From assembly GCA_949295125.1 (NCBI GenBank), contig CASFJV010000006.1:1-43777 (forward strand): 43,777 bases of DNA. Direction: 5' to 3'. Below, piece by piece: positions 1-43,777 of the stretch. The position numbers and the translations under genes were made by a program. The notes beneath the pieces are model-generated. The model was not told the DNA's origin and searched no databases. It saw nothing but the letters and a program-made list of their open reading frames with translations. Position 1 is the stretch's first letter. Each line of letters opens with the position of its first letter. Source of the stretch: an uncultured Spirochaetales bacterium (GTDB taxonomy: Bacteria > Spirochaetota > Spirochaetia > Sphaerochaetales > Sphaerochaetaceae).

Positions 1-546
1 GCCCTTGGGGAGGTCTATATTGCTGCACAGGTTGCATCCAGGCGCATTGCGGAGTTTATCTTCACCCCTGGCGTTGCCCTTGGCTCTGCAATTGCAACAT
101 ATACAAGCCAGAACTACGGATCTGGAAAGAAGGAGAGAATAAAGGGTGGTGTAATATCTGCGGTTTCACTTTACTTATTATGGTGGGTCCTTGCTATGTT
201 CTTTGTCTTTACCCTGTCCAGGCCGGCTATTGGGCTCATTACTGGTTCAGACAATGCAGCAGTCATAGATAACGCATCACTCTATCTCCATATAAGCATT
301 CCCCTGATTCCTCCCATGGCATTTCTTGTGATAATGAGGAATGCGCACCAGGGAATAGGAAGGCCTCTGCTTCCGCTTACTACAAGCGCTCTGGAACTTG
401 TTACGAAAACTGTCTTTGCCCTCTTTATCGTTCCTTCGTTCGGCTACAGGGCAGTATGCATTGCTGAGCCTGCTGCCTGGATAATCTGTTTTGCTGTGAT
501 GCTTGCAGGAACAATACATCTGAGGAAAGAACTTTTTGGAAACTGA
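1..546 (+). CDS. MATE family efflux transporter, C-terminal part
   Basis: The reading frame is open from the first base, so the start lies outside the window. About 181 residues remain. They form hydrophobic segments with the MATE-like stretch TYTSQNYGSGKKERI, which is the loop after a membrane helix in the second half of MATE transporters, followed by helices including PLIPPMAFLVIMRNAHQGIG. MATE proteins are inner-membrane antiporters that export drugs or metabolites using a Na+ or H+ gradient. The gene ends 19 bp before the stop of the convergent PIG-L gene, and I see no hairpin terminator in between. The substrate cannot be inferred. Confidence 0.85.
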   Translation, partial: ALGEVYIAAQVASRRIAEFIFTPGVALGSAIATYTSQNYGSGKKERIKGGVISAVSLYLLWWVLAMFFVFTLSRPAIGLITGSDNAAVIDNASLYLHISIPLIPPMAFLVIMRNAHQGIGRPLLPLTTSALELVTKTVFALFIVPSFGYRAVCIAEPAAWIICFAVMLAGTIHLRKELFGN

Positions 547-565
547 ATCTATTGTTCTTTCCCTT

Positions 566-1315
566 TTACAGCCCTTTTTCAGGAAGGCAGTGCATCTCTG
601 TCTCTGTAAGCATCCTGAATCCCTCTGCATGCGCTCTGAAACGCTTCAGGCCATACTCAAATGACCTTAACCTGAGGTATGTGAAGACTGATGCATCTGC
701 TCTAAACTGGGACTTATGCATTTTAAGTGCATCAAGCTGGGCATGAAAATCTTCCTTTGTTACTTTGCATACCGTATTGTTCCTTGCGCTCATATAGTAG
801 CATATAGCCTTTAAGGGAGCACTTGAGAGCCCGTAATTTCCCATAATCCCTTCATATGGGGCAAAACATGAAAGGCGTCTTGCATTATATGCGACATTCA
901 GGTGATCCTGATGGTTCTCATTTGATACAAACGGATCCGGGGAGAATATGATGTCAGGGCTGAAATCTGCTATTTCACATGCCATGGCTTTGAGCAGATC
1001 ATCCTGGTCATAGAATGCTCCATCAGAAAAATGGAGGAAATGGACATCATTCACGCCAAGCCTTCCTGCACCTAAAAGAGCTTCTTTTTCCCTTATCCTG
1101 ACAAGATCTTCAGGCTTTACCGTGCTGCTTCCATACCTTCCATCGGTGCATATCACAAACCTTATGTTCTTGCCAAGCCTGGAGAGCTTACTTACCGTGG
1201 CTCCGCACCCTATTTCTATGTCATCAGGATGAGGGCCGAAGAAGAGGACCCGGTCAAAGCTTTCTATCCTTGGCTTTCTCAGTGCGATTTTCAGTACTGC
1301 CTCAGTTATTCCCAT
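566..1315 (-). CDS. PIG-L family deacetylase
   Basis: The protein is a LmbE/PIG-L fold Zn-dependent N-deacetylase. The N-terminal metal motif PHPDD follows the first beta strand (FDRVLFFGPHPDDIEIG), and the second metal motif is seen as NENHQDHLN near residue 135. Family members remove acetyl groups from N-acetylglucosamine-type substrates. I chose the ATG at 1315 because AAGGGA lies just upstream; the frame is open further upstream to 1363. The start lies inside the end of the upstream GPH symporter gene (14-nt overlap), so the two are probably translationally coupled. An imported amino-sugar conjugate as shared substrate is an inference from this coupling. Confidence 0.85.
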   Translation of the reverse strand: MGITEAVLKIALRKPRIESFDRVLFFGPHPDDIEIGCGATVSKLSRLGKNIRFVICTDGRYGSSTVKPEDLVRIREKEALLGAGRLGVNDVHFLHFSDGAFYDQDDLLKAMACEIADFSPDIIFSPDPFVSNENHQDHLNVAYNARRLSCFAPYEGIMGNYGLSSAPLKAICYYMSARNNTVCKVTKEDFHAQLDALKMHKSQFRADASVFTYLRLRSFEYGLKRFRAHAEGFRMLTETEMHCLPEKGL

Positions 1316-2780
1316 GTTCCCTTGCCTCAAGTTCTGCACAGATTGCGTCATAGGTCTTCTCATCGAGCCTGTATTTCTTAAGGTACAGTGCTGATGAAAT
1401 TACGAGAAGGAGCAGGGGAAGGATGCACATTGTAATGAGCATGGAATTGGCTTCTCCTTTTGTTGCACTTTGAATCAGGGCTCCTATGCTGTTCAGCTTT
1501 TCACTCTCGCTGATCAGTCCCCTGGCCGCAAGATTCTCGTAATCAGAAATCCCGTTAGTGTACTTCAGCACTCCGAAAATTATGTATGTCCCTGTTGCGA
1601 TCAGGACAGTCAGTGCAGAAGCAAGCTTAGTGAAGAATGGCCTCAGGGATGCGATGATTGCCTCATCCCTTTCCCCTCTCATGTATTCATTGTATTCAAC
1701 AGTATTGAGTATTGATATCATGGCAATAAGGTAAAGCCCGTACTGCCCGAAATTGGAGAACATGTAGCCTATTGTGATAAGCGCAAACTTTGCCATGCCG
1801 GATGGCATAATGAGCCCAAAAAGAAGTGTGGCTGCATATCCTATGCCTGCAATAAGGCTCAGGCCTTTGACAAGCCTTATTCTTCCAAATTTCCTGCTCA
1901 GCGAAGGATAGAAGATCATCAGGAATGCAGTTGGAAGCATACCAAGTGTCGTATATAGAGAGAACAGGCCTCCTTCATATCCGAATTCAAAGTATATATA
2001 GGTCGATCCGAGGCCTGAGAGGGCAATTCCATTCCCAATCTGCTGCAGAAGCAGGAAGAGGGCACACCAGAGCAGCTGGTCGTTATAGCGGACTGTACTG
2101 AAGATCTTCCTGAAGCTCACTTTGGGTGCCTGCTTTTCCATATCTGACCTGTCTTCCCTGACTTTCAGGACTGTAATGAGAAGGAAGACTGGCGCTATAA
2201 TTCCGACAGCCAGTGCGATGCGGCCGAATGCAATCCTGCTTGAGCCTCCTATGGCAAAGGCACCTGCAGTAAGCATCGGAATCAGGATATTTGCAAGGGT
2301 CCCTCCGATTCCTGCAACTAGGGTAGTGCGGCTGGTGAATTTATTCCTAAGCTCCTGATCCCTGCTCAGCGCTGGTATCATGCCCCAGTAAGAGATGTCA
2401 TGCATTGTGTATGCGATGCTGTATGAGAAGTATATTATTCCAAAGAAGACGACAAACGGCCAGCCTTCCAGCCCTGTGTTGAACATCAGGTAGACTACCA
2501 GGCTTGTAAGCAGTATGCCGGAAATCAGGTATGGCTTGAATTTCCCCCATCTGGACCTTGTGCGCTCAATTATGTTTCCCATTACAGGATCATTCAGCGC
2601 ATCAAAGATCCTGGCTCCTATCATGATGGCTGTTATCGCAGTGAGCTGGCTTGCATCAAGGCTCTGCGTAAAAAGGATAAAGGTAAGTAGGAAATTCGTC
2701 ACAAGTGCATACACCATGTCCCGTCCGAATGTTCCAAGTGGAAAGTATATCAGGTTCTTCCTGTCATTATCCTTCTGCAT
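1302..2780 (-). CDS. GPH-family sugar:cation symporter (MFS)
   Basis: This 492-residue inner-membrane protein has about 12 hydrophobic helices and the hallmarks of the glycoside-pentoside-hexuronide:cation symporter family (MelB type). These are the motif RIFDALNDPVMGNIIERTRS near residue 57, the following RWGKFKPYL, and a large extra loop near the C-terminus. It imports a sugar or glycoside with Na+ or H+. The ATG at 2780 is preceded by AAGGAGG at a good distance. It is the first gene of a two-gene unit with the PIG-L deacetylase. The substrate is not evident from sequence. Confidence 0.9.
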   Translation of the reverse strand: MQKDNDRKNLIYFPLGTFGRDMVYALVTNFLLTFILFTQSLDASQLTAITAIMIGARIFDALNDPVMGNIIERTRSRWGKFKPYLISGILLTSLVVYLMFNTGLEGWPFVVFFGIIYFSYSIAYTMHDISYWGMIPALSRDQELRNKFTSRTTLVAGIGGTLANILIPMLTAGAFAIGGSSRIAFGRIALAVGIIAPVFLLITVLKVREDRSDMEKQAPKVSFRKIFSTVRYNDQLLWCALFLLLQQIGNGIALSGLGSTYIYFEFGYEGGLFSLYTTLGMLPTAFLMIFYPSLSRKFGRIRLVKGLSLIAGIGYAATLLFGLIMPSGMAKFALITIGYMFSNFGQYGLYLIAMISILNTVEYNEYMRGERDEAIIASLRPFFTKLASALTVLIATGTYIIFGVLKYTNGISDYENLAARGLISESEKLNSIGALIQSATKGEANSMLITMCILPLLLLVISSALYLKKYRLDEKTYDAICAELEAREHGNN

Positions 2781-2802
2781 TTCTGCCTCCTTATTATGGA
2801 AG

Positions 2803-2811
2803 ATTATAGCA
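2803..2811 (-). promoter_or_regulatory. Extended -10 promoter for the GPH symporter
   Basis: The minus strand reads TGCTATAAT, a perfect extended -10 element, 22 nt before the start codon of the symporter. The short leader contains the AAGGAGG ribosome binding site. No convincing -35 is present, as is usual for extended -10 promoters. Confidence 0.6.
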
Positions 2812-2862
2812 TAAGAGTGCAGAAGAATGTCTTTCTTGATTTGCAGTAGTTCCTTCTCAGGG

Positions 2863-3372
2863 CTAAACTATCCTGATCTGGCAGCTTGCCATTGCTTTGA
2901 GTGCTGCATCCTTCAGTTCCGGAGTCACCCCTGCAGTGCATGACTGATCTACAATGACTTTCATTTCCGGACAGAATGACTTGATAAGAATGGCATTGCT
3001 TATTACGCAGATGTCAGTGCATAGTCCTGCAAGCTCAACGGATTCAATCTCATTTTCCCTCTGCTTTATATACAGGGCAAGCTCAACACTGCCAAATGAG
3101 GATTTCTCAAATGCCATGTCCTTGAAGGCTTTAATGCTGTCATCAAGCTCCCAGCCTTCTGTGCCCTTGATGCAGTGCTTCACAGGAAGGTTCCTGCCTT
3201 CTTCTGTTTCAAGGTAGTTTGCATAGTGAGTGTCGAGCGTGAATATTACCATGCCATCAAAGTTTTCTATCTTCTTCCGTACAAGAGGAACAATCCTAAC
3301 CGCCTCATCCGTTCCAAGGCTTCCTGAAATGAAATCTTTCTGCATATCAACAACGATCAGGAGTTTTTCCAT
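2863..3372 (-). CDS. Isochorismatase-family cysteine hydrolase, nicotinamidase-like
   Basis: At 169 residues this is a typical single-domain cysteine hydrolase. The catalytic triad is recognisable as Asp9 (LLIVVDMQKDF), Lys90 (AFEKSSFG) and Cys122 (GLCTDICV). The DTHY segment at 47-50 and His66 fit the metal site of nicotinamidases, so hydrolysis of nicotinamide to nicotinate is the best guess. Other amidohydrolase functions are possible. The start ATG has GGAGG seven nt upstream and overlaps the end of the M20 peptidase gene by 16 nt. It is the last gene of the HD-M20-hydrolase operon. Confidence 0.85.
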   Translation of the reverse strand: MEKLLIVVDMQKDFISGSLGTDEAVRIVPLVRKKIENFDGMVIFTLDTHYANYLETEEGRNLPVKHCIKGTEGWELDDSIKAFKDMAFEKSSFGSVELALYIKQRENEIESVELAGLCTDICVISNAILIKSFCPEMKVIVDQSCTAGVTPELKDAALKAMASCQIRIV

Positions 3373-4481
3373 GTCTGAGCCTCCGTAACATCCAGTATGT
3401 AGTTTAGTCCGATATCAAGGCCATGTACATAGCTGTCAAGATATATGAACTCATTCCTTGTATGCATTCCCTCATACTTTACCAGGCCGAAGCAGATGGC
3501 AGGAATACCCATGGATAGGGGAATGTTGCAGTCTGTTGATGAGGATGTCCTGAATGCAGGGTAGGAGAATGCAGAAAGGGCTTTTTCTGCCTTCTGCTCA
3601 AGCCACTTTGTATCTGTCTCCACTCCGCAGGGCCTGATTCCAATGGGATCGGCTGTGATTTTCACATCATCATCATTCATGTAAAAGAGGATTTTCTCAA
3701 ATTCCTCCCTCATTTTTCTTAAATCAGAGTGATTTGCTGACCTGAACTCATATGTGCACTCTGCCTCCTGGGCTATTGTGTTTATGCCCGTTCCTCCAGC
3801 AATTGTTCCCACATTGTATGTCGTTCCTTCAGGAGGATCCTGCCGGTAGAATCTCTGGACAAGGGATGTAATGGCGTCTATCGCACTCCTTTTCCCAAAG
3901 TCAAAATAGGAGTGGCCTCCTTCTGTCTCTGCCTTTATCCTATAGCGCTCACTTCCAACTGCCGTGTTGACTATTCCTTTATCCAGTGACTGGTCAAATG
4001 ATGTGAACGTCCTGATCCTGTGGCCATAGTTCTTAAACAGCGTCCTTACCCCAAGAAGGTTTCCAGTCCCTTCCTCTGATGAGTTAAGCACGAAGAGAAT
4101 GCCTCTTCCTGTCTTCGGCTTTACAGAAAAGAAATAGTGCGCATACATCATGAGGGATACAAAATGTGCCGTATTGTCTCCTATGCCCGGAGAGCGCATG
4201 ATATTCCCTTCAACAGAAAGCGGAAGGGGAGTCAGGTCTGGAAAAACCACATCCGTATGGGCTGCAAACACATCAAGGCCATTTGCTCCATCATCGTTGT
4301 ATGGGATGATCACATTTTTTGCCTCATCTGTGTAGGCGCTTCCTATCCCGTCTTTCCTGAGGCAGTTCATGATGAACTCAACTCTCTTATCTTCCTTTCC
4401 TGACGGAGAAGGAATTACGGCAGCCTTTTTCAGCAGGTCCAGTGCTTTTCCATAGTATTGTTTTGAAAATGAATTATTCAT
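3357..4481 (-). CDS. M20 family metallopeptidase
   Basis: This cytosolic zinc exopeptidase resembles the PepT/PepD-type M20 peptidases. Visible metal and catalytic residues are His75 and Asp77 in AAHTDVVFPD, Asp102 in GIGDNTA, Glu136-Glu137 in SSEEGTG and the C-terminal His in MHTRNEF. The central dimerisation domain follows SYFDFGKRSA. I placed the start at 4481 because GGAGG lies directly upstream; the frame is open to 4511 without a ribosome site. It overlaps the HD gene by 8 nt and the nicotinamidase-like gene by 16 nt, so the three are co-translated. A role in peptide or acyl-amino-acid turnover is expected. Confidence 0.88.
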   Translation of the reverse strand: MNNSFSKQYYGKALDLLKKAAVIPSPSGKEDKRVEFIMNCLRKDGIGSAYTDEAKNVIIPYNDDGANGLDVFAAHTDVVFPDLTPLPLSVEGNIMRSPGIGDNTAHFVSLMMYAHYFFSVKPKTGRGILFVLNSSEEGTGNLLGVRTLFKNYGHRIRTFTSFDQSLDKGIVNTAVGSERYRIKAETEGGHSYFDFGKRSAIDAITSLVQRFYRQDPPEGTTYNVGTIAGGTGINTIAQEAECTYEFRSANHSDLRKMREEFEKILFYMNDDDVKITADPIGIRPCGVETDTKWLEQKAEKALSAFSYPAFRTSSSTDCNIPLSMGIPAICFGLVKYEGMHTRNEFIYLDSYVHGLDIGLNYILDVTEAQTWKNS

Positions 4482-4974
4482 CCCTTCCTCCAAGGCAGAA
4501 TATGCTGTCAAGCACTCTTATTCCTCCTTCAGTCCTGAAGACTGAATTCCTCATGCTTATAATTCTTTCCTTGCTGTAATCTGCTTCTTCTGCATTTGCA
4601 ATTGCGTCAGCCTCTATTATGATCTGGAAATCAATTCCATCAGCTCTCTCAGGCGAATGATGGTGCGAGACGATATAGCAGATCCTCTCCAGTACAGAGT
4701 CCAGAAGATCATATGGCTTTAGGAATTCCCGCACCAGTGCATCACTTTCCTTTTCCTGCAGTTTTCCTTCAGCCTTTCCATACTTTTTCCTGCAGAGCGG
4801 GCACGAAATATCATGAACGATTGATGAAAGTGCTACTGTCAGGCAGGTTCCTGCATCAAGCTTTTCAATCCTTGCAATGAGATCTGCATAGTAATTCACC
4901 CTTATGAAATGATCTATATCGTGCAGATTTCCCCCATAGAAGGCCATCATCCTTATTTTTGCATCATTAACCAT
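4474..4974 (-). CDS. HD-domain phosphohydrolase-like protein
   Basis: The 166-residue protein has the HD metal-binding pattern. An early His lies in NLHDIDHFIRV, the HD doublet in SSIVHDISCP, a His pair in IVSHHHSPE and a distal Asp in IIEADAIANAEEAD. Small stand-alone HD proteins usually hydrolyse nucleotides or phosphate esters; the substrate is unknown. It is the first gene of the three-gene operon. There is no Shine-Dalgarno sequence, but a TATTAT hexamer ends 6 nt before the ATG, so the message is probably leaderless. Confidence 0.8.
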   Translation of the reverse strand: MVNDAKIRMMAFYGGNLHDIDHFIRVNYYADLIARIEKLDAGTCLTVALSSIVHDISCPLCRKKYGKAEGKLQEKESDALVREFLKPYDLLDSVLERICYIVSHHHSPERADGIDFQIIIEADAIANAEEADYSKERIISMRNSVFRTEGGIRVLDSIFCLGGRDE

Positions 4975-4980
4975 GCCTAA

Positions 4981-4986
4981 ATAATA
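4981..4986 (-). promoter_or_regulatory. -10 element implying a leaderless HD-gene mRNA
   Basis: The minus strand reads TGATATTAT, an extended -10 with TATTAT, ending 6 nt before the ATG at 4974. A start of transcription 6-7 nt downstream would coincide with the first base of the start codon. The element directly abuts the T-tract of the cstA terminator. Confidence 0.5.
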
Positions 4987-4990
4987 TCAT

Positions 4991-5019
4991 AAAAAAAGCA
5001 GCCACAGGAACGTGACTGC
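4991..5019 (-). terminator. Rho-independent terminator of cstA
   Basis: An 8-bp stem (GCAGTCAC with GTGGCTGC, one G-U pair) closes a 6-nt loop and is followed by seven T residues on the minus strand. It lies 20 nt after the cstA stop codon. Confidence 0.85.
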
Positions 5020-5038
5020 CTTGCCTTGCTGAAAAACC

Positions 5039-6727
5039 TTAAGCCCTTGCTTTTCCCTCTTCCTCTTTTCCAAAGAGTTTCCTGCAGCATGCAATAACTA
5101 CTATTATTGCAAGTGCAACAAGGATAAGAGCCAGGATGATCTGCATTGTCTGTCCGAATGTTGAAACAGCTGTCTGGCCAAAATTCATGATATTGTTGAA
5201 TATCAGCTGGAGAAGTGCGAACACTGTAACCGCAAGCATGAAGAACATAGGGAAGAGCATCATCTTGTTGCTTTTCCTTGCCCTCTTCAGATATACGGCA
5301 ACAGCTGCCAGTGCAAGTACGGAAAGAAGCTGGTTAGCAGATCCGAAAAGTGCCCATATCTCCTGGTAGCCAACCTTTGCAAGTGCAAAAGAAGGTACAA
5401 GTACGATGATCGTTGCGACCCATCTGTTTGTAAGGATCTTCTTCCATTGAGGAAGGTTTGCATCCTCATCCTCCTTATCAAGGAAGAGTTCCTGGAAGCT
5501 GAGGCGTCCAACGCGTGCTACAGAATCAAGGGATGTAAGGGCGAATGCAGATACAGCCAGTGAAATGAGTGTGAATGAAACATCGGAAGGAATGCCAAGC
5601 TTTGAGAGGAATCCAGAAACTGCGTTTGCAAAGATTACCTGAGGCGTTCCCTGAGGCACTTCTCCGTTTACAGCGACAGAACCGACCGCGATAAGTGCAA
5701 TTACTCCCAGAAGGGATTCAACAAGCATGGCACCATAGCTGATTGGAAGCATATCGCTTTCTTTCTCTACCTGCTTTGAAGCTGTCTCTGAAGATACGAG
5801 TGAATGGAAGCCTGAAACAGCACCGCATGCAACTGTGACAAAAAGGATAGGGAAGAGTGTTCCTGCCTGTGTTGTGAAGCCTGTGAAGGCTGGAAGCTGC
5901 ATAGGAGGATTATCTACAAAGATTCCGATAACTGCTGCTGCAATCATGAAGATGAGAAGGTAGCTGTTGAGGTAATCCCTTGGCTGCAGGAGAGCCCAGA
6001 CCGGTGTGACAGATGCAATCAGGATATAGATGAATACCAGGATCATCCATGTGTTCACGCTTAGCTTCAGGATAGGGAAAAGGCATCCGACAGCTACACA
6101 GATGACTAGCAGCACAATGGAGATTGCTGTATTTGAAGCTGTGTTGAGCTTCACATATTTATTGAGGAAACCAAATCCGACAGCAGCCATAATGAAGAGC
6201 ATTGATGTCAGGGCAACCTGTGTGTTTGCATAGTTGACCTGGTCTGTGAAATCCGGAGAAATTCCAAAGCTCTTTGCTACGATATCTGAGAAAGCTGCAA
6301 CTACGAGGATTGAGAAGAAGTATACAAAAAGCAAAAACAGCCTTTTGCCTGTCTTTCCAACATAGTTCTCAATGATAATTCCGATGCTCCTGCCCTTATT
6401 GCGCACGGATGCGTACATACTGGAAAAATCCTGTACAGCTCCGATGAAGATGCCTCCAAGAAGGCACCAGAGTAGGACTGGAAGCCATCCAAAGTATGCA
6501 GCCTGGATAGGGCCGTTTATCGGGCCTGCACCTGCAATGGATGCAAACTGGTGTCCGAATACAACCTGTTTTTTTGTCGGTACATAGTCAATTCCGTCAT
6601 TGATCTCTACAGCTGGAGTCTTTTTATTGTTGTCTACGCCCCATTTCCTTGCAAGATAGCGGCCATAGAAAACATATCCAGCAACAAGGGCAATGATGGC
6701 AATAATCATTATTGTTATACCATTCAT
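5039..6727 (-). CDS. cstA: CstA-type carbon starvation transporter
   Basis: This 562-residue inner-membrane protein has about 16 hydrophobic segments and the CstA signature GHQFASIAGAGPINGPIQAA at residues 59-78. CstA and its paralogue BtsT import pyruvate, and CstA has also been linked to peptide uptake; it is typically induced when carbon is limiting. The length is shorter than the roughly 700-residue E. coli CstA and fits the shorter bacterial form. The ATG at 6727 is preceded by AGGAG at 13 nt, longer than usual. It is monocistronic, with its own terminator and a 340-bp upstream region. Confidence 0.9.
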   Translation of the reverse strand: MNGITIMIIAIIALVAGYVFYGRYLARKWGVDNNKKTPAVEINDGIDYVPTKKQVVFGHQFASIAGAGPINGPIQAAYFGWLPVLLWCLLGGIFIGAVQDFSSMYASVRNKGRSIGIIIENYVGKTGKRLFLLFVYFFSILVVAAFSDIVAKSFGISPDFTDQVNYANTQVALTSMLFIMAAVGFGFLNKYVKLNTASNTAISIVLLVICVAVGCLFPILKLSVNTWMILVFIYILIASVTPVWALLQPRDYLNSYLLIFMIAAAVIGIFVDNPPMQLPAFTGFTTQAGTLFPILFVTVACGAVSGFHSLVSSETASKQVEKESDMLPISYGAMLVESLLGVIALIAVGSVAVNGEVPQGTPQVIFANAVSGFLSKLGIPSDVSFTLISLAVSAFALTSLDSVARVGRLSFQELFLDKEDEDANLPQWKKILTNRWVATIIVLVPSFALAKVGYQEIWALFGSANQLLSVLALAAVAVYLKRARKSNKMMLFPMFFMLAVTVFALLQLIFNNIMNFGQTAVSTFGQTMQIILALILVALAIIVVIACCRKLFGKEEEGKARA

Positions 6728-7067
6728 TTTTTTTCTTTTGCTCCTAAATAAGTTTCTTGTCTGAGCATGAGTTTATTTCTTTCAGCGAATCTGTTTCAAT
6801 ATCGTTAATGGGGCTGAAATGCCAGTTTTTACTGGAAATAGACAAATTAATTTATTGAAAAAATAAAAACAGACAAGTTTTTTCCTATCGGGAGAAATTT
6901 CGGTTTCCAGAATAGCTCAATCTACATCCAATATACAGGAATGCTTTGCTTTTCCAACTCATTTCCTTCTTAGTATTAAGGGAAAGAATAAAAAGTTTTT
7001 TCATTCTTCCCCAGAATAAGACTTGTTAGTTTGTTACTTTTGAGAGGGCTCCGGCCCTCTCTCCTGT
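6728..7067 (-). promoter_or_regulatory. Upstream region of cstA and 3' end of the UvrA-like gene
   Basis: This 340-bp non-coding stretch is AT-rich. It contains a small hairpin at 6822-6835 (CCAGT/ACTGG), several TTGTCT or GACAAG motifs on either strand around 6765, 6842 and 6873, and a perfect 8-bp GC-rich hairpin at 7042-7061 just after the UvrA-like stop. That hairpin is followed by A residues, not T, on the minus strand. The TTGTCT repeats might be regulator sites for cstA, but I cannot assign a regulator. Confidence 0.3.
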
Positions 7068-9542
7068 TCAAATGTATCTTGAAGTTATGCTCTCTTTTGC
7101 ATTCCTTATATCATCTAATGTTCCAGCTGCCACTATCCTTCCTCCTTCTTTTCCTCCTCCAGGTCCCATATCAACAATATAGTCAGCATTCCTGATGACA
7201 TCGAGATCATGTTCTATGATTACTACGGTCGCACCGTTTTCAATCAGGCTCTGGAATACCTTTACCAGGCTTTCCACATCCAGGGGATGAAGGCCTATTG
7301 TCGGCTCATCAAAAACAAAGAGGGAGTCTTCCTGCTTCCTTCCCATCTCACTTGCAAGCTTGAGTCTCTGCGCTTCCCCTCCGGAGAGCTCCGGCGTCTC
7401 TTCTCCAAGGGTAAGGTAACCAAGTCCGAGGTTTTCAAGGACTGCAAGGCGTTCCCTGATGGACTTGAAATGGTTAAGGGCCTTTATTGCCGAGCTTACA
7501 TCCATTTCCATGATATCTGCGATGGAGTACTCTCCATCACATCCTTTTATCCTTATGTTCTTAACATCCTTTCCATAGCGTAAGCCATGGCATTCAGGGC
7601 AGGGGATATCCACATCAGGAAGGAACTGGACATCCAGGCTTATTGTTCCGCATCCGTCGCATGTGCTGCATCTGAGTTTTCCGGTATTATATGAGAAGTC
7701 GCCGGCTTTCAGCTTGAGCTCTCTGGCCTTTTCTGTTTTTGCAAAGAGCTTCCTAAGCTCATCATGGATTCCTGCATATGTTGCTACAGTGCTGCGTATG
7801 TTTATGCCGATTGGAGATGCATCGATCAGCTTGACCTGCCTTATCCCGTCAGCCTTTATGCTTTTCACATGGCACGGAAGCTTTTCTCCCTTTACAAGGG
7901 CACTTAGGGCAGGGACAAGGCTTTCCAGTATCATGGTGGTCTTTCCTGATCCAGATACTCCGGTAATCACGCTCATCCTCCCTTTTGGAATCTTTACTTC
8001 CAGTGGCTTAACTGTATGTATCTGACCTGTTTCCATACTGATTGAGCCATACCTGAATAGTTCCTCCTTTTCAGCTTTCTTCCTGGCTTGCCTCTCTGCA
8101 TTTTTCTTCAGGAATGGTCCGATCCTGGAAACAGGGGAATCCATTATCTCATCAATTGTGCCCTCTGAAAGCACTCTTCCCCCATCTTTTCCGCTTCCAG
8201 GGCCCATTTCTATCATGTAGTCCGCATCCTTCAGTATTTGAGTGTCATGATCTACAAGTATAACGGAGTTCCCATCGCTTATCAGGTCATTCATTACTCC
8301 CTTAAGCCCCTCAATATTCGAAGGATGCAGGCCGATTGATGGCTCATCAAGGACATACAGGACTCCTGTTGTCCTGTTCCTTACAGCCCTTGAAAGCTCC
8401 ACACGCTGCCTCTCTCCTGTTGAAAGCGTACTTGAAGACCTGTCAAGGCTCAGGTATCCAAGTCCAAGATCTAGCAGGCGCTTTGCGTTATCTGAAAATG
8501 ACTCTACGATATTAAGTGCCATTTTCTGCATTGGTTCGGGCAGGGAAGGGGGAACAAGCTTTACCCACTCAGCTATTTCACTCAGTGTCATGCGTGTGAC
8601 TTCATCAAGTGAGAGGCCAAGGATCTTCGGCCATCTTGCCCTTTCGCTGAGCCTTGATCCATGGCATTCAGGGCATTCCTCTTCCTTCAGGAATTTCTCA
8701 ACCCTTTTCATCCCGCTTTCATCCTTAACTTTCTTAAGGGCGTTCTCTACGGTATAGACAGCATTGAAGTATGTGAAGTCCAGCTCTCCTGCCTGGTTTG
8801 AATTCTTTGCCTTATAGAAGATGTGCTTTTTCTCTGCCGGACCATGGAATACGATCTCCTTTTCCCTTCCGCTCAGATCCCTGAACGGTATGTCAGTCCT
8901 TACACCCATCTGCCTGCATACATCGACCATCAGGGACCACATAAGGGAGTTCCATGGGGCAACTGCACCTTCTTCTATAGTGAGGCTGTCATCAGGAACA
9001 AGGGTATCAATGTCAACAGTCCTGACTATGCCAGTTCCATTGCATCTGGGGCAGGCTCCCTGGCTGTTGAAGGAAAGCTCTTCTGCTGCTGGTGCATTGA
9101 CAGTTTCTCCACATATGGGGCATCTTATTTCTTTTTCTGCCGCAACATCTATTGTAGGCTCGATATAGTGGCCGTTTGGGCATCTGTGGCTTGCCAGGCG
9201 TGAGAACATGAGCCTGAGGCTGTTCAGCAGCTCACTCTGAGTTCCAAAAGTGCTCCTTATGCCTGGAATTCCAGGGCGCTGCCTGAGAGCTAGTGCAGCT
9301 GGTATGTATAGCACTTCATCCACATAAGCCCTCTCTGCCTGCGTCATCCTGCGTCTTGTATATGTTGATAGTGATTCCAGGTACCGCCTGGATCCTTCAG
9401 CATAAAGCACTCCGAGCGCAAGTGATGACTTGCCGGATCCAGATACTCCGGCAATTGCCACTGTCTTTCCAAGCGGAACAGCGACATCTATATTCTTCAA
9501 GTTATGTACTTTAGCACCCTTTACTATGATCTTGTCCCTCAT
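7068..9542 (-). CDS. UvrA2-like ABC ATPase (UvrA paralogue without the UvrB-binding domain)
   Basis: The protein has two ABC ATPase halves with Walker A motifs GVSGSGKSS and GVSGSGKTT, signature motifs LSTGERQRVEL and LSGGEAQRLKL, and DEPSIGLHP/DEPTIGLHP Walker B regions. It also has UvrA zinc-finger cysteines (CPICG, CPRCNGTG, CPECHG, CSTCDGCG). It is about 825 residues, some 110 shorter than true UvrA. The segment after RLASHRCPNGH passes directly to CPICGETV, so the roughly 120-residue UvrB-binding domain is missing. This is the class II (UvrA2/DrrC) pattern, associated with drug or DNA-adduct tolerance. The start is one of clustered codons at 9551 (GTG), 9545 and 9542; AGGTG spacing favours 9542. 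Confidence 0.88.
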   Translation of the reverse strand: MRDKIIVKGAKVHNLKNIDVAVPLGKTVAIAGVSGSGKSSLALGVLYAEGSRRYLESLSTYTRRRMTQAERAYVDEVLYIPAALALRQRPGIPGIRSTFGTQSELLNSLRLMFSRLASHRCPNGHYIEPTIDVAAEKEIRCPICGETVNAPAAEELSFNSQGACPRCNGTGIVRTVDIDTLVPDDSLTIEEGAVAPWNSLMWSLMVDVCRQMGVRTDIPFRDLSGREKEIVFHGPAEKKHIFYKAKNSNQAGELDFTYFNAVYTVENALKKVKDESGMKRVEKFLKEEECPECHGSRLSERARWPKILGLSLDEVTRMTLSEIAEWVKLVPPSLPEPMQKMALNIVESFSDNAKRLLDLGLGYLSLDRSSSTLSTGERQRVELSRAVRNRTTGVLYVLDEPSIGLHPSNIEGLKGVMNDLISDGNSVILVDHDTQILKDADYMIEMGPGSGKDGGRVLSEGTIDEIMDSPVSRIGPFLKKNAERQARKKAEKEELFRYGSISMETGQIHTVKPLEVKIPKGRMSVITGVSGSGKTTMILESLVPALSALVKGEKLPCHVKSIKADGIRQVKLIDASPIGINIRSTVATYAGIHDELRKLFAKTEKARELKLKAGDFSYNTGKLRCSTCDGCGTISLDVQFLPDVDIPCPECHGLRYGKDVKNIRIKGCDGEYSIADIMEMDVSSAIKALNHFKSIRERLAVLENLGLGYLTLGEETPELSGGEAQRLKLASEMGRKQEDSLFVFDEPTIGLHPLDVESLVKVFQSLIENGATVVIIEHDLDVIRNADYIVDMGPGGGKEGGRIVAAGTLDDIRNAKESITSRYI

Positions 9543-9605
9543 CATTTTCACCTAGTCTAGATTTTCGCCAGAGTTGATGAGCAATTCAAGAGGGGAGGAG
9601 CAATG

Positions 9606-9632
9606 AAAAAGGGACTGCCTCCCGACAGTCCC
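9606..9632 (-). terminator. Terminator of the TRAP transporter operon
   Basis: A 7-bp perfect stem (GGGACTG with CAGTCCC) is followed by TTTTT on the minus strand. It lies 21 nt after the stop codon of the permease gene. Confidence 0.85.
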
Positions 9633-9652
9633 CAAAAAGTGTTTGACTGAAC

Positions 9653-11662
9653 TTATGCAGTCTTTATCTCGCTCTTCTTTTTCATTCCGTATTCATATAC
9701 GAAAACGAGTACGAGTGTTACAAGTCCGATAAGGTCCGTAATTGTTCCCGGAACAACCATCAGCAGTCCTGCAACAGCCATTATGATTCTTGTGGCTATG
9801 TTAAGCGGACGGGCAAGATACCCATTCAGTGCTGCTGCAATTCCAAAAATGCCGAAAAGGGCTGTAATGCAGATCTGCACGATCTCAAATACGCTCTCCA
9901 CATTGACAAACAGCATTGCCGGATTCAGGGCAAAAACATATGGTACTATGAATGCGGCTATTGCAAGCTTTGTAGCTACAAGACCTGTTCTCATAGGATC
10001 AGATTTTGCTATGGCTGATCCTGCATATGCCGCCAGTGCCACAGGCGGCGTGATGTCTGCAACTATTCCAAAGTAGAATACGAAGAAATGGGCTGCAACA
10101 GGCTCAACATTCAGAGCAATGAGGATAGGGGCGCAGACACCGGCCATTATGCAGTAGTTTGCAGTGGTAGGGACTCCCATTCCCAGTACGATGCAGCAGA
10201 GCATTGTGAGAAGCAGGGCTATGATGACAAATCCATGTGACAGGGCTACGATCGTTCCAAGCAGTATTGATGCCAGTCCAGTAACTGTGATGCATCCGGA
10301 AATGATTCCGGCTATGCCGCAGGCAACTACAACCGTGATGGAACTTCTCGAACCATTCTCAAATGCATCCATGATCCATGAAAATGACAGTGATGGCTTT
10401 TCACCTTTCTCCTCTTCCTCTTCGCCTTCCTTTGTAAGGCCGATATGCGGAATGATCTTATGGATGACTCCAACAATCATGGCAACGAGGATTGAGAGTG
10501 TTGCAGAGTAGGCCATCGTGTATGTATTTGTGCCAACGAGGTAGATCAGGGCAATGAGGGGAAGAAGCAGGTAAATTTCCTTCACCAGTTCCTTTGGTTT
10601 TGGAAGATCTTCCTTTGGAATCCCTTCCAGTCCCATCTTCTTGGCCTCAAGGTGCACTGCAATGAAAATTCCTGTGAAGTACAGTACTGCAGGAAGGATT
10701 GCCATGACTGCAATTCTTCCGTATGGGATGCCTGTGAACTCTGCCATAAGGAATGCGGCAGCTCCCATGATAGGAGGCATGATCTGTCCTCCTGTTGAGG
10801 CAGCAGCTTCTACGGCTGCAGCGAATTCCGGGCGGTAACCCATTCTCTTCATCATTGGAATTGTTATTGATCCGGAGCCGACTGTATTTGCAACAGATGA
10901 TCCTGATGCCATTCCTTCCAGTGCTGATGCGACTACTGCTACCTTTGCCGGTCCGCCTGAGAACCTTCCAACGGCAGCATTTGCAAAGCGGATGAAGAAA
11001 TCGGCCACTCCGGTCCTTTCAAGGAAAGCACCGAAAATAATGAATATGACAATGAATTTGACGCAGACTCCGACCGGGGTGGAGAAGATGCCGTTTGCAG
11101 TGTAGAAGAGAGTCCTTATAAGCTGCTGCGGGCTGATTCCGATTGCGAGCGTGTAAATGACCAGGACGCCTGCAACGCACAGGATTGGAAGGCCGACACA
11201 GCGCCTGCAGAGTTCTACAAGTGCAAGGATTCCAATCAGGCCTATCACCATGTACATTGGGTTTGCCATGATCCTTGCAGACAGCCTTATGACAGTCATT
11301 GCATTTGCGGAATAGAAGAAATATGCTCCTGATCCGATGATCATTATCAGGATATCATACCATGGCATGTAATTGACCCTTTCATAACCTTTCTTCACGG
11401 GGAAAGTTAAGAATCCAAGAAGGATTATCATGCCCATAAAGACTGAATAACGTACCTCCTGAAGAGTGGTGAGAAAGATTGCATCTATGATGCAGTAAAT
11501 AGCAAAAGCAGCCATGAGATAGTGTATGACCCTCTTTGGAACGCCTTCCCAGATCCTGGTATTGCTTTCCCTGTCATACTTTTTCATAACTGCTTCTACG
11601 TCCGCCATAGTCCCGACGGAATCGTCATAAATGTGTGTTTCTTTTTCTTTTTTCTTTTTCAA
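9653..11662 (-). CDS. TRAP transporter permease, fused 4TM/12TM subunits
   Basis: At 669 residues the protein combines the small DctQ-like and large DctM-like membrane subunits, as is standard in TAXI-type TRAP systems. The many helices include the conserved TRAP-M stretch ASTGGQIMPPIMGAAAFLMA. The C-terminus is a further helix pair ending in lysine. It imports a carboxylate-type substrate by an ion gradient together with the TAXI binding protein encoded upstream. The start codon is TTG at 11662, supported by AGGAGA at 8 nt; the next residues are a lysine-rich run. A weak terminator separates it from the binding-protein gene. Confidence 0.92.
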   Translation of the reverse strand: MKKKKEKETHIYDDSVGTMADVEAVMKKYDRESNTRIWEGVPKRVIHYLMAAFAIYCIIDAIFLTTLQEVRYSVFMGMIILLGFLTFPVKKGYERVNYMPWYDILIMIIGSGAYFFYSANAMTVIRLSARIMANPMYMVIGLIGILALVELCRRCVGLPILCVAGVLVIYTLAIGISPQQLIRTLFYTANGIFSTPVGVCVKFIVIFIIFGAFLERTGVADFFIRFANAAVGRFSGGPAKVAVVASALEGMASGSSVANTVGSGSITIPMMKRMGYRPEFAAAVEAAASTGGQIMPPIMGAAAFLMAEFTGIPYGRIAVMAILPAVLYFTGIFIAVHLEAKKMGLEGIPKEDLPKPKELVKEIYLLLPLIALIYLVGTNTYTMAYSATLSILVAMIVGVIHKIIPHIGLTKEGEEEEEKGEKPSLSFSWIMDAFENGSRSSITVVVACGIAGIISGCITVTGLASILLGTIVALSHGFVIIALLLTMLCCIVLGMGVPTTANYCIMAGVCAPILIALNVEPVAAHFFVFYFGIVADITPPVALAAYAGSAIAKSDPMRTGLVATKLAIAAFIVPYVFALNPAMLFVNVESVFEIVQICITALFGIFGIAAALNGYLARPLNIATRIIMAVAGLLMVVPGTITDLIGLVTLVLVFVYEYGMKKKSEIKTA

Positions 11663-11685
11663 TAGATGTTCTCCTATCTGAGTGA

Positions 11686-11712
11686 ATAAAAGGGCTGTTT
11701 TTCACAGCCCTT
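11686..11712 (-). terminator. Intra-operon terminator/attenuator between TRAP subunit genes
   Basis: An 8-bp perfect stem (AAGGGCTG with CAGCCCTT) with a 7-nt loop is followed by TTATT on the minus strand. It lies 19 nt after the binding-protein stop and before the permease gene. The short T-tract suggests partial termination, giving more binding protein than permease. It may also protect the upstream mRNA from 3' decay. Confidence 0.7.
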
Positions 11713-11730
11713 CAGGTATTTCAAGCCGTT

Positions 11731-12696
11731 TTATTTGGTTGGAACAGTTATTCCCTGTTCTGCAAAGTACCTTGCAGCTCCTGCATGGTATGGAACTGTT
11801 GTGATTGATGTTGCAAATCCCAGGTCAAGCTCCCTTCCCTTGTCATGGCTTGCTGTGATTGCTTCCTTGTCATTGAATATTGTGGAAACCACATCATAGA
11901 TGGCATCTTCAGATACATCATCGCGTGCAATGATGACTGCACCTACTGCTACTGTCTGGCAGTCAGCGTCTGTTCCGTATACATCAGCTTTGATTGTATA
12001 TGGGCTGTAGTAAGGGCTGTCTGTCAGAAGCTTTTCAATGTGCTCATCATCGATGGATACGAGGTATACCTTGTGTGTTGCTGCGAGTGTGGAGACTGCA
12101 ACTGTAGGAGCACCGGCTACTACAAATGCTGCATCAATCTTTCCATCCTGCAGGGCATCAACACTGTCTCCGAAGCTCTGGTAGGTTGGGTTGATGTCGC
12201 TTTCTGTGATGTCATATGCGCCGAGGATATCAAGTGCATTGTAGTATACTCCAGATCCTGAAGATCCGATGGAAACCGTTTTGCCCTTCAGGTCCGCAAC
12301 TGTCTTGATATTCGGATCAAGTGTGACAATCTGAACCTGCTCCATATAAAGGGCAGCTACGGTTGAGAAATCTGTAACAGCACCTGTCTCTGCAAACAGG
12401 TTTGTTCCATTATATGCATAGCTCATTACGTCTGTCTGGACAAAGCCGAGCTGGTAGCTTCCCATATCCATCATTTCAATGTTGTCCTGGCTTCCTGCGC
12501 TTACAACAGCAACTACGGATGTGTCTGTTTCAGAGGAAATCCTCTGTGCAAGTACGTTTCCAAAGCCATAATATGTTCCCTGGTCACCGCCAGTTCCAAA
12601 GCGAAGGGTTCCGCTTCCATCGCTTCCACCCTGTGCAAATAGAGGAACGAAAGCAAGCATTGCGGCAATGGCAATAGCCAATAATTTCTTCTTCAT
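11731..12696 (-). CDS. TAXI-family TRAP transporter solute-binding protein
   Basis: This periplasmic protein of about 321 residues has a signal peptide (MKKKLLAIAIAAMLAFVPLFAQ) followed by a Gly/Ser-rich linker. The TAXI fold begins at TLRFGTGGDQGTYYGFGN and continues with VADLKGKTVSIGSSGSG. It delivers its ligand to the fused TRAP permease encoded downstream. TAXI proteins are linked to glutamate and other organic acids, but the ligand here is unknown. The start at 12696 has GGGAGG eight nt upstream; an in-frame ATG at 12711 is less likely because it precedes that site. Its promoter region is unusually structured. Confidence 0.92.
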   Translation of the reverse strand: MKKKLLAIAIAAMLAFVPLFAQGGSDGSGTLRFGTGGDQGTYYGFGNVLAQRISSETDTSVVAVVSAGSQDNIEMMDMGSYQLGFVQTDVMSYAYNGTNLFAETGAVTDFSTVAALYMEQVQIVTLDPNIKTVADLKGKTVSIGSSGSGVYYNALDILGAYDITESDINPTYQSFGDSVDALQDGKIDAAFVVAGAPTVAVSTLAATHKVYLVSIDDEHIEKLLTDSPYYSPYTIKADVYGTDADCQTVAVGAVIIARDDVSEDAIYDVVSTIFNDKEAITASHDKGRELDLGFATSITTVPYHAGAARYFAEQGITVPTK

Positions 12697-12726
12697 AGTT
12701 TTTCCTCCCAAGATAAGTATGAAAAC

Positions 12727-12780
12727 ATAGTTTAAAATTAACTATGGTTAAACTATTAAGAAAAATGGGCTTTCTGTCAA
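12727..12780 (-). promoter_or_regulatory. TAXI-TRAP promoter with overlapping operator
   Basis: On the minus strand a consensus -35 TTGACA (12775-12780) is followed after 16 bp by TAATAG (12753-12758). A perfect 9-bp inverted repeat, ATAGTTTAA and TTAAACTAT with a 12-bp spacer (12727-12735 and 12748-12756), overlaps the -10 and the start of transcription. A third related half-site lies in the spacer. This geometry suits a repressor. Confidence 0.6.
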
Positions 12781-12797
12781 TGCTTAGGCGTTTGAAT

Positions 12798-12832
12798 ATG
12801 CAAATTTTATGCATAAAAATGCAAAATATGCA
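12798..12832 (-). repeat. Four helically phased ATGCA repeats upstream of the TRAP promoter
   Basis: ATGCA occurs at 12798, 12809, 12819 and 12828, i.e. at spacings of 11, 10 and 9 bp in a very AT-rich stretch. The array sits roughly 20-55 bp upstream of the -35 element. Spacing of one helical turn suggests binding of a regulator on one face of the DNA. Confidence 0.5.
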
Positions 12833-12881
12833 TATTTTTCTATGGATTTCAGCCTATTGCAGTCCTATATGATGCAGTTTT

Positions 12882-13490
12882 CTAAAACCCAAGATTCTCG
12901 TGAATGAGTATGACCTGAATATCTGAATCCATGGGCTTTTCCCACAATACTAGGAGAGCCCGGCATATCCTGTCTTCCGATGAGCAGTTGTAGCACCTGT
13001 CTGCATTTACAGCGCATGGTGTTTTCATCCCTAGCCTTTTTGCATTCTTTGGCCCTGCAATATTCCTGGCCCTCCAGAGTGCTTTTTCATAGCTGCTTTC
13101 AATCTTGTTCTCTCCAACTACGAATATAATTTTCTTATGGCCGAAAAGGGTTGATGCGAGCCTGTTGCCCCTTCCATCAATATTTATTATTTCCCCGTCT
13201 TCTGATAATCCATTCACTGAAGAGATGTAGATGTCAGTCCCTGCAGCCAGCGCTCTCATTTCATCCTGCGTCTTTCCATTCCAACCCCTGTGGTGCGTTA
13301 TTGCCGTATTGTGCTTTGAGAGGGCATCATAAAGCCCCATTTCCATAACAGTCTCAGATCCTCCAAAGCCAACGCTTTGCCCGTCAATTGTGCTGTCCAG
13401 ATACTCCAGTGCCTCCTTTGAGGTATCGAATTCCATCACGCTGTATCCAAGCTTTTCAAGGTTTTTCCTAACTTTTGCAAAGTCCTTCAT
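12882..13490 (-). CDS. LUD-domain protein (LutC/YkgG-like)
   Basis: The 202-residue protein matches the LUD (lactate utilisation) domain. It has the SVGFGGSETVMEMG region, AITHHRGWNGKTQDEM, SSVNGLSEDGEIINIDGRGN, and a C-terminal cysteine group CAVNADRCYNCSSEDRIC. LUD proteins act with iron-sulfur oxidoreductases in L-lactate oxidation, but stand-alone copies like this are mostly uncharacterised. The ATG at 13490 has AAGGAGAG upstream, and a TATAAT lies close before it, so it appears to have its own promoter. It sits upstream of the TRAP operon; a functional link is possible but unproven. Confidence 0.85.
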   Translation of the reverse strand: MKDFAKVRKNLEKLGYSVMEFDTSKEALEYLDSTIDGQSVGFGGSETVMEMGLYDALSKHNTAITHHRGWNGKTQDEMRALAAGTDIYISSVNGLSEDGEIINIDGRGNRLASTLFGHKKIIFVVGENKIESSYEKALWRARNIAGPKNAKRLGMKTPCAVNADRCYNCSSEDRICRALLVLWEKPMDSDIQVILIHENLGF

Positions 13491-13555
13491 TTTTCTCTCC
13501 TTGTCTTATTATAGATGACAGGTGGAATGGCAGAAAACAGGATGTGATGCTTTTC

Positions 13556-14659
13556 TCAGAAAATGAAGGTGAACATCGCTAGGATCAGGAGCATGATCAC
13601 ATTAAGTGACAGGAACACTGCAAGGTATCTTTTCATGTTAGCATTCTCCTTCTTTGCATAGATCTTAAGCGAAATAAGGGATGCCAGCGATGCAATTGGA
13701 GTGCCAAGCCCTCCGATATCCGTACCGATAAGCACCCCTTCAAAATGCTCTGTGAAAGGGGAGAGAAGTATTGCTGATGGAACGTTGCTTATTATCTGGG
13801 ATGCAATGGCAGATGTAAGTACCGGATGGCTCTGCATGGGGCTGTAGAGCATATTCCTGACAGCATCAATGGATCTTATATTTGCACTGAATATGAAGAA
13901 GCATACAAATGTCAGAAGGAGGATATAATCGATCCTCAGAAGTGTTTTCCTGTCGAAAATGAGTATAAGGACCAGTTCTGATAAAAGCAGGATCCTGTAG
14001 TCCAGGACGTGGAATACCGCTAGCAGTGCAAGAAAGAGGAATGCCAGGTAAAGGGCAGTCTTTTTCCGCTTCAGCGGTATTGTGTTCTCATGATCCGATG
14101 TAAGTTTTTGCTTATCTGGAAGGAGAATGAAGAATGCTATCAGGATAAGGGCAAGTGAAATGATGGAATAGGGCAGTATGGTCCTGAAGAAATCCGATGC
14201 CATCAGGCTGAAGTGGGAGCAGATGAAGAGATTCTGGGGATTCCCGACAGGTGTTGCCATTGATCCGAGGTTCGCAGCGATCGTCTCAAGGACAACCAGC
14301 CTTATGGCATAGCCTCCTTCTGCCTTCTCCTTATGCATTATGATGAGTGAAAACGGCACGAACATCAAAAGCGCGACATCATTTGTGAAAAGCATGGATG
14401 AAAAGAATACGATCAGTATCAGAAGGAGGGAAAGCCTTCTCCTGTTTCCGCTTTTTCTTGACAGAGTGTCCGCAATCACCGGAAAGAGCCCTGAGGCCTT
14501 CAAGCCCTCAGAGACTCCCATCAGTGCAAACAGCAGCGAAAGCGTCCTGAAGTCTATGGCATTCACCGTTTCCATTGATGGAGGAACTATAAAAGAAGTC
14601 AGCACTGCCAGAAGCAGCGCTATGGAAAACACTATCTCATTCTTAATAAAGTGCATCAT
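13556..14659 (-). CDS. Ion transporter-superfamily permease (ArsB/NhaD/CitM-like)
   Basis: This 367-residue inner-membrane protein has about ten helices. Diagnostic stretches are LLFALMGVSEGLKASGLF, the loop MLFTNDVALLMFVPF, the conserved ANLGSMATPVGNPQN and, in the second half, IISNVPSAILLSPFTE with GTDIGGLGTPIASL. These repeats mark the ion transporter superfamily that includes arsenite, Na+/H+ and dicarboxylate carriers. The substrate is open. The ATG at 14659 has no good ribosome site at normal spacing; GAAAGG lies 20 nt upstream. It starts 36 nt after the ABC exporter gene and is probably transcribed with it. Confidence 0.8.
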   Translation of the reverse strand: MMHFIKNEIVFSIALLLAVLTSFIVPPSMETVNAIDFRTLSLLFALMGVSEGLKASGLFPVIADTLSRKSGNRRRLSLLLILIVFFSSMLFTNDVALLMFVPFSLIIMHKEKAEGGYAIRLVVLETIAANLGSMATPVGNPQNLFICSHFSLMASDFFRTILPYSIISLALILIAFFILLPDKQKLTSDHENTIPLKRKKTALYLAFLFLALLAVFHVLDYRILLLSELVLILIFDRKTLLRIDYILLLTFVCFFIFSANIRSIDAVRNMLYSPMQSHPVLTSAIASQIISNVPSAILLSPFTEHFEGVLIGTDIGGLGTPIASLASLISLKIYAKKENANMKRYLAVFLSLNVIMLLILAMFTFIF

Positions 14660-14694
14660 GGCAAAGGCTATGATAATTACCTTTCAAAGCACTA

Positions 14695-16503
14695 TCAAGA
14701 GAGTTCGAACATTCCATTGTAAAGTTTATAGTACCTTCCACCCATTCTCATCAGCTCATCGTGTGTTCCACGCTCTACGATGCATCCCCCTTCCAAGACC
14801 ATGATCGCATTTGCGTTCCTTACTGTGGAGAGCCTATGGGCAATGACGAATACCGTACGCCCTTCCATCAGGCGGTCCATTCCCTTTTCAATGAGATCTT
14901 CAGTCCTCGTATCGATATTGCTTGTTGCCTCATCAAGGATCAGTACTGGAGGGTCAGCAACAGCAGCACGTGCAATTGCTATCAGCTGCCTCTGTCCGCT
15001 AGAGAGGTTTGCTCCGTCTGAGACGACCATCGTCTCATACCCGTTAGGAAGACGGCGTATGAAAGAATCTGCATTTGCAATCTTTGCGGCTTTCTCCACA
15101 TCTTCATCTGCCGCATCAAGCCTTCCATACCTTATATTGTCCCTGATTGTCCCTGTAAAGAGATGAGTGTCCTGCAGAACCATTGCAAGCGAATGCCTCA
15201 GATCCTTCTTCCTGATATCCTTTACATTGATGCCATCATAATGGATTTCCCCTTTCTCGATATCATAGAAGCGGTTGATAAGGTTTGTTATGGTTGTCTT
15301 TCCTGCTCCGGTTGAGCCTACAAATGCAATCTTCTGTCCCGGTTTTGCATAAAGTGAGAGATCCTTGAGCACTGGATGCCCTTTCTCATATGAGAATGTC
15401 ACGTTATTGAACCTTACATCCCCCTTAAGAGGAATAAGTTCTCCATCCTCCCTCTTCCAGTCCCATACTCCATCCTTTGCCTTGACAAGTGTCACATTCC
15501 CTTCATCCACTTCACTTTTCCTGTCTATCAGTTCAAAGATGCGTTCAGCTCCTGCCAGGGAAGAGAGCAGGAAATTGCTCTGCTGCGTGAACTGGTTGAT
15601 AGGGGCTGCCGACTGCCTGACAAATACGAGGTACGAGGCAAGCGCTCCTAAATCGCTTAAGCCTTTTATGACCATGAAACCGCCGGCAATCGCGACAATG
15701 GCATAAGTCAGGAATGATATGCTCACAACAGCCGGAATCATTGTTGACGCATATGCCTGGGCACTTGTTCCCTGCTCCTGAAGTTCCCTGTTGAGACGCC
15801 TGAACTCCTTCAGGTTCTCACTTTCATGGTTAAAGACCTTTATGACCTTTTCTCCCGCTGTCATCTCCTGGATATAGCCATCAAGTTCACCCAGTGACTG
15901 CTGCTGCTTTGTATAGTACTTCTTGCTGCTTCTTGCGCTGTGGCGCACATATGCAAACATCAGCAGATAAGAAATGAACACTATTATGGAAAGTCTCCAG
16001 TTGAGAACAAGCAGCATGCTCATGGTTCCTGCTATCTGTATTCCATTCTTCACAACTGCGGCAAAGCTGTTGTTCAGTGCATCGTTTATTGTGTCCACAT
16101 CATTTGTGTAGTAACTCATTACATCACCATGCTGATGGCTGTCAAAGAAACGGAGGCTGAGGCTCTGCATATGGCAAAAAAGATCTTTCCTGATGTCGTA
16201 TACGACACTTTGCGCTGAGCGTGCCATTATCTGGGTATAGAGAAGGGCAGCTGCCACTCCGACAACGTAAATAACTGCTGTGATGGAAACACCTCTTATG
16301 AGTCCTGGCATTCCACTTCCTTCTGTTAGGCCGTTTATCACAGGACGCACCATGTATGTTCCCATCAGGTTGCATATGACGCTCAGGGCCACAAGCACTG
16401 CCACTGACAATAATGAGAATTTATGGCGACCCATGTAGGAGAGTAGGCGTTTTGCCGTATAAAGCATATTCTTCGGTTTTTTGCTGCTCATTGCCTGTGG
16501 CAT
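14695..16503 (-). CDS. ABC exporter half-transporter, catalytically complete partner
   Basis: The 602-residue protein is a six-helix exporter domain fused to an ABC ATPase. The ATPase has Walker A GSTGAGKTT, a signature LSSGQRQLIAIARA, a Walker B with the catalytic Glu (VLILDEATSNIDTRTE) and the switch His (IAHRLST). It pairs with the half-transporter encoded just upstream, whose ATPase site is degenerate, in the manner of TM287/288, BmrCD and LmrCD multidrug exporters. The ATG overlaps the stop of the partner by one base (TAATG) and GGAGGG lies 9 nt upstream, so synthesis is tightly coupled. Confidence 0.92.
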   Translation of the reverse strand: MPQAMSSKKPKNMLYTAKRLLSYMGRHKFSLLSVAVLVALSVICNLMGTYMVRPVINGLTEGSGMPGLIRGVSITAVIYVVGVAAALLYTQIMARSAQSVVYDIRKDLFCHMQSLSLRFFDSHQHGDVMSYYTNDVDTINDALNNSFAAVVKNGIQIAGTMSMLLVLNWRLSIIVFISYLLMFAYVRHSARSSKKYYTKQQQSLGELDGYIQEMTAGEKVIKVFNHESENLKEFRRLNRELQEQGTSAQAYASTMIPAVVSISFLTYAIVAIAGGFMVIKGLSDLGALASYLVFVRQSAAPINQFTQQSNFLLSSLAGAERIFELIDRKSEVDEGNVTLVKAKDGVWDWKREDGELIPLKGDVRFNNVTFSYEKGHPVLKDLSLYAKPGQKIAFVGSTGAGKTTITNLINRFYDIEKGEIHYDGINVKDIRKKDLRHSLAMVLQDTHLFTGTIRDNIRYGRLDAADEDVEKAAKIANADSFIRRLPNGYETMVVSDGANLSSGQRQLIAIARAAVADPPVLILDEATSNIDTRTEDLIEKGMDRLMEGRTVFVIAHRLSTVRNANAIMVLEGGCIVERGTHDELMRMGGRYYKLYNGMFELS

Positions 16504-18233
16504 TAAAGTGTCCCTCCTTTCAGCTGGCTTTCATATATTTCCCTGTAGATTCCTGAATCCTTTAGCAGGCTTTCATGGTTTCCAGTATCCACGATCCTTC
16601 CTTCATCAAGGATCACTATCTTATCTGCATTCATCACTGTAGATATCCTCTGTGCAATGTAGATCTTCGTAACTCCGCCCAAATTTGCAAGTGCGGTCCT
16701 GATTTTCCTCTCTGTATCAGTGTCTACAGCACTTGTAGAATCATCAAAGATAAGCACTTTCGGCTTTTTCAGAAGAGTTCGTGCTATGCATAGCCTCTGC
16801 TTCTGTCCTCCAGATACATTTACCCCTCCCTGTCCGAGATCTGTATCCAGCCCGTTTGGAAAGCGGCGGAGGAATTCTGCAGCTCCTGCTTTTTCGCATG
16901 CATCCCAGATTTCATCATCATCTGCATTTCCATCTCCCCAGAGGAGATTTTCCCTTACAGTTCCTGTAAACAGCAGATTCTTCTGCAGGACAATGGATAC
17001 GGCATCCCTCAGGCACTTGAGCGAGTACTCCTTTACGTTCACTCCTCCTATGATAACTTCTCCCTCAGTAACGTCATAAAGCCGTTCGATCAGCTGTACA
17101 AGCGTTGATTTTCCGCTTCCGGTTCCACCAAGTATGCCTACTGTCTCACCTTCATGAATTACGAGATTTATATTTTCAAGCGTATTCTCCTTTGCCTTTC
17201 TTGAGTATTTGAATGATACATTCCTGAATGCGATGTCCGCATTCTCAACCACTTCTTTCGGATTATCCACCTCCTTCAGGTCCGGAACTTCCTCAAGGAC
17301 CGCATTTATACGTTCTGCAGAGGCAAGGGACCTTGTAAGAAGCAGAAAGACATTGGAGAGCATCATCATTGAGTTAAGCACCTGCATTACATAACTGAGA
17401 AATCCTGTGAGTGTTCCCACCTGCATTTTCCCGTTAAGGATCATGATGCCACCAATTAGCATAAGCAGGACTATGCATAAATACATTACGAACTGGAAGA
17501 TTGGAAGGTTCAGCACAGCATGGCTGCTGGTATCCGTTCCCTGGATCTTCAGTGCTGTGTTGACTTTGTCGAATTTATCCTCTTCATGCTTTTCCCTGAT
17601 AAATGCCTTCACAGTCCTGATGGCCCGTACGTTTTCTTCAACTACGGCATTTAGGCTGTCAACTGTCTTCTGAAGTTTTGAATATAGCGGTGCAACTTTC
17701 CTCACGATCGCAAAAAGGATTATGCCGAGGGAAGGGGCAAGTATAAGGAAAACGATGGCAAGTTCTGCATTCATCGTGAATGAAAAGATGATTCCAAGGC
17801 TGAACATCAGTGGAGCTCTCATTAACGGCCTGAGCCCGCCATTGATTGCATTCTGCATGACAGTTACATCGCTTGTCATCCTCGTAACCAGGGAAGATGT
17901 TTCGAATTTGTCGATGTTCGAGAAGGAGTATTCCTGCAGATGCTCATACTCCTTCTCCCTGATATTCGCACCCCAGCCAAAGGCAGCGCGCGCTGCAAAA
18001 CGGGCATAAAGGAGTCCGGTAAAGAGTGCAAGTATTGCGCATATTGCCATTTCAGCACCTTTGTACAGCATGTAGCCTACATCTCCATTAGCAACTCCCA
18101 CATCGATTAAGTCCGCAATAAGGCTTGGAATGACCAGCTCGAAAGCGGCTTCAATGACTAGAAGGAAGCATGCAATGGCTAGATCCTTCCTGTATGGCTC
18201 CAGATAAGATAGCAGTTTCCTGAAACTATGCAT
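16503..18233 (-). CDS. ABC exporter half-transporter with degenerate ATPase site
   Basis: This protein has an exporter membrane domain followed by an ABC ATPase with Walker A GGTGSGKST and signature VSGGQKQRLCIART. The Walker B is FDDSTSAVD (Asp in place of the catalytic Glu), and the switch region is IAQRIST (Gln in place of His). These two changes are the usual mark of the non-catalytic half of a heterodimeric multidrug exporter. The start at 18233 is chosen from AAGGAG at 7 nt and overlaps the marR-like gene by 8 nt; the frame is open to 18260. Drug or toxic-metabolite export under MarR control is the likely role. Confidence 0.92.
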   Translation of the reverse strand: MHSFRKLLSYLEPYRKDLAIACFLLVIEAAFELVIPSLIADLIDVGVANGDVGYMLYKGAEMAICAILALFTGLLYARFAARAAFGWGANIREKEYEHLQEYSFSNIDKFETSSLVTRMTSDVTVMQNAINGGLRPLMRAPLMFSLGIIFSFTMNAELAIVFLILAPSLGIILFAIVRKVAPLYSKLQKTVDSLNAVVEENVRAIRTVKAFIREKHEEDKFDKVNTALKIQGTDTSSHAVLNLPIFQFVMYLCIVLLMLIGGIMILNGKMQVGTLTGFLSYVMQVLNSMMMLSNVFLLLTRSLASAERINAVLEEVPDLKEVDNPKEVVENADIAFRNVSFKYSRKAKENTLENINLVIHEGETVGILGGTGSGKSTLVQLIERLYDVTEGEVIIGGVNVKEYSLKCLRDAVSIVLQKNLLFTGTVRENLLWGDGNADDDEIWDACEKAGAAEFLRRFPNGLDTDLGQGGVNVSGGQKQRLCIARTLLKKPKVLIFDDSTSAVDTDTERKIRTALANLGGVTKIYIAQRISTVMNADKIVILDEGRIVDTGNHESLLKDSGIYREIYESQLKGGTL

Positions 18234-18657
18234 TCTTTTCTCCTTTTGCGTAGTTGTCAATTATGCGTTCAAGGTAAAAGGCGAGATTCTCTTTTTCCTC
18301 TTCGCTGAAACCGGAAAGCATGATCTTCTCAACTTCTTCAGATCTTTTTTTCCAGATATCCACTGCCATTTTCCCTTTTTCTGTGAGGTGAAGCCTGTTG
18401 CTTCTCCTGTTATCCTTATCTTCCTTCCTGACTATGAATCCATTTTTGAACAGTGTTTCGGCCATGCGTGAGACAGATGCAGGATCCATGCTGCATCCCT
18501 CTGCAACTTCATTCTGGCTGGATTCCCCGTTCTCATCCAGATAGCGTAATACCCTTGGCTGTCCACGTCCCAGTTCCAGTTCTTCGAGGGTAGGCTGGAA
18601 ATAGCTGTTCTGGCCACGGGACGCCCTGTATAAAAGCTGATGCAATGTAAGTGCCAT
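18226..18657 (-). CDS. MarR-family transcriptional regulator
   Basis: The 143-residue protein has the MarR winged helix-turn-helix. It includes LGRGQPRVLRYLDENGESSQ, the recognition-helix region SMDPASVSRMAETL, and the wing RKEDKDNRRSNRLHLTEKGK. MarR proteins are dimers that usually repress their own operon until a small molecule binds. It is the first gene of the marR-ABC-ABC unit and probably includes the ion transporter gene at the end. Two palindromes directly upstream fit as its operators. The ATG has AAGGAAG at a good distance. Confidence 0.92.
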   Translation of the reverse strand: MALTLHQLLYRASRGQNSYFQPTLEELELGRGQPRVLRYLDENGESSQNEVAEGCSMDPASVSRMAETLFKNGFIVRKEDKDNRRSNRLHLTEKGKMAVDIWKKRSEEVEKIMLSGFSEEEKENLAFYLERIIDNYAKGEKNA

Positions 18658-18668
18658 GTCTTCCTTTT

Positions 18669-18725
18669 TTGATTTATCAATTGTTGATCTATCAAGATTC
18701 TAATGATTGTTGCTGCTCTTGTCCA
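18669..18725 (-). promoter_or_regulatory. Promoter and twin MarR-type operators
   Basis: On the minus strand, -35 TGGACA (18720-18725), a 17-bp spacer and -10 TAGAAT (18697-18702) form a good promoter. Two copies of the 12-bp palindrome TTGATNNATCAA follow at 18684-18695 and 18669-18680, with centres 15 bp apart, covering the transcription start and the leader up to the ribosome site. This is the arrangement expected for autorepression by the MarR protein. Confidence 0.75.
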
Positions 18726-18918
18726 TTGCTTTTTCATCATGGATGAAATTCGAATCAAACCAATTTAATAGGCAATCTTCCTGATAAAGATTCCATAACC
18801 AATGCGTGATATAAAATCATCCACAGATACCTCATCATGCTTGCATAGGATCTGAATGCAGAGAGAACTGACAGGTTTTTAGTATTGCAAAGCTACGTCC
18901 TATGGTAGAATGTAATAG

Positions 18919-19176
18919 AAGGCGTACCGCTGCAGGCTTTATCCTACAGATGATGACCCGCATCACCGGCTGCTGCCGCTTTGTCTGGAACCACCCCTGG
19001 AATACTCTTCAAAGTCTTACATAAGACGTGGCAAGAGCCATTCAGCCTTCGATCTCAACAACTTTATTGCGCATACCCTGAAGCCTGCATATTCCTGGCT
19101 CAGAGATGCCCCTCTTTAGAGCCAGCAGTGCGTGTCTGCTGATTTATCCTCAGCATTCAAGGCTTTCTTCAGAGGA
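18919..19176 (+). pseudogene. Relic of an IS200/IS605-family TnpB, N-terminal part only
   Basis: The degraded translation begins KAYRCRLYPT. After a frameshift it continues MTRITGCCRFVWNH, and after another it reads FDLNNFIAHTLKPAYSWLRD, a stop, then SSAFKAFFRG. These are the ordered N-terminal landmarks of TnpB/OrfB (RLYP, CCRFVWN and the helix-turn-helix ending AFKxFFRG). At least two frameshifts and one stop make it non-functional. The RuvC and zinc-finger parts are absent; the sequence passes into a direct repeat instead. The surrounding 18.7-18.9 kb shows nothing else that I recognise. Confidence 0.75.
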
Positions 19177-19269
19177 GATGTTTTTGCTCTAAAGCCAATT
19201 ATAAAGATTTGTTTTTTTATTAGATAGTAACTTTATATAATATAAGAATTTAAATTCTTGTCCAAGACG
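19177..19269. repeat. Left copy of a 93-100 bp imperfect direct repeat ending in tRNA-Leu 3' sequence
   Basis: This stretch matches 20769-20868. The first 35 bp have 27 identities to GATGTTTTC...AGATTTG, an AT-rich middle varies in length, and the end reads GAATTTAAATTCTTGTCCAAGACG against GAATTTAAATTTCTGCCCAAGACG. The last bases of the right copy are the 3' end of tRNA-Leu, so the left copy looks like a duplicated attachment site. Confidence 0.6.
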
Positions 19270-19320
19270 GGTGATCAATTTTTTTTGTAGGAATTGTAAT
19301 TTCAATTTTCATAAGAAATA

Positions 19321-19353
19321 ACAAAAAGAACTGCCTATTAAAAATCAAGGCAG
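19321..19353 (-). terminator. Terminator of the DUF3800 gene
   Basis: A 6-bp stem (CTGCCT with AGGCAG) with an 11-nt loop is followed by TTCTTTTTGT on the minus strand, 8 nt after the stop codon. The strength is moderate. Confidence 0.6.
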
Positions 19354-19361
19354 GTAGTGAT

Positions 19362-20042
19362 TCAGATGTGTTTTCTGCATATCTTCTTATAGAAGTTCTT
19401 CATGAATATCTGTCGGGTTAGGAAAAAATCCTTTTCAGATTTTGTCGGTCTATGCTTATCCCACCTGATTCTGGATTGTTCCAGTGTGCAGATATAATCT
19501 GCAACTTGCATAAGTCTGTAATCTTTCTGATAAGCTGTGCGGAAATCTACTATTCCTCCAAAGATATCACCAAATGTGTTTCTGAGTATTCTGCTTATGA
19601 TTTTCTGTCCTCGGTCGCAGTAGATTATGATTTTGTCAGAGTACTGAAAGCATTCGAGTCTTTCATTGATAAAACTGCTTATCTGATGAATGAAAGCTTC
19701 TTCCATCTGAAATTCATTCTGATAGAAAGTCTTGGTAATGAAGAAAGTTTTGTAACGAATAGGTAATACTGATACAAATGCTGCAAATGTTGTGAATATC
19801 TTAATCCTTTCTTCTCTTAAGAAAGAAGCATAAGGTTCATCCTGTCTTATAAGTGGCATTGTATGGATGAAGGATTCATTACATCCTATTATATTTTTAA
19901 GTTTCGTATTAAGAACAGAAAATTCTGTAGAGATATCGTCTTCCTGATTATGGAAGACCATAGTAAGGCAATATTCAGGATTCTGTCTGTTTGAAAGATT
20001 CAGATTTCCGCTTTCATCGATATGAATTGACAGCACAGACAC
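19362..20042 (-). CDS. DUF3800 domain-containing protein
   Basis: The 226-residue protein starts with the DUF3800 hallmark SIHIDESGNLNLS. It carries the late motif KDYRLMQVADYICTLEQSR, with acidic residues that resemble an RNase H-like active site. DUF3800 proteins are often found on mobile islands and near defence genes; the function is unknown. The start appears to be GTG at 20042 with AAGGGG upstream, and that ribosome site lies in a small hairpin. The gene is AT-rich, lies between two direct repeats next to tRNA-Leu and is the only intact gene of that segment, which points to horizontal acquisition. Confidence 0.8.
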   Translation of the reverse strand: MSVLSIHIDESGNLNLSNRQNPEYCLTMVFHNQEDDISTEFSVLNTKLKNIIGCNESFIHTMPLIRQDEPYASFLREERIKIFTTFAAFVSVLPIRYKTFFITKTFYQNEFQMEEAFIHQISSFINERLECFQYSDKIIIYCDRGQKIISRILRNTFGDIFGGIVDFRTAYQKDYRLMQVADYICTLEQSRIRWDKHRPTKSEKDFFLTRQIFMKNFYKKICRKHI

Positions 20043-20049
20043 TAGATAA

Positions 20050-20106
20050 GCCCCTTAAAAAGGGATTGCCGGAGGTTCCTCCGGCTTCACGGCGGGGACA
20101 TGCCCC
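20050..20106. other. Cluster of three hairpins upstream of the DUF3800 gene
   Basis: Three short inverted repeats follow each other: CCCTT/AAGGG (20052-20064), a perfect GCCGGAGG/CCTCCGGC (20068-20085), and GGGG/CCCC (20094-20106). The stretch is GC-rich inside an AT-rich island. It could be a structured leader of the DUF3800 message (the first hairpin pairs with its AAGGGG), a terminator remnant, or a transposon end structure. I cannot decide between these. From 20107 to about 20430 I see no intact gene, only degraded short frames on the plus strand. Confidence 0.5.
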
Positions 20107-20432
20107 TGTTCGGCTTTGTGTCCGACCTATCTACAATCTAGCACAGTAAATAAGAATTGAATAGGACTTATTCAATTATCTTCTTTTGTAGATTTTAAGT
20201 TTTCAATTGAAAAGGTAAAAGCAATCAAGTGGAAAGGATGCGTTTACTTCTGCAATATCGCCGAGACAGGCCATGTGCAGGCTAAATAATCACAACTGCA
20301 GCAAGATTGGAAAAGTTTTGTGTAACTGCCATCTTGCGTACAAATGGGTCGCTTGTTGACTATGTGAGAATGGAGAATATGTTGTGGATGTTGAGTATGT
20401 TGGTAGTCATGGAAAATCCCAACATCACTTGA

Positions 20433-20734
20433 ACCATTTCAGAAAAACTTCTCTATTGGATCATAAAAGAGTACGGTGCTGATAATGTAAAGGTCGAAAG
20501 AGACGATCCGGTTAATGCTATGGAAATGGAGTGGTTCAAGAATCTTGAAAGAGAAGATACTCTAGGAAAGTCTATAGGAAACTATCTGGAATGACTCAGT
20601 CGATGCCTGCAGAAAAACCAGGAACGGCAAAGCAGTTCATTTCTGGTATGGTAAATGAGCGAAAACCTATAAGCAATGCGACAGCAAAAGAGCTATTCAA
20701 GATATTTGATGGTTCCGCATCCAGGTTTATTTAG
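20433..20734 (+). pseudogene. Relic of an XRE/HigA-type antitoxin-like regulator
   Basis: One frame (20433-20594) gives WFKNLEREDTLGKSIGNYLE then a stop. The overlapping next frame starts at ATG 20591 and reads MTQSMPAEKPGTAKQFISG and then NERKPISNATAKELFKIFDG to a stop at 20734. Together they resemble the helix-turn-helix of HigA-family antitoxins, where GEYIREYLE-like and TQxxLAxxLG-like segments precede the recognition helix and the PIS-xxA-L motif. The break at the ATGA overlap suggests a frameshift. No toxin partner is recognisable upstream. Confidence 0.45.
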
Positions 20735-20768
20735 GCAATATTCCCTCTGCTGTTTTTTAGCGAGAGAA

Positions 20769-20868
20769 GATGTTTTCATCCTTAAGTCAATTACACAGAT
20801 TTGATATTTTTGTAAAAATACAATAATAATTCTATATAATAAAAGAATTTAAATTTCTGCCCAAGACG
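20769..20868. repeat. Right copy of the direct repeat, overlapping the tRNA-Leu 3' end
   Basis: This is the partner of 19177-19269. It runs from GATGTTTTC through an AT-rich stretch into CCCAAGACG, which is the acceptor end of tRNA-Leu. The palindromic AAATTTAAATT with a short T-run directly after the tRNA may act as its terminator. Confidence 0.6.
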
Positions 20869-20940
20869 AGACTCGAACTCGTACGTCCTTGCGGACAAAG
20901 GATTTTAAGTCCTTTGTGTCTACCATTCCACCACTTGGGC
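20859..20940 (-). tRNA. tRNA-Leu (anticodon UAA)
   Basis: The 82-nt minus-strand sequence has a perfect 7-bp acceptor stem (GCCCAAG with CTTGGGC), the D-arm beginning TGGTGGAATGGTAGACA and an anticodon loop CTTAAAA giving anticodon TAA. It also has a variable arm typical of class II tRNAs and a T-arm with GTTCGAGTC. The 3' CCA is not encoded. It lies 88 bp after the GH30 gene stop on the same strand. Confidence 0.95.
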
Positions 20941-21028
20941 TCTAGTCTTAATGACCGACAATTATGATAGATGGAAAAAAGAAAAAAAGAAAGTACCTTT
21001 AATCTTTTTACCATCTAATTCCAGGGCT

Positions 21029-22417
21029 TTATTCAAAAATATAAGTTTGAATAGCTCGAGGAGGGCAGAGATAAGCTTTATCTTCTTTCTTTTGGACAGC
21101 ACTGTATCCTTCTGCTTTTTCCCTTACATTAGATATATTTATCTTGAAGAGCATATCAGCTTCAGTTCTGTTCATGACTATCAGAACTACGCTACCATCC
21201 TCATTTACAGCGGAAACAGCTTCCATATAGTCTGCAATTCTTCCATCTACGGTTTGAGGAGTCATCCAGGAATCAATGCCAGTTTTCAGGACTTTTGCAT
21301 TTTCCCTTATGAAGCGCGAGAAGTGCCCGATATAATAAAATGACGGGTTGTATGTCACTTCTCCATCATCCGATATGAGCACTGGGGCATCGCAGTAGTT
21401 TCCAACGTGATTCGGTCCCCCTTTCTCATCAAGCACGATATTCCAGTCTATCCAAGCGTTGCATCCACTGTTCAGATCATTGATTATGTTGTGTCCATAA
21501 CGTTCTGCAGGGAAATACTGATTTTTCCTGGGGCCTCCCTCAATTGAACCTTCTGAGAATATCAGATCCATATCTGGAAATTCCTTTCTGCATCTTCTCA
21601 CGTTATCATAGTCTGGCCCTGAATACCAATGGTATGCAGCTCCTGCTATGTGCCCTTTTGAATTCTTCAGTGATGCTGAAAGCCTTCTGTAAAGGCCATC
21701 CCTGTTATGATCCCAGACTAGGATCTTGATATCTTCAAATCCTGTTTTCTCCAGTTCCGGATACAGGTAGCCATCTACAAATTCTGTTTCTTCTTCTGCG
21801 CTGTAAAGGCAGCTGTCCCATACCTGGACCGCTTCAGTCTCGTTCTGAACAGAGCATGCCCATAGATTCAATCCGTTGTCCCTCAGATGTCTGAGATATA
21901 ATGCATATAATCCTGCCCACGCCCCATAGTATTCCTTCTTCAGCTTTCCTCCATGATTCATATCTCCATTAGTCTTCATGAATGCAGGAGGAGACCATGG
22001 GGAAATCATGAGTTTAAGCTTTCCTCCTGCTGCTTTGTTTGAATCAGTCAGAAGGGGAAGAAGATATTTATCTGAGCGGGAAGGGGCAAAATTGTGCTCT
22101 GAATCAATGACTGTCCAGTTTTCAAGGGAGAAATCGCATGAATTGATGTGGCTTCTTGCAATTGTGTAACCGTTTCCCCTGAAATAAGCATCAAGTACGC
22201 TTTCCCTCTTTTCCCTGCTGATTCCAGAGAGGACATAGGCAGAGCTTTCTGTAAGAGCCCCTCCAAATCCATATATCCTCTGAAGCCTTGCATCCGGATC
22301 GATATTTATGATTGCACTGAGCATCCTCTTTGAATGATCCATCCTTTCCTCTTCCTTGAGAAGAGCCATCCTGTTTCCGTTTTCCTTTGATGTTTCGTAG
22401 ATCCTGTTTATTTTCAT
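21029..22417 (-). CDS. Glycoside hydrolase family 30 glycosidase
   Basis: This protein of about 462 residues has a GH30 (beta/alpha)8 barrel. Visible features are YGFGGALTESSAYVLSG near the N-terminus, KLMISPWSPPAFMKTNGDMN, the acid/base Glu in ACSVQNETEAVQVWDSC and the nucleophile Glu in LIFSEGSIEGG. A beta-sandwich tail ends the protein. Family members cleave beta-glucosyl, beta-xylosyl or related linkages; no signal peptide is seen, so the enzyme is probably cytosolic. The start at 22417 is favoured by AAAGGA upstream; an ATG at 22438 lies within the end of the broken lipoprotein gene. Confidence 0.92.
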   Translation of the reverse strand: MKINRIYETSKENGNRMALLKEEERMDHSKRMLSAIINIDPDARLQRIYGFGGALTESSAYVLSGISREKRESVLDAYFRGNGYTIARSHINSCDFSLENWTVIDSEHNFAPSRSDKYLLPLLTDSNKAAGGKLKLMISPWSPPAFMKTNGDMNHGGKLKKEYYGAWAGLYALYLRHLRDNGLNLWACSVQNETEAVQVWDSCLYSAEEETEFVDGYLYPELEKTGFEDIKILVWDHNRDGLYRRLSASLKNSKGHIAGAAYHWYSGPDYDNVRRCRKEFPDMDLIFSEGSIEGGPRKNQYFPAERYGHNIINDLNSGCNAWIDWNIVLDEKGGPNHVGNYCDAPVLISDDGEVTYNPSFYYIGHFSRFIRENAKVLKTGIDSWMTPQTVDGRIADYMEAVSAVNEDGSVVLIVMNRTEADMLFKINISNVREKAEGYSAVQKKEDKAYLCPPRAIQTYIFE

Positions 22418-22431
22418 CTTTGTCCATCCTT

Positions 22432-23095
22432 TCAGCATAGTATTGATCTTGGAATTCTGACTGAGATTTCCTTTATCTTTCCTTTTCGGTTAAAAAGATC
22501 AGTGCTCTCATTCCTATCAAGGGTATTGCTTTTCCTATAAGCCGAGCCATTTACTGCTATTTCAATACTGTCATTATCTGACAGGGTATAGGTGATTGGA
22601 GTGTTAAAGCGTGTATACCGTAATGTTCCATCATCCTTAAATTCTGATAGCTCCAGCATGTCAGGGGAGATAACGAATATGCCATTTTCTACTTTTGCTC
22701 CAAGCTCAATATTCCTGGTAATTACTTCCTCTTTTACCTGTCCTGTCATTCCTGGCTGCTTTGCACCCTTTCCTTTTGGCGTGTGTGAATACGGCATAAA
22801 CGGAAATGATCCGTAGTCTTTTGCTTCCCTCTTATATCCAAGAGATGCTCTGATTTCCCTATATTCCCTGATCAGAGCCATCCTGATATTTTCATCAAGT
22901 TCTTTTTCTATCAGTTCTGCAACTGCCAGCATCAGCTTAGATACCATATGCCAGTAAATAGAACCTAATCCTTCATAGCGGAAGAATGAATCTGATGGAA
23001 ATGGATGAAAGTGTATTAGGTGTGTTGTCACATCCTGCCAAGAAAAATGCAAGGATCAACAATAGAGTTAAAAGTCTTGAGAATGATTTTCTCAC
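22432..23095 (-). pseudogene. Broken lipoprotein gene: signal peptide joined out of frame to the tail of a glycosidase-like protein
   Basis: From a GTG at 23095 with GGGAGG upstream, one frame encodes a lipoprotein signal, RLLTLLLILAFFLAGCDN, and then ends at 22973. The neighbouring frame, open from about 23052 to 22432, encodes about 200 residues with EGLGSIYWHMVSKLMLAVAE, FMPYSHTPKGKGAKQPGMTG and KVENGIFVISPDMLELSEF. These stretches resemble the C-terminal region of large uncharacterised carbohydrate-active enzymes. The missing catalytic part and the frame change around the lipobox point to a deletion. A sequencing frameshift alone would not restore a full enzyme. The GH30 gene follows, separated by 14 bp. 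Confidence 0.6.
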
Positions 23096-23245
23096 ATTAT
23101 CCTCCCAAATAGTTTTTAAATGAATTATCGATCCAGAATAAGGGGAGCGATAGAATACAAAATTTCTACTCTGTGGCACTTTTTTCGGTATTTTCAGATT
23201 TCTTTTTTATTTCTCTTTGCCTTAGTTCTGTATTACACTTTATTC

Positions 23246-23716
23246 ATGAATGATTTTCTGACAGGATTGATTTTAGGGCTTGCAGTTGCCGTAGTGCTTG
23301 CTGTTGTCCTTGCTCTGCGCAACAGTGCGGAGAAGAAAAGGGCAGGGCAGGAGATAGAGAAATACAAGAAGATGCTCCAGGACAGGATGGAGCTTGAAAG
23401 CGAAGGGCTTAATAAGCTTAAGAGTGAAGTGGAGGATCTCAGGAAACAGAATGAGAATCTGAGAATCAGCCTGAACACTCTCAGCCAGAAACCTGGGAGA
23501 AAGGAGATCCAGCGTCTTGATGTCTATCAGACGGCAGCAGAAAGGCTCTGCATGAATTCTCCTGGCTTTGCCCCTGTCTGGCAGGCTGCGCTGAAGGAGA
23601 GCGAAGAGGAATTCAAGAAAACATTCCTCGGCCTTATGCCATACATAAGGAAGCATATCAGCACAAAAAGCAGCGATGCAGTGCTCATTGACGATGACAG
23701 CCAGTCATCTAATTAG
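23246..23716 (+). CDS. Membrane-anchored coiled-coil protein of unknown function
   Basis: I do not recognise a family. From the ATG at 23246 the protein has 156 residues. It has one N-terminal helix (FLTGLILGLAVAVVLAVVLAL), then a long charged coiled coil (about residues 25-80, with regular Leu/Glu/Lys spacing), a small C-terminal helical part containing NSPGFAPVWQAALKESEEEF, and an acidic tail. The frame is open to 23120 without a ribosome site at either start. The 3' end overlaps the convergent ABC-F stop by 8 nt. The topology resembles cell-envelope scaffolding proteins such as YhcB, but that is only an analogy. Confidence 0.6.
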   Translation: MNDFLTGLILGLAVAVVLAVVLALRNSAEKKRAGQEIEKYKKMLQDRMELESEGLNKLKSEVEDLRKQNENLRISLNTLSQKPGRKEIQRLDVYQTAAERLCMNSPGFAPVWQAALKESEEEFKKTFLGLMPYIRKHISTKSSDAVLIDDDSQSSN

Positions 23717-25583
23717 CTCTTTCATCAAGAGCCATGAAGCGTTCGAATTTCATATCGAGTTCGGCGCTTTTTTCTTTATATTCCCTTTCTGCTTCCTGCA
23801 TCTTCCCATAGTCCTGCGGATCTATGGTTGAGAATGACTCTTCTATTTTCCTCACAGCCTCTTCCAGCTCTTCTATCTCCCGGGAAAGGCTTTCATATTC
23901 CCTCTGCTCCCTGAAGGAAAGCTTTTTCCTTTTCTCTTCAGCCTTCACTTCTTTTGGCTTATCCTCTTTCTTCAGGACCGCAGCTCTCTTTTCCTCCCTT
24001 TCCCGTTCCTTCTCATCCTCATGGAAGACGGCATATGGAACAGCATGGTAGGTGAGCTTCCCATCTTTTATAGAAAGGGTGGTGTCCGTTGTTATGTTAA
24101 GGAATGTCCTGTCATGTGAACAGATGAGCACTGGCCCTGCAAATGATGAGATATAGTCCTCGAGCGCTTCCATTGTGTCTATATCAAGGTCATTTGTTGG
24201 TTCATCGAGAATCAGGAAGTTGGGGTTTGCAACCAAGCGCGATATGAGATAAAGCCTGCGCTTTTCCCCTCCTGAGAGCGTACTGATAGGGCTTCGGTGC
24301 ATGCTTTCCTTAAAGCCGAACAGTTCAAGAAAGCGTGCTGAGCTTACTTTCTCATCCGGGGAAAGCTCAATATTCTCTCCGATATCATTGATATACTCTA
24401 TTACTGTCTTATTCTCATCAAGCAGCCTCGATTTCTGGTCATAGTAGCCAAAAACTGTATTAACACCCTTATCTATCGTGCCGCTATCAGGTGAAACGAA
24501 TCCTGTAAGAACATCGAGCAGTGTGCTCTTTCCCGACCCATTGTCTCCGACAAGGGCAATCTTCATATCCTTTTCAAATGAGAATGAGAAAGGGGAGAAG
24601 ATGGTTTTTCCATCATATCCTTTCGATATCCCGTCAAGATCAAGGATTTTCCTGCCAAGACGCCTTTTCTCGCTTGTGAAGTCCCTTATCTTCTTTTCAT
24701 AGACCTCTTTCTTCTGGCTTTCTTCCAGTTCCTTTGCCCTTTCGATCCTTCCCTTGTCTTTGCCTGTCCTTGCCTTTGGTGCCCTTTTAAGCCATTTCAG
24801 TTCACGCCTTAATACGCTCTCCATTCTTTCCTGCTGCTTTTTTGCCATTTCAAGGCGTAGTGCCTTACGTTCAAGATATGAGGAATAGGAGCCTGGATGG
24901 CGGTAGAAGGATGACCTGTCCAGTTCAAGTATGGTTGTGCATACCTTATCAAGTATTTCCCTGTCATGCGTCACGATGACAGCACTTATCTCTGCAGAAC
25001 AAAGGAAGTCTTCCATCTTTTCAATGGTTCTTATATCAAGATGGTTCGTAGGTTCATCAAGAAGCACTATTTCAGACTCTGATGAGAGCGTTCTTGCCAG
25101 CTGTGCTTTCTTCTGCTCCCCTCCTGAGAGCGTAGAAAAAAGCGTATCCCTTGAGTGTTTTACGCCATAGTCATCAAGAAGTGCGTAGTAATTCCTCTCA
25201 AGGCTGAAAAGGTCATCTTTTTCAACTTCCTCATAAAGCTTTGCAATAAGCCCCTCATCATGGCCTTTCAGGCTTTTATAGTATTGGCCAAGCCTTGAGA
25301 TCTTCCTTGAATTTGATCTGAAGAAGAAAGACTCCAGAGTGTCTGTCCTGTCGAAAGAGACATTCTGTTCCAGATAAGCCATCTCAATTCCGTTCTTCAT
25401 GCTTACAGTCCCCTCATCAGGGGAAACTGTGGATGAGAGCACCTTCAGCAGCGTGCTCTTTCCCGCACCGTTCTTCCCGACGATTCCGATCTTTTCGCCT
25501 TTTTCAAGCCCGAATGTCAAATTGGTAAAAAGAGGTTCATCCTTAACTGTTTTTTCAAGGTTTTCTACGCTTAAGATATTCAC
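23709..25583 (-). CDS. ABC-F family ATPase, Uup-like
   Basis: The 624-residue soluble protein has two ABC domains (Walker A GKNGAGKST and GDNGSGKST, signatures LSGGEQKKAQLAR and LSGGEKRRLYLIS, Walker B LLDEPTNHLD and LDEPTNDLD). They are joined by an arginine/lysine-rich linker (LKRAPKARTGKDKGRIERAK), and a C-terminal coiled coil covers roughly residues 535-620. This is the layout of Uup, an ABC-F protein that acts on ribosomes and has been linked to transposon precise excision. The start is GTG at 25583 with no ribosome site but with a -10 element ending 7 nt upstream, consistent with a leaderless transcript. Confidence 0.88.
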   Translation of the reverse strand: MNILSVENLEKTVKDEPLFTNLTFGLEKGEKIGIVGKNGAGKSTLLKVLSSTVSPDEGTVSMKNGIEMAYLEQNVSFDRTDTLESFFFRSNSRKISRLGQYYKSLKGHDEGLIAKLYEEVEKDDLFSLERNYYALLDDYGVKHSRDTLFSTLSGGEQKKAQLARTLSSESEIVLLDEPTNHLDIRTIEKMEDFLCSAEISAVIVTHDREILDKVCTTILELDRSSFYRHPGSYSSYLERKALRLEMAKKQQERMESVLRRELKWLKRAPKARTGKDKGRIERAKELEESQKKEVYEKKIRDFTSEKRRLGRKILDLDGISKGYDGKTIFSPFSFSFEKDMKIALVGDNGSGKSTLLDVLTGFVSPDSGTIDKGVNTVFGYYDQKSRLLDENKTVIEYINDIGENIELSPDEKVSSARFLELFGFKESMHRSPISTLSGGEKRRLYLISRLVANPNFLILDEPTNDLDIDTMEALEDYISSFAGPVLICSHDRTFLNITTDTTLSIKDGKLTYHAVPYAVFHEDEKEREREEKRAAVLKKEDKPKEVKAEEKRKKLSFREQREYESLSREIEELEEAVRKIEESFSTIDPQDYGKMQEAEREYKEKSAELDMKFERFMALDERAN

Positions 25584-25590
25584 GGAGGCT

Positions 25591-25619
25591 ATTTTAAACT
25601 ATCGAAAACCATTCGTCCA
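25591..25619 (-). promoter_or_regulatory. Promoter of the ABC-F gene, leaderless geometry
   Basis: The minus strand has TGGACG (25614-25619), a 17-bp spacer and TAAAAT (25591-25596). Seven nt separate the -10 from the GTG start codon, so transcription would begin at or next to the start codon. Confidence 0.5.
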
Positions 25620-25623
25620 CAGC

Positions 25624-25652
25624 TTTACGGCCATCTGGATTTTCCATAATAT
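25624..25652 (+). promoter_or_regulatory. Promoter of azlCD, very short leader
   Basis: TTTACG (25624-25629), a 17-bp spacer and TAATAT (25647-25652) precede the azlC ATG by 10 nt. No ribosome binding site is present. It lies back to back with the ABC-F promoter, the -35 boxes being 4 bp apart. Confidence 0.45.
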
Positions 25653-25662
25653 AGTCATTGCA

Positions 25663-26361
25663 ATGGACAAATCTGATATCAGGATGGGAATTCATGACGG
25701 TTTTCCCATTTTTTTAGGATATTTTACGACAGCCCTTGCTTTTGGACTCTTAACAAGGTCAAGCGGCTTCACTTTTGTTGAAGGGCTCCTTACAAGCCTG
25801 ACAAATTATGCCGGAAGCGGACAGTTCCTCATGATGAACCTCTATAATGGGGGAGCTTTCATGCTTGAGATAGTCCTCTCCGTTTTCTTTATAAACGCGC
25901 GCTATATATTCATGAGTGCAAGCCTTAATCAGAGGCTGAAGGATAGGAAGAGCATTGCAGGGCGGTTCTTTACAGGGGCAGGAACTGTTGATGAAGTCTT
26001 TGCTGTTGCTTCATTCAAAGGTGAGAAGGTAAGCTACAGCTACGTCCTTTCCCTGACTGCAACTTCATATGCTGGCTGGGTCAGCGGAACTGCCATTGGA
26101 TATCTTGCAGGCAACATACTTCCAGAGATCGTGCAGTCTGCTGCGGTTATAACGATCTACGCCATGTTCGCTTCCCTGGCAGGGGCAGAGACGCTGAAAA
26201 GCATCAAGGCTCTCTATGTTGTCGGAGTCTCCGCAGTCCTGAACAGCCTGTTCATCCTAGTGCTGCACATTTCAACGGGCCTGAGCTTCATTATTTCCAT
26301 GATTGCGGCAACTGTATTTGCTGTCTTTATTTACACGGACGAGGAGGTGTTCAATGAATAA
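25663..26361 (+). CDS. azlC: AzlC family branched-chain amino acid exporter subunit
   Basis: From the ATG at 25663 the protein has 232 residues with AzlC landmarks. These are an N-terminal GIHDGFPIFLGYFTTALAFG, TNYAGSGQFLMMNLY, and a run VFFINARYIFMSASL. AzlC forms the large subunit of the AzlCD exporter for branched-chain amino acids (and toxic analogues) in the inner membrane. The frame is open further upstream into the divergent gene, but the promoter position and homology set the start here. The stop overlaps azlD by 8 nt. Confidence 0.9.
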   Translation: MDKSDIRMGIHDGFPIFLGYFTTALAFGLLTRSSGFTFVEGLLTSLTNYAGSGQFLMMNLYNGGAFMLEIVLSVFFINARYIFMSASLNQRLKDRKSIAGRFFTGAGTVDEVFAVASFKGEKVSYSYVLSLTATSYAGWVSGTAIGYLAGNILPEIVQSAAVITIYAMFASLAGAETLKSIKALYVVGVSAVLNSLFILVLHISTGLSFIISMIAATVFAVFIYTDEEVFNE

Positions 26362-26653
26362 GATTGCCCTGATTCTCCTATGCTCTCTTGTCACGATGGC
26401 ATCCCGTATAATCCCTCAGTTCATATCAGGGCTGGACAGGATGCCAAGGATCATAAAGAAAGCGATGCTCCTTCTTCCGACTGCTGCACTGGGCTCTTTA
26501 ATCTTTCCCCTTGCCCTTACGGACTTCGGCTCTGCCTGGTATGCAGGGCTTGGCGGGGTAGTGATTGCCTTCATTGCAGGAATAAAGAGACGATCGATGA
26601 TCGTCTCAATAGTGCTTGCGCTGGTTATAACGCTTCTTCTGCTGCTTATATAG
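26354..26653 (+). CDS. azlD: AzlD family exporter small subunit
   Basis: This 99-residue protein has four hydrophobic segments and the AzlD-type start TMASRIIPQFISG followed by PRIIKKAMLLLPTAALGSLIFP. It partners AzlC in branched-chain amino acid export. The ATG has GAGGAGG 6 nt upstream, located inside the azlC coding region, and the genes overlap by 8 nt. It ends 4 bp before the stop of the convergent methyltransferase gene. Confidence 0.9.
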   Translation: MNKIALILLCSLVTMASRIIPQFISGLDRMPRIIKKAMLLLPTAALGSLIFPLALTDFGSAWYAGLGGVVIAFIAGIKRRSMIVSIVLALVITLLLLLI

Positions 26654-26657
26654 TGTT

Positions 26658-27245
26658 TCAGATTTTCTTTCTGAGAAGGGCAAAGAGCCAGATCTCGTCG
26701 CTCTTGTTCTTCCTGGAATCCTTCCTTTCTGTTAAGGCTATTATGTCAAACAGGTTGAGGGTTGAGAGGAAAGATGTCAGCGTAGTGCGGTCAAATGAAG
26801 TTAACGCCCTTCCTTCGGAGTCTACGAAATCCTCACTCCTGTCCCTGAAGGACGCAAACAGGATTCCCTTGCTCTTCAGCGCATCAGCAATCTTCTGGAA
26901 TGTCGGAGCCATGTCAGAGCGTGATACATGATATAGCGAGGCACTTGCCCAGACTGCATCGTATTTTTCCTTTTCATCAAGCTCTTCCCATTTCATTTTC
27001 TTCACTTTCAGTCCTGTGAATTCGCTTGCATACCTGATCATCTCATCTGATGGATCGAATGCATCAACTGTATAGCCCTTCTGCAGGAAATAGAGGCTGT
27101 CCCTTCCGCTTCCGCATCCACCATCAAGAATCCTGGATCCCTCAGGAACCAGTTGCTCAAATGCCTTATACTGGTCATTCATGTCAGCACTGAGCCAGCT
27201 TTCAATGAATTCTTTAGCGTTGGTGTCGTAAATTGCTTCTATCAT
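26658..27245 (-). CDS. Class I SAM-dependent methyltransferase
   Basis: The 195-residue protein has the Rossmann SAM-binding motif ILDGGCGSGRDSLYFLQKGY, the acidic post-II position VDAFDPSDEM, and motif IV AVWASASLYHVSRSDM. The closest general type is the TehB/UbiE-like small methyltransferases. The substrate is unknown. The ATG has AAGGAG upstream and a recognisable promoter, and it appears monocistronic. Confidence 0.85.
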   Translation of the reverse strand: MIEAIYDTNAKEFIESWLSADMNDQYKAFEQLVPEGSRILDGGCGSGRDSLYFLQKGYTVDAFDPSDEMIRYASEFTGLKVKKMKWEELDEKEKYDAVWASASLYHVSRSDMAPTFQKIADALKSKGILFASFRDRSEDFVDSEGRALTSFDRTTLTSFLSTLNLFDIIALTERKDSRKNKSDEIWLFALLRKKI

Positions 27246-27266
27246 ATATACTCCTTCTTTTGTCTC

Positions 27267-27295
27267 AGTCTAGCATGGAGAATTCAAGAAAGCAA
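27267..27295 (-). promoter_or_regulatory. Promoter of the methyltransferase gene
   Basis: On the minus strand, TTGCTT (27290-27295), a 17-bp spacer and TAGACT (27267-27272) with an upstream TGC (extended -10) lie just before the AAGGAG ribosome site. Confidence 0.45.
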
Positions 27296-27359
27296 AATAA
27301 TTCTTTGCAGGATAGGAATTTATAAATTTTTATCGATAAATAAGTAATTATTTCTCTTC

Positions 27360-28301
27360 CTATTTCACAGTGCGGAGCATCACACGCGCATTCCCTCCGC
27401 ATGCCATCTCAAGTGGGCTGTCTTCAGTAAGGCTGAAATCCAGTATTCTGAAACTGATGTGGGAAGAAAGCATATTCCTTGCTTCCTTTACAGCCTCCAT
27501 CTCAATAGCTCCACCTCCGATTGTGGAGTATGTGCTTTTTTCCGTAATCAGCATTTCAGCGCCTTTCTCTCTCGGCCCGGATCCCTCTTTCTGGATTATC
27601 CTGGCAAGCACTGCATTCCCATCCAGTTCATCAATCACTTTCAGAAGGGAAAGGTCGACCGTCACCTGATGCCTGCTTTTACGGTATGTCCTGATTATTT
27701 CAGCGATAACTGAAATTGCTATCTCATCTGGAGTTTCAGCATTTATGTCAATGCCTATCGGGGCGTGGACCTTTTCCAGAGCCTTCCTGGATATCCCCAT
27801 CTCCTCAAGATGGCTGTATGTCAGGTTTATTTTCCTCCTGCTTCCGATCATGCCGACATATTTTGCCCCTTCATAGTTTTCAAGCACATACCTGAGGGCT
27901 TGCTCATCTGCCTTATGGCCATGGGTGAATATGAGGAAGTAAGGGTTTTCAAAAGAGTAGGTGCGCTCGAATATGCTTCTGAAGTCATCTATTACTATTG
28001 CAGCCCTGCTGTAATGCCCGCCGTCGAGCACTTCTTTCCTGTCATCAAATATGAATATTGGAAATGACATATCGCTGAGAATCCTGTAAATGCTCTTTCC
28101 TATGTGTCCAAAGCCGAAAAGGACAATGGATGGCATTATTGCAATACTCTCCTTTTCCGCATCCACACCTGGCATCCCGATTGAAGAGATCAGCTTGGAG
28201 CCTGAATAAATTGCCTCATTTCCGTTTGAATAGTCCGTAAGGCGTTCAAGATGCCCATATTCCAGCAGGCTGTCATAAAGTGCCTTATAGTATTCTTTCA
28301 T
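27360..28301 (-). CDS. XdhC/CoxI-family molybdoenzyme maturation factor with swapped domain order
   Basis: XdhC-family proteins bind molybdenum cofactor and help insert it, with sulfuration, into molybdenum hydroxylases. Here the Rossmann domain comes first (IVLFGFGHIGKSI at 59-71, GMIGSRRK at 150-157, PIGIDINAETPDEIA at 181-195). The XdhC_CoxI domain comes second (LLKVIDEL from 219, GSGPREKGAEML at 240-251, STIGGGAIEME at 259-269, ACGGNARVML at 300-309). The usual order is the reverse. The start overlaps the stop of the cysteine desulfurase by 4 nt (ATGA), so persulfide or selenide transfer between the two is plausible. The function with a selenium-dependent hydroxylase is inferred from neighbours. 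Confidence 0.88.
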   Translation of the reverse strand: MKEYYKALYDSLLEYGHLERLTDYSNGNEAIYSGSKLISSIGMPGVDAEKESIAIMPSIVLFGFGHIGKSIYRILSDMSFPIFIFDDRKEVLDGGHYSRAAIVIDDFRSIFERTYSFENPYFLIFTHGHKADEQALRYVLENYEGAKYVGMIGSRRKINLTYSHLEEMGISRKALEKVHAPIGIDINAETPDEIAISVIAEIIRTYRKSRHQVTVDLSLLKVIDELDGNAVLARIIQKEGSGPREKGAEMLITEKSTYSTIGGGAIEMEAVKEARNMLSSHISFRILDFSLTEDSPLEMACGGNARVMLRTVK

Positions 28302-29425
28302 CTCATTTCCCTCCTTATGGCATCAAGTGCAGCATCAAGTTCATCCTTTGATGTAAAAGGTGAAGGGGAGAGCCTTATTGTGCCCTCTGGGAATGTGCCG
28401 ATTGCCTTATGGGCCAATGCTGCGCAGTGAAGTCCTACCCTGGTTTCTATTCCATATTTTTCAAGAAGCCTTTCAGCAAGAATGGCATTATCCATTTCCT
28501 CTGCAGTTATGGAAATTACTGAGTTCCTGTCCTCTTTAAGCTCCCCGTGCACTTTTATCCCATCAATCCTGAGAAGCCCCTCAAGAAGATACAGCGTATT
28601 CTCCTTTTCCCTCTTCCTGAGCTCTTCAAGGTGCTCTTTCACATATCTTGCTGCAGCTGAAAGTCCTATGAGGCCCGGAATATTCCTTGTCCCGCTTTCA
28701 AACCTGTCAGGATAGATCTCAGGCTGGACTATTGAGTCTGATCTGCTTCCTGTCCCTCCTGTAATCAGTGGCTTCACTTTGCCAAGGAATTCTTTCTGCA
28801 GGATGAAGCCACCGGTTCCTTCCGGGCCAAGGAGGCCCTTATGCCCGGAAAAGCACATGGCCATAATATTCCTTTCATCCATCTTTATCTCCGAAAAAGG
28901 GAAAGCCTGGGCAGTATCTATGATCAGTGGAACGCCAAGGTCATTTGAGATGCATGCAAGTTTTTCTGTATCCTCGTTTACTCCTGTCACATTGCTGGAT
29001 ATGTTGAATACGATCGCTTTCGTGTTTTCCCTGAGAAGATGTGGAATGTCATCAAGGATGTTTCTCCCATCTCCTGTTACCCGAGGATATGAATAGGATA
29101 CGCCAATGTCAGAGAGAGTCCGCATTACGGCATTGTGCTCAGAGTGGGATATTATCACATGGTCATTCCTCTTAAGATATCCCCTTAAAACGGTGTTTAT
29201 CGACTCTGTAAGCCCTGAATTCAGGAACAGCGTTGATTCATCTGCGTGCCCCGCAAGGGATGAAATGTCAATACGCAGGTCTATCAGCTGGTTTACGGTA
29301 TCATAGGACTTCATGCTGTTCGTCCTGTAGATATTCCGTCCATTTTCCTTGATGTATGAAAATATGCTTTCTGCAACTCCTTCTGCCTTTGGAAAAGAAG
29401 TTGCTGCGTTATCTAGGTATATCAT
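28298..29425 (-). CDS. Cysteine desulfurase family protein (EF2568 type)
   Basis: This PLP enzyme of about 375 residues has MIYLDNAATSFPKAEGV at the N-terminus, the PLP lysine in MCFSGHKGLLGPEGTGGFIL and the C-terminal active Cys region RVGLHCAALAHKAIGT. The HCAALAHK loop and the gene context match the cysteine desulfurase subfamily found with orphan SelD clusters, which would release S or Se from (seleno)cysteine. Two start codons are possible, 29431 and 29425; the TATAAT ending at 29433 favours the second as a leaderless start. It is transcribed with xdhC and diverges from the yedE operon. Confidence 0.88.
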   Translation of the reverse strand: MIYLDNAATSFPKAEGVAESIFSYIKENGRNIYRTNSMKSYDTVNQLIDLRIDISSLAGHADESTLFLNSGLTESINTVLRGYLKRNDHVIISHSEHNAVMRTLSDIGVSYSYPRVTGDGRNILDDIPHLLRENTKAIVFNISSNVTGVNEDTEKLACISNDLGVPLIIDTAQAFPFSEIKMDERNIMAMCFSGHKGLLGPEGTGGFILQKEFLGKVKPLITGGTGSRSDSIVQPEIYPDRFESGTRNIPGLIGLSAAARYVKEHLEELRKREKENTLYLLEGLLRIDGIKVHGELKEDRNSVISITAEEMDNAILAERLLEKYGIETRVGLHCAALAHKAIGTFPEGTIRLSPSPFTSKDELDAALDAIRREMR

Positions 29426-29432
29426 ATCCATG

Positions 29433-29438
29433 ATTATA
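29433..29438 (-). promoter_or_regulatory. -10 element of the desulfurase-xdhC operon
   Basis: A perfect TATAAT ends 7 nt before the ATG at 29425; an earlier ATG at 29431 would lie upstream of the predicted start of transcription. No ribosome site is present. No convincing -35 is seen. Confidence 0.5.
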
Positions 29439-29463
29439 GCGCTTTTCATTGCAAATAGGAAAA

Positions 29464-29469
29464 TATAAT
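29464..29469 (+). promoter_or_regulatory. -10 element of the yedE-selD operon
   Basis: A perfect TATAAT lies 15 nt before the yedE ATG, and no ribosome site follows it. It is 25 bp from the divergent TATAAT of the desulfurase operon, so a single regulator could control both. Confidence 0.5.
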
Positions 29470-29484
29470 GGTAAATTAATTACT

Positions 29485-30558
29485 ATGTTAGAAATTAAAA
29501 AGGAAAAACGTAATCTAGCTATTGCAGGAGCCTTTATCGGAATAGCCGCAATAGTTCTTATGCATTTCGGGAACCCTGTTAATATGGGATTCTGCATCGC
29601 CTGTTTCATAAGGGATATTGCTGGAGCTCTGAGCCTTCATAATGCAGAGACTGTCCAGTATATCCGTCCGGAAATAATCGGCATTGTCCTGGGCTCTTTC
29701 ATCATCAGCGTAATAAGGGGAGAGTTCAGGCCAAGATCAGGATCATCTCCGCTTATCAGGTTTGTCTTCGGCTTTTTCATGATGGTAGGAGCCCTTGTCT
29801 TCCTTGGCTGTCCGCTGAGGATGGTACTGAGGCTTGCTGCAGGTGACCTGAATGCCCTTGTAGCGCTTTTTGGCTTTATTGCTGGAATTGCACTTGCTTC
29901 TTATTTCCTTAACAATGGCTTTTCCCTTGGCAGGGCAGCAAGGTCAAACAGCATGGAGGCTGTGGCTTTCCCGGCGATCAACATAGTGCTTCTGATAATT
30001 CTTGTTTTCTTCCCATTCCTGCTGAAATTCAGTGAATCAGGACCTGCAAGCATGAGAGCTCCAGTAGCACTTTCGCTTCTTGTTGCCATATTATCAGGTG
30101 CTTTTGCCCAGCGTACAAGGCTTTGCATGGCCGGCGGGGTAAGGGATATCTTCCTTATAAGGGATTTCACGCTCATTACTGGTTTTGCATCCATTTTCAT
30201 TTTTGCCTTAATCGGGAACCTTGCAGTCGGCAATTTCCACATTGGCTTTGCTGATCAGCCAATCAGCCATGACAAGCATCTCTGGAATTTCCTTTCCATG
30301 GCCCTTGTAGGACTTTCTGCCGCTCTTCTTGGAGGATGTCCCCTCAGGCAGCTTGTTCTTGCCGGGGAAGGCAACTCGGACAGTGCTGTGACTGTGCTTG
30401 GAATGCTTCTTGGAGCTGCATTTGCCCATAATGCGGGAGCTGCATCTGCTGCAGTTACAGGCCCTGGAACTGTTGGAAAAGTCTCAGTCATAGCTGGCCT
30501 TGTGCTGCTCACTGCTATTGCGGTATTCATAACGAAATCAAACCAGAAGGAGGAGTAG
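29485..30558 (+). CDS. yedE: YedE-type putative selenium transporter
   Basis: This 357-residue inner-membrane protein of the YeeE/YedE family contains two related halves. Each carries a conserved cysteine motif: VFLGCPLRMVLRLAAGD in the first and LLGGCPLRQLVLAGEGN in the second. YeeE imports thiosulfate; YedE proteins that sit beside selD, tusA/yedF and DUF3343 are thought to import a selenium compound. The start at 29485 is inferred from the TATAAT 15 nt upstream; an in-frame ATG at 29449 precedes the promoter. The stop is 1 nt before the next ATG. Confidence 0.88.
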   Translation: MLEIKKEKRNLAIAGAFIGIAAIVLMHFGNPVNMGFCIACFIRDIAGALSLHNAETVQYIRPEIIGIVLGSFIISVIRGEFRPRSGSSPLIRFVFGFFMMVGALVFLGCPLRMVLRLAAGDLNALVALFGFIAGIALASYFLNNGFSLGRAARSNSMEAVAFPAINIVLLIILVFFPFLLKFSESGPASMRAPVALSLLVAILSGAFAQRTRLCMAGGVRDIFLIRDFTLITGFASIFIFALIGNLAVGNFHIGFADQPISHDKHLWNFLSMALVGLSAALLGGCPLRQLVLAGEGNSDSAVTVLGMLLGAAFAHNAGAASAAVTGPGTVGKVSVIAGLVLLTAIAVFITKSNQKEE

Positions 30559-30559
30559 G

Positions 30560-30769
30560 ATGAAAGAGCTCGATGCAAGAGGGCTGAGCTGCCCTGAGCC
30601 TGTTATAATGGCAAAAAAAGGATTGAAAAGCAGCCCCGATGGGATAGAGATTGCAGTGGATAATGTTGCAAGCAAAGAGAATGTCACACGCTATCTTGAG
30701 GCTATGGGATGTTCTGTTTCAGTCAGGGAAGAGAAAGGCGGATGGAAGATAAGGGGCGAGAAGCAGTAA
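30560..30769 (+). CDS. TusA/SirA-like sulfur (selenium) carrier protein, YedF N-terminal domain only
   Basis: The 69-residue protein has the TusA motif ELDARGLSCPEPVIMAKKGL, in which Cys12 of the CPxP motif carries a persulfide or selenopersulfide. The remainder is the beta-alpha-beta tail ending GGWKIRGEKQ. YedF proteins of selenium clusters are usually about 190 residues with a second domain after this one; that domain is absent here. GGAGG lies just upstream in the end of yedE. It overlaps the DUF3343 gene by 28 nt. Confidence 0.85.
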   Translation: MKELDARGLSCPEPVIMAKKGLKSSPDGIEIAVDNVASKENVTRYLEAMGCSVSVREEKGGWKIRGEKQ

Positions 30770-30975
30770 TAACATTCTCCTCCCACTACGATGCTGTAAA
30801 GGCAAAGCGGGCGCTAAAGGGGGGAAAACTCGTTCCTGTTCCACGAGCTCTCTCCTCATCCTGCGGAACGGCGCTTTTATGCATGGAAAAAGAATACCTG
30901 GAACATGTTGGTGAGATAAGAAAGGAGAGTGTGTATGTATGGGAGGATGGAAAATGGTTAGGCTTACATCATTAG
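30742..30975 (+). CDS. DUF3343 protein, putative selenium/sulfur carrier
   Basis: This 77-residue protein has the DUF3343 pattern. The N-terminal strand is AVITFSSHYDAVKAKRAL, then KLVPVPRALSSSCGTALLC, where the conserved Cys after PVPRxxSSxCG is the likely functional residue. DUF3343 genes co-occur with orphan selD and yedE. The ATG at 30742 has an AAAGGCGG-like site. The gene overlaps both its neighbours (28 and 22 nt), so the four proteins from YedE to SelD are made from one tightly coupled message. Confidence 0.8.
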   Translation: MEDKGREAVITFSSHYDAVKAKRALKGGKLVPVPRALSSSCGTALLCMEKEYLEHVGEIRKESVYVWEDGKWLGLHH

Positions 30976-31979
30976 TTCATTCATCCGGCTGTGCCGCAAA
31001 GCTCAGTCCTAAGGATCTAGAGAAGGTGCTTAAGCAGATTCCCCTGATGGAGGATGATCATCTGATCGAAGGCTTTGAGCATAATGATGATGCCCTTGTG
31101 TATGACATTGGAGATGGCAGGGTCATTATTGAAACTGTGGATTTTTTCCCTCCAATGGTGGATGACCCCTATATTTTCGGCCAGATTGCGGCGGCAAACG
31201 CCCTTTCAGACATATATGCAATGGGGGCTGAGCCGAAGCTTGCAATGAATCTGATGTGTTTCCCCTCCTGTCTTGATCTTGATGTGATGAAGGAGATTCT
31301 TCTTGGCGGGCATGACAAGGTGAAGGAAGCCGGAGCTGTGATTGCAGGAGGCCACACCATAAGCGACAGGGAGCCTAAATATGGTCTTGCTGTAACAGGA
31401 TTTGCTAAAAAGGATTCCGTATGGCTCAACAGCGGACTATGCATTGGTGATGTGCTGGTCTTCACTAAGAAGATCGGGGTAGGGATTGTAAATACCGCAG
31501 CAAAAGTGGATGAGGCAGATAAGGAATCACTTGATGATGCGGTACTTTCAATGACAACGCTGAATAAAAGGGCAAGGGATTCTGCCAAGGGCCTTAATGT
31601 GCATGCAGCAACGGATGTGACCGGTTTTTCCATGCTCGGGCACCTGAGGGAAATGGCTGTTGCTTCTGGAAAATCCCTGAGAATAAGCTATTCAGGAATC
31701 GGCAAGATAAAAGGCGCAGAGGAGCTTGCACGTTTTGGCTTTATCCCTGAAGGGGCATACAACAACAGGGATTTCATCGCATATGATGTCCAGTTTTCTG
31801 GTGATATCAGGCGCGAAGAGGAGGATCTCCTTTTCGATCCTGAGACATCAGGAGGATTAATTCTCTCAATGAGCGAAGGAGATGCAGAAATATACCTTAA
31901 GAGGATGGAAGGGACTGCTGCAAGCATAATCGGAAGAGTCGAGGAGAGGAAAGATAAATCCGTATTTATAGAATCATAG
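30954..31979 (+). CDS. selD: Selenide, water dikinase
   Basis: SelD makes selenophosphate from selenide and ATP. The 341-residue protein has the expected start SLVHSSGCAAKLSPKDLEKV with the catalytic Cys13 (codon TGT, so not selenocysteine), followed by DDALVYDI, ANALSDIYAMGAEP, AGGHTISDREPKYGLAVTG and FDPETSGGLIL. The start at 30954 has GGGAGG at 7 nt. In this window there is no selA, selB or selC, and the neighbours are labile-selenium genes, so it fits the orphan SelD type that supplies selenium to a molybdenum hydroxylase instead of selenocysteine. Genes outside the window could change that. Confidence 0.95.
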   Translation: MVRLTSLVHSSGCAAKLSPKDLEKVLKQIPLMEDDHLIEGFEHNDDALVYDIGDGRVIIETVDFFPPMVDDPYIFGQIAAANALSDIYAMGAEPKLAMNLMCFPSCLDLDVMKEILLGGHDKVKEAGAVIAGGHTISDREPKYGLAVTGFAKKDSVWLNSGLCIGDVLVFTKKIGVGIVNTAAKVDEADKESLDDAVLSMTTLNKRARDSAKGLNVHAATDVTGFSMLGHLREMAVASGKSLRISYSGIGKIKGAEELARFGFIPEGAYNNRDFIAYDVQFSGDIRREEEDLLFDPETSGGLILSMSEGDAEIYLKRMEGTAASIIGRVEERKDKSVFIES

Positions 31980-31988
31980 CTGATCTGG

Positions 31989-31994
31989 TATTAT
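31989..31994 (+). promoter_or_regulatory. Possible internal promoter for the yczE-like gene
   Basis: TATTAT ends 7 nt before the ATG at 32002 and no ribosome site is present. It may give an additional leaderless transcript within the selD operon. A functional promoter is uncertain because no good -35 is seen. Confidence 0.35.
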
Positions 31995-32001
31995 TCTGGC
32001 G

Positions 32002-32700
32002 ATGAAAAAGGAATATTTCTTCAGGATGCTGTTTTACCTGTTGGGCCTGCTCTTCCTTGCTTTCGGCCTGACACTGAATACTGTTACAGGGCTGGGGGTA
32101 AGTGCGATAATCTCAGTCAGCCACACTGTATCTCTTATCCTTAATCTGCAGATAGGGGATACCACTTTCTTCCTCTATGCCCTTTTTGTGCTTGCTGAGA
32201 TCCTGATACATGTACATATCGCAGGAAAAAGGGGAAAAGCCGGGCTGCGGAAAGCCATTATCCTTGATATCCTGCAGCTTCCGCTGAGCCTTGCCTTTAC
32301 CAGGGTGATGAATGTCTTCCAGGCAATTTTGCCCATGCTTAGTGAGACAGAAGGTGTTTTCTCTACATTTCCAGCCCGTTTCATAATATTGCTGGTAGCC
32401 ATTGCATTCACAGGAATTGGAGCTGCAATGAGCCTTGACATGAAAATAGTTCCAAATCCTGGAGATGGCCTTGTCGGGGCATGTTCAGAGCTTTTCAGGA
32501 AGGAAGTAGGGCTGATGAAGAACATTATCGACCTGGTGAATATCACTCTATCGCTTTTCCTGAGTTTTATTTTCATAGGGTATCCTGAATCCGTCGGGAT
32601 AGGAACAATTGCCGCCGTAATAGGGGTTGGCAGGGTGATATCAGTCTTTAACAGGCATATGCTTGGCAGAATGCAGAAGCTTTCAGGGGTTAATCAATGA
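32002..32700 (+). CDS. YczE/YitT-like membrane protein
   Basis: This 232-residue protein has five or six hydrophobic helices. It starts MKKEYFFRMLFYLLGLLFLA and has LTLNTVTGLGVSAIISVSH and the polar loop MKIVPNPGDGLVGACSELF, which are typical of the YczE/DUF6198 family of integral membrane proteins. The biochemical role is unknown; related proteins occur near transporters and regulators. It follows selD by 22 bp and precedes the small lipoprotein, whose start overlaps its stop (ATGA). Participation in selenium or molybdopterin metabolism would be inferred from position only. Confidence 0.75.
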   Translation: MKKEYFFRMLFYLLGLLFLAFGLTLNTVTGLGVSAIISVSHTVSLILNLQIGDTTFFLYALFVLAEILIHVHIAGKRGKAGLRKAIILDILQLPLSLAFTRVMNVFQAILPMLSETEGVFSTFPARFIILLVAIAFTGIGAAMSLDMKIVPNPGDGLVGACSELFRKEVGLMKNIIDLVNITLSLFLSFIFIGYPESVGIGTIAAVIGVGRVISVFNRHMLGRMQKLSGVNQ

Positions 32701-32813
32701 AATGGCTTATTATCGTGATGCTTGCTCTCATGATGCTTGCTTCATCCTGCAATAAGAATGGCAGGGTCATTGGAGGAGCTGAAGGCGCAACAGGGATTTA
32801 CATTGGCTCTTGA
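32697..32813 (+). CDS. 38-residue lipoprotein with a Gly-rich tail
   Basis: The short gene starts on the ATGA that ends the yczE-like gene. It encodes a lysine, a hydrophobic stretch LIIVMLALMMLASSC with a good lipobox (Cys18), then NKNGRVIGGAEGATGIYIGS and a stop. After lipid attachment only 21 residues would remain. The tail resembles the IGGADGPTxIF motif found at the N-terminus of sodium-pumping decarboxylase beta subunits, but there is no room for such a protein. I cannot name a family. The lipobox, the overlap and the conserved-looking tail argue that it is real. Confidence 0.6.
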   Translation: MKWLIIVMLALMMLASSCNKNGRVIGGAEGATGIYIGS

Positions 32814-32817
32814 GGCA

Positions 32818-32832
32818 GCATGAAGTTCATGC
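32818..32832. promoter_or_regulatory. 15-bp palindrome upstream of ygeW
   Basis: GCATGAAGTTCATGC is a perfect 7-bp inverted repeat with a one-base centre. It lies 5 bp after the small lipoprotein stop and 44 bp upstream of the ygeW -35. It could be an operator for ygeW. Confidence 0.4.
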
Positions 32833-32843
32833 CTGATGCTTTT

Positions 32844-32873
32844 GCAACAAAATGCAACAAAATACAACAATTT
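32844..32873 (+). repeat. Three tandem 10-bp repeats before the ygeW promoter
   Basis: GCAACAAAAT is repeated exactly twice and then a third time as ACAACAATTT, without spacers. The array ends 2 bp before the -35 box of ygeW, so each unit falls on the same DNA face. An activator or repressor binding site is plausible. Confidence 0.5.
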
Positions 32874-32875
32874 CC

Positions 32876-32904
32876 TTGCTAACTTCATTTTTACATGGTA
32901 TGCT
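32876..32904 (+). promoter_or_regulatory. Promoter of ygeW
   Basis: TTGCTA (32876-32881), a 17-bp spacer and TATGCT (32899-32904) preceded by TGG (extended -10) lie 27 nt before the ygeW start codon. A leader with AGGAGG follows. Confidence 0.55.
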
Positions 32905-32931
32905 CAAATTAGTAATTTCTAGGAGGACTTG

Positions 32932-34134
32932 ATGTCTAAGAACAGAAGGGAAATCGAAGCTTTGATCAGTGAGCTCTCATCTTTAAAAACAGAGGGCATG
33001 TATCTTGATGATTTCTTCCACACATGGAAGAAGAGTGATGATGAAATCGATGCAGTTTTTAAGGTTGCAGAGATCTTAAGAGGACTGAGGGAGAATAATA
33101 TCTCAGCCAAGGTATTCGATTCCGGTCTTGGAATCAGCATTTTCCGCGATAACAGCACCAGAACACGTTTTTCTTTTGCATCCGCATGCAATATGCTTGG
33201 ACTTGAGGTGCAGGATCTTGATGAGAAACTGTCACAGATTGCACATGGAGAGACTGTAAGGGAGACAGCCAACATGGTTTCCTTCATGGCTGATGTTATC
33301 GGTATCCGTGACGATATGTATATCGGAAAAGGACACACATACATGAAGACAGTTTCTGAGGCTGTCCAGGAAGGATACAGGGACGGCGTTCTTGAGCAGA
33401 GGCCGACACTTGTAAACCTCCAGTGCGATATCGATCACCCGACACAGGCTATGGCAGACATGCTTCATGTCATCAACCATTTCGGCGGAGTGGAGAACCT
33501 GAAAGGCAAGAAGATTGCCATGACATGGGCATATTCACCTTCATATGGAAAGCCGCTTTCTGTGCCTCAGGGCATCATCGGCCTCTTCACGAGATTCGGA
33601 ATGGATGTTGTGCTTGCTCATCCTGAGGGATACGATGTGATGGGCGATGTTGAGGATGTCGCAAGGGAGAATGCAAAGAAGAGCGGAGGCTCATATAAGA
33701 AAGTTTCCAGCATGGAAGAAGCATTCAAGGATGCAGATATCGTATATCCGAAGTCATGGGCTCCTTTTGCTGTAATGGAAGAGAGGACAAAGCTCGTTGA
33801 AGAGGGCAGGTTCGATGATCTTAAGGATCTTGAGAAGAGATGCCTTGAGAATAATGCAAAGTTCAAGAACTGGACATGCTCCGAAGAGCTTATGAAGACT
33901 ACAAAGGATGGAAAGGCCCTTTACATGCACTGCCTGCCGGCAGATATTACAGGCGTAAGCTGCAAGGAAGGAGAGGTTGATGCATCTGTATTTGACCGCT
34001 ACCTTGTGCCTCTTTATAAGGAAGCTTCCTATAAGCCATATATCATCGCAGCCATGATCTTCCTCTCAAAGTTCAAGGATCCGTCAATCAAGCTCAAAGA
34101 GCTTCTTGACAGGGGAGAAAAGAGAGTTTTCTGA
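32932..34134 (+). CDS. ygeW: Knotted carbamoyltransferase YgeW
   Basis: This 400-residue protein belongs to the aspartate/ornithine carbamoyltransferase superfamily. The carbamoyl-phosphate site appears as FRDNSTRTRFSFASACNML at about residues 70-88, with DIDHPTQAMADMLH for the second substrate region and the late MHCLPADI. The length and the order match YgeW, found in E. coli in the same purine/molybdenum hydroxylase gene set as yqeB and yqeC; its true substrate is not established. The ATG at 32932 has AGGAGG 5 nt upstream. It has its own promoter and a strong terminator. Confidence 0.92.
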   Translation: MSKNRREIEALISELSSLKTEGMYLDDFFHTWKKSDDEIDAVFKVAEILRGLRENNISAKVFDSGLGISIFRDNSTRTRFSFASACNMLGLEVQDLDEKLSQIAHGETVRETANMVSFMADVIGIRDDMYIGKGHTYMKTVSEAVQEGYRDGVLEQRPTLVNLQCDIDHPTQAMADMLHVINHFGGVENLKGKKIAMTWAYSPSYGKPLSVPQGIIGLFTRFGMDVVLAHPEGYDVMGDVEDVARENAKKSGGSYKKVSSMEEAFKDADIVYPKSWAPFAVMEERTKLVEEGRFDDLKDLEKRCLENNAKFKNWTCSEELMKTTKDGKALYMHCLPADITGVSCKEGEVDASVFDRYLVPLYKEASYKPYIIAAMIFLSKFKDPSIKLKELLDRGEKRVF

Positions 34135-34175
34135 TCATACAGCTGATCCTGCTCTCAGGCAGGAATGAAAAACAG

Positions 34176-34218
34176 AACCGTTGCCACTTCAAGACTATGT
34201 CCGGCAACGGTTTTTTTT
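34176..34218 (+). terminator. Strong terminator after ygeW, probably bidirectional
   Basis: A 10-bp perfect stem (AACCGTTGCC with GGCAACGGTT) with a 17-nt loop is followed by a run of T. On the minus strand the same stem is followed by CTGTTTTTC, so it may also serve the convergent DUF3089 gene. Confidence 0.9.
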
Positions 34219-34232
34219 CTCGGTTTCCCTGT

Positions 34233-35210
34233 TCAGGAATTTTCATCCATCCAAGAATCTATCCTGTCACCCACATTCTCCTCTAGATTCCTGAAGAAGA
34301 ACTGGTAGTCATAGAGATGGTAAACCCCATCCGGAAAAAGATCTGAGCTGTAATCCTTGCTGTCAACATCAGTGACTTTCAGCGTACCCCTTTCTGGATC
34401 GAGATATGCTCCTGAAAGGTTTGGTACCTCCTTTACTATGGATCCAGAGTAGTCTGTGAAGCATGCTCCCTTGTTCAAAGCCTTATCTGCTTTCACGCTG
34501 TCTGTTCTCCAGTTCAATGGGTTTATCCCAAGCGTTTCTGTTCCTCTTGCGATGATTATTGAATCTTCGGTCTCAACGGATTCTGAGTTGAAGGAGATAA
34601 TTGATCCTGTATCATATTCGCCTTTAGCCATCCTCAGGTGAGGATATGCATCAAGATCTTCCTTTGTAACCTTCCAGCCTATGCAGAATGCAGCAATGAG
34701 GGAGTCCTGGAGAGCTGGCTCATCAAAAAGATCCTCAAGCAGCAACAGGACCATCTGTGCTCCCTGCGAAAAACCTGCAAGGATAAATGGCCTTCCTCCG
34801 TTGATGTGCTCCATGTAATATATGAAGGCATCCTTTACATCAGAGTAGGCTGTATCAAGATATTCACCTTCTTCTGCTTTCCTTTCCTGATAGACTGGAA
34901 ATGTCATCTGGCGGTAGAAAGGAGCATACATTTCTGTCCTTTCATCATATATTCCCCTTTCCATGTTCAAAGCACCGATGAAACTGCTTTTTGCCTGCTC
35001 ATCATCCATAGACATATTGAGGTTGCCTTCTTCTCCCATGTCCACTGTCGGGCAGATGAGGAAGAGATCGGCATCCTTATCTTTCCCTTCGGCAAAATAT
35101 GCCCAGCTTGCAGGATCTGAATAATCCGGCGATTTTCCTGCACTCTGGCAGGAGATGATCAGAAATGACAGCACAGCAAGCGCTGTTATCCGTATTAGTC
35201 TCTTTTTCAT
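34233..35210 (-). CDS. DUF3089 lipoprotein, alpha/beta-hydrolase-like
   Basis: The protein of about 325 residues has a lipoprotein signal (ALAVLSFLIISCQSAG). It has the DUF3089 core DPASWAYFAEGKDKDADLFLICPTVD and a nucleophile elbow PFILAGFSQGAQMV, followed by FCIGWKVTKEDLDAYPHL. DUF3089 proteins look like serine alpha/beta-hydrolases of unknown substrate and are probably attached to a membrane at the periplasmic side. The start at 35210 has GGGGG upstream. It lies 64 bp after the S41 peptidase on the same strand and may belong to that exported-protein group. Confidence 0.85.
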   Translation of the reverse strand: MKKRLIRITALAVLSFLIISCQSAGKSPDYSDPASWAYFAEGKDKDADLFLICPTVDMGEEGNLNMSMDDEQAKSSFIGALNMERGIYDERTEMYAPFYRQMTFPVYQERKAEEGEYLDTAYSDVKDAFIYYMEHINGGRPFILAGFSQGAQMVLLLLEDLFDEPALQDSLIAAFCIGWKVTKEDLDAYPHLRMAKGEYDTGSIISFNSESVETEDSIIIARGTETLGINPLNWRTDSVKADKALNKGACFTDYSGSIVKEVPNLSGAYLDPERGTLKVTDVDSKDYSSDLFPDGVYHLYDYQFFFRNLEENVGDRIDSWMDENS

Positions 35211-35274
35211 GGTAGCCCCCAATACATTCAGAGCATATTGCTTTGCTTAAGTATTTTCCAGAGTCAGCATGAAT

Positions 35275-36663
35275 TTAAATTAAATTCCTGATATAGCTGA
35301 AAGCCGCCTGAAGCCTGCCATCATTTCCCTTTTCGAACTCATCTGAATTAAACGGTACCATTTCATCCGGATCTATTCCCGTTCTTTCATATACTGTGCC
35401 ATCCTTATATGCGTTATGCATGCTTGAAGCGGAAAGCGATAGGTATGGCACTGCTTCAAATGTTCCTGAATTGTCCATATCTGTAGAGTCTGTGATATAA
35501 CCGGTTGCTCCTACTGTGGTATTTCCGATTATCCTGATGCTGCGCCCTTTTTCCTGCAATGCCTTCATTATCATTAAAGTTAACTCAGAAAATGATGCTG
35601 AGCTGCTGTTCACAAGAACGGCTATAGGAACATCATCATTCATGGCAATGCCATCTTTATCAGGAAGGAAGCGTATTGGAACCCATGATGTGTAGTCAAG
35701 ACGGCTGTCTCCTATTTTTGCCCTGGTAAGTGAATATATGAATGGTTCATCATCCAGTCTTCCCCAGAGCAGGGGAATATCATCCTCCACGCCACCTCCA
35801 TTTCCCCTGAGATCGATAATCAGTCCCTTTGTGCCATCCTCAGCAATCCAGGATTTGAATGTGCTGAGTATCTTTTCCAGCCTTTTTCCAAGCAGCTGGA
35901 TTTCACTCTCATCCTCCGTTGCAAGGAAATCCTGGTAAACTGAGAAAATGGAGTTGCTGAATCCGAAATAGACTATGCCATCTCCTGTTTTTCCAAGCAT
36001 GACATTCAAATTGTCCAGAAAGACTGTCAGGTGATGAGAGAGGGCAATGTACTCTTCAAAGTATTCTCCTGCCTTGGTCTCAAGGCTCTCAGATTCAGAT
36101 GATTCCAGATACATGTCCCTGTATCCGCCTCCTTCAAGAACCGGAAGGGAGAATGTGTAGTACATGATTGTCCCGATATTCTCTCTGAGGTAGTCAGATT
36201 TTCCATACCTATCATCCTCGTATAGGGCATAGAACTCATCATAGTACAGGAAACAATTCAGGATTTCTTCCTCACTGTACCCAAGCTTTTCAAGCTGCTT
36301 ATTTATTCCTGCATTGAACCAGAATCTTAGGTATTGGCCATCGCTTATATCAAGGCTGTAGTGCATGTCATCAAGGCCCTTCAGTATTTCATAGAATAAT
36401 CTTCCGCCTGCTTCACTTGTTGAAGAATTTATCTCTCCAAGTTTCTCGAACTGTGGAAAGTATTCTTTATATATGCTGTCCCATTCAGATCCGGGAGAAT
36501 CAAGGAACCAGAATGTATAGTTATCATTCATGCCATGCCAGAATGCGTTGAAGACAGATGCCCATGCATTATCCACAATATAGTCCTGTGGTGGAATTCT
36601 TTGACCTATCTCGCAAGAACTGAAAAGTATGAGGGTAAGTATTATGATAAGGATCTTTCTCAT
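35275..36663 (-). CDS. S41-family peptidase, lipoprotein
   Basis: This 462-residue protein has the lipobox signal LIIILTLILFSSCEIGQ, then a helical N-terminal domain and an S41 (tail-specific protease-like) core. The core has EDGTKGLIIDLRGNGGGVED and the nucleophile region AVLVNSSSASFSELTLMIM, with a later TTVGATGYITDST. No PDZ domain is obvious. Members cleave C-termini or act as surface hydrolases. The ATG overlaps the stop of the beta-barrel gene (ATGA), so both are co-translated. The target is unknown. Confidence 0.85.
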   Translation of the reverse strand: MRKILIIILTLILFSSCEIGQRIPPQDYIVDNAWASVFNAFWHGMNDNYTFWFLDSPGSEWDSIYKEYFPQFEKLGEINSSTSEAGGRLFYEILKGLDDMHYSLDISDGQYLRFWFNAGINKQLEKLGYSEEEILNCFLYYDEFYALYEDDRYGKSDYLRENIGTIMYYTFSLPVLEGGGYRDMYLESSESESLETKAGEYFEEYIALSHHLTVFLDNLNVMLGKTGDGIVYFGFSNSIFSVYQDFLATEDESEIQLLGKRLEKILSTFKSWIAEDGTKGLIIDLRGNGGGVEDDIPLLWGRLDDEPFIYSLTRAKIGDSRLDYTSWVPIRFLPDKDGIAMNDDVPIAVLVNSSSASFSELTLMIMKALQEKGRSIRIIGNTTVGATGYITDSTDMDNSGTFEAVPYLSLSASSMHNAYKDGTVYERTGIDPDEMVPFNSDEFEKGNDGRLQAAFSYIRNLI

Positions 36664-37349
36664 GAGTTTCCTCCGAAAGAATATAGCATGCCAAGGGAGA
36701 ATGCGGCACTCATGCAGTAGCGGAAACTCTGATTCTCCTGATACTTCCTTTCTATTGGCGTAAGGGAGAAATCCCCTCTTGATTCAAAAAATATGCTGAT
36801 ATTCCTGGCAATCTCATAAAGAGCTGAAACCTTTACGGAAAGGCCAGCTTCAAAAAGGTTGTCAGAATTGTCTATCTCCTTAAGGCTGAAGTAAGTAAGG
36901 TTCCAATCCGGATAGCTTGTGCTTTTCAGGATAAATCCACCTTCTGCCTTGTAAACCAGCAGGCCAAGATAGCCTCCAAGTCCGAGGGAGAAAGAGAACC
37001 TATCCACCTTCCATGATTTCTGAGCTATCAACGGTATTTCAAGGTATGCATTATGCTCATGGACGTCTATGACCATTTCCCCATCATACGTGTGCACATA
37101 TCTGTAGCTTCTTTCTGCAAGCCTTATTCCTGTCTCAATTGCGAATCCTCCATCAAAACAGTACAGAAGGGGAACAGAGACACTATAGCCATGGTAGGCA
37201 TCATAGCTTGTGTCTTTTCTGTATCCCGTTGAGGCTTTCACTCCACTCAGGAGATAGCCGGCATCAAAGCCTATCTGCCATTGAGAAGCAAAAAGCAGAT
37301 GAGGCAAAACTGACAATACTAAAATGGCGAATACAACTTTCCTGATCAT
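36660..37349 (-). CDS. Outer-membrane beta-barrel-like protein
   Basis: From the ATG at 37349 the protein has a signal peptide (VVFAILVLSVLPHLLFASQ). It is followed by about eight amphipathic strands with alternating aromatic residues, such as WQIGFDAGYLLSGVKAST, SFSLGLGGYLGLLVYKAEG and the final FRYCMSAAFSLGMLYSFGG. This is the picture of a small outer-membrane barrel, which supports a diderm envelope. It has no ribosome site; a TATAAT ends 10 nt before the start. It heads the operon with the S41 peptidase. Confidence 0.75.
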   Translation of the reverse strand: MIRKVVFAILVLSVLPHLLFASQWQIGFDAGYLLSGVKASTGYRKDTSYDAYHGYSVSVPLLYCFDGGFAIETGIRLAERSYRYVHTYDGEMVIDVHEHNAYLEIPLIAQKSWKVDRFSFSLGLGGYLGLLVYKAEGGFILKSTSYPDWNLTYFSLKEIDNSDNLFEAGLSVKVSALYEIARNISIFFESRGDFSLTPIERKYQENQSFRYCMSAAFSLGMLYSFGGNS

Positions 37350-37359
37350 TTTGGGGATG

Positions 37360-37365
37360 ATTATA
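37360..37365 (-). promoter_or_regulatory. -10 element of the beta-barrel/S41 operon
   Basis: A perfect TATAAT ends 10 nt before the ATG at 37349, leaving an expected leader of only about three nt and no ribosome site. Confidence 0.5.
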
Positions 37366-37412
37366 GTCCAAAGGAATCCTTTTTTCATCCTTTTAACGGT
37401 GCCAGTCAATTA

Positions 37413-37435
37413 AAAATGCCGGGCTTACCCGGCAG
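37413..37435 (-). terminator. Terminator of the ABC importer operon
   Basis: A 7-bp perfect stem (TGCCGGG with CCCGGCA) with a 4-nt loop is followed by TTTTTAATT on the minus strand, 10 nt after the stop of the binding-protein gene. Confidence 0.9.
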
Positions 37436-37445
37436 AGGCTATGCT

Positions 37446-38465
37446 TTATCTCATGGCCAGGCTTTCAGCCTCACTTTCTGAGAGATCATAGCAGTAGAAC
37501 AGGCTGTAAAACTCCTTGAGCTCTGCTTCAAGGTCTATATCACTGTAGAGATCAGGATATAAAAGGGAGCCGAGCCAGTATATTCCGATGATCCTGTTTA
37601 CGCTTGGTGGGCTGTCTATGAAGGAGTAGGGGGATGTAGGGATAAGGTAAACACTGCCTTCCCTCACGGCTCTTAATGTGCCCCAGGTCCTGTCGCTCAT
37701 GACGCGCTCATATGCATTCTTATCTGAGAGAAGGATCACATCAGGATCCCAGATTATCAGCTCTTCAAGTGACACAGTGCCGCTGCTTTCAGAGAAAGAT
37801 GACGGAACAACATTTTCAGCCCCTATCTTTTCAATCACCTCGCCATGGAAAGATCCTGATTCAACTGCAACAAGTGCATCCGGGCTTGATGAATAGTAAA
37901 CACTGACTGGATCTGAGATCTTCTCTTTCTTCTCTTCTGCTGTTTTCAGGGCGCGCTCTGCATACTCAGCCCTTTTATTGCATTCATCTTCCTTTCCAAG
38001 CAGCCTGCCAAGCTTGCGGTAGGCATCTGCAGTGTTGTCCAGATAGCATTCAATGAATATGACAGGAATATTAAGGCTCCTTGTAAGCTCATCAAGATCG
38101 CTTTTCGTGGATGTTGCATCTCCCTTTATTTCTCCCATATCGATTACTGCATCGGGATCTGACAGTATTACTTCTTCCTTATTGAGATTTGCCTTCCTTC
38201 CATAGAACGTTCCAAATACCGCAAGCTCATTCATGGCAGGATCAAGGTATTTCTCTGCTGATGAGCTTACTGCGGCTGAAAGCCCGACCAGGTTATCTTT
38301 GGCAACTGAGTAGATTATCATCTGTGCAAGAGAGCCGGATGGGGCAATACGCTCTATGGGCTTATCAAATTCAAACGTGCGTCCCAGGTCATCTGTGAAT
38401 GTCCAGCTATATGCAGGACTTATGGCCATGGCTATTGAGAGAAGCAGCAATATGGCTTTCTTCAT
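37446..38465 (-). CDS. ABC importer periplasmic binding protein (FepB/BtuF type)
   Basis: The 339-residue protein has a signal peptide cleaved after SPAYS, without lipobox. It is a class III binding protein: the first lobe starts TFTDDLGRTFEFDKPIERI, and the second lobe includes SLEELIIWDPDVILLSDKN. These proteins bind ferric siderophores, haem, cobalamin or metal ions for the FecCD-type permease. The ligand is unknown. It is the last gene of the operon and overlaps the methyltransferase by 4 nt (ATGA), with GGAGG upstream. Confidence 0.9.
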   Translation of the reverse strand: MKKAILLLLSIAMAISPAYSWTFTDDLGRTFEFDKPIERIAPSGSLAQMIIYSVAKDNLVGLSAAVSSSAEKYLDPAMNELAVFGTFYGRKANLNKEEVILSDPDAVIDMGEIKGDATSTKSDLDELTRSLNIPVIFIECYLDNTADAYRKLGRLLGKEDECNKRAEYAERALKTAEEKKEKISDPVSVYYSSSPDALVAVESGSFHGEVIEKIGAENVVPSSFSESSGTVSLEELIIWDPDVILLSDKNAYERVMSDRTWGTLRAVREGSVYLIPTSPYSFIDSPPSVNRIIGIYWLGSLLYPDLYSDIDLEAELKEFYSLFYCYDLSESEAESLAMR

Positions 38466-39136
38466 TCTTTTCCTCCTCGCTTATTTATTATAAACATTGA
38501 TATTTGCTTCCTGTTCCTGAAAAGGAGCGGGTATTTCTCATCATTATTTTCCTCCAGATGAGGAATTGCTTTGCTGCCATATGACAGGCTGAAGTAGGCT
38601 TTTGCATCCTCTGCGTCCTTAAGCGGCTGGGAAAAATCAGATGTGAAGTCCACAATCCTGTAGCTGTATCCTGATTCATCGAGAATGGCTTTCATTTCCA
38701 TCCTCCTGTCTTTTTTCTGGCTGTAGATGTTCCCCTTGTGCCGGCTTATGATATATATGACTTTCCTGTTAGACAGGGAGAGGAAGTAATCAAGATCCTC
38801 CAGAGTATGGATCATGCCAAAGAAGATCATCAGCACCACATCCCTTTTTTCCCTGACAGAGAACGCATCAGAGATGTCAATCAGGGCTTTTCCTGCTCTC
38901 TTATTTGCCAGGTCTGCAGCCTTGCTGGATTTCTCAATGCCTTTGATGCAGTAGCCGTCGTTATTAAGTATTTCTGTTACATAGCCGAGTCCTGCTCCAA
39001 GCTCGAGTATGCTCTCTTTCCTATCTATTTCCGCTTCTATCCTGGATGAAAGATCCCTGTGGAATGAAGTGGACCTGGATGCCCTTACATAGTATTCGAT
39101 CTTCTCATCTGTCCACCAGTCTAAAGGGGCGTGCAT
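38462..39136 (-). CDS. SAM-dependent methyltransferase in an ABC importer operon
   Basis: The 224-residue protein has a class I methyltransferase core: SILELGAGLGYVTEILNNDG as motif I, GIEKSSKAADLANK, and VVLMIFFGMIHTLEDLDYF. The N-terminus MHAPLDWWTDEKIEYYVRAS is distinctive. The C-terminal third is not a domain I recognise. It overlaps the ATPase gene (16 nt) and the binding-protein gene (4 nt) and has GGAGG upstream, so it is made as part of the importer. Modification of a metal chelate or corrinoid is an inference from that context only. Confidence 0.8.
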   Translation of the reverse strand: MHAPLDWWTDEKIEYYVRASRSTSFHRDLSSRIEAEIDRKESILELGAGLGYVTEILNNDGYCIKGIEKSSKAADLANKRAGKALIDISDAFSVREKRDVVLMIFFGMIHTLEDLDYFLSLSNRKVIYIISRHKGNIYSQKKDRRMEMKAILDESGYSYRIVDFTSDFSQPLKDAEDAKAYFSLSYGSKAIPHLEENNDEKYPLLFRNRKQISMFIINKRGGKE

Positions 39137-39897
39137 ACATACCTCCAGTTTTTCCCAGTGTTCACTTTCGCTATATAGAGATCCTCATCATAAAGTGAGT
39201 GGAGGGCATTGCTGGAGACCAGGTCATCCGCACTTGAGTATGTTCTTACTGCCCCGTCCTGGAGGGTAAGTATCTTATTTGAATAATTTAATGCAAGCTC
39301 TGGAGAGTGGGTGCTGTAGATTATCCCGATTCCGCTCCTGTTCAGGTCCTTCAGTGTTTCAAGAACCATTATCTGATTGCCATAGTCAAGATTGCTCGTC
39401 GGCTCATCAAGGATTATGAATGATGATTTCTGCATCAGGGCGCGGGAAATCAGCACCAGCTGCCTCTCTCCTCCAGAAAGGGATGAAATGCTTCTTTCCC
39501 TGAGCTTTCCTAGCCCAAAATGATCCAGTATTCTCACCGCTTCCTCCTCTTCCTTTTTCCCCGGGCTTGAGAATGCTGGCAGCAAAGAGGCTGAGCCCAT
39601 GAGAACTGTCTGCAGGACTGAATAGCTGAACTCAATATGGGATGACTGCGGAATATATGAAAAGACCTTTGCTATTTCTTTTGGCTTGAACATGGATATG
39701 TCCTTCCCATCGATGAAGATCTTTCCACTCTCATTGCCAAGGCTCTTTAGCATAAGCTTGAAAAGCGTGCTTTTTCCTGCTCCATTCTTTCCAAGAAGAG
39801 CAGCCATATCTGACGAGGAGAGTGAAAAAGAGGTGTCAGAAAGGACTTGGCGGTCCTTCCTGTATGCATAGCTCAGCCCTTTTATTTCAATATTCAC
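39121..39897 (-). CDS. ABC importer ATP-binding protein (FecE/BtuD type)
   Basis: The 258-residue ATPase has Walker A LLGKNGAGKST, Q-loop FSYIPQSSH, signature SLSGGERQLVLISRAL, Walker B FIILDEPTSNLD and the switch His in YSTHSPELAL. It powers the FecCD-type permease encoded upstream. The start is GTG at 39897 with GGAGGG upstream, overlapping the permease gene by 11 nt. Confidence 0.92.
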   Translation of the reverse strand: MNIEIKGLSYAYRKDRQVLSDTSFSLSSSDMAALLGKNGAGKSTLFKLMLKSLGNESGKIFIDGKDISMFKPKEIAKVFSYIPQSSHIEFSYSVLQTVLMGSASLLPAFSSPGKKEEEEAVRILDHFGLGKLRERSISSLSGGERQLVLISRALMQKSSFIILDEPTSNLDYGNQIMVLETLKDLNRSGIGIIYSTHSPELALNYSNKILTLQDGAVRTYSSADDLVSSNALHSLYDEDLYIAKVNTGKNWRYVCTPL

Positions 39898-40903
39898 GCT
39901 TTCCCTCCTTCTTTATCAGGTAAAGGAAAAGCGGAGCACCCACAAAGGATGTAAGGATTCCAAGTGGTATCTCGCTTGTGCTTATGCTTCTGGAAATCAT
40001 ATCCACAAATGTAAGGAAAGATGCTCCCAAAAGCATTGATGATGGAATTGTGATTTTCGTATCGCTTCCGACCATCATGCGTGTAAAGTGCGGTATTACA
40101 AGGCCAACCCATCCAATCTGCCCAGAGACCGCAACAGCAGAACTCGTCAGCAGTGTTGAACAGGTTATTGCAGTGATCCTGAGTTTTTTTGTATCCACTC
40201 CCATGCTCTCTGCCTCTTCATCCGAAAGGGAGAGGAGGTTGATGCGCCATGAGATGATGAGAAGTGGAATTGAAGAAAGCAGGGTGATTATAAAGCATAG
40301 TATGAGATCTGAATTCCTGAATGATGAAAGCGATCCCATCAAAAAGTATGTGATTGCAGGCAGTGTCTCTTCTGTATCAGCAATCAGCTTAATAAAGCTT
40401 GTGGCGGATGTAAAAAGTGAACTCAGCATGATTCCTGAGAGTATAAGAGTCAGTGTGTCATACCGTTTCAGATTGGAAGCAAAGAGCATGAGCAGGGCAA
40501 GGGAGAGTATGCCAAAGAAGAATGCCATGATGCTTACTGCAGCATAGCCAAATCCCAGAAGCAGGGCAAGGGAAGCTCCGAAGGCAGATGCAGATGATGA
40601 GCCCAGGGTATCCTGGCTTGCCATGGGATTCCTGAAGACCTGCTGGAGTGTCAGGCCTGAGAGTGCCAGGCTTGCCCCGATGACGGAGGAAAGCAAAATG
40701 CGAGGAAGCCTTATGTTGAATACGATGGTCTCTGCTGCATCACTCCAGCTCTTCTGGATTGGAAACACTTTTGAAAGCAGTATCTTGACCAGGTCAATTA
40801 CATTTATCGGATATCTTCCTGTTGAAAAGGATAATGCAATGACTGCCAGAAAGAGTATGAAAAAGAAAAGTACCGCTTTCCCTGAATGTTTCCTTATATC
40901 CAT
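39887..40903 (-). CDS. ABC importer FecCD-type permease
   Basis: This 338-residue membrane protein of the FecCD/BtuC family has about ten helices. Hallmarks are RLPRILLSSVIGASLALSGL near residue 70, QQVFRNPMASQDTLGSSSAS, and the late VGLVIPHFTRMMVGSDTK. Transport of iron-siderophore, haem or cobalamin is expected. It is the first gene of the four-gene operon and is divergent from the flavodoxin gene across 74 bp that contain a perfect inverted repeat. Confidence 0.92.
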   Translation of the reverse strand: MDIRKHSGKAVLFFFILFLAVIALSFSTGRYPINVIDLVKILLSKVFPIQKSWSDAAETIVFNIRLPRILLSSVIGASLALSGLTLQQVFRNPMASQDTLGSSSASAFGASLALLLGFGYAAVSIMAFFFGILSLALLMLFASNLKRYDTLTLILSGIMLSSLFTSATSFIKLIADTEETLPAITYFLMGSLSSFRNSDLILCFIITLLSSIPLLIISWRINLLSLSDEEAESMGVDTKKLRITAITCSTLLTSSAVAVSGQIGWVGLVIPHFTRMMVGSDTKITIPSSMLLGASFLTFVDMISRSISTSEIPLGILTSFVGAPLFLYLIKKEGKREY

Positions 40904-40913
40904 AGTGTTCTGA

Positions 40914-40949
40914 TTTTCTCATTATGCTTTGAAAAATTCAATGAGAAAA
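40914..40949. promoter_or_regulatory. Shared operator candidate between the importer operon and flavodoxin
   Basis: TTTTCTCATT (40914-40923) and AATGAGAAAA (40940-40949) form a perfect 10-bp inverted repeat with a 16-bp spacer. It sits in the middle of the 74-bp divergent intergenic region. One dimeric or tetrameric regulator could control both directions; an iron or metal sensor is a natural guess. It does not match a classical Fur box. Confidence 0.55.
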
Positions 40950-40977
40950 GATAAATAAACTGTGTTAGACTTGATTC

Positions 40978-41484
40978 ATGAAGATTGCCATTGTTTACAA
41001 CAGCCAGACGGGATTCACGGAACGCTATGCAGAACTCATAGCAGGAAAAACAAACTCAGAACTGATCAGGTTCAGGGGAAAGAAGCTTACAGATGTATCA
41101 GGCTATGATGTGCTGGTATTCGGATCTTATATTCTGGCAGAGAAAATAGCCCAGGTTGAATGGTTTGACTCTGTAAGGGGAGGCTTTAAGGCCTCTTACC
41201 TGTTTGTTACTGGAGCGAGCCCTGCAGAAAACTATCCGGAACTTGAGGAGTATAAGAAAAGGGAGAAGGACAGGGGACACGATTTCTTCTACATGCCTGG
41301 AGGCCTGAACTATGAGAGGATGAGCGCTCCGATGCGCTTCATGATGAAAAACATCTTTCTCCGGATGGTCAGGAAAAACTATGGAGAGGAAAGCAGTATG
41401 TACCAGATGGTGAAAGACTCCTATTCCCTCTTTGATGAGAAGTATGCCATGCCCCTTATAAGGGAGCTGGAAAAGCTAAATTAG
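40978..41484 (+). CDS. Flavodoxin-domain protein
   Basis: The 168-residue protein has a flavodoxin fold with the FMN phosphate loop VYNSQTGFTERYAEL at residues 6-20, DVLVFGSYI as a later strand, and a loop GASPAENYPELEEYKK. It resembles HemG/flavodoxin_5-type proteins, which are small electron carriers or reductases. The neighbour is an iron/B12-type importer, so reduction of the imported compound or low-iron electron transfer is possible. No ribosome site is present; an extended -10 candidate TGTTAGACT ends 6 nt before the ATG. Confidence 0.85.
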   Translation: MKIAIVYNSQTGFTERYAELIAGKTNSELIRFRGKKLTDVSGYDVLVFGSYILAEKIAQVEWFDSVRGGFKASYLFVTGASPAENYPELEEYKKREKDRGHDFFYMPGGLNYERMSAPMRFMMKNIFLRMVRKNYGEESSMYQMVKDSYSLFDEKYAMPLIRELEKLN

Positions 41485-41511
41485 GATTTCCCGAATGCTT
41501 AATCAGTTTTC

Positions 41512-42633
41512 CTACGCGTAGTCTGGATCGATATTATACTGGAAGCGGTATGTCGGAAATTCATTTTCCAGGGCTTCTGTAGCTTTCTTCCTGAATTCAG
41601 AGATGTCTGTGAGATTGAAATCCACAACTACATCAAAGTGGACCAGTGACTCTTTGAAATGCACATGGAAGGCATGCATTGCCATTACTGACGGGCTTAC
41701 TGATTTCAGCACTTTCAGCACTTCCTTCTTCATAAGCCTCACAGTCGGGTTGATATCATTTACGGCATACATTCCAAGGGTGAAGTATATTCCAAGCTCC
41801 CTGTAAAGCTCTGTCTGGGCATCTGTCATCGCATCGTAGACTTCCTCTGCATTTGCATCCGACGGCACTTCGACATTGCATGTTCCCGCAGACCTTTCCG
41901 GTCCATAATTATGTATTTGGATGTCATATCCTCCGTGAAGTGGTGGATGGCGGCTGATGATCTCCCTTATTTCCCTGACTGTCTCCTTCTTAGGGCGCTC
42001 GCCCACGATTGAGGAAACAGTTTCAAGAATAGTCTTTCCTCCGGTTACGAGGATGAAGAGGGATACGATCACTCCAGCTATTCCATCAAGGTTCACTGGT
42101 GCAAAATGGGAGATGAGGACAGCAAGGACTGTGACGGATGAACTCAGGGCATCGACAAGTGAGTCTATTGAACTGGCTTTCAGGGCTTCAGATTCTGTTT
42201 TCTCTGCTGCGCTCTTATTTATCTTCCAAAGGAAGATCTTAAGGAATATTGTTGCTATGATGACGGCTATCATCAGTGGGGAGAAAGATAATGATTCCGG
42301 ATTGAAGATCTTGTTCACCGAAGATGTCAGAAGCTCGAATCCCGCAAAGAGGATGATGAATGAGACAATGAATGCAGAGATGTACTCAATCCTTCCAAAT
42401 CCAAGGGGATGGGAATGGGTCGGCTTCCTTTTTGCAAAGATGTTCCCGACTATCGTAATCAGCGATGAGAGGATATCGCTTGCATTGTTTATGCCGTCTG
42501 ATATGATTGCAACTGAACTGCTCAGGATTCCGATAACAATCTTTATTGCAGCCATTACAGTATTCAGAACGATTGCCAGAATTGAGTTCTTCCGTATTAT
42601 CTGATCCCTTGATGATTTCTCTTCCTTTGTCAT
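41512..42633 (-). CDS. Cation diffusion facilitator family transporter
   Basis: This 373-residue protein has six membrane helices and a cytosolic domain, longer than the usual 300 residues. The metal-site helices contain AIISDGINNASDILSS and SSIDSLVDALSSSVTVLA, with the family loop PTHSHPLGFGRIEYIS. The CDF tail has GPERSAGTCNVEVPSD and a later FHVHFKESLVHFDV with several histidines. It exports divalent metals such as Zn or Mn. The ATG has AGGTG 6 nt upstream. The gene ends 27 bp after the convergent flavodoxin gene and is divergent from yqeC. Confidence 0.9.
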   Translation of the reverse strand: MTKEEKSSRDQIIRKNSILAIVLNTVMAAIKIVIGILSSSVAIISDGINNASDILSSLITIVGNIFAKRKPTHSHPLGFGRIEYISAFIVSFIILFAGFELLTSSVNKIFNPESLSFSPLMIAVIIATIFLKIFLWKINKSAAEKTESEALKASSIDSLVDALSSSVTVLAVLISHFAPVNLDGIAGVIVSLFILVTGGKTILETVSSIVGERPKKETVREIREIISRHPPLHGGYDIQIHNYGPERSAGTCNVEVPSDANAEEVYDAMTDAQTELYRELGIYFTLGMYAVNDINPTVRLMKKEVLKVLKSVSPSVMAMHAFHVHFKESLVHFDVVVDFNLTDISEFRKKATEALENEFPTYRFQYNIDPDYA

Positions 42634-42705
42634 ATAGCACCTGAAATTTCCTTTGATGATAGTTTTCCCTTTAATTTAGATCAAGAGAAATGTAAGATAT
42701 TAGCA

Positions 42706-43410
42706 ATGAAACTCTACAGCAAGATATCTCAGTCAATAATGGATACTCCGCACTCACTTGTAGCCCTTACAGGCGGAGGGGGGAAGACAACACTGCTCAA
42801 AAAGCTATCAACTTACCTTAAAGGTGAAGGGCTTTCGGTCCTGATAACGACAAGCACAAAAGTGCAGAACCCGCTTTTCTATGACTATGAAGCTGATTAC
42901 GTCTTCAGGTGCGAGAAAGATGTGCTGCTTCATGATGTGAGAAAAGGGGAGAAGGTCTTTTATGCGGAAACAGGGATGGATGTGAAGAAAGTGATTTCCC
43001 CACGGCTTGAGGTGATAAGCCTGCTTCAGGAAAGGTATGATGCAATCATATATGAGGCAGATGGCTCAAGGGGCCTTCCAATCAAGATCCATAGCGAGAG
43101 GGATCCTGTTATATGCGCTGGAACGACCCATGTTTTTGCAGTCATGGGACTTGATGGCGTCGGAGAGAGGGCATACAGCATGGTCTTTGGCGATGACAGG
43201 GATATTATAGTGGATTCCCGCTACCTGAGTTCCTATGTTTCTGATCCGGATGGACTATTAAAGGGAATGGATGGCAGTATGGAAAACGCCATACTGCTGA
43301 ACAAGGCAGATGGGAATATGGAAAAGATAGATGAGGTGAGGAAAGTCATCTTCCCTTATCCATGCCATATCTGCTCGGAGGAGAAAGATGAAATCTACAT
43401 GTCTCTTTGA
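42706..43410 (+). CDS. yqeC: YqeC, selenium-dependent hydroxylase accessory protein
   Basis: The 234-residue protein has a P-loop LTGGGGKTTLLKKL at residues 22-35, ITTSTKVQNPLFYD, IIYEADGSRGLPIKIHSERD and a late NAILLNKADG. This is the pattern of YqeC-type accessory proteins of selenium-dependent molybdenum hydroxylases, thought to use nucleotide hydrolysis during cofactor maturation. No ribosome site is seen; TAAGAT lies 7 nt before the ATG. It overlaps the following xdhC-like gene by 23 nt, which has its start inside the final codons. Confidence 0.88.
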   Translation: MKLYSKISQSIMDTPHSLVALTGGGGKTTLLKKLSTYLKGEGLSVLITTSTKVQNPLFYDYEADYVFRCEKDVLLHDVRKGEKVFYAETGMDVKKVISPRLEVISLLQERYDAIIYEADGSRGLPIKIHSERDPVICAGTTHVFAVMGLDGVGERAYSMVFGDDRDIIVDSRYLSSYVSDPDGLLKGMDGSMENAILLNKADGNMEKIDEVRKVIFPYPCHICSEEKDEIYMSL

Positions 43411-43777
43411 CCTGGCAAGGGAAAAGGAAGAAAAAGGGCTTGGCATTGCTATTCTTACCGTGATCGGCAGAAAAGGGGTCACACCGAGAAGGTCTGCAAG
43501 GATGATAGTCTTTTCAGATGGAAGCTTCAGCGGAACTGTTGGCGGAGGGGAGGCTGAGAGAATGGCTATAAGGGATGCACTTGCCCTCATAAAGACCGGT
43601 GTGAGTGAAATCAGGAATTACAGGGTAAGCCATGGAGGGGAGATTTCCATTATGATAGACGTGGTATCAAGGAAGAAGAGTGTATACATTTTTGGATCCG
43701 GGCATGTTGCAAAGGCCCTTGAGGAGGCTTTTGCCTTCATTGGCTTTGAGATACATACAGTAGATGCTTTCTTTGGA
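43388..43777 (+). CDS. Second XdhC-family protein, N-terminal part (cut by window end)
   Basis: About 130 residues are visible. They show the XdhC_CoxI domain first (GIAILTVIGRKGVTPRRSAR, then GSFSGTVGGGEAERMAIRDA) and then the Rossmann start VYIFGSGHVAKALEEAF. This is the normal domain order, opposite to the copy at 27.4-28.3 kb. The CGG motif seen in that copy is not evident here. The ATG lies inside yqeC, so the two are translationally coupled; the molybdenum hydroxylase genes probably follow beyond the window. Confidence 0.85.
   Translation, partial: MKSTCLFDLAREKEEKGLGIAILTVIGRKGVTPRRSARMIVFSDGSFSGTVGGGEAERMAIRDALALIKTGVSEIRNYRVSHGGEISIMIDVVSRKKSVYIFGSGHVAKALEEAFAFIGFEIHTVDAFFG

Follow-up and report, generated by a model that had tools for sequence, protein, structure and literature searches.

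A small predicted lipoprotein of a spirochaete ends in a peptide resembling the Asp203 hairpin tip of sodium-pump decarboxylase beta subunits

The described proteins closest to the product of the gene reported here are the beta subunits of sodium-pump decarboxylases (OadB, GcdB and MmdB; PF03977, TIGR01109; PDB 6iva, 6iww). Members of this family possess about ten transmembrane helices and two hairpins, the tip of the helical hairpin H1, within the core domain, carries Asp203, and the exchange D203A abolishes sodium binding (eLife 2020 structure, PMC7274780). When the beta subunit of the genome studied here is aligned to 6iva, the Asp of its GGADGPT segment is residue 203. In Clostridia, short proteins with this segment frequently bear the name sodium ion-translocating decarboxylase subunit beta. 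Our data concern a gene of 38 codons whose product ends in a variant of the same segment. It is located in a window, i.e. the whole stretch of DNA that was analysed, of 43,777 nucleotides from an uncultured Spirochaetales bacterium of the family Sphaerochaetaceae (assembly GCA_949295125.1, contig CASFJV010000006.1). The features of the locus, and the short proteins with a similar tail in other genomes, are compiled in Table 1.

Table 1. Features at the locus (positions in the window) and short motif-tailed proteins of other genomes
Feature	Position	Strand	Sequence	Basis
Small gene, predicted lipoprotein, 38 codons and stop	32697..32813	+		Translation, codon score, relatives with the same layout
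Possible ribosome-binding site	32685..32689	+	AGGGG	Read from sequence
Small-gene start overlapping the yczE-like stop	32697..32700	+	ATGA	Read from sequence
Predicted signal peptide and lipobox, Cys18 the expected lipid-bearing residue	32697..32750	+	LASSC	Sequence, hydrophobic segment; processing inferred
Motif codons, residues 25-36	32769..32804	+	IGGAEGATGIYI	Pattern once in window; corresponds to the Asp203 segment of OAD beta
DUF6198/YczE-like membrane protein, upstream neighbour	32002..32700	+		PF19700, 33.2 bits (cut-off 27)
selD	30939..31979	+		TIGR00476, 359 bits
ygeW carbamoyltransferase, downstream neighbour	32929..34134	+		TIGR03316, 769 bits
Short motif-tailed protein, G036 (C4)			MKRNKLLTIICLLVIISILSSCNRENLEIIGGADAPTGIYIGT	
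Short motif-tailed protein, G044			MRKIAVIAVIAAILLAVFLAGNNGKSTVIGGADGPTGIYVQ	
Short motif-tailed protein, G006			MRRKALSIIAILFIVLSMAGCNKKTIGGADGPTEIYIAE	
Short motif-tailed protein, G039, start codon uncertain			KLRFLIFLLLFLSFVSCSKSGVIGGSDTSTSIYVVSQR	
Short motif-tailed protein, G490			MARIKSALLLLITVLALLLPSCTQSEADRGIIGSADGPTLIYVSS	
Short motif-tailed protein, G015			MTKKKFFGYAAIVIGAVLVSWTLYAAIVPPPETVGIIGGADGPTAIYVAEEDAK	
Short motif-tailed protein, G003			MNIRKIIGYALIVAGAVVLSCMLHTCLQPENLLVIGSADGPTAIVVSD	

The frame at 32697-32813 translates to MKWLIIVMLALMMLASSCNKNGRVIGGAEGATGIYIGS (38 residues, then a stop codon), and its ATG forms an ATGA overlap with the TGA of the DUF6198/YczE-like gene (32002-32700), as an earlier sequence-only reading of this DNA had claimed. 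Its codon score (+0.487 bits per codon) is gene-like, given that pieces of the window's long genes of similar length score 0.403 +/- 0.151 and, out of frame, -0.78 +/- 0.44; the remaining five frames across the same positions have negative scores. The tail pattern IGGAEGATGIYI has its single match in the window here and none in 100 shuffles of the window. We conclude that 32697-32813 is almost certainly a real, if easily overlooked, coding gene. A chance open frame, which the short length and the lack of a close orthologue at the same place might suggest, is contradicted by the codon score, by the absence of the tail from the shuffles and by matching small proteins in other genomes, and appears extremely improbable. 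A search of the small protein against Pfam and NCBIfam gave no match above cut-off, a simple scan found no terminator 3' of the gene, and no RNA element was found within positions 28000-36000 of the window.

The selenium-gene setting proposed earlier is confirmed: the small gene follows genes for a cysteine-desulfurase-like protein, a YedE-family selenium transporter, a TusA-like protein, a Se/S carrier-like protein, SelD and the DUF6198 protein, in this order, and precedes ygeW. The cluster is tightly packed; its Se/S carrier-like frame (30709-30975) overlaps its neighbours on either side, the preceding TusA-like gene and the following selD (30939-31979). The score of the DUF6198 protein against the NCBIfam YczE model, 29.9 bits, is far under the cut-off of 205. 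A coupling of the small gene to yczE or to selenium, which had likewise been proposed, was not supported. The frame is missing at the yczE-like orthologue loci of 15 other genomes, and a conserved yczE link was therefore rejected; L032, whose orthologous cluster is the closest one (64% identity in yczE), has a thiamine-metabolism-like gene next and no small frame, and when all yczE-like loci of the genus were scanned, the window's own genome was the only one with the motif. The suggested comparison of relatives downstream of yczE and selD thus had a divided outcome, in that the frame is absent at the syntenic position, whereas proteins of this type do occur elsewhere in the genus and the family, adjoining other genes. 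Because the yczE orthologues lack the frame and the related small proteins are not found beside yczE or selD, the link to selenium and YczE is positional only. The start-stop overlap within a selenium cluster could still be taken as a sign of a selenium-specific partner of the YczE-like protein, but the orthologous yczE genes without such a neighbour and the location of the small protein's relatives elsewhere largely refute this hypothesis, which we consider very unlikely.

The lipobox LASSC at residues 14-18, with its Cys at position 18, is plausible, as had been thought: it is accompanied by an N-terminal hydrophobic core (hydropathy above 1.6 over residues 1-19); the n-region has only one Lys. 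Lipidation and topology of the protein are predicted from these features of the sequence. Export and processing at the lipobox would leave a lipid-anchored peptide of 21 residues, C-NKNGRV-IGGAEGATGIYI-GS, i.e. a short tether with one linear motif, which would face the outside of the cytoplasmic membrane or the periplasm. A predicted mature product of only about 21 residues that consists mostly of motif is reminiscent of a released lipopeptide or peptide signal, like the pheromones cut from lipoprotein precursors. However, the motif also occurs within large anchored proteins, and no receptor or export gene is seen near the small gene, which makes a released signal most improbable.

The likeness of the tail to the GGADGPTxIF motif of decarboxylase beta subunits had been recognized correctly, with the qualification that the window protein has Glu in place of Asp203 and Ala in place of Pro; the other small proteins keep Asp at the position equivalent to Asp203. 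Among 200 versions of the window protein with a shuffled preceding part, 111 score as high as the real one or higher against the beta subunit, and therefore only the tail is common to the window protein and OadB. With 38 residues and one hydrophobic segment the protein lacks the architecture of OAD_beta, and it matches neither PF03977 nor TIGR01109; the other small proteins reach at most 27 bits against a PF03977 cut-off of 31.6. A truncated pump gene that retains a membrane helix and the hairpin was considered and rejected for the window protein and for those of G044, G006 and G003, the N-terminal parts of which score no better than shuffled ones. The same test is borderline for G036, G039, G490 and G015, where the real score is equalled or exceeded by 8 to 20 of the 200 shuffled versions, and in two Treponema-type proteins the likeness to the beta subunit continues upstream of the motif.

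A search with the 38 residues in 149 related genomes yielded short proteins of this type from the window's genus, and a profile built from six of these found more; altogether at least seven further short proteins of the same bacterial family end in the same kind of tail (all counts of motif carriers are lower bounds). They share a layout of an N-terminal hydrophobic segment and a C-terminal motif (G036, G044, G006, G039, G490, G015 and G003; Table 1). The earlier claim of a genuine small envelope protein, a putative lipoprotein, with a conserved GGADGPT-like tail is thereby supported. Not every relative is a lipoprotein, because the G044 protein has no lipobox Cys; it and the G015 protein are simple membrane anchors by appearance. 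The neighbourhoods of the similar short proteins are mostly unrelated, which we counted in favour of a portable tag. The gene of G044 forms an ATGA overlap, too, with a ppk-like gene, and that of G006 adjoins glutamate-synthase-like genes (both judged by eye). The sole shared neighbourhood is an S41-type peptidase gene (by eye) beside the small genes of G490 and G036b; S41-type genes occur in 27 genomes of the family, and only in these two does the small gene lie beside them. Among the 15 tail codons, five differ synonymously between G490 and G036b and two exchange residues at variable positions; the N-terminal parts of the two proteins do not match each other in frame. G036b (L179, G036:C10, 3237-3374) is a second copy in G036 with an intact tail and without a normal ATG start; it may be a pseudogene. 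In G015 (L180, G015:C173, 2834-3067) the small membrane protein is encoded between hflK-like and hflC-like genes (by eye); hflK and hflC encode partners of the FtsH protease.

The motif recurs in unrelated proteins at flexible, accessible positions (flexibility judged by eye). It directly follows the lipobox in a rhodanese-like lipoprotein (G084, by eye) and the signal peptide in a patatin-like protein (G058, G481, G492, G489 and G087; also by eye), it precedes a membrane segment in an alpha/beta hydrolase (G016, Pfam), it stands at the N-terminus, with a membrane helix next, in several Treponema-type proteins, and in G012 and G021 it lies within an acidic linker of a larger, exported-looking protein. 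On viral contigs and one plasmid it was found after the signal peptide of one protein and, moreover, in two HAAS-domain proteins. Short protein queries of plasmid and phage collections gave few matches; these include a fragment of the pump (L120) and, on a plasmid from Subdoligranulum, a protein with a HAAS domain. Most motif copies are thus close to a membrane anchor and on the expected outer side. Exceptions exist, and a membrane-proximal rule is not universal, because some copies on viral contigs (L095, L117, L200) have no membrane segment.

These viral contigs deserve a brief description. L095/L096 and L117/L118 encode proteins of about 220 residues with an N-terminal SIIGGADGPTSIFIAGK or SVIGGADGPTSVFVVKK and without a membrane segment, for which no family match besides the motif was obtained. 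The protein of L200 (IMGVR_UViG_3300032167_004186) has 511 residues, no obvious signal peptide and GIIGGADGPTAIIVG near its C-terminus. Searches with the bodies of two of the viral-contig proteins found no further families of relatives. Elsewhere, a frame with motif and membrane segment runs into a PurN-like formyltransferase (L107, G450:C6), which represents either a fusion or an internal start, and a DNA pattern for IGGAES[SA]TGI recurs in genus g3 (G511:C56:21507, G512:C1:1221169 and G516:C2:1018244).

In a scan across the phylum the strict pattern matched 136 of 393 genomes; the reversed control pattern matched none of the genomes listed. Of the pattern loci, 30 were read, and all are pump genes except for one stray copy, the genome of which also has the pump. 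A full-length beta subunit is present in 34 of 35 examined genomes with a stray motif; the exception, G636, is an incomplete genome. This co-occurrence might indicate a pump-directed peptide, in which the lipoprotein would bind the sodium-pump decarboxylase or its assembly factor by imitating the hairpin tip, to which the motif is nearly identical, and would thereby regulate the pump. Co-occurrence is, however, weak evidence for a functional link, because nearly all members of these families have the pump, and G636 carries the motif with no full-length pump gene detected in its incomplete sequence. Furthermore, the hairpin tip is located inside the core domain (PMC7274780), and the window copy bears Glu and not the sodium-binding Asp. 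We regard a pump-directed role as unlikely.

Within the genus the motif is patchy, being present in at least about 11 of 48 genomes. The DNA of stray motifs agrees with the pump gene of the same genome at 44 of 135 codons, compared with 37.7 for cross-genome pairs; the strays are about as different from their own as from other pump genes and are therefore not recent copies, so that a recent origin from the same genome's pump gene is not supported. Counts of synonymous changes over the motif are biased towards conservation, because most copies were found by the amino acids of the motif itself. The comparisons within the patatin-like family and between G490 and G036b are less affected by this bias. 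The patatin-like family (L207-L220, genus g12) was collected by its body from fourteen genomes: five of them carry the motif, G491 has a decayed version, and in the other genomes it is missing or not clearly recognizable. A comparison of G481 with G492 shows unchanged core letters preceded by altered residues; one of G058 with G491 shows loss of the motif. Conservation thus exceeds that of the surroundings in G481/G492 and also in G490/G036b, and does not in G058/G491. Because most species lack it and G491 retains only a decayed form, the motif is dispensable in the patatin-like family. The overall picture is one of gains and losses of the motif, with constraint in some places.

What could such a peptide be? 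The coding character of the gene, the existence of similar small proteins, the portability of the motif, its usual membrane-proximal position and the restriction of the likeness to the tail are supported directly. The recurrence on many unrelated proteins, immediately behind a signal peptide or adjacent to a membrane anchor, leads us to read the motif as a portable docking or recognition tag: the motif of the Asp203 hairpin tip would stand alone in a small lipoprotein and would be read by a component of the envelope. That the window gene encodes a small lipoprotein displaying such a tag at the outer face of the membrane is, in our view, about equally likely to be right or wrong, and its reading by a partner is inferred. 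Against a tag we counted the bias of the synonymous counts, the dispensability of the motif in the patatin-like family, the exceptions on viral contigs and the window copy, in which Asp and Pro are replaced. The strongest competing explanation is a relic without function: a pump-gene-derived or pump-like peptide would have been joined to exported proteins, by chance or through recombination, would be tolerated in flexible linkers and tails, and would decay. Gain and decay among patatin-like orthologues, the patchy presence in the genus, a pump gene in nearly all carriers, the G036b copy without a normal start and the loss of Asp and Pro from the window copy are all in line with a relic. Nevertheless, the copies are not recent, the window gene has an intact frame and gene-like codon usage, and, unless selection acts, it is difficult to see why many unrelated proteins should have gained the motif at the same type of site; we therefore assign the relic a rather low, though by no means negligible, probability.

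The motif was not found in print in any of the open-access papers searched, and the designation of the small envelope protein as undescribed holds as far as that literature goes. Should the motif serve as a recognition tag, a so far undescribed component of the bacterial envelope would be expected to read it, and the scores that unrelated small or exported proteins obtain against the decarboxylase beta family would be accounted for. Short OAD_beta matches need not be pump fragments and should be treated with caution. Even as a relic, a peptide repeatedly gained and lost at one type of site would represent an unusual evolutionary pattern. It is tentatively conceivable, although we lean towards doubt, that a new class of portable envelope motif, identical to the loop at the ion site of the pump, labels numerous unrelated exported proteins of spirochaetes and, probably, of other gut bacteria, that some genes, the window gene among them, make little beyond the lipid-anchored motif, and that a dedicated receptor, chaperone or processing enzyme reads it.

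Compared with known systems, the window protein has the IGGADGPTxIY segment at Asp203 in common with the OadB/GcdB/MmdB beta subunits. Only about 12 residues are shared, however, and both the multi-helix core and the second hairpin are lacking. With small bacterial lipoproteins in general it shares a signal peptide, a lipobox and a very short mature part, although it matched no named small-lipoprotein family in the NCBIfam search, and its mature part, in contrast to that general class, is a tether plus a recurring motif. The sorting signals LPXTG, GlyGly-CTERM and PEP-CTERM are likewise single short motifs on otherwise unrelated exported proteins. To our knowledge, no processing enzyme is known for the motif described here, in contrast to these signals. 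It also differs from them in that no C-terminal hydrophobic segment and basic tail follow it, and in that it occurs at N-termini and in linkers as well.
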